Source: Branchiostoma lanceolatum | Lineage: Eukaryota; Chordata; Leptocardii; Amphioxiformes; Branchiostomatidae | DNA length: 64,000 bases | Assembly (NCBI RefSeq): GCF_035083965.1 | Contig: NC_089738.1 | Location: forward strand, 13,418,734-13,482,733 | Direction of reading: 5' to 3' | Part shown: positions 1-64,000 of the stretch, in pieces | Layout: the number at the start of each line of letters is the position of its first letter | Numbering within the stretch: the first letter of the stretch is position 1 | The notes under the pieces: model-generated | The model's database searches: none | Told to the model about the DNA's origin: nothing | What the model saw: the letters and a program-made list of their open reading frames with translations, nothing else | Position numbers and translations under genes: made by a program

Positions 1-473
1 TAGCTAGTGAAATTGTCTTTTGTAATTGGATGTGCACACCAATGGATGCTTTATTGTCTAGTATAAAGACACGCACCTTTCCATTTTGTTACTTATTTCT
101 AATTGCTTTGTTTGAAGTAGTAACCCAAGAAAGACGCAGACACGCGTTGGCTGCGCTCTATCAGCTCAAAATGGACAAACGCAATTTTCGTGAAAACATT
201 ACAAAATTAAAGACTTACACACTTGTATGAAACGTCTCATGTTTGGAAATAGTGAAAATGACGCTGTCTTAGACCAGTTATATACAATAATAGTTTTATG
301 TACTCAGAATATTGATGTAGATTGTTATGCTGTCCATTATGCTAATGCCATTGTGATGTCTTTGTCAGCAGGGCTAGCCCTTTGTAATAGCCATAGGCTA
401 GTTGGGCAGTCCTGGCTGTGCGTCCCGAACAGCTAAACCAAATGTACTTAAATTGTACTACTTCATCAATTAG
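1..473. other. Left edge, no recognisable exon
   Basis: The first 473 bases contain only short ORFs without recognisable domains. They are probably an intron of the chimeric gene or its upstream region. No signal peptide exon could be supported. Confidence 0.4.
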
Positions 474-3192
474 GAGAATCGTTCCTGTTGGTAACCGTTA
501 TGGGGGGAATTCTCCAAATTGATGTCAAAGACGGGTCAAAGATCACGGTCGCTTCATCTTCGTCGCAAGCATATCGGAGGCCCAGTCGGACCCTGGACTA
601 CGACCCTATGACTGACTTCGTGTACTGGGTAGGAATGGAGGGCACCAAACGAGTTCGTCGTGATGGACGTAGGGTGGAGACCATCATGGAATCTCATATC
701 AATTGTGGGTGATATTCTGCCTTTTACTTTATTTGTTACTGTCTATCATTCTGTGTACAGTATATCGTATGGAATTTCAAATATATAAACTAGTGCTACC
801 GTAGCATTCACTGATATTGTAGATTACACATATTCTGATAATGCTAATAAAAGTCAATGTTATATGTGCTTCCTTGTTGCCATGGTTAAACATCCACCAT
901 AACGCTTTCAGTAAAATGTCGCTGTCGTTGAAATTATAATCTTAACGTTATTGGAAAAAAGTGCTTTTCACTCTTTTCTGATTTTTTTTTACTGCAACTT
1001 ATGATGATATATATTTAGCCTATGGCCTGAGATTGGACCATGCTGGGGGGAATATCTACTGGAACGACTACGGTTCTCAAAATATCTTAGTAGCCCGGAA
1101 GGACGGATCGTTCGCCAAGACACTTCTGACGTCGCGCATCGAGAGGCCTCACGGGCTGGTCTTGGACCCTAGAAACGGGTGATTCTATCAGACACAAGCA
1201 TGACTTGAAAAAAGTGGCGTGCATGCCATCGTTTAAGACTTAGGGTGTCCACACCACATGTTATGTTCAATGCTTTCCATTCCAATACTTTGCCACCAAT
1301 TGATCAACAGAAGACGTGCACAAAGACATGTTGGAGCTCTTGTCACCCTTTCTAAAATCTGTTTCTTTTATCCCGCTCAGTATATTGCTCAAAGGAAACT
1401 ACTTTCCTGAACATCTGTGAACTAATAGGTCACAGTGTTGAGAAACAGGTAGCATTTCCCCAGCTATGAAAGAGTTTCCTTTTCCCATTGTGCGATGCAA
1501 GCTTAACATATGTCAATGATTATGCAAACGAATTGTTTGCTGACTGGATACAATTCTGCTTGCTTGGGTACCATCCAGCATACTGGCTCTCCCTTTTCGC
1601 TTGCGTACCACGTGGACAAAAAATGAGAGCCAGGGGTACAGAGCCCGGACTTTTGAGGCACTTATGACAGAACTATGACTTAGGTACTGTTATCTGAGGA
1701 CAGTACCTAAGCCATAGTTCTGTCATAAGTGCCTCAAAAGTTAGGTGGCAGCTTTATTATTCTGCTCTCCAGATAAAAAGTGTTTCTTCTGTTTCCCGAC
1801 ATTTATTTTCACAGACTCATGTACTTGACGAGCAGGGGTGATAACCCCAGAATTGACAGAGCTGCGATGGACGGCAGCAACCTCACTACCATCATCAGCA
1901 ACCTGACTTCCCCCTCGGCCATTACAATAGACTACGAAGGTGATCGGTGATACATACATTATGGAAACCACCCATCCGTACAAAGAGGACAAAATGTGTT
2001 ACAACTGTTGGAGGTTCAACACAAATGTATCATTTTGTGACTAATTTTTGAAATGGGTCGCGACACATTGCGTTTTAGCATTCACTCATGAATCATGCAA
2101 ATCACTCCAAGTATGAGATTCCCATCATTTACCGTATATGGAATTGTACTATTTTCTCATTGACTAGGCAAATTTGGTCTTCATTTGCAGAATTTATGTT
2201 GATATTCCTCTCTAGATCAGTTACATAATCATAGAATATGTTTGAATAGTCCCATCATGAAATACCTTTGCATTTATACAATTTCGTCGTTTATTATGAA
2301 AATCAGATGATGATTTGCATTATTGCAATGTCATCCTTTCAATTATCATTAAAGCTAAATACGTACGATCACGACGATCCGTTAACCCCTGATGAGTTCT
2401 CTTTCATTTTTGATTCGTATTTTTGATGTGTTTGAAAAAAATGTATTCTATTCCTCCCATTCAGAGGATCGGCTGTACTACTGTGATGATCGCAGCATCT
2501 TCAGCTCAGACCTGCTCGGCAACGACCAACGGCGACTGTTCTATGAAGATGGGACTTGCTATTATGGAATTGCGGTTGATGATGACTACGTCTACTGGAC
2601 GTCATATATGGCAGGCGTAATCCGAATGTGAGGATATTTTCTTTATCTTCTTGATACATGTTCTTCCCTGTAAGGCAGCTGTAATTACCAAATGAAGATC
2701 TTTTAGGCTAATACAAAGGAAATACTGTTTTACACGTTTTGCTTTCATTTTTCCCTATGGTGATTTGGTTTATGGAAAATGATATGGTTATTTGCTTTAC
2801 CGAAAGGTTAGATTCTATTCCAACTAAAACAAAGGACTCACCGGAATTTTTGACGGAATCAGTCCGTCTTCTTCAGCACTCTGACCCAATCGCTCTGGTC
2901 ACGTGTCGCACGTCTGACGTCAGCAATGGGTCAAAGGTTGTTGGAAGTCGATACCTCCCCCGTCCCATGTTTATGAGTTAGAGAAAAAGGTTAACCTTTC
3001 CATAATTTACCCGTAATTCACTGACTCTTTTCGATGAAGTTTCATGCAAATGATGAATTGCTGTTACATTTCACATCTCCAGGTCATCCAAGTCCAACAT
3101 GAATCAGACTGTTACTGTTCTGGTCGATGACGTTACACGCCCAGGCGACATCTACGTGACCACGACATCGACCATTAACATAACCAGTAATG
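474..3192 (+). CDS. Exons encoding an LDLR-type YWTD beta-propeller
   Basis: Five exons (474-704, 1019-1178, 1815-1939, 2465-2627, 3083-3192; residues about 1-262 of the visible protein) carry repeated YWTD-class blades: VYWVG, IYWND, MYLTS, LYYCD and VYWTS. Each sits in the usual pattern of a hydrophobic strand, an 'I-x-R-x-x-x-DG' turn and 'GL-x-L/V-D'. The count fits one six-bladed propeller as found in LDLR, LRP and nidogen, and the EGF exon follows directly, as it does in those proteins. In LRP family members this unit binds protein ligands or drives acid-dependent ligand release. The first exon begins at about the first strand of a propeller, so little of this domain should be missing. 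Confidence 0.85.
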
Positions 3193-6100
3193 GTAATCAC
3201 ACTTGACAAGCGTTTGTGTGTTTGTAACGATGATTTTAACGATAATTTCATACAAAGTATACAGTCTCAGACATGTATATGCAAATCAAGCCCTATTTCC
3301 ATACTTGATAATAACAGTTTGCAAATGTGTCGAGTCTTGTAACTCTTGTTACATCTTATAAAAGCTTTGCCATTATAAGAACCTACAGTCTTCATCAACT
3401 GACTCGTTAGTATGAATTTGATCAAATCTTGCAATTGTTACTTTCTAGTCTCTACTAAATTTAACGTTATACGTCTTCTCGCTAGGGTGTTCGTCGTCCA
3501 ATGGAGGCTGTCAGGAGTTGTGCCTTGCTCATCCAGGAGGATGGACGTGCGCCTGCCGGGATACATGGGAACTGCAGGAAGATGGAGTGACTTGTGAGTT
3601 AGCATATGGTGGCTGGTATATCCCAAGCAGATTTTCAGCGTATAAGCGGCAGTTAAGCCTTGGCGTAACGTATGCTAATGACATTGCGTTCATGAATGAT
3701 GTACATCAAGCACAAAATAACGGAACTCAGCCATAGAAGCTGGTGTCATGTTCTTTACGACCACATCTTTATGAACAGAGAATCAACCAAATTTGTAAAA
3801 TTTCATCACAGATAACAAAGAAATGAACCATTTATAGTAAAAAGTATAATGCCTTTAATAGGTTGTCTCTCTGGCTACACTGCATACGGAGGTGCATGCT
3901 TCAAGGCGTACGACCAAGACGAGACCTGCAACCAGGCCAGACAGGTGTGCGCAGCGGACGGGGGGCGCCTGGCCATGCCGAAGAACAGGCACGTCGACAA
4001 CTTCTTGAGGGATCTCAAGAACGCATTGGATGACAATTCACGTTTTTGGTTTGGCCTAAATGATCAGAACGATGAGGGTGAGTGGGTGTGGGAAGACGGG
4101 ACTCCACATGACACAACTACTGACTGGAATCAATGGCAGCCGGACGAACCCAACGATAATGAGGGAGGAGAAGACTGTGCGAACTACTATGGTTCAGGAT
4201 GGAATGACGCACCGTGCACCTCTGCTTACAAGTTTATCTGCCAGTTGAAAAAATGTATGTCACATAACATTTTGTATAGTTAATATTTGTTAGAGGTTGA
4301 CGTTGATTCAATCAATTAATCATTCGCAGGCATCAGTGTCTGATGCATACTTCTGCAAAAGTACCTTGTAGGAGATTTAGGCCAAATGATATACGATAAT
4401 TACCATTTGACTCGCCCTGGAGTCGTTGCCAAAATAGTTTTATCACTACACAAGTCTACTCATTTCATGCAACAGGGAAGTCGCGTTGTAGCAGATCGTA
4501 GCGTGATCAATCAAACATCATGAAGGAAACGTTGATATGTATTAATGTTTTACTGCCAGCTTTACCAAAGTGGAAGATTGAAAACTTAACAGTTAAGTTT
4601 TATTTTTTCAGATTACGCATGATTTATTCAAGATCATAAATCAATACATTTATGAACTGTTTCCATGCACAGCGATAACCTGCACTCTGGGATACTTCCG
4701 CTGTGGGGACGGACGTGCGTGTATCCTGTCATGGAAGCGTTGTGATGGGATCACCGACTGTACGGACGGGAGTGATGAGGAGGGTTGTGGTAAGCACTGT
4801 CATGACGCCATGTACATAAACTTTGTAGTTGTTCGTAGATTAGAAGACATTAGATACTTCCGACCCAAAGGGCACTTCTAAAGGTTTGGCGTGAGAGGGG
4901 GTTATTTCTGATAAAAAAGGACAGTGTGTTGGTGGTATCAAACAACTAGATGTTACGCATGGTACTGCACACGAAAGCACAAAGCTCCACTGAAATGTGT
5001 TTTGATTTTAGTATTTTGTTTTCAGTTTCAAACATTGTTCTCCTGTCAAATTAGCAATAGGCTAGAGAAATAAGGTAAGCTACTCTCGTCGTCTGTATTG
5101 CATGTCTTCTCGAACAAAACAAATGACTGATCAAATAATTCGTCTCCTTTCTATGTTGCAATTGACTACGGTACTGAATGCTTACAAGTATCAAAATAAT
5201 CTGAAATGGCATAATCTATTCTTTAAAACAATTCCAGCGTGTCTGCCGATACCTAGGGATTTTCAACTCGGCAGGAGACTTACAATGCTACCTAATCAGC
5301 TGGGCCAGATGAAGTTTGAGGAGATACAGAATTCATCTGTCGTGGAGCTGCTCAACGGTTCCTACAGCAACCTGGGAAAGTACCACCCAGAGTTAAGAAA
5401 ATTCGTAACAACGGTCATTTTCCCTCAATGCAATGTCTCCGAAGAGAGCAAGATTCGGCCCCCTTCGTATTCAATCACATTCAACGGAACCTCGTTCATG
5501 TGAGTGAAAACAAAGTTTCACATGCATATGGCAATGCTTTTGATAATTTAATATTTTGAAAAGTTGCGTGTTTAACAACAGCCTTCGATGCCACTTAATC
5601 ACTCCCATATTTCAACGTACTTGATAACTGGAATCGAATGGCATGCTTTCACTAATATATGGAACATGAGCAACATGAGGTCTGTTTACGCGCAACAAAA
5701 AAGCAAACATCACGTTGTAAAGGTGGTACTTACACCAGCCGGTACTAAATCTATTTATGTCTCTTAGGCGTAACGTTACGGGTACACAACTGGTACCATG
5801 CCGCTCGTGGTGTGAGGAAGTGCTCAACATGGCTGATGACTGGATAAAGAACCTGCTGCCTCGATGTGACTTGTTTCCATCATCCGAAGATGGTTGTTGG
5901 AATTCCATTCCAACCAAGAAGGAAAACGAAGGTGAAAAAGAAGACTTTGTTTTGCACTTTCCTCTGCAAGTAGTATCTAATTCTTATGTCAATCGGCTTC
6001 TGCCATGTCGTTTTTCTGTATATCAACTTTGCTGATCAGACTGTGCCTTAAGGTATAAAACGATACATAGTTGGGTTTTATTTTCTGCCACTTGTGACAG

Positions 6101-9100
6101 CATTTGGTTATTGTGTCTCTTAGTCATAACGTAAGTTTGACTTCGGCACACTTCCTCAGGGATGAATAACTTCGTACATATATATTATCAACTTCGCTTG
6201 TCCTCAGTTTGCTACCATGGCATTGGCGTAAACTACCGTGGTACATGGAGTAAAACTACATCCGGGTCAGATTGTGTTGAGTGGACAGTTGCGCAAGCCG
6301 GTTACTACAAGACAGAGTACCCATGGGCTAACCTGGACAATAACTACTGCCGCAACCCTACCGGTCTCGATCGGCCATTTTGTTTGACCGAAGACGATAG
6401 CCAGGAGGAATGTGACGCTATTCCGTGTGGTAAGTTGTCATGTAACGAAACTATGATTGAAGTACGTACTACCAGAAATAAAGATATTTCATCACTGTGA
6501 TTAAAAGGTATATGTATATGATTGTACAATACACATCTAATCATATTTGGAGTTGTAGTTATAGTTATAGTGTCCTCCTTAACCGAACCGTTCGTCATTT
6601 TCATTTTGGACCATATAAGCCACCTCTCTTGTGTGCTACTGGCTAGCTCATCAGAGGATTGTTATATCTTACCACACCAGATGTAGAAGGCTGCTGGGAC
6701 AGAGGTCCCCCAAACTACGGCAAGAGAAGTCCAAGCAAGAGGTTCTACTACTCAGGAGAACGGGTCACGTACACGTGCAACGAAGGGTACACACTCAAGT
6801 CAGGTTACACTAGGGAAGTGAGGTGCATCGGAGGGGGCATCTGGCAATATGACAAGCCCAGTTGTTCAGGTGATTCTTAGAGTCTCAGTCTCTGCAACAG
6901 GTGAATTGCACAAAGCTTTATCTAAGCCTACCACCTTTTTACGTGCCCAGCAAAATATTATCAACCATTTAACATTTCCATGGCAAATAGATACGCAGAG
7001 CAGCAAAGTTCAGCTGGAGTCCCTACAAGATTAGTACAACGATTATGTTCGGTACATTATATAGCTAATACAAGATCTAAAATACCACAATTAGTTCATT
7101 TGAAAATATTGATTATTTTGTCGGCGGATGTGTTTCATAATTTTTGGGTACAAAACATGTCATGATAAATCTAACATTTACAAGTTTGCGCATAATCACT
7201 GTCTTCACAAGTGTGGACCTATTAACACGAGCACCTTTCCTGTAGTAAACCATCGGCGAAGGCTGCAGGAGGAGCTACTGGAGATTTATAGTGCAAGTCT
7301 ACCACCTGAGAATGTCATCATCAACTTCACTTTTTCTGTGGAACAGATAGTCGACTTGGTAAGTACTGTTATCTGTTACACATTTGACATATCCCGTTTG
7401 ATTTCCAACAGGAGATTCCTTTTATTTATTTCTAATTTTATAAAATTGCAACAAGGCAAGGCATCCTAGGCAGCAATAGCTGATATCAGGCGTCTAACAC
7501 ATAGCTAATACAAAAACAATGTTGTAATATTACGCATGTATACAAACATAAATTCCTAACATACACAATAACAATGATAATGAAATATTAAAGGAAATTC
7601 CTTGTGGGAGCAGATTGCATCTTAATTAATGCTGTTACTCTATTTCAGGATGAAAAGAAGGAGCAACTTGTCGCGTCTGTCGCTATCGATTTCGTAAGTT
7701 GCCACAGCTACAAAACTTTACTGACGCCATTTTGGCATTGAGACCTTAACAACCTTTTCCATTGTCATTGTCGGCTTGCACGGTAAAATGTCATTGTTTT
7801 TTGCTAGACGTGGCAAGACGGCCGACTGAGTTGGGATCCGAAATACTACGATGACATCACTACACTCAGCGTTCCGGGCAACAGAATTTGGACTCCAACA
7901 TTGACTTTACAGAGAAAGTACGTTGTTATATTCCCCTTCCAGTGGGAAGGGGGATATACTGTTTTTGCTTGCCTGTTCTTCTTCTTCTTCTTCTTCTTCT
8001 TCTTCTTTCTTCTGCCAAAAACCAAGTAGATGTGAGGTGGTGGCTCTACTAGTGCTATTACAGAAATTTACACATGTATGTACCTTATGTTACATGGCAC
8101 GGATGTTATATTTGACATGTAGGTACCTATAGGAAAGGTGAATACACCTGACAATAAATTATGCTAATGAGGACCTAATTTGCATAATCTATGCAGAAAC
8201 TTGTATTTCCCTTACCGTAAAAGCTGCGGATGTCATATTTGAGATGTAGGTACCTTTAGGACAGGCGAACACACCTGGCCATGGATTATGCTAATGAGGA
8301 CCTCATTTACATAATTTATGCAGAAACTTGTATTTCCCTTACCGTAAAGGCTGTGGATGTCATCTTTAAGATGTAGGTACCTTTAGGAAAGGTGAATGCA
8401 CCTGGCCATAAATTATGCTAATGAGGACCTCATTTGCATAATTTATGCAGGAACTTGTATTTCCCTTACCGTTAAAGCTGCAGATGTCATATTTGAGATG
8501 TAGGTACCTTTAGGGAAGGTGAACACGCTTGGCCATGAATTATGCTAATGAGGACCTCATTCGCATAATTTATGCAGAAACTTGTACTTCCCTCACCCTA
8601 AAAGCTGCAGATGTCATATTTGAGATGTAGGTACCTTTAGGAAAGGTGATCACACCTGGCCATGAATTATGCTAATGAGGACCTCATTTACATAATTTAT
8701 GCAGAAACTTGTATTTCCCTTCCCGTAAAAGCTGCAGATGTTATATTTGAGATGTACGTACCTTTAGGAAAGGTGAATACACCTGGCCATGAATTATGCT
8801 AACGAGGACCTCATTTGCATAATTTATGCAGAAACTTATATTTCCCTTACCGTACAAGCTACAGATGTCATATTTGAGATGTAGGTACCTTTAGGAAAGG
8901 TGAATGTACCTGGACATAAATATGATAATGAGGACCTCATTGGCATAATTTATGTAGAAACTTGTATTTCCCTTACCGTAAAAGCTGCAGATGTCATGTT
9001 TGGGATGTAGGTACTTTTAGGAAAGGTGAACACACATGGCCATGAATTATGCTAATGAGGACCTTATTTGCATAATTTATGCATAAACTAGTATTTTCCT

Positions 9101-11932
9101 TCCCGTTAAAGCTACGGATGTCATATCTGAGATGTAGGTACCATTAGGAAAGGTCAGAAAACCTGGTCATAAATTATGCTAATGAGGGCCTCGTTTGCAT
9201 AATTTATGCAGAAACTTCATAATACCCTAGTTGCTTCTTCAATTTACCCACTTGACAGTAATAAAACAGTACACCAAATGTCTTTCAAAGAATGTTAGAT
9301 ATTGATTTACTCCACATGATTGTAAATATGAATGTTAACGTCGTAACCTAGTATTTTACCGACTGTATGTTTAATGTAATGATCATGTTTTCCCCAGGGT
9401 TTTCCCTTAGAAACTAGCTTTCGCTAGTTGCGCAACCCTAGGATGTAAATACAATGTACATGCTGAACCAATAAATAGCTAGATAAACTAAAACAATGGC
9501 CAAACATGATACAATTCTACGCTATCCCAGTACGGACTGTGCGAGCTGTACACTGCAAAATTATGTAGTTACCCAAAAAATACAATTTTTGATACAGATT
9601 AAAAAAGAAAAATGCCCGAATTTTTTTGGTTTGCTTCCCAGTGCTGATCCAGGTGAGAAAGGCCTACGTAATGAAGTACCGGTCCGAGTGAGCAGTAATG
9701 GCCGGGTGGAATGGAGTGTAGAGACCCTGACTACCACCGTGTGCAATGCAGACCCGTTCTACTTTCCTGCAGACACCATGGAATGCCACATCTGTTTTTC
9801 TGCAGCTACAGCAATCAAGCAAACCATTCGTAAGGCTTTTACGGATTATGCTTTGTGCCAATTTGGTTTAATATCATTACTGCTTACAGCAATGTCCATA
9901 CCATAACCATGATACAAAACCTTTCAGAGGTGTGGCATTTGTGGAAAAGAAAATATCATCTTTGAACAAAAGGATACCAGATTTTGCAACTAGGGGTTGT
10001 TACTTACATAGGATAAACTTTTGTCGTCATCAACCACAATAAAAAAATGGCTTGTTTTTATATCTGGTACATGTTATCCTGATGGCAACAAAACATATCA
10101 AGTGATAATTTATTGGAACCATATGTTGAACATAGAATGCCAGGGAGGGAGGTCTTCAGCAGACAACAGAAACAGTCCGTGTAACTCTTATTCTACTGCA
10201 AAAACGGAGGGCGAGTGGTACAGAAAGGATAATATCTTCGCAAAAGACAACAGGGAGGCGTGCTTTACTGTTCATCTGGCGAGGATCCCCACGTTCCACA
10301 TCGCCACGACTGTTGGACCCTGCATCATCCTGGTGGTGTTGATGATCATCACCTTCATCTTGCCACTGGACAGGGGAGACCGGATCTCGTTCGGAGTGAC
10401 CATTCAACTCTCCATGGTCGTATCTCTTGTATTTGTGACAGACGTACTTCCTGTCAAGGGAGCTTTGCCATTTTTTGGTGAGTGAAATTGAATAAGATTA
10501 GACTGTCGTCAGATTCAGTTTTATTTACATTTTCATGTACAAAGGGGCTCATGATTTTTAAGATTCACTTATTAAAACATAACTATAATATTACGAATTT
10601 ACAGATAACTTTCGCAAACAGATTGAAAATAAGACGAGTTTAGTTTCACTTATACATAAACAATTCACCAACTTGACAGTCAGAGAAGTGAATTGGAGTT
10701 ACATTAGTTGCTCAATGTTCACCCATAACACTGTTGAACAGTACAGTAAAACTTGGTGGTATTGGTAGTCAGTACGTGTGGTAGAACAGTTTTTGTAATC
10801 AAGGAATGTTTTAAAAACCATTTGTTCTACATATCTATAACCTTAGGTTGTTTTGATGTGACTTATTCAGCATTCTTTCAGCTGTTTACCATGTGTAATG
10901 TTACAGCTACGCTGATCATCGTGTGGATGGGGCTGATGGGAATTTTCCTCTTTGTCACTGTGGCCATCATCGTTCTTCACGACCGGGAGGGCAGCCTGTC
11001 TCCGTCGACGAAGATAATTTTTCTCCGCTACATTTCAAAGTACCTACAATTCGTTCCAACACATTTGGGTTTCTTTTTTCTCTGTGTATACTATATTATG
11101 TAATTATATATTATACATATACAATTAAAGCTCAGTGATAATTCCGTCACAATATATCTGTTGTTTTAGAGAAATAAACCATTCTACTGCTACTACTACT
11201 AATGATCCGATATATTTGTTCACCTACAACTTCTTTGATACTATGTATTTGAAGAAGGTATCATTAGATTTTACTAATTTCTTCAATGAGGGTTTTCACT
11301 TTATTGTTTCTTTGGTCTGTTTGCTGGTAGGTCGGTTGGTTGGTATGTTTTCTGTCTTCTAAGATGAGGAATACTTTTCGTTCAGTACATCGTCCATGAA
11401 GAATATGAATATAAACAATAAACTGTAAACAGCATTGAGAAGCATTTGCGTCATTTAATCTTTTTCCCGTTATTGTTTGTTATCAAGGATACTGCTGTTG
11501 GGTGATCTAACAGAAGAGAAGCGTGCAAGCGATGGAGAGACAGGCCTGGCCAACCACCCTGCCATAAAGCTGACCAACTACGTCTTTGAAACCGATGGCA
11601 AGGCGGTGGTCAAGGTCAAAATACATGACGGTGGCAATGAGAGGGCCGGGCAGCCGTCAACGCCTCCCACCGGTCTGGAGGCCAACGGTTCCTCCCGCAT
11701 TCCTGAGCTGATCTCCAGTGTGAAGGAGTTAACCAGGGTGATGAAGACCGAGATGGGGGAGCTGACTACGGCGGTTCATAACCAGACAGAGGAGCTAAAC
11801 AAGACCATGAAGAACGAGGAGGAGGTGTCCGACTACACCCTGCTGGCTAAGGTCCTGGACCGGCTGTGTCTTGTCATGTACATCATCAGCATCGTGGCAG
11901 CCGTCCCCATGACCATGTATTTGGCCAAGTAG
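474..11932 (+). CDS. Chimeric YWTD-EGF-lectin-LDLa-Frizzled-kringle-sushi / Cys-loop channel protein (5' partial)
   Basis: Nineteen exons join in one frame: 474-704, 1019-1178, 1815-1939, 2465-2627, 3083-3192, 3486-3593, 3862-4254, 4673-4789, 5238-5499, 5768-5931, 6208-6429, 6681-6869, 7246-7358, 7649-7693, 7808-7917, 9642-9829, about 10103-10477, 10907-11039 and 11488-11932 (stop TAG). All junctions have GT/AG and compatible phases, and the total divides by three (about 1216 aa from the first visible codon). Predicted product: a type I-like ectodomain of adhesion/endocytic modules fused to a four-pass pentameric channel subunit at the plasma membrane. The acceptor of the 10103 exon is uncertain; 10136 and 10160 also keep frame, and 10160 gives the usual receptor length. 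The start codon and signal peptide are not seen and may lie left of the window. The alternative, two adjacent genes split after the sushi exon, is less likely because exon 7246 has no convincing start or signal peptide and continues the phase-1 chain. Domain entries follow. Confidence 0.8.
1649..1741. repeat. Near-perfect 42-bp inverted repeat (hairpin) in a propeller intron
   Basis: The left arm at 1649-1690 and the right arm at 1700-1741 are reverse complements with one mismatch, separated by a 9-nt loop. It lies in the intron between the exons ending at 1178 and starting at 1815. It could be a small foldback element, a recent inverted duplication or a hairpin RNA source. A weaker inverted repeat (CTGGCTCTC / GAGAGCCAG) lies just upstream at about 1579-1635. 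Confidence 0.85.
3486..3593 (+). CDS. Exon encoding an LRP-type EGF-like domain
   Basis: The exon encodes about 36 residues with six cysteines in EGF spacing, including the signature CSSSNGGCQELC and GWTCAC. It lies immediately after the propeller, the standard propeller-EGF packing unit of LDLR/LRP proteins. It is a symmetrical phase 1-1 exon. No calcium-binding consensus is obvious. Confidence 0.88.
3862..4254 (+). CDS. Exon encoding a C-type lectin domain
   Basis: A single 393-nt phase 1-1 exon encodes about 131 residues. It starts with CLSGYTAYGGACFK, has the conserved WFGLND core and ends with the EPN...WND...CxxxYKFICQ signature. EPN plus WND are the calcium and sugar ligands of mannose-type C-type lectins, so calcium-dependent carbohydrate binding is plausible (inference). 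All four core cysteines are present and nothing is truncated. Confidence 0.92.
4673..4789 (+). CDS. Exon encoding an LDL-receptor class A repeat
   Basis: The exon encodes about 39 residues with six cysteines and the calcium-cage motif CDGITDCTDGSDE. This is a complete LDLa module on a phase 1-1 exon. In LDLR/LRP proteins such modules bind basic patches on ligands. Confidence 0.92.
5238..5931 (+). CDS. Two exons encoding a divergent Frizzled-like cysteine-rich domain
   Basis: Exons 5238-5499 and 5768-5931 (residues about 469-610) resemble the Frizzled CRD. There is an opening CLPI, then a long helix region with 'LPNQLGQ' and 'YHPELRKF', and a C-terminal 'PCRSWCEEV...LPRCDLFP...DGCW'. Only six of the usual ten cysteines are present; the cysteines expected around 'LPN' and after 'YHPELRKF' are missing. 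CRDs of this type also occur in corin and some receptor kinases, where they stand beside LDLa or kringle modules. Wnt binding cannot be assumed. Confidence 0.8.
6208..6429 (+). CDS. Exon encoding a kringle domain
   Basis: A phase 1-1 exon of about 74 residues has the six kringle cysteines and the hallmark segments CYHGIGVNYRGTWS, NNYCRNPTG, RPFC and the closing CDAIPC. Kringles occur in haemostatic proteases, ROR kinases and Kremen. This one has no protease beside it. The usual lysine-binding DxD motif is not evident, so lysine binding is not predicted. Confidence 0.92.
6681..6869 (+). CDS. Exon encoding a sushi (CCP) domain
   Basis: A phase 1-1 exon of about 63 residues has four cysteines in CCP order: GCWDRGPPNYG, VTYTCNEGY, EVRCIGGG and the terminal IWQYDKPSCS. 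This is a complete sushi module. It is the last ectodomain module before the channel part. Confidence 0.9.
7246..11932 (+). CDS. Exons encoding a Cys-loop (nicotinic-type) channel subunit
   Basis: Exons 7246-7358, 7649-7693, 7808-7917 and 9642-9829, plus the start of the next exon, form the ligand-binding domain: 'VDLDEKKEQL', 'TWQDGRLSWDPKYY', 'IWTPTL', 'RNADPG', and a canonical Cys-loop of two cysteines separated by 13 residues with YFPAD inside. The 10103-10477 exon encodes M1 (FHIATTVGPC...) and M2 (DRISFGVTIQLSMVV...). Exon 10907-11039 encodes M3, and 11488-11932 encodes the cytoplasmic loop, an amphipathic helix and M4 (DYTLLAKVLDRLCLVMYII). Asp at -1', Leu at 9' and Asp at 20' of M2 predict cation selectivity. 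The aromatic box is degenerate: there is no Trp in loop B and no YxCC in loop C, so acetylcholine is an unlikely ligand. Confidence 0.9.
7927..9220. mobile_element. Intronic hairpin-microsatellite-tandem-repeat element
   Basis: Three parts lie in order within the intron that separates two ligand-binding-domain exons (7917 and 9642). First comes a terminal hairpin (TTCCCCTTCC / GGAAGGGGGA) at about 7927-7957. A TTC microsatellite follows at 7977-8009. About nine head-to-tail copies of a roughly 125-128 bp unit then run from about 8064 to 9220. Each unit contains GATGTAGGTACCTTTAGG and ATGCTAATGAGGACCTCATT. The layout resembles non-autonomous Helitron-related (pearl/HINE-type) elements; that class is an inference from architecture only. 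Confidence 0.7.
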
Positions 11933-11999
11933 AGATCTGGCATGAATAGTGATGAAACGTACAAAACAGTTGTGTATACGTAAATGAAGAAAAACACAA

Positions 12000-12005
12000 A
12001 ATAAA
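12000..12005 (+). other. Polyadenylation signal AATAAA of the chimeric receptor gene
   Basis: AATAAA lies 68 nt after the stop codon at 11930-11932. It is the first canonical signal downstream and a plausible 3' end. Confidence 0.55.
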
Positions 12006-15000
12006 AACCCAGAAACGCAGATGTTTTGTTACGCTACCAATCCCATGTACGAAAATCCGATTTCCAATGCGGGGTCGTAATGATAGATTACTGTCTAGGA
12101 TCTAGAATTTTAATCCGACTTGTGTGCATGTGACAAGCCCTTAATTTGGATTATTTGAACCGGACACAATATTGTTCCTTCAGGCCCTTGTAGAGCCTAC
12201 TTGCACATTGCACAGCACGTTTCCTTGCTGTTTCAGTAGCAGGCCTAGGGTATATAATTTTACAGGGAGGGGTTGCTAGCCCTTCCCCTAAAACATGCGC
12301 GATGCACCTCCTCGAGGACAGGACCCATATTTTACTTCCCTTTCGAAAGACCGAGATGTCCTGACCCAGGTATGAACCGGGGTATCCCAGTTAACAGTTA
12401 ACTGGAATCAGAAGCCCTTATCTTATACTGCTACCAGTTGAGGTAGGATCAGCAATAGACATAATGCTGTTCATCGTTAACTATTATCTAATACTTTATT
12501 AAGTTATTTGGTCCATTTGTTAGAATCGAGCTGTTATGTCAATATATGATATATATTTCTCACATGATCTTATGGGTGAAATCCTGGCAATATCCAAACT
12601 TTATGCAAGTGGGCAAAAAATGTAAATAAATTCACGCATATTGCTTAACAAGTATCCAATACCAGTGAACTAATTGACAAGCCATTTGAATTAACTAGCA
12701 ACATTAGGTCGAATACGAAACACATTTCAGGGCTCAATAAAAAAAGGAAATTTTCTCAATTGCAAAAACACCAGGGGCCTATTGACCTGATTTGTTTTTG
12801 AAAACCGGTGAAGATCATTGCAGCCGTGGATGTCATCCTTACAATCAAGCCAGTGTGGCCTAAGTGTAGTTTGCGAAATGTAGATACATCGTTTTACATT
12901 ATACTAGACTTTGTGTGTGCTGCATGTGTGTGTGATTTATACCATGGTAACATGTTATTTCATTCAATAAGTATCATATCATTACTGTTAATCAAAGGCA
13001 TAATTTAGCCATATATAAAATTGATAACATAGACCATTTCTCTGTAGGATTTTGTCCAAATGCAAAACTCTAGTGCTGTAAACAATAAAACAAATTGAAC
13101 ATTTGCAACGAACTAAGGTCAAACCAATTTTCTACCTTGTCAAACCCTGTCATGATCTGGGTATTCAAACACTCTCAATACCAGTGAAACATTTGCCATC
13201 TTAGATATAAATGTGTATCTATATAGCCGGCGTAACCGCCCTTCGGCGTAACACACTAGCTTCGCAGGCACGCGGCACAGCGACAGCTGGTTATACTACA
13301 CAGCACGACCCGTGACGTCTAAATACACTGAACCAACAGCGCCTGAAGTACATTTTTTCTTAAATGAGTCTGCAATACCAAAACAATTTGTTCTACTATT
13401 TTTTGTCATTGAATACTTAAGGCATTGAATGACCAGTAGATTTTGAAGCTTGTACTGCGTTTGCACTAAGATCTGGTCACTAGACAACCCTATGGGCGAA
13501 ATCCTGCATTGTTCACTAAAAAGAATTTCAACGATTTTGCTATAGTATAGTGAAATATACACCATAGACTATTTAGGTAATGCATATTAATAATTTGGAG
13601 AATAGATGGTAACTATAAGTGTATAGGCAATAGCGCATAATAAAGAGTTTTGATAGCTCCCATCGGATTAGTATTTGTGCCTAATGCATAGCGTTCCAAT
13701 TTTGTAATCTGTCTTTTACGATCAGTAAATGTAAATGGGATCACGTGCATGTTGTTTGAACATCTGATGTATTGATGCCTGCTAACAAACAGAATTTTGA
13801 ATAAAATCTTTGGAAAATGTCGTAGGCTGTGTTTTATTTTGTTATATCCTTCATCCTTCAAGGCGACTGTCCTAATTCCGTTTTGGTTATGCTTACTGCT
13901 GCCAGAACCAAGTGATAATGACCTTCTTGTAGTTGAACAGGGAATGAGAAAAGTACGACCACGGACGGAAAGACGAAGATGCCAGCCGCGTAGAAAGACA
14001 CGTCATAGTCGCCTGTCCATACAGCCAGGGGGTGAACGGCAAAATTGATCTAAATGTACATGTATGTGGTCGAGTTGGATTGTGCCTTGTTTATATTGCA
14101 GTTATGTTGTAGGGCTATCGGGGTCTGAAACCAAAGCCTTACTCTTTGCGACAATGGATTCTAGGAAAGATTGCAAAGTTGTGTTCATTATTGGCCGGTA
14201 TTAACGGTTTATAAATGTAAACGGGTACAAGTATTTGGTAAACATGAACCGTCTACAACTGGCAACTCAACTTTCACACAATCCGCGCGGTACGCACATA
14301 CAAAGTCTACGTGATGTGAATTCTAGATATCCTTTCGTAGGGCTACGGTTCACTTATTGACTAATTCATCAGTAACACGTCACACGTTTCAGACGTCAAT
14401 CAAAGCCAATGAGACACTTTTCACCGCGCTGTTATCTTTCGTCTTTGGTTTTTCTTAGCGTCATTGTACTGCTAAACCTTGTGCCAGCATGGATTATCAA
14501 AAATTGTACGTAACACAATATTATTTTATCATGGCTATTCATTTATTTATTGATGCTTTTCAGAGCAAATGCTAAACAGTTACATTCGGGCGGCTCCTTA
14601 GTCAACCATCCTCATTCATTAAGAATCCAGCCATGATTACTATATATTGAGGAGTTTGGGCGAACACAGAAAAAACGTCTACTAGTGCTCGTTTTGTGTT
14701 GCAGAGCCACCAAGGCCTCGAGGGCATTCAGGAAGTCTGAACTTAGCACAACCGGATACGTTATGTTGGGTGCGTCATACTTAAGGCTCTTCCTGTTTGT
14801 ACAGGTGTTTAAAAACTGGCTCTTGAAGGCGCACCACGACATCCACTGAAATCATAAATATATGTAGCACATCAGAAACTTCCGACCGTACGCACGATGA
14901 CCTCTGACAGACAACCTGGAACCGGTTTGCAGGATAGCAAGGGTCGAATGTGCCTTCGGGATGCACACACACGATTGGAGGTCGCCGTAAGTTCAATCGG

Positions 15001-15480
15001 CCTCTTGAGTGGAGCAAACACGGCTGTGCATGACGGTGACTGTGCGCTTGTTGGCAAGCCTTTGTCAGAGTGAGTGCTGTACAGTTGTAGAATTACAGTT
15101 GTAGAATAACAGTTAGTAATCATAAACTAGTAACTACCGGGTACAGCTGCAAGGTGTTACTTGGCCTACTTTTATCTTTGCTCACTTGTAGGGCTATAAT
15201 GATAACTACAGCTGCTCGCTACGTTCTATATAACCTGTGTATCAAAATGTACATGTCTATTTGCTAAAGACTCGTCTTACATCTGTGTCTTTCTAAGTTT
15301 AGCGAATTCCATCTGCCTTCTTGGTTTGTATTGTCTGCTTACCACCAGAGACTACCATGTCATCACCCTTTGTTTTGATAAGTAAGCAGAGATGGCAGAC
15401 TTAGCCCCAAACCCGTACTTATTTGCGACCTTTCCGGTCCAACAGACAAGACATTGTAGCACTTTGGATGTATGCCAAGT
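12006..15480. other. Intergenic region between receptor gene and transporter array
   Basis: No exon with a recognisable domain was found. Short ORFs (for example 13797-14048) have no visible homology. Some AT-rich phrases recur in degraded form (around 12570-12690, 13140-13200 and 13470-13510), which suggests old repeats. Promoters cannot be assigned. Confidence 0.4.
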
Positions 15481-15497
15481 TGCATCACGTATTGGGA

Positions 15498-15505
15498 AAC
15501 ACACA

Positions 15506-15565
<60 letters not shown>

Positions 15566-15712
15566 AAACGCACACGAAACAAACACACACACGCACATAC
15601 ACATATGAATTGCACACGAAACACACACACACACACTGACACACACACACACACACACACACACATGAAAGCGGCACACGAAACACACACACACACACAT
15701 GAAACGCACACG

Positions 15713-15768
<56 letters not shown>
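15498..15768. repeat. CA/TG microsatellite with interrupted arrays
   Basis: Long (CA)n tracts are interrupted by short recurring phrases such as ATGAAACGCACACGAAAC. It is a compound microsatellite upstream of the first transporter gene. Its long six-frame ORFs (poly Cys-Val or Thr-His) are artefacts of the repeat. Confidence 0.95.
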
Positions 15769-15769
<1 letters not shown>

Positions 15770-15940
15770 ATGGTAACGCCAGACAACTGAGAGGCCAGCC
15801 AAAAACAATACGTCACTTCCGGATTCCAATCACAGGTGGTTTTAAATAGAGTGTCTATGATCTATGTTGCTCCCATGCTGTAATTACTTCATTGCTGTTC
15901 AACACAGGAAGGACTGGACTGTCAACACGCAACTGAAAGA

Positions 15941-18278
15941 ATGGCAAAGGCACGGTTTACTGATAAGCCACCTGATGGCGGATGGGGCTGGATGGTGGTG
16001 GTCGGCACTTTCGTCATACATGTCGTGGTGGTCGGTTCTGCCAAGTCCTTCGGAGTGTTCTTCGCAGAGTTCCGGGAGGTTTTCCAGGAGAGTGCCGCAG
16101 TGACTTCCTTCATCGGTTCCATCCTAGGAGCTGTTTTGTTGATGTGTTGTGAGTAATGCTGCACGACCGTATTGTAGCCAGGCCTCTGAGCTTTCAGTAT
16201 CTACTAGTATGTTGTAAGTAATGTTGATAGACTGCAACCGTAGTACAGCCAGGCCTTGGAGATTGAGTATCTTTTATATAAAGCTTACGGTCTGGACAAG
16301 GTTATTATCAATAACTCGACGCTTCTGTCTCGTTCATGCTTCGAATTTGATGTTTGTCACGGTGATTATTGCATATATTGAAATAGAAGATGACAATGAC
16401 CAAATATGCCATCAATTATGGTCATACTCATGTCCATTGCAACAATGTCAATGTTAATAGAAAAAGGCTGTGAGAGGTAATACACATTGCAGAAGAGAAC
16501 AATGCTTTAAGTGCTCCTAGTAATGCTTCAAGCTGCTATCAATCAATCAATCAATCCATCAGCAATAAATGACGATGATGTTTTACCTTCCAGCTCCCTT
16601 CGCCGGTGCCCTGAGTAACCTGACCAGCTGCCGTACTGTGATCATTGCAGGAGGCGTCATTTCTGCCGTGGGACTTGTCGTCAGCTTCTTCGCACAGACG
16701 ATGATACACCTGTTCTTCAGTGTGGGTATCTTAACAGGTCGGTGTTCGTTGCTTGTTTTCTTCTTTTTCAATCTTTGGCAAGTTTTTGCCACTGCATAGA
16801 AAATGATAGTATTTAGATATGTATACTCTTTTTGATGAGCGAGACTACAATATTTCTATTCAGCACATTTATCAGAATTAAAAAAAAATGTCCACGATAG
16901 CTTAACATAATCTAATCCCACATCTAGCTCCTAATGATTTGGTTAATCGTTGTTATCTTCCTCAGGGTTGGGTCTGTGTCTGATGTACTCTCCAAGCCTG
17001 GCTATGATTGGACGCTACTTCGACAAGCGGCACGCCACAGCCAATGGGATCGCAGTTTGTGGAGCAGGTGTCGGCATCTTTGCTCTTCCTCCACTTTTCC
17101 AGTTCCTTATTGATGAGTTCGGGTGGAGAGGGTCTCTTGTAATCGTCGGAGGTTTACTGCTCAATGGCTGTGTTTGTGGTGCCCTGATGCGGCCCATTCA
17201 ACTAAAGGAACAGCAAGTCGAAAGAGAAGCACAGAGTGATGCTGATCGAAAAAGAACCCTCGTTTCTATTGGTCAGAAAATTATGGAAACATTTGACGTC
17301 ACTTTACTGAAACACCGCTTTTTCCTTGTTTACTGTGTGTCGTTATTTGGAACCTCGCTGGGCAACTCCATGATTTTTGTACACCTTGTAGCCCATGCTC
17401 AAAATATCGGAGTAGAGAAGACTCCAGCCGCTTTTCTACTGTCTATCATGGGAATCTCAGAGGCGGTCTCCAGACTGATAAACGGTTGGCTGTCGGACAG
17501 AAGAAAGATCAGTAAGGTCTATTATTACATGATAGGCATTGCAGGACTTGCCATATCTAATATCGCCATACCGTTCGGGAGAACCTACACAGGCCTTGTG
17601 ATTTGCATGGTGTTCTACGGATTGTTTTCTGGCATTTTCTACCCACTCATTGCTGTTTTGGTGCGAAAATACAGCGGAGTGTCCCGTATTTCCGGTGGGC
17701 TTGGGTGGGCCTTTGTCTTCCAGGGTGCCGCCTTCCTTCTTGGACCACCCGTTGCGGGTAAGCAGTCAATGAAGAAGAAAGTTCTGTTAGAAATAGTCCT
17801 TGTTTCTTTGCTATTAGAATTGGTATATGTAGATTTGAATGGTTACCTAGAATTGTTGATTTCCCCATGCATTACACCTTGTATAATTGATTGTTGCACA
17901 ATAAAGTTTATATTCATAATATATCATATGATGTTCATGTCTTAAGGGTAAGTACTAGTTGTTGGGCCCTGATATACGTACAGGGTGCAGCTCTCAACCC
18001 TCAAGTTTGAGTATCTAACACGTGTCCATGTTTTCCATCGCCCAGGTTGGCTGTATGATGCAACTGGAAACTACGACATGTCTTTCTTCTCGGCTGCCAT
18101 CTTTATTTTCGTGTCAGTGATCGTGCTTCTCCTCAACCCGTGTTCAACGACCAGACGGACACTTGGCCCTGGTACCGGTGAACTCCCGGACCGGTGCGAC
18201 GGAATAGTTATACTTAGCCGCATGCCGCGGGATACCAGCAGTGATGCTGGCCAAAGTAATCCGGGTTTTCCAGGGTGA
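15941..18278 (+). CDS. SLC16 monocarboxylate transporter-like, copy 1
   Basis: Four exons (15941-16148, 16594-16737, 16966-17757, 18046-18278), all with phase-1 introns, give 458 aa. This is a 12-pass major-facilitator carrier of the plasma membrane. It has both SLC16 signatures: DGGWGW at the start of TM1 (residues 12-17) and YFDKRHATANGIAVCGAGVG in TM5. The long TM6-TM7 loop is hydrophilic, and exon 4 carries the last TM and a short tail. It resembles the MCT12/MCT9 branch by eye. It is the most diverged copy of the array (own C-terminus, no foldback in intron 3). It keeps Lys at position 35, aligned without gaps to Lys38 of MCT1, and has ExxxR in TM8 where MCT1 has DxxxR. A proton-coupled monocarboxylate substrate is possible but unproven. 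Confidence 0.93.
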
Positions 18279-18399
18279 ACTGTACTCCTCTGTGTATAGA
18301 AGACAAGATTGAATGCAAACACCGAGAAACGCTGTGGATTAGATACCTTAAATGTTAATATGTTAAATGTTAACTTTTTAACAAAGGATTCGACACAGT

Positions 18400-19060
18400 T
18401 TGCATCAAGGAGAAAATGACATATGCATTAAACTCGATACGCTGAGAAAACTTAGCAGACTTAACTGTGTATTTGGTTACATGTTGCAGTTATGTACGTC
18501 TATCAACAAAACTGAATGTTCACATGATGTACATACATTGTTGGATTCGACATATTTTGACCCAAGTAGAAACATGCATGCCTTTGTAAGTGGTAGATTT
18601 ACGGCGGTCAAAGTATCACAGGCTGATTTCGAGGGAGAAATATACTCGTACTTAGACGAAGCATGTAAAGCCCTGAATATCACCCATGTTTAATATCAAG
18701 CACGTCCCAATACCGGTGCAGTATATACACGTACATATCTTGCTTAAACCTATGACCAAACGGCGACAATAAAACGAGAATTTGGATTTATTTCAAGGGA
18801 TTTTGTCTTCTGTTTTGGAGGGAAATAATAATTGAAGAATCTCACTCTGATTTGCCTTGATCTGGCCTTGATGAAAAGACATACAGCTAGGGCTACTCAA
18901 TCAGCCGGAGGCTATCATAAAGAGTTAGCCCTGGTAACTGGACAGCATAGAAACTCAATAAACAATACAAACGGTTACAATGCACAGTTAAATGCGTTGA
19001 CAGTTTTTAAGTAGGTTACACAAATTATGGAGAACAGTGAATTCTTTTAGACACTGAGAG
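18400..19060. repeat. Duplicated 3' flank (copy 1 side)
   Basis: About 18480-18840 matches 25262-25615 after copy 2, and about 18880-19010 matches 26690-26815. The two matched parts are contiguous here but split by an inserted element after copy 2. This shows that the duplication unit included the downstream flank. Confidence 0.75.
18768..18773 (+). other. Candidate polyadenylation signal, copy 1
   Basis: AATAAA lies about 490 nt after the copy 1 stop, within a block that is duplicated after copy 2 with the same hexamer at 25534. The conservation in both flanks supports a functional 3' end. Confidence 0.45.
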
Positions 19061-19199
19061 ATAAAAAAACAAACGTTACAAGGCTGTCTAAAAGCTATTT
19101 GGCTTGATCTGTATATATATACGCTATGTACAATATCAAGGCAGTACGTTCAGTACGTACAGTGTTTGTTATCAAGCGATAGGTGCTAATATAACTCAG

Positions 19200-20060
19200 A
19201 CCATATATATATAGAATACAACACGTAGGCCGGAGGGCGATCCGACCCGCGGGAGGGCTGGGACCGAGGGTGATGCGGAATACACCGTGTTGTATCTTAT
19301 TTATGTCATACTCACCCGAGAAAACACACATTTCAATACGGAATGCACCAGAAGTTGAGGGAGTTTTGTGTCCTTGAACAAAAAACTGTAACAACACTGA
19401 TTCCAACCTCCGAATCCGGTATTTGAATTTTCGACGGCGGCGCAACCGGCGCGCTCGAAATGCATTCTAAATATTCAATGGAAGCCCGTGTGATACGGAA
19501 AATCATGTCATGCCTGGGCCTGATACGGGTGTTCCGGACCATGTGATAAGTATCCGGATCACATGGGGTTCGAGAGTGTTATCACACAGGCTTCCATAGA
19601 AAATTTCGAACGCATTTCGAGCGCGCTGGTTGCGCCGCCGTCGGAAATTCGAACGCCGGATTCGGAGATTGGAATCAATGTTGCTACAGTTTTTTGTTCG
19701 AGGACACAAAACCCCCTCAACTTCTGGCGCATTCCGCATTGAAATGTGTGTTTTCTCGGGTGGGTATGACCAAGGTATGACATAAATAAAATACAACACG
19801 TCGTATTCCGAATCACCGTCGGTCCCAGCCCTGCCGCGGGTCGGATCTACGGCCGGAGGGCGATCCGACCCGCGGTCGGGCTGGTACCTCGGGTGATACG
19901 GAATAGCCCGTGTTGTATTCTATATTTATCACACGGTCCGGAACACCCGTATCGAACGTTTTGGCGGCCCAGGTATGACATAAATATAGAATACAACACG
20001 GGGTATTCCGTATCACCCGAGGTACCAGCCCGACGGCGGGTAGGATCGCCCGAGGCATAA
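19200..20060. repeat. GC-rich palindromic repeat cluster, left
   Basis: A cluster of direct and inverted modules contains ATACAACACGG, TATTCCGTATCACCCG, TATGACATAAATA and GGGCGATCCGACCCGCGG. It lies between transporter copies 1 and 2. The same modules recur at 50517-51672. GC content is well above the surroundings. The nested inverted units suggest a foldback or MITE family that has self-inserted or been rearranged. No coding capacity is evident. Confidence 0.8.
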
Positions 20061-22026
20061 TGATAGCTAAGCCAGGTATGACATAAAGGCTCTTATTACC
20101 ATTGGGCCGGTACGCGGGAAGTCATGTACAATGGAACCACGTGACACGCGTCCAGCAAAGTGTTACAACAGACAGCAGTATAGCCTGACTAAATCCCGCC
20201 CCTACCAGCCCATCAGACTGACCAGCATTCGCGGGAGAGGCCAATTCAAAGATAGCTGACCTGGCAGCGAGAGATTGTATAACACAGGCGTACGACAGGT
20301 GAGATTAGCAAATTTGGTGCATCACCAAGAACAGCCGTAAACATATACCGAGCTGTATATATAGGTGAGTCTGTTGTGCCCTACTGCGGCATCAAGACCT
20401 AGAATTAGCTATAGACACAGCGCCAGTCGCAAGGTTTAAAGCATTTGTATGTTATAATGCATAGACTTTTTGTGAAGATTTGATTCAGTGAAGTGAGAAG
20501 AGTTCTAGGATCAGTGTATTGATACGGATACGACCTACGTCATAGAACTAGTATAGTATATTATGGGCAGATGTTAGCTCAGAACACAATGCATGGTCTC
20601 AGAACATACTACCTCGAATACAAACAAATGATCTCTCTGTTGGTGGCATTTGATATAAGTCACTGGTGATGTTGTGTTTTTTTAATGATCTTCATGTCTA
20701 TAACTTTCCAGCAATAAGTGATTTGGAACGATGTCTAAATGTAAAACTTAACGACACTTCGCATTGATTATAGAACTGTGGCGTGAAACCAAACGTCAAT
20801 CAAATAATTCTGGGTCATTCTGTACAGGGCTTGGTAGGGTCAAAGGGCAACATGTATCCCGGGGATAGTAACAGCTACCTGGAAAAGTCTCCCATAGTTG
20901 TCTGGCATATAGCACATCCTATGTGTCTGAGCGGTTGGACGGGTTTAGGCTTTATGATTAAGTACATAAATCATGTCATATTATAAGACTGATAAGACTA
21001 GATCTGGTACTAGGGGTGACCAATAAGTGCTGGGAATCACCAATGAATAAGGTGCACAACTCAAATTCCGGGGCATAATTAAGAAGAAAGTCTTTTATTA
21101 ATTTGTAGCAAAATTTAGAGAAGCACACACACACACACACACACACATAGCGATCCTTACTTTAAAGGCGACACGTTCATGACGTTTGGAGAGATCTAGA
21201 GATAGGAAGAAAAACAGTCGACAATTGAGCTGGCCATGTGACCTGAGGTGTTCGGGCCAACTTGTTCGGCTGAAAGTTAGATTTCCACTTCTTCTAGTAG
21301 AGATATGAATGGAATCCTTATTAGACATTTTGACAATAATGTCCGCGAAGATTTCATGGCATGAGGAACTCGACCCAAACAGCTCTGATCACAGTTCATC
21401 CTTGTTTCCTTGTTTTTCTCGCCACTTGCCTACTGATTTTCAAAAGGACGTCGACTGGAAAGTAATGACCACAATGATTTCAAATTTGGTGGATGTTGAT
21501 TTATTATGCCACAAACTTACAGTTGTGCATCTTATTTCCTGGTGAGGCCCATATCCAGAAGTTATTGACCCCCTCTTACCTTACAAAACTTAGTGTTACC
21601 GCATCTATTAAAGATGAATAGGAAAATTGAGATATTGTCGAGCCTTCCCGGTAACGTTACATGTTATCACCGTAGAGTGGTCTCCAGATCATGCAAAACA
21701 ACCTACGGTACTTGCAAGAACTAGTCATCAAGGTTCACAGACCGTTTACGGTAAAGCTTTAAGGATCGGCAGTCTGCAGTTTGCAAGGTTGCTATATCTG
21801 AGGTGGTAGGAAAATGCATTATTATGCCTTTTCCCATATGGTGTGCACCATGCAATAGCTAACATACTGTATGTAAATGTAAATATATCTAAAGCTTTAT
21901 GAACAGGTATAGTCGATCTCAACAAAAGTGCATGGCCATGTCTGATAAACAACTGTCGGCCAGTGTGACGAAACATGCTATTTTTGTCATTCCAGAACAA
22001 GAATCTTTCACTGTCTTTCTGCCGAA
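20061..22026. other. Upstream flank of transporter copy 2
   Basis: No exon is recognised. Parts of this flank (about 20100-20900 and 21640-21830) match the flanks before copy 3 (27100-28830) and before copy 6 (43680-45300). The shared stretches include the phrase around 'gcgatgcggaaagcc' in the latter two. A short CA microsatellite sits at 21124-21147. Confidence 0.55.
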
Positions 22027-22053
22027 ATGAGCGAGGATAGAAACTTGAGAAAG

Positions 22054-24994
22054 ATGCCGTCTGTGGATGAGCCTCCAGACGGCGGCTGGGGATGGATGGT
22101 GGTGTTGAGCACATTCCTCTTACACGTCATCGCTATAGGAGCGTACGGGTCCGTCGGAGTGTTCTACGCGGAGTTCCGAGAGGTTTTCCACGAAAGCGCG
22201 GGAACTACGTCCTTTATCAGTTCTGTCTTCATAGCTACTCAACTAATGTGCTGTGAGCATAACATATACTTTGAAATGTCTAATTATGAAAAAAAGGTGA
22301 ACCTTTTGCACCACAAAAACCGGACTTTACCGAATGAGCGGATACGAGGATACGAGGGCTTATCAATAGGTTCTCGGTCTTACCCGGAAATAAGATATAC
22401 ATGATATATATGATGAAGTATTCTATCAACATCCACCCAATTTGAAAAACAATTGTGGTTATCACTCTCCAGTCGACTTTTTTTTTAAATCAGTAGGTAA
22501 GTAGCGAGAAAAACAAGGGTAAACTGTGATTAGAGCTGTTTGGGTCGAGTTCCTCGTGCCTTGAAATCTGCGAATATATTTTCAAAAGTTTCATGAGGAT
22601 TTCCTCCTTATTTCAACTAGAAAGAAGTGGGTATCTGATTTTAGCAGAGCAACCCGCCCACCTGAAATCACAGCTCTATTTTCCATGTTCTTTCCTTTTA
22701 TCTCACCTGACGTTACTGGATGTCGCCTGCAAAGTAATGATCGCAATGATTTGCATTGACATTCATAAAAGACTTATTTCTGCGTGAGGCCGAGAACTTA
22801 TTGATCAGCCCTCGTAGCTGAGGACCCTATTTCATCATCAGCCATCAGGTTCTCAGTTCTAAAGAATTTTAATCCCAGTGATATATAACCAATCTAAAAA
22901 CCTGTTGATGGAAACGCATCTACTTTTTTTTAGCTCCCATCGCCAGTGCCCTGAGTAACCTGACCAGCTGTCGTACCGTCGCCATGGCAGGAAGCGTCAT
23001 TGCTGCCGTGGGACTCGGGGTCAGCTTCTTCGCACAGAACGTCGTGCACCTGATCATCACCATTGGGCTGATAACAGGTCTGTATTTGAGTATTGTCTCA
23101 ATACTTTGGCCTCAATGAAATCGATAAATTGTGGGATGTACAACTATTGAGGGATAAACATTTGGAGATGGTCAAACGAGGCTTTCTCCAATCAGGTGCC
23201 TGAAGACAATATAGTAGCCAGGTGACCATCCTCAGCTAAACGTTACTCCTTGCCTTTAAGGATCTACTGGAAAATTATGACAGCTACTGATAATTATGCA
23301 AAAGATCTTGAAGCAATTCGATAGATTTTGTTAAAGCTCAGACGTTTCTGGTGGCATTCACTCTCGTCAGTGACCTGATTAGGATCTGAGTCATTACAAC
23401 AAAAAAGGAAATTAAACAAACAATTGATCACAAAACGGAAACAACCAAAAACAAGCGATGAAAACAGCTTTTAATCGGTCGCGTTTCTTCCAGGATTTGG
23501 GATTTCTCTGATGTACGTCCCAAGTCTGGCAATGGTCGGGAAATACTTCCACAAGCGGCACGCCACAGCAAACGGGATCGCGATCAGTGGGGCCGGGGTC
23601 AGTATGCTGGTCCTTTCGCCGCTCTTCCAATTCCTTATCGATGAGTTCAGGTGGAATGGTGCTCTCCTGATTTTCGGCGGCGTGATGCTAAATGGCTGCG
23701 CCTGTGGCGCCTTACTGAGACCCTTACATATTAGAAAAGCCCACAAAGAGGAAGAAGCCGAAAATAAAGACAATGAGGAGGCCACAGATTCTTCAAAGAC
23801 TTGCAAAGTCATTCCATCATGTCAAACCTTTTTGGAAATGTTTGACGTGACTTTATTAAAAAACCGACCTTTCCTTGTCTACAGCCTGTCCCTGTTTACA
23901 TTATCGTTGGGCAATTCAATTATTTATGTGCACTTGGTAGCCCACGCCCAAGCTCTAGGGGTGGGGAAAACGCAAGCCGCATTTCTTCCGTCCATAATGG
24001 GCATCGTCGAAACCGTCGTAAGGCCGATAAACGGGTGGCTATCAGACAGAGTACCAGTCAGAAAACTGTACTATTACATGGCAGGTTCTATTGGTCTGGG
24101 AATATGCAATATCGCCATACCACAGTCGCGGACATACGCGGCCCTGGTGGCGTGCATGGTGTTCTATGGGATTTCTATGGGTACCTTCTACCCACTGATT
24201 GCGGTCCTTGTACGGAAATACAGCGGCGCTTCCAGGATTTCCGGCGGGCTTGGGTGGGCGTTCGTCTTCCAGGGTGCCGCCTATCTGCTGGGACAACCCA
24301 TAGCAGGTATAAAGCATCGGCCTGATCACGGATCCCATTGCATGCTGGGAGCACGCGGGGCACTGTGGGGAGCGGAGGGGCAGATCTATCATTACCATGA
24401 CAACGCTATATGCCTTGCAAGCGTGCTACGTCCAGTCCATCTTGCCAGTGGTAATGGTTTGCTCCATGAGCTACCCATAGTGCCCCGTGTCTCCCAGCAT
24501 GCAGTAGGATCCGTGAAATGGTCTATGAAGAAAATAATAAGATAAAGCAAGGAGGTTGGATAAAGGGATGAACTGAAAGACAAAATACAGGAAATCTGAA
24601 ATTGTAGCTATTGTTAGTGATTATATTACTGTTTCTGGATTTCACTAAATACGCCGGATTCATGCATCAATTTATATTTCAAGTTGATGGCAAAACTGGA
24701 CCTTAACGCCTTACAAAATCTTCCCCTTCAGGCTGGCTGTATGACGCAACCGGAAACTACGACATGTCCTTTTATGCAGCCGCGACCTTCATCTTCGCCT
24801 CCGTGGTCGTTCTTCTCCTCCTCGTACCGAGGAAAGGGGGGAAATGGGCGCTGGAGTCCGACAAGCCTGCTTCTGACGTCCCACACGAGTGTGACGAAGT
24901 GATGGGACTTAACGGACTTCCAGCTAGACAACTTCTTGTCGATAATGGCACTACTGAAACCCTATTGACCTGTGAACTATTGACCTGTGTGTAA
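22054..24994 (+). CDS. SLC16 monocarboxylate transporter-like, copy 2
   Basis: Exons 22054-22252, 22934-23077, 23494-24306 and 24732-24994 give 472 aa with the same intron positions and phases as the other copies. I chose the ATG at 22054 (AAGATG context) because it is shared by copies 2-6; an in-frame ATG at 22027 is present only here. DGGWGW is intact and the TM5 signature reads YFHKRHATANGIAISGAGVS. The residue aligned to MCT1 Lys38 is Gly, and TM8 has ETVVR. The tail ends LLTCELLTCV, like copies 4 and 5. Intron 3 carries a foldback element starting 24 nt after the donor, and the exon 3 frame stays open through it. A carrier function is likely; the substrate is unknown. Confidence 0.93.
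24330..24512. repeat. Foldback element in intron 3 of copy 2
   Basis: The arms (GCTGGGAG..CGCGGGGCACTG and CAGTGCCCCG-type complement near 24478-24512) form an inverted repeat bounded by GGATCC at each end. A near-identical element sits at the same site in copies 4, 5 and 6, and is absent from copies 1 and 3. Confidence 0.8.
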
Positions 24995-25533
24995 CGGACA
25001 TTTCGAAATCAAGAAAACGACCCATGATGCCTAGACCAAAACCGTTGAGATTACCAGAAGAGCAGAACCAAACTTCCAAGCAGTGAAGAAAATGAGGATA
25101 GAGCATGCGCAGTATGGAGAGCGTTCATATCGAGGCTGACAATTTGCAGGCCGTTCATTGGCCTATAGCTCAATGCGTCAGGGTGAGAAGGTGAGAAGCG
25201 CGTGGACTGATGATGATGATAGATCTTGTAGTCTTCGAGATATAACCAAAATGTACACAATTACTAGTTATGTACGTTTATAAATAAAACTGGATATTCA
25301 GATGATGTACATACATTGTTGGATTCGACACATTTTGACGCAAGGAGAAATATGCATGCCTTCATGATAAGGGGCAGATTGAAGACGGTCAAAGTATCGC
25401 AGGATTTCGAGGGATAAATGTATTCGCACTTAGAGGAAACACGTACAGCCCCGAATATCATAATAATGCTATCAAGCACATCCCAATACGGGTTCAGTAC
25501 ATACTTGTTTACATCTACGACCAAAATTGCGAC

Positions 25534-25539
25534 AATAAA
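25534..25539 (+). other. Candidate polyadenylation signal, copy 2
   Basis: AATAAA occurs in a block homologous to the copy 1 flank (18768-18773), about 540 nt after the stop. Confidence 0.45.
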
Positions 25540-25615
25540 ACATAAATTTGAATTTATTTCAAGGCATTTTGTCTTCTGTTAAGGAAGGAAATGCTAACTG
25601 AAGAATCTCACTCTT

Positions 25616-26635
25616 TATCTCCATGAAAAATGGAGATATAGTTTTGGGTGTGTCTGTGTGTCTGTCTGTTTGTTTGTGTTTCCGGACCACTGTAGTCAGC
25701 ATAACTCAAGAACCTCTTGATGAATTACGATGATATTTGGTATGTGGGCAGGTGTTGTGAAGCCGAAATTCAAGGTCAATTTTGGGCCCCCTGGTATATG
25801 ACCTTGGTACTGCAGCAGAAATTCCATTTTTGTATCTCTTGACCTGAACGTGCTATGGTCTTGATTTTTTGGTGGCAGATAGCTTGTGGTGTAATGAAGA
25901 CGTGGTGTGGGTTTGGGCCCCCTAGCAGCTTGCTCTGGAACTACAGAGGCGTTATCGTGAAAATCTTCTAAGGGAAATAACTGAACAAAGGAACGATGGA
26001 TTTCCATGATATTTAGTATACAGGTAGCTTAGACAGAGATGTACACAATAAAGTGCAAATTATGTTAATTAGCACTTAATTTGCATAACTAATGAGGTAA
26101 ATGTGTATTTGCAGTGTTTTCCATTATCAGACTCAAATACATGTAACATATGTAGTTTATGGAAAGTGGATCATCAACAGATACCAATTATGCAAATAAA
26201 TTCCTAATTTGCATAATTTTTAGAAAACACCATATCTCATCTTATTGGAAAATTGTAGGACTGTCAATATGATACTTAGTATGCAGGTAGCTTAGACAGA
26301 GATATACATAATGAAGTGCAAATTATGCTAATTGGGACTTAATTTGCATAGATAATGAGCAAAATCTACATTTGCAGTGTTTTCCTTTATCAGACTCAAA
26401 GACATGTAACATGTGTAGTTTATGGAAAGTGGAGCATCAACAGATACGGATTATGCAAATAAATTCCAAATTTGCATAATTAATGCAAAACATCATAATT
26501 CATCTAATTGGAAAATTACAGGACTGTCAATATTGCAACATGTTTAAGTTAGATAAAGGTGTTTATGACCAAGCATATATTATGCAAAAGTCATTTGCAT
26601 GAATAGAATTGTTCATGGAGATATGAGGTCGTGGA
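25616..26635 (+). mobile_element. Hairpin-microsatellite element, forward copy
   Basis: It begins with the hairpin TATCTCCATGAAAAATGGAGATA, followed by a TGTCTGTCTGTTTGTT tract. Further on come repeated AT-rich modules with TTATGCAAATAAATTCC / AATTTGCATAATT in two tandem blocks (about 26035-26270 and 26270-26530). It ends near TTCATGGAGATATGAGGTCG. The same element lies inverted at 45339-47842. It interrupts the duplicated flank shared with 18480-19010, so it inserted after the duplication. It has no ORF of note and is non-autonomous. Confidence 0.8.
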
Positions 26636-27700
26636 ACTCTTGTTTGAATTGATTTGGCTGCCTAAAAAGAAATACGCATATACAGTCAGGGCTATTCGAC
26701 CAGCCGGAGGCTATCATAAAGAGCTAGCCCTGGTAACTGGACAACATGCAAATGCTATAAACAATACAAACGGTAACAATGCACTGTTAAATGCGTTTAC
26801 AGGGAGTTTTTAAGTAGGTTATACAAATCATTCAGAGCAAGAAGTTCTAAGTTAGATACGGAGACGGTCTTGGTTTCTAACTTAACAAGCCGCCAAGCGT
26901 AATATCTGTGATAAAAAGAAACGCTGCAAGGCTGCCTAAAATCGTTTTGGAACGATCACTATGTATATACGCTATGTACAATATCAAGGTAGTCCGTTCA
27001 GAACGTACAGAGTGTTTGTTATCAATCGATAGGTTCTCATATAACTCACATAGGCTCTTCTTATTACTCGGCCAACGAAGTTCGGCAAGAGAATAACAAG
27101 GCTAGACATGCACACAGGTTGCTGACCTCCCGTCACCAGCGATGCGGAAAGCCAGGTACAATGGAACCCCGTGACACTTGACCCGGCAGCAAAGTACAGC
27201 CTGACTAATATATCTCGCTCCTAGCAGCCCACCAGACTGAACATGAACGACCTTCCCCTTCTGGGGAGGGGCCAATCTGCTCTACTCTACTCTTTTGATA
27301 GCTTTTTGATTGATTGGGTGGGCTGACTACCGCCCCTTCATGATCACAGCCAGGGGCTGAATTGCGAGGAGCTAACAATTGGCGGGGCTAGATCGCAAGG
27401 GTCTGGAGTGGCTGCCATTCGGCGCGCAGGTGACCTTGATACGGCAATTGCCCAAGTGCGGCAGTAGGACTGTAGGTCTTGAACCACTCGCACCGAGAGG
27501 GACCCCTGCTGCCCTGGTAGCGAGAGACTGTGTAACACAGGCTACTACAACAGGTGAAATCCGAGCAAATTTGGTGCGATAACAACGCCGAGAAGAACAA
27601 CTGTTCACATACACCTAGCAAGAGCAGTGCCTGTATACAAGGTGAGTCTATCGTGTGACTATCAATGTCACGGCTTCAAGACCTAGACACCGTACCAGTC

Positions 27701-27896
27701 TCAATGTTCACAGTATTGTATGTGACAAAGTATTGTATGTGCCACAGTATCGTATGTGCCACATGTATTGTATGTGACACTGCATCGTATGTGATACAGT
27801 GTTGTATGTGACACACTATTACATATGACACAGTATTACATATGACAGTGTTGTATGTGACACAGTACTGTATATGACACAGTATATACTGAATGT
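27701..27896. repeat. Minisatellite, about 17-bp unit
   Basis: About ten degenerate copies of a unit like GTATTGTATGTGACACA occur. It lies in the flank before copy 3. The flanks before copies 2 and 6 match on either side but lack this array. Confidence 0.85.
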
Positions 27897-29147
27897 GATA
27901 AACCATGGACCTATTGTGAAGATGTATGACTCAAGTTTGGTCAAAACGAGTTTCAACGTGTTCACGTAGTGTTATTACGAATACACCCTACGACATGGGT
28001 AAACTAGTGTGGTACAGTCGCGTATGGACAAGCTGTGTCAAAGAACATTGGAGTGGTCTCAGAACAGGTTGACTCAGACATAAGCTGATCGATCTTTAGG
28101 CATTTGATTAGTATGACGTTTTCTTGATGTTGTAAAATTTCTTATGATATTCATGTCTATGATTTTCGAGTACTAGTATCAAATGGGATTTGGAATGATA
28201 CATTATGCTAAATGTAAAACAAACCCACACAAACGCATAAACTATCGTACTGCACAACGTTAACATGAAATCAAGTCCGTACATCGAACAATTCGGGGTC
28301 ATTCTGTTGTTTGTACAGGTCTTCGTAGGTCATGAAATATGATAGGGTGAAAGGTAACATGTATCCTCGGGGAAGGTAACAACTACATGTTACCCTCCCA
28401 TAGTTATCTAACACTGAAGTTTAGTACATTAATTAGATGTTTATAAAGGGCGTCTGGCATTTGTGGCATCGATAGATTCAGTCGTCAAGTACACAAACTA
28501 TGCAGATTGTATACTAGTAGGTCTGAAATGTAAAAAATCGAACGATATAGCCTTCAGTAGCACCTCGTTTAGGCTTCCGAGACAATTGGGAAACGCTCAA
28601 ACCTTGCCAGTAACATTTACAAGCTATGAATTTGGAGGGGTTGACAAATAGAATGCAATACAACAACCTAATACGGACCAGTCAGCAAAGTCAGAGTTCA
28701 CACGTGACTGTTTACAGTAAAGGTGAAAATGACTCCGCGAGGATCAGGTGTCAAGACAATCCGCAGTTGTTTGTCAATGGTATGACACTGCAGGTTTGCT
28801 AAATCTGAGTTGATATGAAACATGTATGGTGGTGCTTTTGCCTTTAAATGGTTGTGCAACAGTTATGTACGCAATTGTAAAAATATCTAAAGCAAGAATC
28901 ATGAACGTGTAGCCCTCGGCAGAAGTGGCATGTATAATGAACAAGGTAAACTCTTGGCCAGATGCCAAGAATCCTACAAACTGTACGCATGTGCTATATA
29001 TGACTTCGGGATTTGCTTCACCATATATGACCCCTGGTTTGTGACCATTTGGGACTCTCGGGTATAATGTTTAACATGGTAAAAACATACATTATATTAC
29101 ACGCATATATGAATATAATAACATGTATATAAATATTAAAAGTATTT
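27897..29147. other. Upstream flank of transporter copy 3
   Basis: No exon is recognised. The segment about 28010-28830 is homologous to about 44540-45300 before copy 6, marking the duplicated cassette. Confidence 0.55.
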
Positions 29148-29190
29148 GGTGCTCTAGTCGTGTGGCCTATCTTCCATGTCAGGTGACGAA
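29148..29190 (+). promoter_or_regulatory. Conserved 5' block of copy 3 (possible 5'UTR exon end)
   Basis: The block GCTCTAGTCGTGTGGCC..CTTCCATGTCAGGTGACGAAA recurs upstream of copy 4 (34887-34935) and copy 6 (47947-47993), although the surrounding sequence has drifted. CAG|GTGACG resembles a splice donor, and a TTTCAG acceptor lies just before the ATG exon. A non-coding first exon is therefore plausible (inference). Confidence 0.4.
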
Positions 29191-29262
29191 AAACCTTAAA
29201 TTGTTTCATTTATGAAAAAGAATCTGTCGTGTTATTTCAGCAAGGGCAGAAACTTGAGAAAG

Positions 29263-31537
29263 ATGTCGTCTGTGGATGAGCCGCCAGACGGAGGCTGGGG
29301 GTGGATGGTGGTGTTGAGCACATTTCTAGTACACGTCTTCGCTGTAGGAGCGTTCACGTCCATTGGAGTGTTCTACGCGGAGTTCCGAGAAGTTTTCAAA
29401 GAAAGCGCGGGAAGCACGTCCTTTATCAGCTCCGTCTTCATAGCTACTATGTTGATGTGCTGTGAGTATAACCTTTTGTTCTTTAAAATATCTCATAATC
29501 GAAAATGTCAAACTATTTTCCAATACAAATATTGCTGTAAATATCAATGGCGGAAGTTATTTCACATTATGTGGAAATACGAGATATACACCGGGTGTAC
29601 TTTATTGTTCAACTGTTGTGCCAGGCACAATTTATGAAATGTTTTGTAGAGTTTACCCAAGATACCAAGGACTTTATTCAGGATCCTATATAATGTCCTT
29701 GAAGATACAAGGTATTTTACATGTCTAGAATACTTCGCCACTATATCTGGCTAGTGTACGTGTATTCTACAACCAAGATTATAAACCATAGAACTCCTCT
29801 ACTTTACACAGCTCCCATCGCCAGTGCCCTGAGCAACCTGACCAGCTGCCGTGCCGTCGCCATGGCTGGAGGCATCATTTCTGCCGTGGGACTCGGGGTC
29901 AGCTTCTTTGCACAGAACATCGTACACCTGATCATCACCATTGGGCTGATAACAGGTCTGTATATAAGGCCGCTGTCTATAGACTATGAAATGCATGTGC
30001 AATTACGTACGAATCAGCGCGACAAATTGGACCAAGAAGTATGTTCAAGTCCGTACCAGACTGCTTGGGAAGTTGTCACAGTGATCATATAATATCATTT
30101 TATGGCCATGAGTGGAGCAGTATGCTATGCTGTTCCAAACTGAGAAAAACGTCGTCTGTGACAAGCTGACATATAGATACATTTAAACCATGTATTCATT
30201 GCTTTCTCCTTTTTTTCTTCATACATCTTTATTCGAGAATACATGAGTACATTGCACAACAGCACTTTTACAGTTTCTTCGCGTTTCTTGTAGGGTTCGG
30301 GATGTCTCTGATGTACTCCCCAAGTATGGCAATGATCGGGAAATACTTCCACAAGCGGCACGCCACAGCAAATGGGATCGCGATCAGTGGGACCGGGGTC
30401 AGTATGTTGGTCCTTTCGCCGCTCTTCCAGCTCCTTATCGATGAGTTCAGGTGGAATGGTGCTCTCCTGATTTTCGGCGGCATGACGCTCAATGGTTGCG
30501 TCTTCGGTGCCTTGCTGAGACCCTTACATCTTAAAGATGCTGGGAAAGACAAAGAAGCGGAAGACGAAGAGGTCGCAGATTCATCAAGAACGTGCAAAGT
30601 CATCGTTCCTTTCTGTCAAAAAGTTTTGGAAATGTTTGACGTCACTTTATTGAAAACCCCACCTTTCCTTATCTACAGCCTGTCCCTGTTCTTGTTAATG
30701 TTGGGTTATTCCATGATATTCGTGCACCTAGTAGCCCACGCCCAAGCTCTTGGAGTGGAGAAAACACAAGCCGCATTCCTCCCGTCCATTATGGGCATCG
30801 TCGCAGCTGTCGTAAGACCGATAAACGGGTGGCTGTCAGACAGACTGCCGGTCAGAAAACTGTACTATTACATGGCAGGTTCTATCGGTCTGGGAATATG
30901 CAATATCGCCATACCACACTCGCGGACATACGTGGCGCTCGTGGTGTGCATGGTGTTCTACGGAGTTACTTCTGGTGCTTTCGACCCACTGATTGCGGTC
31001 CTTGCACGGAAATACAGCGGCGGTTTTAGGGTTTCCGGCGGGCTTGGGTGGGCGTTCGTCTTCCAGGGTGCCGCATTTCTGCTGGGACAACCCATAGCAG
31101 GTATAAAGCTAAATAAATATAGGAAATCGTAAATTAGTAGCTAATGTCATCTTTGATGTTACTGTTTTTAGATTTCACTAAGTACGCGGGTTTCATGCAT
31201 AAAATCTCATCTTGGTCTTTCCATTTTATGTGACTGTAGATCTAGACAGCAACATTTGACGCATGAACATTTTACACAATCTTCTTCTCCTACAGGTTGG
31301 CTGTATGATGCAACCGGAAACTACGACATGTCCTTCTATGCAGCTGCGACCTTCATCTTCGTCTCCGTGGTCATTCTCCTCCTCCTCGTGCCGAGGAAAG
31401 GGAGAAGCTGGGCGCTGGAGTCCGGCGAGCCTGCTCCTGACGTCCCACGTGACGAGTGTGACGGGGTGGTGGGACTTCAAGCTAGACAACTACCTGTCAC
31501 TACCGAAGGCCAAAATAACCCAGTTTTCCAACTTTAG
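29263..31537 (+). CDS. SLC16 monocarboxylate transporter-like, copy 3
   Basis: Exons 29263-29461, 29812-29955, 30294-31100 and 31296-31537 give 463 aa. The ATG at 29263 lies in the conserved AAAGATG context. DGGWGW and YFHKRHATANGIAISGTGVS are intact. Several otherwise conserved positions have changed. The residue aligned to MCT1 Lys38 is Thr. The TM8 acidic residue is Ala (AAVVR instead of EAVVR). The TM10 motif FYPLIAVLVRKYSG reads FDPLIAVLARKYSG here. The tail ends NNPVFQL, close to copy 6. Intron 3 is short (195 nt) and lacks the foldback element found in copies 2, 4, 5 and 6. The ORF is intact, so it is not a clear pseudogene, but transport by the classical MCT mechanism is doubtful. Confidence 0.92.
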
Positions 31538-34322
31538 ACCTGTGCGTAACGGATATTTTGAGATCAAGCAAACAGCCCATGATGTGTGCAAATGTAGACT
31601 TTTCAGTCTATGTAAATGTTTACCTGTACCACTAGTCCAAACCGTTGCATTACCAGAATTGTGGGCTGTATAAGAATTGCGGGCTGTACCTTCTTAAATA
31701 CATCCTTTCCTACCAGACACATAGCCCGTACTACCCAATAATACAATCATAATGCTAAAAGAATTCACGGGTCGCATTCCGGCATATAATTTTCACGAAT
31801 ATTTTGTGGATTTGGTATGCAAATATAAGGTGAAGCAATAGTATCAATTTTTCTTCATATTTTCTGAAAACATGTGATCAACGTTTTAGGAAGTGTCATA
31901 TTCGTGTATGTCTTATGAATATAATGTTGCAACTTATTCCAAATTATAACAAGTGTCGGGAACTAAGCCTTAGTTTTATAACTTATCCAAGTACATTAGT
32001 ATCCAAGTTATACTTTTCATATTTCTTCCATCAAACTTACAGGGGTGACACAAAAATAAACATGGGTTTATTTTGTTTTAACAGCGCGTCGACTGATGAT
32101 GATGATACTTATGATAGACGTCTACCCTTTGCGAACTTTGCCAAATCAAGTCACAAAGTCAAGCGTAGGTTTTAAATTTGTGTCAGGGAACGTTAGACAT
32201 GAACGGTATGTACTTTCTGAAAGGTTAGTTCGGTAACGCACAATGATTCGAACCACATTATCATATGTAAGGATATTAACGGCCATTGGCTTCAGAATAC
32301 CTTCTTTCTAATGCTAACTTGACACGTACTGAAGCCTGGGTAACTCTAGACCGAACAGTGCCAAACATATATCGAGAAGGGGTCGAAGGATCTTCGTGAT
32401 GTTGGTTTGTAGATAGCTGATACTTGACATAATGAAATACTATTTATGCAAATCAGAAACAGAAGCCTTACAAGGAAAGTTTATAAATCCGCTGCAGCCT
32501 TCTTTGCTAAGATAAGACTTTCATACTTTGAACATATTGTGTTATTGGGGTAGACAAGATGATCAACTGATATGACTTATGCTAATGAAGTCTCTCTTGA
32601 CTGTTTTCCAATTTTGGTATGAGATGTTGATGACTGTAGGAGTTAGATCATAATGGTTAAGATGAAATAGTGCCCCGGCCTTGTAAGACACCAGTGCCGA
32701 TCCGTTTGTAGAAAACCCGGTTTCTACCGTTGGTGAAACTAGCAAAGGTGAAAAAGACAACACAATGCACCGATTTTATCTAAAGGTTATAAACTTCTTC
32801 ATACTTCTCACTTCTGCATTCGACATTTGCACCGTTAATTCATAGAAAGCCTGCTAAAGGTTTAGCCATAGCAATAGTAATCTATTCTTCTCAAATATGT
32901 TGTGAAAATGTTTAAAAGCATCTGCTATGTACATGTTTGGTCACATTTGCAAGTCTTGTCTAGTGGGCGTGACCAAAAGACCTTGTTAGGTACCAATATT
33001 ATTCTAACACTACGATTTAGAATTTGATAGTCAGGTGTTTTTGTAGCTATCTAAACAACTAGTCATAGACATAAACGTATTAACAGTTGCTAAACATTCA
33101 CCACCTTGTAATATGTTACGATTAAGGGGAGGAAATATCTGAGGAATGTTTTCATTGGGACGTAGAAATTCATATCATATTTTATGATTACACAGTTTTT
33201 ATACGTGTCAAGGTGGGACAATCGGTTTGGTAGGTAATGGACGTGACCAGATTATCCATTACAGTCAGTGCATTTGTTATATCAATTCGGATGAACGTCG
33301 CCGTGGAGGCACAGAATTAAAAGAAACGTCCGTTAGGTTATCATGTTGTCATCGGAATAGCTATGACATTGTACAATAAAACCGTATTTCCTTCCAATAC
33401 GTCGCAGTTGAGTTGGGAGAACTTCAACGTATGTGGCATCATAGTAAAGGTCCCTTTATAAAGTCAAATTATTATTTCTAAATACACGAAAATAAAAATT
33501 TCCACCATCTAAGATCTTCATTCATAACCAAACTGTGGTGTTTATCAGGCTCAAATGCCTCCCATGCCAGATGTGTAAGTTCGTAGTTCAATCGTGCCCC
33601 TTAATTAAAACAAACAGGTTAGACTCCATTTGATACATGTGTCTTTGTGTGACCTCACGCTAGTCTAGACTGGTCATTATCACTCATGCGTTTAATGTAA
33701 AAAAACTAGATTAGGATGCCTTTGTCACGTCCAAGCTGCAGTAAATCACCAACGTCGGATGCTAGGTGTGTGGGTTTTGACTCAGAATTTAGCATAGAGC
33801 GTAGGGAAGGCATACATGTATGTAGGCTGTGTTCCAGAATTTTATATCGTCGAGCGTTGTCGAGGCGCCCCCAGGCAGCCCCCCCCCCGTCAAGTCGGTA
33901 TTCAACATAAAATCAATAGTTTTGACGCAAAACTAGATAGCTGGATCTTGGGTTAATTGTTGACGTCGATCGGGAAGCCTCATGATTTGATGTAATTCGT
34001 AATCAGTTCTGAGAATTCAACGTACTTCGTAATCGGCGGCGAAAATTTTGTGTAATTCGTAATTACTACCCCCACGCTGTGCCTTATTAAGAGGTTGTAG
34101 AATGCCTCTGCTTTAATGTCAATACTGTTAGGTTTTTAAAAAAGATCAAAGTTTAGAGATAATGAGAAAATTTTGGACGCCTCCATTGCCTTCTCCTCGG
34201 AAGCTAAGCCGGTGTTCTTCTGTGAAATCGCATTACACAGTCTACTTCACTCAACAACAAGCTGTGATGTTTATCCATTGCCACTCCCTATGTCGGAGGT
34301 GAAATTTCACATTCCCGGATAG
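31538..34322. other. Downstream flank of copy 3 and gene-free DNA
   Basis: The first roughly 650 nt match the flanks after copies 4 and 5 (phrases GCAAATATAAGGTGAAGCAATAG and CAAGTTATACTTTTCATATT). A candidate AATAAA at 32055-32060 is conserved after copy 4 (38841-38846) and mutated after copy 5. From about 32200 to 34322 I see no exon, only AT-rich single-copy-looking sequence. Confidence 0.5.
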
Positions 34323-34660
34323 ATTGACTTACTCTCAAAGCAGAGATTGGTGGGGAAGATCGTTTTATCATAAGCCCCGTTTTTTTGTCCGCTCGCCCCA
34401 CCAACTTAGGTAACAGAAACTCTCCTGTAACGGCAATGGGATATAGGCTGAGGGTACAATGTAGGTTTCCATGGTCGCAATTCACACCTACACGGCAAGT
34501 GAAGTTTGATAAGGCAACGATTAGCTGTTAATAGCCTTTGAGCCCGCGACGTGGAGCAGAGGTTGGTGGGGCGGGGCGAGCGGACAAAAAAAACTGGGCA
34601 TATGATAAAACGGTGACGATCTTCCCCACCAACCTCTGCTTGGAGAGTAAGCTTGACTCA
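34323..34660. mobile_element. MITE-like element with about 80-bp terminal inverted repeats
   Basis: The left arm at about 34325-34404 and the right arm at about 34563-34660 are inverted copies containing TTGGTGGGGAAGATCG, GTTTTATCAT and GTCCGCTCGCCCC. Each arm is itself flanked by TTGGTGGGG / CCCCACCAA. The centre is about 160 bp and non-coding. It lies in the upstream flank of copy 4, which is consistent with that flank being longer than in copies 3 and 6. Confidence 0.8.
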
Positions 34661-34886
34661 CAATAAGCCCCAGAGCGACCTGACAGGTTCGACTTCATTT
34701 CATGAATAAATAATACCGTGGCGGATCATCACTAATAAGATATCTCTAACATTGTCGTCCGATTTGTACCTCACAGGTGGGAATACATTCACTAGCTGTA
34801 CCAATTATAGAGCTCTGAGGAATCTTTTACAGTAGAAAAATCTATATTACATGTAGATAAATATCATAAGAATAATGTCAGGTCTT

Positions 34887-34935
34887 GGTGCTATAATCAT
34901 GTGGTCTGTCTTCTATGTCAGGTGACGAAACACGC
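34887..34935 (+). promoter_or_regulatory. Conserved 5' block of copy 4
   Basis: It is homologous to 29148-29190 and 47947-47993 and ends CTATGTCAGGTGACGAAAC. Here it lies about 450 nt before the ATG rather than about 75-80 nt, so extra DNA sits between the block and exon 1. Confidence 0.4.
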
Positions 34936-35384
34936 TATACTTTTCTAATCTAGGCCATGTTGATTCCATTATATAGATGATCCTCCTCGAAAAAAAGGCT
35001 TGGCAAAAAAGATGGAAGTCCCCTTCATTATGGAATCTAAGTGATCAGGAAAGTAAAACAAAAGACTAAACATCCAGAGTATGGTATACCGAAAGATAGA
35101 TTCTACATATTTGTTCTTTCAACTTTTCTTTGACCTTGGAATTGACTTTAATATTCTACGACATTAGTATCCGTTTTCCGAAATTTTGCTTTTGCAATTT
35201 ACGGCATATATTTTATCATTTTGCAGGTGCTTTAAAAGATTTACAGTATGGTCAAAGAATTTATTTCGTGGAAATAGACGAAAATATCTGCTCGCGCGGA
35301 TGCCATACATGTAATCATGTAACATGGCCTTATGAACGAGAATAGTTGTCTTTCTGTAGGAGCAAGGACAGAAACTTGAGAAAG

Positions 35385-38251
35385 ATGCAGTCTGTGAATG
35401 AACCACCAGACGGCGGCTGGGGGTGGATGGTGGTGTTAAGCACATTCCTCGTACACGTCTTCGCTCTAGGAGCTGAGAATTGCATGGGAGTGTTCTACGC
35501 GGAGTTCCGAGAAGTTTTCCAAGAAAGCGCGGGAAGCACGTCCTTTGTCACTTCTATCTTCGTCGCTACTACAATGATGTGCTGTGAGTACAATATGTAC
35601 TTCGAAATATCTCATGATCGAAAATGTCAAACCATTTTCCAATTCAAAGATTGCTGCAAATATCACTATGGCTGTGCAGTTGCTGAAGCTGTAGAGTTAG
35701 CATTATGTGGAAATGACCGAACATAACAACGGATGTACTTTATTGCCCATCTGCTGTGCAAGATACGATTTATGAAAAGTTTCGTAAAGTATTTCTAAGA
35801 TACAAGCTATTTCAAACATAAACAATATTAATGGAGAGTGTATTCTACATGCAAGATTATAAACCATAGAACGCTTCGATCGCGACTTGTGAAATAGTCC
35901 CCCGGTAGAACTACAAAAGACCGCCCCTTCAGTACGAACTTTTAAAGCAGGAATTTGTGAGATTTTTGTTGTAATTTTAATGATCTGCAAATACCTGTAA
36001 TTTCTATGATCTCCAATTACTGTTAGAAGTGTGCATACTTTATATTGTTATGCTATTCGTTATGTTGTCGTTGGCATTGGCAATGTATGTACTGTTATGT
36101 CAACTGTATTTATTGTGATTTTGGGGGCACATCACTAATTGATTTACTCAATAAACTCAAACTCAACACTCTCGTGCATTTCCAGCTCCCATCGCCAGTG
36201 CCCTAAGCAACCTGACCAGCTGTCGTGCCGTTGTCATGGCTGGAGGCATTATTTCTGCCGTGGGACTCGGGGTCAGCTTTTTCGCACAGAACATCATACA
36301 GCTGATCATCACCATTGGGTTGATAACAGGTCTGTACATAACCACTGTCTCTAGACTATAAAATGCATATTACAGCATCTGCAATTTCGTACGAATTAAC
36401 GTTACAAAAGTGCGTATGTTCCAGTCCGTACCAGACTGCTTTGAAATTTGCCACAAGAATTGACCGGCAAATCAGTTACAAGGTTCCCTGTGTAGTTTAG
36501 CTCCTTTGCCGGTATATATACGTACTCCTCTTACAAAATTATTCAGCCCATTTTCCCAATTTCTACTATTTTGCAGCAACCCAGGGAGCTGGCTAAGACT
36601 ATACTTCACTGTTTCGTACACTGATTTCATGGCCAAGAATTGAGCTATGCTGTTCCGACTGAGAAATACGTCGTCGGTGACACAGTGCTCCAACAGACTG
36701 GCACATAGATAGCTCTATAACCATGTATTCATTGTTTTCTTCGCGTTTCTTGTAGGTTTTGGGATGTCTCTGATGTACTCACCAAGTGTGGCAATGATCG
36801 GGAAATACTTCCACAAGCGACACGCCACAGCCAATGGGATCGCGGTCAGTGGGACCGGAGTCAGTATGTTGGTCATTTCGCCGCTCTTCCAGTTCCTTAT
36901 CGATGAGTTCAGGTGGAATGGTGCTCTCCTGATTTTCGGCGGCATGGCGCTCAATGGCTGCGTCTTCGGTGCCTTGCTGAGACCCTTAGATCTTAAAGAT
37001 GCTGGGAAAGGCGAACAAGCCGAAAATGAAGACGAACAGGACGCAGATTCATCGAAAACGTGCAAAGCCATTGTGCCATTCTGTCAAAAAGTTTTAGAAA
37101 TGTTTGACGTCACTTTATTAAAAAGCCGACTTTTTCTTGTCTACAGCCTGTCCCTGATCGTGTTAATTTTGGGCTATTCGATGATTTACGTGCACCTTGT
37201 AGCCCACGCCCAAGCTCTAGGAGTTGAGAAAACGCAAGCCGCATTCCTCCCGTCCATCATGGGCATCGTCGAAGCCGTTGCAAGACCGATAAACGGGTGG
37301 TTATCAGACAGAGTACCAGTCAGAAAATTGTACTATTACATGGCAGGTTGTGTCGGTGTGGTTATATGCAACATCGCCATACCACACTCGCACACATACG
37401 CGGCCCTCGTGGCGTGCATGGTGTTCTATGGGATTTCCTCCGGTACCTTCTACCCACTGATCGCGGTCCTTGTACGGAAATACAGCGGCGTTTCCAGGAT
37501 TTCCGGCGGGCTGGGGTGGGCGTTCGCCTTCCAGGGTGTCGCCTATCTGCTGGGACCGCCCATAGCAGGTATAAAGCATCGTTCCGATGGCCGTATCATG
37601 GATCCCATTGAATGCTGGGAGACGCGGGGCACTGTGGGGAGCGGAGGGGCAGACTTCATCATTACCATGACAACGCTATATGCCGTGCAAGCGTGCTACG
37701 TCCAATCCGGCATCTTGCCCGTGGTAATGGGTTGATCCATGCGCTACCCATAGTGCCCCGCGTCTCCCAGCATGCAGTAGGATCCGTGAAATGGTCTATG
37801 AAGAAAATAATAAGATAAAGGGATGAACTGAAAGAAAAACTGGAATGTTAGCTAATGTTATCGATCATATTACTGTTTCTAGATTTCACTAAGTACGCGG
37901 GTTCCATTGCATCAAACAGTATATTCATTTTTCAAGTTGATGCGACCGTCGACGGCAACATTGTACCTTCAGCCTGCTTCATGTCTTACACAATCTTCTC
38001 CTACAGGCTGGCTGTATGACGCAACCGGAAACTACGACATGTCCTTCTATGCAGCCGCGACCTTCATCTTCGTCTCCGTGGCCATTCTCCTCCTCCTCGT
38101 GCCGAGGAAAGGGGGGAAATGGGCGCTGGAGTCCGGCAAGCCTGCTCCTTACGAGTGTGACGAGCTGATCGGACTTCAAGCTAGACAGCTACCTGCCGAT
38201 AGTGTCACTACTGAAACCCTATTGACCTGTGAACTGTTGACCAGTGTGTAA
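35385..38251 (+). CDS. SLC16 monocarboxylate transporter-like, copy 4
   Basis: Exons 35385-35583, 36186-36329, 36756-37568 and 38007-38251 give 466 aa. The start is the shared AAAGATG. DGGWGW and YFHKRHATANGIAVSGTGVS are intact. The position aligned to MCT1 Lys38 is Asn, in the unusual stretch GAENCMGVFY. TM8 reads EAVAR. The C-terminal 40 residues (YECDELIGLQARQLPADSV...) are essentially the same as in copy 5. About 650 nt of downstream DNA is also shared with copy 5, so these two are the youngest pair. Intron 3 contains the foldback element, and the exon 3 frame reads on for about 55 codons into it. The substrate is unknown. Confidence 0.93.
37600..37785. repeat. Foldback element in intron 3 of copy 4
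   Basis: It is an inverted repeat bounded by GGATCC with arms GCTGGGAGACGCGGGGCACTG / CCCCGCGTCTCCCAGCATGC. The site and sequence are the same as in copies 2, 5 and 6. Confidence 0.85.
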
Positions 38252-40134
38252 CGGACAATCTGAAATCAGGCAAACACCCCATGCATGATGTGTTTGCAAA
38301 TGCAGACCTTTCAGTCTACATGTAAACGTTAACCGGTACCACTAGTCCAGACCGTTGCATTTTCAGAATTGTGGGCTGTACAATAATTGTGGGCTGTACC
38401 TCCTCAAAAGACATCCTTTCCTATAGCCTACCAGGCGCATTGAGTGTACTACGCGAGACATAATGGAAAGTTACTTCTTTTATTGTGTGGGAGGAGCGAA
38501 CGGTAAAAGAATGAATGGATCGCATTCCTAGATACATTTTTCACGAACACATTGTGACATTTGGTATGCAAATATAAGGTGAAGCAATGGCATTTTTTCT
38601 TAGTATTTTTCAAAATATGTGATATTTGTGATATGTGATATATATATATACGTGTATCCGATCCTGTCAAGGTAAAGAGGCTTATAAATGAAGCAACTTA
38701 TTTCAAGTTATAACAATTGTCTGGAACTAAGCCTTAGTTTTATTCATTCCATTCATTCATTCATAACTTATCCAAGTACATTCGTATCCAAGTTATACTT
38801 TTCATATTTCTACCATCAAACTTACAGTGGTGACGCAAAAAATAAATGGGTTTATCTAATTCTAACGGCGTATCGACTGATGATGAAAAATGGGTTTGAA
38901 ATTTAGTAGACAGGTCAGGTAGACAGGACAGCTAGCCAGGCCAGGTAGACAGCCAAGCCTTTTCCGCAAACCCGACGAAATGTTTTGCCTAATCTGGAGA
39001 CTTTTTGGGTTAATAGAAGGAACAGGTAGGGTCTTACCTTTCCCATTTTGGTTGAAATTTGTTTAGTTCAGCAGTTTAGGTGGCGTAACAACAGATTTGA
39101 GTTGCAATGCTGTGTCATGCGGTACAGCCTGGAAACTCAGGGTCAAGGGTAGGGTCTGTTTACTTCGGGGGGCGTTTCTCGGAGTTTGGGAGTGTACAGT
39201 TACCCTCTGTTTTCCGCCAAGTTGCATGTTTATCAAGTATACCCTTGTGACTTTCTGGTGGAGAAGAGTTTTTAAGATTGAAGTTAAGGTTAGTACTTTT
39301 ACGGGGCGTTGTTTTAGTGCCTCTTATCATGCATGGGCTCCAATGGGGGCAAGTAACTTTGTTGTCAGCCCTGTACCGCCCCCCCCTCCCCTCCAGTAGT
39401 GATGTAGCAGTTTCTATTAAAATGGCTTGTTTATGTAGATTACTTCCGTTATTTGATCTGAAACAGATCAGACAGACAAGTGGTACATCCCTTCATACAG
39501 ATTTATTCAAATTCTCACTCATTTCTCAACGTTTTTTAATACCGGGGGTTTTTTTTGCGTCCAAAATAGCGGATAACATGGGTTGGAGGAAATAGCTGTC
39601 CGTCTCGATTGGCGGAAACAACTGTCCGGTCCGATTTCAGTGTGGAAAAAGCTGACCGACTGTTTCCGGGTGTGGTTGCGCCCCCTAGCAGAAATAAAAG
39701 TGAAAGCAGTCTGACGTGTTACCGCTTGTCATGACATGAAGCGAGCTCATTGGATACAAGCATGCAAATGTCCACAATGCGGCCGGTGAATGCAAGCGAT
39801 ACTTTACGTAAATAATGAAGACGAAGCCCCACTCCAATAAACTACTAGCTCCCCTCGCTTCGTCTTATTATCTATATGAAGTGCAGTACAGTTTTACGTT
39901 TGTTACAACCAACATTACATTTGTTGCATACTTGAGCTGTTTGCCTAACTTGTCATATACTATTGTCACCTGGTAGCTTATACATTGCGGTACACGTACG
40001 TTCGATACCTTTTGTTAATATGTGCATTGTATAAATGTGCCTCAAAAGGTTGGCACTGGGTGGTGAAAGCCGCTACATATCCATGGAATAGGTTTTATCA
40101 CGTTGTTTTTCAGTAGAAAGGAGCAAGGGCATAA
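38252..40134. other. Intergenic DNA between copies 4 and 5
   Basis: The first roughly 650 nt duplicate the flank after copy 5, including AATAAA at 38841-38846. A small imperfect minisatellite (CAGGTAGACAG) lies at 38908-38956. A short inverted repeat, AAGACGAAGC / GCTTCGTCTT, flanks about 30 nt near 39819-39868. Otherwise nothing is recognised. This is the shortest spacing in the array (1.9 kb). Confidence 0.5.
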
Positions 40135-40145
40135 ACTTGAGAAAG

Positions 40146-42710
40146 ATGCAGTCTGTGGATGAGCCACCAGACGGAGGCTGGGGGTGGATGGTGGTGCTGA
40201 GCTCATTCCTAGTTCACGTCTTCGCTCTAGGAGCGTACACGTCCATGGGAGTGTTCTACGCCGAGTTCCGAGAGGTTTTCCACGAAAGCGCGGGAAACAC
40301 GTCCTTTATCAGCTCCGTCTTCACCGCTACTGTATTGATGTGCTGTGAGTATTTTCCATGTCTGTGCAGTGGCTGAAGCTGCCCCACATTATGTAGGAAT
40401 GGCATGACATAACAACGGATTATTTTATTGTCCAACTGTTGTGCAGGGTACAATCTATGAATTGAAAGTTCCGTAAAGTAATACTAAGAAACAAGTCATT
40501 CTAAACATGGCAAATATTTTTCGTAATTGTATTTATGGCTAGCAATTCTACATACTAGAACCATAACCACAAAAAACATAACTATAACCATAAAGACGTA
40601 AACCGTAGGACGTTTCTACGATTCTACAATTTCAGCTCCCATTGCCAGTGCCCTGAGTAACCTGACCAGCTGCCGTGCCGTTGCCATGGCAGGAGGCGTC
40701 ATTTCTGCCGTGGGGCTCGGGGTCAGCTTCTTCGCACAGAACATCGTACACCTGATCATCACCATTGGGCTGATAACAGGTCTATATATGGCCGCTGTCT
40801 CTAGACTATGAATTGGTGGAAACGCAAATATTAGCATGTGCAAGTACTAGTACGTACGAATCAACACCACAAAAGGAACTGGAGGTATGTTCCAATCCGT
40901 ACCAGACTGCATGGGAATTTTCAATAGTAATTATATAATTGACGAGCAAAGGAGTTGCAAGGTTCCTTATGCGTAACTCCTGCCGGTACACCCCTCTTAC
41001 AAATTATTTAGCCTATTTTCCCAATTTCTTCTATTTCAGTAGCAACTCAGGGAGTCTGGTAGATACTAATATCTTATATTCACTGTTTCGTACGTTACTA
41101 TTTTATGCGCATGAGTGGAGCAAAATGCTATGCTGTTCCAAACTGAGAAAACGTCGTCCGTGACAGAGTGCTTCAACAAGCTGACATAAAGATAAATCTA
41201 TAACAATGTATTCATTGTTTTCTTCGCGTTTCTTGTAGGGTTTGGGATGTCTCTGATGTACTCCCCAAGTCTGGCAATGATCGGGAAATACTTCCACAAA
41301 CGGCACGCCACAGCAAATGGGATCGCGGTCAGTGGGACCGGGGTCAGCATGTTTGTCCTCTCGCCGCTCTTCCAGTTCCTTATCGATGAGTTCAGGTGGA
41401 ATGGTGCACTCCTGATTTTCGGCGGCATGACGCTCAATGGTTGCGTCTTCGGTGCCTTGCTGAGACCCTTGCATCTTAAAGACGCTGGGAAAGACAAAGA
41501 AACCGAAGATGAAAAGGCTGCAGATTCATCGAAAACGTGCAAAGCCATCGTTCCATTCTGTCAAAAAGTTTTAGAAATGTTTGACGTGACATTATTGAAA
41601 AGCCGGCCTTTCCTTGTCTACAGCCTGTCCCTGTTCTTGTTAATGTTGGGCAATTCAATAATTTACGTACACCTGGTAGCTCACGCCCAAGCTCTAGGAG
41701 TGGAGAAAACACAAGCCGCATTCCTCCCGTCCGTTATGGGCATCGTCGAAGCCGTCGTAAGACCTTTAAACGGGTGGTTATCAGACAGAGTACCGGTCAG
41801 AAAACTGTACTATTACATGGCAGGTTGTGTCGGTCTGGGAATATGTAATATCGCCGTACCACACTCGCACACATACGCGGCCCTCGTGGCGTGCATGGTG
41901 TTCTATGGGATTTCCTCCGGCACCTTCTACCCACTGATCGCGGTCCTTGTACGGAAATACAGCGGCGTTTCCAGGATTTCCGGCGGGCTTGGTTGGGCGT
42001 TCGTCTTCCAGGGTGCCGCCTTTCTGCTGGGACAACCCATAGCAGGTATAAAGCATCGCCCCGATGGCCGTATCATGGATCCCATGAAATGCTGGGAGAC
42101 GCGGGGCACTGTGGGGAGCGGAGGGGCAGACTTCATCATTACCATGACAACGCTATATGCCGCGCAAGCGTGCTACGTCCAATCCGGCATCTTGCCCGTG
42201 GTAATGGTTTGATCCATGCGCTACCCATAGTGCCCCGCGTCTCCCAGCATGCAGTAGGATCCGTGAAATGGTCTATGAAGAAAAAGATAAGATAAAGGGA
42301 TGAACTGAAAGAAAAACTGGAATGTTAGCTAATGTTATCGATCATATTACTGTTTCTAGATTTCACTAAGTACGCGGGTTTCATGCATCAAATGGCACAT
42401 TCATCTTTCATCTTCCCTCGACGGCAAAATTGTACCTTAACGTCTTACAAAATCTTCTTCTACAGGTTGGCTGTATGACGCAACCGGAAACTACGACATG
42501 TCCTTCTATGCAGCCGCGACCTTCATCTTTATCTCCGTGGTCATTCTCCTCCTCCTCGTGCCGAAGAAAGGCGGGAAATGGGCGCTGGAGTCCGGCAAGC
42601 CTGCTCCTTACGAGTGTGACGAGCTGATCGGACTTCAAGCTAGACAGCTACCTGCCGATAGTGTCACTACTGAAACCCTATTGACCTGTGAACTGCTGAC
42701 CAGTGTGTAA
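40146..42710 (+). CDS. SLC16 monocarboxylate transporter-like, copy 5
   Basis: Exons 40146-40344, 40636-40779, 41239-42045 and 42466-42710 give 464 aa. The start is the shared AAAGATG. DGGWGW and YFHKRHATANGIAVSGTGVS are intact. The MCT1 Lys38 position is Thr, and TM8 is EAVVRPLNGW. The C-terminus is near-identical to copy 4. Intron 3 carries the foldback element, and exon 3 reads through it for about 55 codons; if that intron were retained, the protein would end without TM12. Introns 1 and 2 are the compact versions of those in copies 3 and 4. It is a membrane carrier of unknown substrate. Confidence 0.93.
42077..42262. repeat. Foldback element in intron 3 of copy 5
   Basis: It is nearly identical to 37600-37785, with GGATCC boundaries. 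Left arm around 42077-42120, right arm around 42218-42262. Confidence 0.85.
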
Positions 42711-43329
42711 CGGGCAATCTGAAATCGGGCAAACAGCCCATGCATGATGTGTTTGCAAATGCAGACTTTTCAGTCTACATGTAAACGTTAACCGGTACCA
42801 CTAGTCCAGACCGTTGCATTTCCAGAATTGTGGGCTGTACCTCCTAAAGACATCCTTTCCTATGGCCTACCAGGCACATTGCGTGTACTACACAAGACAT
42901 AATGGAAAGATACTTCTTTTATTGTGTGGGAGGAGCGAACGGTAAAAGAATGAATGGATCGCATTCCTAGATACATTTTTCACGAACATATTGTGACATT
43001 TCGTATGCAAATATAAGGTGAAGCAATAGCATTTTTTCTTAGTATTTTACAAAATATGTGAACGTGAAGGTAAAGAGGCTTATAAATGAAGCAACTTATT
43101 TCAAGTTATAACAATTGTCTGGAACTAAGCCTTTGTTTTATAACTTATCCAAGTGCATCAGTATCCAAGTTATACTTTTCATATTCCTACCGGCAAAACT
43201 CAAGTGGGGTGGCACAAAAATATACTTGGGTTTACTTAATTAAGTTGAATCAGGATGATGATGAAACATGGGACAAAAATCGAATTGTCAAGCATAGACG
43301 TCTGCCTTTTGTGACCTTTACCAATTGAA

Positions 43330-45338
43330 GTCACTAAGCCAGATCTTAAATTCGTGTCATGAAAACGTTAGACATGATATATATGTACTTTCTGAAAGGT
43401 TTGTTTAGTAAGGAACCACCCTATCACATGTAAGGATCCGGATACATTCTTTCGAATGCTATCTTGAAACGTACTGAAGCCTATAGGCAACTCTAGATCG
43501 TACAGTCTCAAATATATAGTCCAAAGTGTTTTCAAGCGTGCTATACGCACTTCCCAACACGCGATCATTATATACCATACACCCAGTACGAAAACGGAGA
43601 CAAGGAGACAGACGTTTGGAAAACTATTTCAACGCATTGTCTCTTCGGTTCTAAACATGCAAGGTTTACTGACCTCCGCAAGGTTACTGACCTCCCGTCA
43701 CCAGCGATGCATAAAAAACAGGTACAATAGAACCACGTGATTTTTTTTAGGCAAAGCGTTCAGGTGACATCGATATCAGCAAACTTAGCGCAACAACACA
43801 GGGCGGAACACTAGCTAGAAATCATAGCCTGTGAGTCTATAGTGTTGTGTCCTACTATGAAAAGGCTCGTTTTGTGCAGTTCAAGTCATAATCTTTTAGA
43901 TCGACTGACAAACAGTGGCCTCTTGGGAAGATCTGACCCAGTGACTCAGTGTTTGGTCAAATCAAAAAAGAGTTCTAACATTCCGTGTTTTGATACGGGT
44001 TTCAAGGCATTGTCTCTTCAGTTCCAATAAGGAAGGGAATGATAACTGAAGAACCTCGCTCTGTCATTGCCAGGCACTCATGGCACATAAGCTAAACACG
44101 CAAGGTTACTGACCTCCAGTCACTAGCGATGCGGAAAGCCATGTACAATAGAATCAGACAAAGCGTTCAGGTGACAGCAGCAATTTAAGGGCAACAACAG
44201 AGAACGGAACAGCTAGAAATCATACACCTTGCCAGTGCGCTGCCTTTATATAAGGTGAGTCTATTGTGTCCTACTATGAAAAGCCGCCAGTTTGTGCAGT
44301 TTAAGTCATAGCCTTTTTGATATAAATTAATAGACTGACGGAGAGAGAATGAAAGACCTCGACACGGAGTTAGTCCCAAGGTTCACAGCCTTGTATGTCA
44401 TAATGCACAAACCTCTTGGGAAGATCTGAGTTAAATCAGTGTTTGGTTAACTCAAGAAAGAGTTCTTATTACCCAAGTTTGGTACAGATACGTCCTATGA
44501 CATAACGACATATAGTACAGTTGTTTGTGGACAGGCATATTTTAGAACACTATGGTCTCAGAACAGTCTATCTCAGACATAAGTTGACGATCACTCTTCA
44601 TGTATGACTATGTATGACATTTTCTGCAACAGCCCAAGTGATGTTGCAAATCTTCTCATGATTTCCATGACCATATATTTTCAGTATCAAATATGATTGG
44701 AACGATAGCTAAATGCAAAAGAAAACGCCACTTCGCATCAACTATCGAACTTGTACAACGTTAACATGAAACCAAACATTTACAGCGAACAATTCATGTT
44801 TGTACAGACCTTAGTAGGTCATGAAGCACGATAGGGTAAAACGTAACATGTACCCCCAGGGCAAATAACAGGTCGGTGAAAGGGTCTCCAATAAGTTGTC
44901 TGACATCATAGTACATCAAAGGCGTCTGGCATTTGTGTCGTTAAGTACACAAATCATGCCAATTGTAAACGTCTGAAATGTACATATATTCGTACCATGC
45001 AGACTTCAGTAGCACCTAGTATCAAAGATGTGTTGGGTAATTGAGAAACGCTCAAACTTTGCCAGTATCATTACATGCTATCAACTTAGAGTGGTCGACA
45101 AATACAACACAACAACCTACGGAACCAGCCAGAACCAGTTAGTAAGGTCAGGGTTCACAGAGTGTTTACAGTAAAGGAACATGACTCTGCGAGGATCAGG
45201 TGTCAAGACAATACGCAGTTGTTTGTCAATGGTATGACACTCGGCAGGTTTGCCAAATCTGAGACGATATGAAAAATGTATGGTTATGCCGTTGCCCCAT
45301 ACGTACATAATTGTAAAGATTTCTAAAGCAACAAGTGT
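43330..45338. other. Upstream cassette flank before copy 6
   Basis: No exon is recognised. Two related segments (about 43680-43960 and 44100-44420, both with GACCTCC..TCAC..AGCGATGC and GTGAGTCTAT) form an internal duplication. About 44540-45300 matches the flank before copy 3 (28010-28830). Confidence 0.55.
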
Positions 45339-46115
45339 TCCACGACCTCATATCTCCATGAACAATTCTATTCATGCAAATGACGTAAACATTTGCATAA
45401 TATATGCTTGGTCATAAACACCTTCATCTAACTTACACATGTTGCAATATTGACAGTCCTATAATGTTCCGATTTGATTAATTAGGGTATTTTGGCATTA
45501 ATTATGCAAATTAGGAATTTATTTGCATAATTGGAATCTGTTGATGCTCCACTTTCCATAAACTACGTATGTTACATGTCTTTGAGTCTGACAATGGAAA
45601 ACACTGCAAATATAGATTTTCCTCATTAGCTATGCAAATTAAGTCATAATTAGCATAATTTACACATCATTATATATATCTCTGTCTAAGCTACCTGCAT
45701 ACTAAGTATCATATTGACGGTCCTATAATTTTCGAATTAGATGAGATATGGTGTTTTCGCATAAATTATGCAAATCAGGAATTTATTTGCATAATTCGTA
45801 TCTGTTGATGATCCACTTTCCATAAACTACATACGTTACATGTATTTGAGTCTGATAATGTCAAAACACTGCAAATATAGATTTTCCTCATTAGCTATGC
45901 AAATTAAGTCCCAATTAGCATAATTTGCACTTCATTGTCTATATCTCTATCTAAGCTACCTGCATACTAGATATCATGGAAATCCGTCGTTCCTTTGTTC
46001 AGTTATTCCCCTTAGAAGATTATCACAAAAACGCCCCTGCAGTTCCAGAGGAAGCTGCTAGGGGGTCCAAACCCACACCACGTCTTCATTACACCGCAAG
46101 CTATCTGTCACCAAA

Positions 46116-47565
46116 CAAGAGCTTTTAAAAAAAGCTGGCGTTTCGGCTACGTTTATGAGTGTGAGTTGTCTTTTCCCTTTACTTGAAGTAAAATCTGCCA
46201 GAGGAAGTCACTCAAGGGCTGTTCAGTCTATAAGAAAAATTGTCATTTTGGGAAATGAGTACTGTTTTAATAGAGAAAGGCAGATTGGGGAAAGCAATTT
46301 TGAAGTTACGTCACTTAACTTAAGTGCTTTTGAAAAAGCTGGTCTTGGCCTACAACTTGTACTTATTTGTAAAATGTATAATAGGCTCATTATAAAAGCT
46401 ATCAATGTAATTATGTACATGGCACGCAATAAAACATAAAATTTGAAAAAGCACCATTGAATCATCAGCACTATGGTAATTAAGTGAAATAGAAGTTCAT
46501 AACAGCTAAGGTTCTATCTAAAATGACTACCAAATGTCAAACAAATCAACAGCTACCTCATCCGTATTATTCTGGTTTCCGCATTTACAACATTTCTTCC
46601 TTATTTTCCTGGGTAATTTTGCTAAAATTCATGAAAATTCCCATAGTTTTGTGCCGAGCGGCGCCACTTTCCACGTCCGTGTTGTCTGAATGAAGTCGAT
46701 ACTGAACAATGGAGCATTTGCTACTGTAACAAAGAATCGCTGTTTTGCAAACAACATCAAGAGCCTCTGTTTACATCGGGGATAGAAGTTTAGTGGCGAG
46801 TGTTTTGCAAGAATCATCTTACCGCGCATAGGAGCCGCTGCACGGTATTTTCCATTACAATGAACAGAAAAATTCGAATGCCGGGTTTGGAATCTATGAA
46901 GTCCTGTTCATAAGACAAAGGCCTTGTATATATTAAATGAATATTTAGAAATAACAAATATAAAATATTTATTTATTTATTTATTAACGAAAAAATGATA
47001 TTCATAAATATGATATTGATAGATTAATATAATATCAATATATATTTTTGATATTCAATATCTAAAAAGAAAAAAAAATCCATGCACGGACACGAACCCG
47101 GATCTTCTGGGTCCGAAGTGCTTCGCGTTGCCAGATGGGCCAAGCTGCGGTACGTAACACGTCAACCTGTACGTAATGCTATAACCTCACTATATGGTAT
47201 CATTTATGCCGATTTTTGGTCGTTTTCTTGACGAAATCATTTTTCTTCTTCTGCAATCTTGTGGAATAGATGTAATATGGTCATTTTTCAGGATATCAAA
47301 GTCCGAAACCACAATGCAATGATATTTCCGAACAGTTGTAGCAGTTACATGCGGTCGCCCTCCTGTGTGTCATGCAAATGTAGCCTGCCTGCCTTTTCGT
47401 GCTCCCTTGCCATATAAGGCAACGGCTATACAAGGATTTGGGAACGTATTGCCATATAAGGTCTTATTGTGTGCGACACAGTGTTAAACCAAGCTTCCCT
47501 GGTTCCTGCCTGCCTGCAAGGTAAAAGCCAGGACATTGCGTTCCGGCGCGAAGGCGCCGAAACGC
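46116..47565. mobile_element. Nested insertion within the inverted element
   Basis: This roughly 1.45-kb segment is absent from the forward copy of the host element. Short inverted repeats GGCGTTTCGG (46137-46146) and CCGAAACGC (about 47557-47565) lie near its ends. It contains a small ORF (46155-46439) without recognisable similarity, an AT-rich TTTATTTATT tract and a tRNA-like sequence. No transposase is visible, so it is non-autonomous or composite. Confidence 0.6.
47081..47153 (-). pseudogene. tRNA-like sequence (tRNA-Arg-like, probably pseudogene or SINE head)
   Basis: On the minus strand an A-box-like TGGCCCATCTGG and a B-box-like GGGTTCGTGTCC are correctly spaced. Between them CACTTCGGACCCAGAAGATC resembles a tRNA-Arg(UCG) anticodon region, and a T-run follows. 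The acceptor, anticodon and T stems do not pair well, so a working tRNA is unlikely. Confidence 0.5.
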
Positions 47566-47775
47566 AAAAATCAAGATCACAGCACGTCCAGGTCCAGGTC
47601 AAAAGATACAAAAATGGAATTTCTGCTGCAGTACCAAGGTCACATACCAGGGGGCCCAAAATCGACCTTGAAGTTCGGCTTCACAACACCTGCCCACATA
47701 CCAAATATCATTGTAATCAATCTAGAGGCTCTTGAGTTATGCTGACTACAGTAGTCCGGAAACACAAACAGACAA

Positions 47776-47806
<31 letters not shown>

Positions 47807-47946
47807 CACCCAAAACAATATCTCCATTTTTCATGGAGATAAAAATAGCGTTGACTCTCCGCCAAATGCCAAGGATCCAACAGAGCGAATGTGCTGCAAA
47901 GCTAGGAGAATGCTTTAGCTTTGTCAACTTGAATTATCTGATGCCT

Positions 47947-47993
47947 TGGCGCTCTAGTCATGTGGCCTGTCTTCCATGTCAGGTGACAAAACA
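47947..47993 (+). promoter_or_regulatory. Conserved 5' block of copy 6
   Basis: GCTCTAGTCATGTGGCCTG..TTCCATGTCAGGTGACAAAAC matches blocks before copies 3 and 4. It ends about 80 nt before the ATG. It could be a promoter-proximal element or a 5'UTR exon ending at CAG|GTGACA. Confidence 0.4.
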
Positions 47994-48072
47994 CGTTGAT
48001 ATTTCCCATTTATGAACAAGAATCTGTCGATGTCTTTCTGTAGAAAGGAGTAAGAACAGAAACTTGAGAAAG

Positions 48073-50350
48073 ATGCCGTCTTTGGATGAACCGCCAGACG
48101 GCGGCTGGGGGTGGATGGTGGTGTTGAGCACATTTCTCGTACACGTCATCGCTCTGGGAGCGGTGAAGTCCCTGGGAGTGTTCTACGCCGAGTTCCGAGA
48201 GGTTTTCAACGAAAGCGCGGGAAACACATCCTTCATTAGTTCTGTCTTCGTCGCTACTTTATTGATGTGCTGTGAGTATAAGATATGTACTCAAAAACAT
48301 TTCATACTCTAAAATGTCGAACTATTTTTCAATACAAAGATTTCTGGATATGCATCAGTGGTCGAAGCTGGAGAGATGATGTACTTTATTGTACTGTTGT
48401 GCAAGCCAAGGTACAAATTTTGTAGACCTTACCTAAGATACAAGGTACATACTAGATTATACACCATAAATCCCGTCTTCTTTTGTCCATTTCCAGCTCC
48501 CATTGCCAGTGCCCTAAGCAACCTGACCAGCTGCCGTGCCGTCGTCATGGCAGGAAGCGTCATTGCTGCCGTGGGACTCGGGGTCAGCTTCTTCGCACAG
48601 AACATCGTGCACCTGATCATCACCATTGGACTGATAACAGGTTTGTACATGGTCGCTGTCTCATTTTACAGCAACCCAGATAGTCTGGTGGTATTGTTTC
48701 GTACGTTACGATTTCATGGCCATGAGTTGAGCAAAATATACATTTGCATATGCTATGCTGTTCTAAACTGAAAAAATCGTCGTCTGTGACAAGTTGACAA
48801 ATAGATTGATCTACAACCATATACTAGTTTTCATTGTTTTCTTCGCGTTTCTTGTAGGGTTTGGGATGTCTCTGATGTACTCCCCAAGTCTCGCAATGAT
48901 CGGGAAATACTTCCACAAGCGGCACGCCACAGCAAATGGGATCGCGATCAGTGGGACCGGGGTCAGCATGTTTGTCCTCTCGCCGCTCTTCCAGTTCCTT
49001 ATCGATGAGTTCAGGTGGAATGGTGCACTCCTGATTTTCGCCGGCATGGCACTAAATGGCTGCGTCACGGGTGCCTTGCTGAGACCCATACATCTCAAAG
49101 ATACTGGCACAGCCGAAGAAGTCGAAAATGCAGACGAAGAGGCCGCAGATTCATCGAAAACGTGCAAAGCCATCGTTCCATTCTGTCAAAAAGTTTTGGA
49201 AATGTTTGACGCGTCTTTATTAAAAAGCCGGCCTTTCCTTATCTACAACCTGTCTCTGTTCGGATTAATGTTGGGCAATTCGATGATATTCGTGCACCTG
49301 GTAGCCCACGCCCAAACTCTAGGGGTGGAGAAAACACAAGCCGCATTCCTCCCCTCCGTTATGGGCATCGTCGAAGCCGTCGTAAGACCGATAAACGGAT
49401 GGCTATCAGACAGAGTACCGGTCAGAAAACTGTACTATTACATGGCAGGTTGTGTCGGTCTGGGAATATGCAATATCGCCATACCACACTCGCAGACATA
49501 CGCGGCCCTCGTGGCGTGCATGGTGTTCTATGGGATTTCCTCCGGTACATACTACCCACTGATTGCGGTCCTTATAAAAAAATACAGCGGCGTTTCCAGG
49601 ATTTCCGGCGGGCTTGGGTGGGCGTTCGTCTTCCAGGGTGCCGCCTTTCTGCTGGGACAACCCATAGCAGGTATAAAGCATCGCCCCGATGGCCGTATCA
49701 CGGATCCTACTGCATGCTGGGAGACGCGCGGGGTACTATGGGTAGCGAAGGGGCAAACCTCATCGTTACCATGACAACGCAAATGCCGTCCATGCGTACT
49801 ACGTCCAGTCCAGCTTGTCTTGGTAATGATTTGTAGACTCCATCAGCTACCCAATGTGCCCCACGTCTTCCAGCATTCAGTAGGCGTGAAATAGTCCATG
49901 AAGTAAGGATAAGATAAAGGGATGAACATAAAGAAAGAAATCAAGAATTCTGCAATAAAAAAAAGTTTTTAGATGTCCATGAACACGCTTTCATGCCTAA
50001 AATGGCATCTTCATCTTCGCAGTTTATGTGACTGTAGACATGTGTTAGAAGGCAGATTTGGACCTGAACATCTTACACAATCTTTCCCTTCAGGCTGGCT
50101 GTATGACGCAACCGGAAACTACGACATGTCCTTCTATGCAGCCGCGACCTTCATCTTCGTCTCCGTGGCCATCCTCCTCCTCCTCGTGCCGAGGAAAGGG
50201 GGAAAATGGACGCTGGAGTCCGGCGAGCCTGCTCCTGACGTCCCACGTGACGAGTGTGACGGGGTGGTGGGACTTCAAGCTAGACAACTACCTGCCGAAA
50301 CTGTCACTACCGAAGGACAAAATAACCCAGTTTTCCAACGTGAGATGTGA
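48073..50350 (+). CDS. SLC16 monocarboxylate transporter-like, copy 6
   Basis: Exons 48073-48271, 48497-48640, 48858-49670 and 50094-50350 give 470 aa. The start is the shared AAAGATG. DGGWGW and YFHKRHATANGIAISGTGVS are intact. Among copies 2-6 only this one keeps Lys at residue 32 (GAVKSLGVFY), aligned without gaps to MCT1 Lys38. TM8 is EAVVRPINGW. TM10 reads YYPLIAVLIKKYSG. The tail (DECDGVVGLQARQLP...NNPVFQ) is closest to copy 3. Intron 3 has a more decayed foldback element. This copy and copy 1 are the best candidates for MCT1-like proton-coupled transport (inference). Confidence 0.93.
49702..49885. repeat. Foldback element in intron 3 of copy 6 (decayed)
   Basis: It is homologous to the elements in copies 2, 4 and 5. 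The right arm is degraded (CACGTCTTCCAGCATTCAG) and its closing GGATCC is lost. Confidence 0.7.
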
Positions 50351-50516
50351 ACCTATGTTATAGGGTTATGCGTGAAATTGAGCATAAAACGAATGATGTG
50401 TAGAGTTTTTAACGTATATGAAGCCAATGGCATTTTCATAACTGTGGGATAAGGTGAAGCAATAACGTATATTCTTTATCTTCATATTTTCTTTAAGTAT
50501 GTGGCAACGTTTTTTA

Positions 50517-51672
50517 GGTCATACCTGGGCCGCGAAAACGTTCGATACGGGTGTTCCGCATCGTGTGATAAATATAGAATACAACACGGGGTATTCCGTA
50601 TCACCCGAGGTGCCAGCCCGACCGCGGGTCGGATCGCCCGACGGCCGTAGGCCGGAGGGCGATCCGACCCGCGGGAGGGCTGGGACCGAGGGTGATGCGG
50701 AATACAACGTGTTGTATTTTATTTATGTCATACCTTAGTCATACCCACCCGAGAAAACACACATTTCAATGCGGAATGCGCCAGAAGTTCAGGGAGTTTT
50801 GTGTCTTCGAACAAGAAACTGTAGCAACATTGATTCCAATCTCCGAATCCGGTATTCGAATTTCCGACGGCCGCACAACCGGCGCGCTCGAAATGCGTTC
50901 GAAATATTCTATGGAAGCCTGTGTGATAACACTTCCGAACCCTATGTGATCCGGATAGTTATCACACGGTCCGGAACACCCGTATCAGGCCCAGGCATGA
51001 CATAAATTTCCGTATCACACGGGCTTCCATAGAATATTTAGAACGTATTTCGAGTGCGCCGGTTGCGAAAATTCGAATACCGGATTCGGAGGTTGGAATC
51101 GATGTTGTTACGATTTCTTTTGTTCGAGGACACAAAACTCTCTCAACTTCAGGCGCATTTTGCATTGAAATGTTTTTTTTTTTTGGTGGGTGGGTGGGTG
51201 GGTATGACATAAATAAAATACCACACGGTGTATTCCGCATCATCCTCGGTCCCGGCCCTCCGGGCGATACGACCCGCGGTCGGGCCGGTACCCCGGTCGA
51301 TACGGGATACACCGTGTTGTATTCTATATTTATGTCATACCCGGGCCGCGAAAACGTTAGATACGGGTGTTCCAGACCGGGTGATAACTTTGGGTTATCA
51401 CACGGGCTTTCATAGAATATTTAGAATGCATTTCGAGTGCGCTACTGCCGAACATTCGAATACTGGATTCGGGCGTTGGAATGTGCGGCTGTTACAATTT
51501 TTTGTTCGTGGACACCAACTTTTCTCAACTTCGGTCGCACTTCGCATTAAAATGTGTGTTTTCTCGGGTGGGTATGACATAAACAAAATACAACACGGTG
51601 TATTTCGCATCACCCTCGGTCCCAACCCTCCCGCGGGTGATACGGAATACCCCGTGTTGTATTCTATATCAG
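50517..51672. repeat. GC-rich palindromic repeat cluster, right
   Basis: It has the same modules as 19200-20060 (ATACAACACGG, TATTCCGTATCACCCG, GGGCGATCCGACCCGCGG, CGGAACACCCGTATC), arranged as several direct and inverted copies. It begins about 170 nt after the stop of copy 6. Together with the left cluster it brackets copies 2-6. Confidence 0.8.
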
Positions 51673-54600
51673 AATTTATCAGATCATATAGACAGACGAC
51701 GTTGACCAATCAGAACGCTCCATTTTTTTGGATCATTAGCATTACATGTGGTGGTTTGTTATTCGATTCTAAGGAACTTTCTGATATAGACAGACTTATA
51801 TGAGCATGATAATGAATGACGTTAGTAATAAATGAAAGCAAATACATGGCACAACCCTCAAAGAAAACAAGGCAGCCATCTTGGTTTTCTTTGGTGGTAT
51901 GGTCCCGTGCTTGATGTATGGTACATATGATAATATTGTTAATGACCCACTTTCGTTCGGTCTATCAACTGCAACGTAGTTAGATTAGTAGTGTTTGTGT
52001 ACACACGTATGTTAGGCTACTCTGTGAAAACATTTTGTTTCGGAATGTCACTAGGTATGTACACTTATTCTGTAAAGGAACTATATGACAGAAACACCGT
52101 TTATTCTGTCAATAGTAAAGGGTGTTTCTGTCATATTATTCATTTGGACACAATGAAAGGCAAGACAAACCATCAACATTTCAAATCTTTAATTCAAAAT
52201 TTATCTGAAAAATAGTCGGAATAACAATAATTTCATCAAAAGTGCAGACAAGCCATGCCTTCAAATTAACAGAAGACAACCAAGCGTGCCTGAAGAAAGA
52301 AATCGTTTTAAACTGACTCATATAATGTAATACTGTCTGAATGTAGAATATGTTCAACCTATCTTAACAACTACTGACACAGCACTACAAATAGTACAAT
52401 GCCATATGTACTTTTTTTATGCCTGTATATTATTACTTGGTAATCGTTACTATACATTTCACATGTAAAAGAAAATACTGCAACGTACAAGATAAGGAGT
52501 CATTTTAATATTTCTGGACCTGACATAGACATTACTGCCCAATGACAATGTCATGCAGTGTTAACTTAAGTATCATTATTATGGCTCGGAGAAAATAAAC
52601 GATTCAAAACAAACTTACCCTTTGCCATAGTCATCAGCTAGTTTGGTAGCTCTCACTCACTCTCTCCCATAGCTCTGGTAGTGTGTAAAACCACCAAAAT
52701 GAAATGAAACTTACCTGTTAACTGCCAAGGGTTAATATGCGAAGGAAACGCTTTCTGTCACTGTAAACATATACTGGCCTCAAGATTAAAGTCATAGTTT
52801 GGATGAATGTCACTATTGCAGGACACAGGAAACATTAATAATTGATAGAATTGTGTGGGGATTGTTCTCAAGTAGCCTTTGCAACCCTTGCATCTTGTTC
52901 CCAGCATTGCTGTTTCATACTTTGAAAGAGGAGATGTTGATTCAGTCTTATTATGTTATCCACAACATTTGAAGTGGCCTTCTGTCCTTGTTACAATTGT
53001 TTTCAGCATACATTCTGGTAGTCTGTTTACCCTTTGAACTGTCTTGGGTGAGGTGATAAATGTGTTGCAGTTTGCAACCTCAGATTCAAAACTTTTCTCC
53101 GGATGCTGCATGGACTAACAATTCTGGATATCCTGGTGAACTAGCTATCTTAGTTGAGAAGGCTATCCAATGTACGATCCAGCTTAATAAATCTTCCAAG
53201 ATGGTTATATTTTACAAGCCATTTGAGTGTGGGTAGTGCTTATGGCCAACATTTTGATACTTGGTATTGCCACTATTCGTGTAAGCAAAATGATGTGACG
53301 CCTTCCATCATCGCTCCCCTAGCAGCTTACTACGGTATTGCAGTAGAACTTCCAGTTTTTGCATCTCACGATCATCCTTCAGTTATGATTTTTGTCAGAT
53401 AGCTGTTGGTTTGGGAAAGGAGTATCTTGGGGACTGATGCTTTTAAAAAAAAAAAACTTTCTGAGCAGATAAGAATGGAGGGATATATTCTCATAATTTT
53501 AGGCACTTAGGTCAAAGATTGACAGATAGGTTTGGACTCCCTTGCATGAGTCTCCTTCCATGCTCAGATATCATTTATTAGATCAGAGCATATTTCCTTG
53601 GCTATTGATATGTCAGTTCAGGGTGCATTCTTTGCTGCAGCCTCCATTATGGCTTTCACGCCTTTCCTCATTCCACCCAGGTGTAAAAATGGGTACCTGA
53701 CTTTGGTTGGGGAGGTAAAAGGCAGTGGAAGGAGAGGGATGGGCTCCGCCTACCAACACTGTACCCTAGACACAGTGGATAACAACCCACTGCTCCATTT
53801 GGCCTCAAAAGGGCTATGGGACCTTTAGTCTGTATCAAGCAAACTCCAGCTGTCCGGGGGTTTCTCTCGCGTGGATAGCCGTTACAGGCGGCGGGCGGAC
53901 ACGGGGCTTGGTTGAAACCAGGCTATGGGACCTTTACCTTACCACAATGGCTTGACACATTTTGCTGTATTTTGACAACTGTCCCAGCAAGCCTGACCAC
54001 TGATATTGCAGTTTGATGTAGCCATTCCTTACACCTGCTGCCAGTGAAAAAGATGACCAACTTTGCCAGGAAGCTTTTTCAGATAAGAGTGTAACCATGT
54101 TTGAAAAACTTAAGGCGAGCAGTCTGAATGGATTGTGTTATGAAATTTGGTATGTGGTCTTTACCTTTTGAAGTAATCAAACTTTGGACCCTGTAGCAGC
54201 TTTCCTTGGTACTACTGCAGAACTTCCTGGTTTGGCATGTTGTGTTCTGAACAAGACGTGTTCCGATTTCTTTTTAGTGGCAGGTAGCTTTTATGTGCTG
54301 GAAAAGGTGGTGTCAGCATAGACTCCCTTGCAGCTTTCTTTGTACCTGAAGGCGTTTTACTGGGGTAATAATGTTTTACATTCTAGATGAATGTGAACTT
54401 ATGAATACTCATGGTTAAGCTGCAATCATGACTGAAATATCTATTACCAGGGGGTGGTCAGTAGGTTCTTGTTAGATGAGAGCTAAATAGCAATAGATTT
54501 GCAGTAAGTGTTGCTTGTTTGCCCTCATTTTCTCTTTCCTTATCAGCAGTTAAGTCTATTCTGAAATAGCAAACCTGACGTACCAGTATACCTGTTTGAG

Positions 54601-56186
54601 GATTGGGTTGATTTGGTCTGGGCCTCTTGAACTCAGGTTGGCATTTCCAGTGATTTTGAAGGCCAGTGTCATGTTGTGTCCAGGCCTTGTTCAGTTCCAA
54701 CGATGAATCTTCTTGGTGCATGATACTCGTACTGTATATAATTGTGGTATGTGACCCACCAGCGCAAGTACATCACAAAGGAGATTGTGTACAGGAGATT
54801 GTCTTTTACAATCCAGGATGAGGATTATGTGTTTCTGCATCTGTGGCGAAGCCTTGTACAGTAAGTACCCATCCATACAAGTCATTTTTTCTTTCTTTCT
54901 GAACACCATACCTACATAAATTTCTAGAAAGCATGACTTGTAAACTTCATATTGCTTGCACAAGTTGGTATTGCTTGTAAGATGATGTCAACTTTTGAGG
55001 GTCTGATGGTCTACTCTGGAAATGATTGTTATGCAGAGCTAACAAGCATGTGAAGATTAAATTTATGCTTGTCTGTGGTATGGTGCACATTAAATTTTGT
55101 ATTTGTCTTCGTGACTTGGAGACAAATCTTTGTATCCAAGTTTTTTTCTAAATCTTTGAAAAAATTAACCAATTTTTGCCAATGCAGTATTCGAGAATTG
55201 TTGTAAAATTAAGACAAATACTTCTGTTAACTGCTGAAATGTGCATGTCACAGTTGTAAATTCTTGTGTTACTCAGTCCAGAAGACGATTGAATGCATAC
55301 TCCATTCCAGGTTGAGATGTACATGAGACACTGCTGACACGAGTTGAGAACTCGGATCAAGAAATGCCACGTTTCAAAAGATGGCATACCTTGTGTAGTG
55401 TAGACTTTGCTACAAAACTGGAGATCTAAGTGTGTGTCCTTACACTGCTTCTCTAATGGCACCTTCTTTCTTGATACATGATGCTTCCTACTTAGTCCAT
55501 GAAAGTGCAATCTTTGTGTTCTTGACATTCATGTGCAGTGTTTAAGACCACTTTCAAACATATGTTGCATCCAACAATGAGTAAAATTTCTTAATTCTTT
55601 TCATCAGTGCATCAGTTTTATCAAATTTTTTTCAGATCAAATCATCACCCATGTCGAGAATTTTAGCTTGAATGTTCTTGTGTGTTGGTAGAATTAATTT
55701 GATCCACTTCTCCCTGAGTCTCGTGTCTGTAATCTGCATAAAGTTACACCAAAGACGTCATTGATTCATTCCTTCGTGAAGAATGGTGATGTACAATTCT
55801 TTGGGTAAGTTCATTCAGTTAAAAACTTTCTTGAGATGTAGTTGACTTGGCTTAGCATACAACTTCTGCCTGGGATTCAAGAGCTTGACTGAAAAGATCA
55901 CATTTGCTGCAATCTTCCACTGTTCCACATGTCAGAATTTGGTAAGTATCACAGTTACCTTAGGACTGTTGCATGTCGTCATTTCTGCTTGGTTGCTTCA
56001 TTCGTTGGTATGATACAGGTGGGCACATGTATGTTGTACATTGTAGGTCAACATAAGCGATATCAGACTTTGCATCGTGTCAAGTATCCTACTGCACACA
56101 CTGCAACACAATAGGTACGGCCGGAACCCGATCCACAGTTGACAACAAAAATGTTTTGTAGCAAGCCTGAATTTTCAGAAGTAAGG
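51673..56186. other. Gene-poor intergenic region
   Basis: No exon with recognisable domains on either strand. It contains the SINE-like repeat listed separately. The AT-rich, T-biased right part may include alternative 3' ends of the minus-strand RBMX-like gene. Confidence 0.45.
53675..53940 (+). repeat. SINE-like interspersed repeat (tentative)
   Basis: A compact GC-richer block in AT-rich DNA runs from CCCAGGTGTAAAAATGGGTACC, through GGGCTCCGCCTACC and ACCCTAGACACAGTGG, to GGGCTATGGGACCTTTA. The last phrase recurs at its right end (about 53923-53938). Its form resembles interspersed repeats I recall from lancelet genomic sequence; this is from memory and unchecked. Confidence 0.35.
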
Positions 56187-56192
56187 TTTATT
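56187..56192 (-). other. Candidate polyadenylation signal of the RBMX-like gene
   Basis: TTTATT on the plus strand is AATAAA on the minus strand, about 645 nt after the stop at 56837. Other AATAAA-like sites lie closer (around 56672), so the true 3' end is uncertain. Confidence 0.35.
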
Positions 56193-56836
56193 ATTTTGAT
56201 ACACAGATTAACAGATCTACACGTTTCCTACAACATTTAGATGATAATAAAAGGAAAGCCTAAAACAATAAAGCACCCACATATGGCAGGGCGGTTGACA
56301 ACAGAACCTTCTAAGTATTTTGTGAAACTTTTTCTGTCCTACTTTTAGTTCCTTTTTCATTGGTTATACAATAGGCATGTCTTGCAACCTGTAGTTGGAC
56401 AACATTGAAAATGGCAGTATACAGTGTGGAACAGTTGAAATGGGTTTTCCTTAAGTGTTCATTGTTTAAAGAAGTGATCATACTTTTTGTGAAGTGCCAA
56501 TACATCCTGAGGTTGAACAACACTTCTTACTGCAATATTTTGTAAGGTGGAAGAGACAAAACAAGTCTTCATTGTTCAAGCAAATTTCAATCATTTCTTT
56601 TACCTAGTTGTTCCTCTCTTGCAGTCATTGCGTATCTTTGCCCAGGTTACATGATGGTTTTGAAGTAGAAACATGTTTATTCTAGTTTCACATTGATCTA
56701 AAAAAGAGATTGCAGTTGCCACTGATCAAGACTTCAGCTATAAAAGGGAAAAGTACTGTACTCATTTGGCTTAGTTTGAGCACAAGATGTTTCGTTCCTC
56801 GACTTTTCCTGGCTTCGAGAAAGAAACCTGTCGGTT

Positions 56837-64000
<7,164 letters not shown>

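What the first reader, a model, noticed from the sequence alone, without database searches (positions are those of the whole stretch)
474..11932. Candidate new protein architecture: receptor/lectin ectodomain fused to a Cys-loop ion channel
Seen: nineteen exons with matching phases encode YWTD propeller, EGF, C-type lectin, LDLa, Frizzled-like CRD, kringle, sushi and then a full Cys-loop subunit with M1-M4 and a stop. The summed length is a multiple of three. Known: each family is common alone, but I know of no described channel with this ectodomain. Inference: a pentamer would display five copies of a multi-ligand capture module, so binding of sugars, lipoproteins or complement-like ligands might gate or position a cation channel. 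This is the best candidate here for an undescribed system.
Basis: partly seen in the sequence, partly recalled or inferred. Interest (0 to 1): 0.92.

Follow-up and report, generated by a model that had tools for sequence, protein, structure and literature searches.

The report
Lancelet ion channels with recognition ectodomains
Lancelets carry a large, apparently undescribed family of nerve-receptor-type ion channels whose outer ends are fused to sugar-, lipid- and complement-type recognition domains, and whose usual neurotransmitter pocket is lost, so they may turn contact with a surface or molecule directly into an electrical signal.

Summary
A 19-exon gene (474-11932, +; 18 of 18 junctions GT-AG and phase-matched) encodes a YWTD propeller, EGF, C-type lectin, LDLa, Frizzled CRD, kringle and sushi, then a complete Cys-loop subunit. 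Its 5' end lies outside the window. It is almost certainly one gene: three protein searches returned 152 Branchiostoma relatives, and 86 of 89 alignable channels have kringle-sushi immediately in front, with a nearly fixed joint. The module before this core varies (lectin, CUB, discoidin, MAM, pentraxin, SRCR, propeller). Over 90 channel sequences the Cys-loop, gating and cation-filter residues are kept, but the acetylcholine site is gone: loop B Trp 0 of 90, loop C 19-24 residues against 30. No non-lancelet member was found, within limits of word-based searches. No description was found in a partial open-access library. Architecture and family: about 0.95. Function, a cation channel gated or positioned by ectodomain recognition, is inference: about 0.4. 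Rivals: non-alpha partner or anchored synaptic subunit; chemoreceptor with a remodelled pocket; LBD-less isoform. New variant of a known kind, high interest.

The parts
474..3192 (+). Exons 1-5 (474-704, 1019-1178, 1815-1939, 2465-2627, 3083-3192): YWTD (LDL-receptor class B) propeller; 5' end open, acceptor at 472-473
   Evidence: splice model; PF00058, 3.1e-12, 2 stretches; P0047, P0049 align from residue 2 and have a leader just before. Exon 5 has no tblastn match to relatives but aligns at 43-54% in P0007, P0008, P0009
3486..3593 (+). Exon 6, phase 1-1: EGF-like (FXa_inhibition)
   Evidence: (PF14670, 9.9e-10)
3862..4254 (+). Exon 7, phase 1-1: C-type lectin domain with EPN and WND motifs
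   Evidence: (PF00059, 5.6e-21)
4673..4789 (+). Exon 8, phase 1-1: LDL-receptor class A module with DCTDGSDEEGC
   Evidence: (PF00057, 6.4e-10)
5238..5931 (+). Exons 9-10 (5238-5499, 5768-5931): Frizzled-type cysteine-rich domain
6208..6429 (+). Exon 11, phase 1-1: kringle
   Evidence: (PF00051, 1.3e-14)
6681..6869 (+). Exon 12, phase 1-1: sushi/CCP; in the relative P0007 the last sushi Cys (706) is four residues before the first LBD helix (710-721)
   Evidence: (PF00084, 1.9e-5)
7246..9829 (+). Exons 13-16 (7246-7358, 7649-7693, 7808-7917, 9642-9829): Cys-loop ligand-binding domain through the Cys-loop (13 residues between the cysteines)
   Evidence: (PF02931, 2e-31; nAChR alpha-4 chimera, 2.6e-36)
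10136..10477 (+). Exon 17: shortened loop C hairpin, pre-M1, M1, selectivity filter (GDR) and M2
10907..11039 (+). Exon 18: M3 and start of the cytoplasmic loop
11488..11932 (+). Exon 19: M3-M4 cytoplasmic loop, M4 and stop codon (an MA helix is predicted in the relative P0007)

Best explanation
It is one gene of a lancelet family of Cys-loop cation channel subunits. In this family a collar (usually LDLa, Frizzled CRD, kringle, sushi) is joined almost without linker to the first helix of the ligand-binding domain, and a changeable recognition module sits on top; here that is a YWTD propeller, EGF and a mannose-type C-type lectin. Shown by sequence: the gene structure, the family, the conserved joint, the conserved pore and gating residues, and the loss of the acetylcholine pocket. 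Inferred: subunits assemble as pentamers, alone or with relatives; the outer modules bind glycans, lipids or surface proteins; and this binding, passed through the short sushi-LBD joint, opens or positions a cation pore that no longer answers to acetylcholine. The use would be surface or contact sensing, sensory or innate-immune.
For: Single gene: 18/18 phase-matched GT-AG junctions; relatives with the whole run in one protein, for example P0047, P0049, P0007; kringle-sushi directly before the channel in 86 of 89 aligned relatives, Fz-kringle-sushi in 80, LDLa-Fz-kringle-sushi in 63; last sushi Cys to loop D Trp 55-60 residues in 67 of 83 measured rows; junction 12/13 gap-free against 7 of 7 relatives; no leader in the sushi-LBD intron. 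Family: 101 of 103, 81 of 81 and 65 of 65 hits are Branchiostoma. Constraint: median identity to the window within its clade is kringle 81% (29 of 32 rows), sushi 79% (32), LBD 73% (28), M1-M3 84% (31), cytoplasmic loop 47% (30). Cation channel: -1' acidic 89/90, 9' Leu 88/90, 20' acidic 70/90, Cys-loop cysteines 89 and 90 of 90. Acetylcholine site lost: loop A Tyr 2/90, loop B Trp 0/90, first loop C Cys 0/90; loop C 19-23 residues in 80 rows and 20-24 in 9 of the 10 others, against 30 in alpha-4, the one reference used. Recognition: EPN and WND in 22 of 38 CTLDs of adequate length; at least 10 changes of the front module on the channel tree.
Against: No transcript, protein, current, localisation or ligand evidence. 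The donor at 6870 is weak. Loop D Trp is kept in 88/90, which fits use of the complementary face in a heteromer with a small agonist. In 31 of 153 database models the match begins within the channel, seven of them starting at the Met two residues before the second Cys-loop cysteine; these may be bad models, but an LBD-less transcript would look the same. 16 of 38 CTLDs lack the EPN/WND pair and 5 of these lack both EPN/EPD and WND, so not all can be mannose binders. The Frizzled CRD (65%) is less conserved than the LBD. The full-length model is weak overall (pLDDT 64.8, pTM 0.43). Searches scored only about 8,000 word-sharing candidates each, so members outside lancelets could be missed.
Confidence: 0.45

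Rival explanations
1. The ectodomain does not gate; it anchors or clusters the channel at a synapse or matrix, as LEV-10/LEV-9 or MuSK do in trans elsewhere (recalled), and the subunit is a non-alpha partner in heteropentamers with ordinary acetylcholine-binding alpha subunits.
For: Loop D Trp is kept in 88/90 while principal-face residues are lost; Frizzled CRD and kringle are domains of MuSK/ROR receptors (folds); amphioxus has several nAChR clades with expansions (PMC6354393 passages).
Against: Ordinary non-alpha subunits keep a longer loop C and usually loop B Trp (recalled, not tested); here both are gone. The front module is swapped, which is odd for a common anchor.
Confidence: 0.25
2. 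Chemoreceptor like the octopus chemotactile receptors: the remodelled LBD pocket binds new, perhaps greasy, small molecules, and the ectodomain only concentrates or delivers them.
For: Octopus receptors are nAChR-derived channels that no longer bind acetylcholine (PMC11526382 passages); family expansion and loss of the aromatic box are seen here too.
Against: Loop C, the cap of the pocket, is about 6-11 residues shorter than in alpha-4 in the 89 of 90 rows measured, and in the P0007 model its strands are joined by three residues. Whether pocket positions diversify was not tested; the LBD as a whole (73%) is less variable than the cytoplasmic loop (47%) and the Frizzled CRD (65%).
Confidence: 0.15
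3. Some transcripts start in the long intron 7918-9641 and make a pore subunit without most of the LBD, from the conserved Met of 'MECHIC'.
For: Seven of the 31 models whose match begins within the channel start at that Met, from three assemblies.
Against: This start splits the Cys-loop; gene finders place a start at the first available Met when 5' exons are missed; longer models exist for many relatives.
Confidence: 0.1
4. Two adjacent genes, or a fused gene model, read as one.
For: Database models in this family are often broken, the donor at 6870 is weak, and no transcripts were at hand.
Against: Kringle-sushi precedes the channel in 86 of 89 aligned relatives with a fixed joint; a leaderless LBD exon would have to start a gene; no leader found.
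Confidence: 0.03

Closest known systems
Nicotinic acetylcholine / 5-HT3 receptor subunits (cation Cys-loop receptors)
   Same: LBD plus four TM helices, Cys-loop of 13, FPxD, pre-M1 Arg, acidic -1', Leu 9'; best solved relatives alpha-4, muscle alpha and beta, alpha-7, 5-HT3A; 45- and 110-bp exons 14 and 15 like vertebrate nAChR exons 3 and 4 (recalled)
   Different: Mosaic ectodomain; aromatic box and first vicinal cysteine of loop C lost; loop C shortened; extra invariant cysteines
Prokaryotic pLGICs with N-terminal sensor domains (PBP-I, Cache/MCP-N fusions; DeCLIC)
   Same: Extra ligand-binding domains N-terminal to the LBD (PMC549065 passages; DeCLIC from a search listing only)
   Different: Other domains; prokaryotic; Tasneem et al. 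contrast them with the simple animal architecture
Octopus and squid chemotactile receptors
   Same: Lineage-specific nAChR derivatives not activated by acetylcholine (PMC11526382 passages)
   Different: No mosaic ectodomain that I know of (recalled); their LBD pocket is the ligand site, whereas here its cap is shortened
ROR/MuSK (Frizzled CRD, kringle) and MFRP/corin (CUB, LDLa, Frizzled) surface proteins (domain orders recalled)
   Same: Neighbouring LDLa-Frizzled and Frizzled-kringle; folds matched to Fz4 and MuSK CRD and ROR1/ROR2 kringles; relative P0075 is named MFRP in a database
   Different: None of them carries a channel (recalled)

Membership tests
Cys-loop receptor (pLGIC) superfamily | Cys-loop with 13 residues between cysteines and FPxD motif | tested here: met
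   C-NADPFYFPADTME-C in the window; cysteines 89 and 90, F/P/D 89/89/90 of 90 rows
Cys-loop receptor (pLGIC) superfamily | Beta-sandwich LBD plus M1-M4 | tested here: met
   Pfam LBD and memb; model of relative P0007 with LBD strands 732-901, M1 903-926, M2 931-955, M3 964-990, M4 1111-1142; Foldseek best E 5.2e-24, nAChR
Cys-loop receptor (pLGIC) superfamily | Pentameric assembly and ion conduction | not testable with these tools
   needs expression
Cation-selective Cys-loop channels | Acidic -1' and 20', no Pro-Ala at -2'/-1' (rule recalled) | tested here: met
   GDR in the window; -1' D/E 89/90, 20' D/E 70/90, -2' Gly 87/90
Nicotinic acetylcholine receptor, agonist-binding (alpha) subunit | Vicinal cysteines and tyrosines of loop C | tested here: not met
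   first Cys column Ala/Gly/Ser in 89 rows, gap in 1; second column holds a Cys in 89, but the loop is shorter so that match is arbitrary; the two Tyr columns show no Tyr
Nicotinic acetylcholine receptor, agonist-binding (alpha) subunit | Loop A Tyr and loop B Trp | tested here: not met
   Tyr 2/90 (P0095, P0097), Trp 0/90; 6 rows have Phe at loop B
Nicotinic acetylcholine receptor | Loop D Trp of the complementary face | tested here: met
   88 of 90, 2 gaps
Frizzled CRD | Frizzled CRD fold | tested here: met
Frizzled CRD | Pfam Fz gathering score | tested here: not met
   18.8 of 32.1 bits in the window
Sugar-binding C-type lectin (mannose type) | EPN and WND motifs (rule recalled) | tested here: met
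   both in the window; both in 22 of 38 CTLDs of adequate length
Octopus chemotactile receptors | Orthology with the cephalopod clade | not tested
   no cephalopod sequences were fetched
ROR/MuSK receptors | Tyrosine kinase domain | tested here: not met
   Pfam finds none in the joined protein

The most novel reading that the evidence does not exclude
Lancelets possess a germline repertoire, perhaps dozens of genes per species, of recognition ion channels. Exon shuffling keeps replacing the tip (lectin, CUB, discoidin, SRCR, pentraxin, MAM, YWTD) on a constant Fz-kringle-sushi collar fused to a cation pore freed from neurotransmitter control. Recognition of microbial, food or tissue surfaces is thereby turned directly into ion flux, an immune or sensory receptor class not known to me from any animal.
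Probability: 0.3. Interest if true: 0.95.

Novelty: new variant of a known kind. Interest (0 to 1): 0.82.

Why it matters
Animal Cys-loop receptors were described as having one stereotyped architecture (Tasneem et al., PMC549065, passages), and Jaiteh et al. noted that associations with other domains were evidenced only at the genome level and needed experiments (PMC4795631, section 15). A lancelet family with swappable recognition heads, a conserved collar and an erased agonist pocket would be a natural experiment on how these channels can be opened from above the LBD. If the heads see microbes or food, it would join innate recognition or contact chemosensation directly to electrical signalling at the base of the chordates. 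It gives concrete constructs to test.

Tried and rejected

Counts that I narrowed: of 100 proteins matching sushi plus channel, 89 spanned it and were aligned with the window, giving 90 rows; the loop C pattern parsed 80 of 90, a second pattern 9 of the other 10 (P0063 not measured); 84 rows had the sushi Cys and 83 were measured for the joint. The 86-row tree left out P0001, P0048 and short rows; its labels are precomputed Pfam lists that I copied by hand, while labels come from phmmer with family modules and cover 59 of 86 rows. Truncated models can mimic module loss; 30 of 152 proteins show none of the modules. Database proteins are 90%-identity cluster representatives from several assemblies, so 152 is not a gene count; species were typed from the names. 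Some of the 101 lancelet hits cover the query little (P0100 25%, P0101 19%).

Papers: ten searches were made; eight bear on whether the family is described and none showed it; the library lacks most subscription journals. Of PMC549065, PMC6354393 and PMC11526382 I saw passages; of PMC4795631 passages and section 15; all others only in listings. PMC6354393 reports amphioxus-specific nAChR expansions; I did not check whether any of those genes belong to this family. Statements marked recalled come from no call.

Full report
What was checked. I rebuilt the gene from the sequence. Nineteen exons between 474 and 11932 on the + strand join through 18 GT-AG introns, all phase-compatible, into 1206 residues ending in a stop. 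The summed exon length is 3620; one further base comes from an exon upstream of the window, because exon 1 opens in phase 1 after an acceptor. A few donors are weak, including gtgatt at 6870. The two wrong frames of the joined exons hold 53 and 64 stops, and the third codon position is GC-rich against the introns.

Is it one gene? Relatives bear on this without transcripts. A search with the part from the kringle on gave 103 proteins, 101 of them Branchiostoma; the other two match at 10-13% coverage only. A search with the channel part alone, restricted by length to proteins of about 660-2100 residues, gave 81 of 81 Branchiostoma, and a channel-only profile 65 of 65. Each search scored only the roughly 8,000 candidates sharing most words. 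Together they hold 152 lancelet cluster representatives from B. belcheri, B. floridae, B. lanceolatum and two hybrid assemblies. Of 89 relatives whose channel could be aligned, 86 have kringle-sushi directly before it, 80 Fz-kringle-sushi and 63 LDLa-Fz-kringle-sushi. P0047, P0049 and P0054 have a leader directly before the propeller and the other modules after it. The last sushi cysteine lies 55-60 residues before the loop D tryptophan in 67 of 83 measured rows. The joint reads C-S/L-V-N-H-x-x-R-L-Q in 7 of 14 relatives looked at, and junction 12/13 is gap-free against 7 of 7 relatives; junction 9/10, inside the Frizzled domain, is gapped against 6 of 7, so it is less sure. The sushi-LBD intron holds no ATG frame with a hydrophobic leader. 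In 31 of 153 models the match to the window begins within the channel; those I looked at open at internal methionines, not at leaders.

The closest database protein is P0129 of B. lanceolatum, 92% identical over 323 residues and itself starting in mid Cys-loop. The window is therefore probably from that species or a near one, and the deposited model misses most of the gene or of its sister.

What the family looks like. The recurrent order is variable module(s), LDLa, Frizzled CRD, kringle, sushi, channel. Variable modules include C-type lectin, CUB, discoidin (F5/8), YWTD propeller, pentraxin, MAM, WSC and SRCR. On a channel tree of 86 rows, 22 of the 25 rows outside the window's larger 61-row group carry CUB, while the window's own 33-row clade contains lectin, CUB and discoidin forms. 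For 59 rows with a clear neighbour of the core, at least 10 changes of that module are needed; 200 label shuffles need 20 or more, mean 25.8. So modules are inherited but were replaced repeatedly. The tree is unrooted, and broken gene models can inflate the number. Exons 6, 7, 8, 11 and 12 are symmetrical phase 1-1, and the Frizzled pair is 1-2/2-1, the usual mark of exon shuffling (recalled).

What is kept and what is lost in the channel. Over 90 rows the Cys-loop cysteines, FPxD, pre-M1 arginine, 9' leucine and acidic -1' are present in 88-90; 20' is acidic in 70. These are the marks of a working cation pore. The acetylcholine site is not kept: loop A Tyr in 2, loop B Trp in 0 (Phe in 6), loop C without its first vicinal cysteine. 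The span from the beta-9 Trp to the pre-M1 Arg is 19-23 residues in 80 rows and 20-24 in 9 more, against 30 in alpha-4, the single reference used. In the model of P0007 the two strands of that hairpin (879-888, 892-901) are joined by three residues. Loop D Trp is kept in 88. Further cysteines are invariant (C848, C867, C894 in P0007; 55 sequences). Within the window's clade kringle and sushi (81 and 79% median identity) are more conserved than the LBD (73%), the Frizzled domain less (65%); a kringle is found in 25 of 25 CUB-type rows and a sushi in 23. The kringle-sushi collar thus looks like part of the machine and not a passenger.

How it most likely works. Shown by sequence: fusion, family, conserved joint, conserved pore, erased pocket. 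Inferred: with hardly any linker between sushi and the first LBD helix, force or rearrangement of the collar reaches the LBD directly, and the swappable head decides what is recognised. I give about 0.4 to head-gated or head-positioned function and 0.95 to the architecture. Rivals with their tests are listed; the strongest is a non-alpha partner subunit whose loop D face serves an ordinary alpha subunit.

Place among known things. It belongs to the Cys-loop superfamily by every sequence test made. It fails the tests for an acetylcholine-binding nAChR subunit. It resembles octopus chemotactile receptors in being a lineage-specific nAChR-type channel without the acetylcholine site (PMC11526382 passages), and prokaryotic fusions in having extra sensor domains (PMC549065 passages), but as far as I know shares the ectodomain with neither. 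Eight literature searches bearing on the question showed no description; that library is incomplete.

Noticed in passing
window 16900-49800: Array of six similar large ORFs on the + strand beside the channel gene (16947, 23475, 30170, 36713, 41196, 48767); three of the six were scanned and are MFS_1; monocarboxylate-transporter-like by eye.
   Followed up: partly
window 8102-9217: 127-bp minisatellite, 8.8 copies, 88% matches, fills most of intron 15, just before the exon in which several database models start.
   Followed up: partly
P0044, P0047, P0049, P0051, P0059 (after the first LBD helix): Repeat inserts such as (TDNPT)n between the first LBD helix and strand 1; nine rows have a joint of 87-158 residues instead of 55-60. 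The top loop of the LBD tolerates a length-variable repeat.
   Followed up: partly
P0129, P0132, P0133, P0135, P0138, P0145, P0151: Seven database models start at the same Met (MECHIC-like) two residues before the second Cys-loop cysteine: recurrent artefact or a transcript lacking most of the LBD.
   Followed up: partly
P0007 C848, C867, C894: Three further invariant cysteines in the LBD, perhaps extra disulphides near loops F and C.
   Followed up: no
P0107: B. floridae model with a divergent channel (35% identity), discoidin before it and LRR plus Ig after it; may be a merged model.
   Followed up: partly
window 19000-20100 and 50500-51400: Dispersed repeats with matching ORF fragments on both strands; part of one database protein (P0024) matches them.
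   Followed up: no
window 56700-62750, - strand: RG/RGG- and PPSRG-rich frames, perhaps an RNA-binding protein gene; judged by eye.
   Followed up: no
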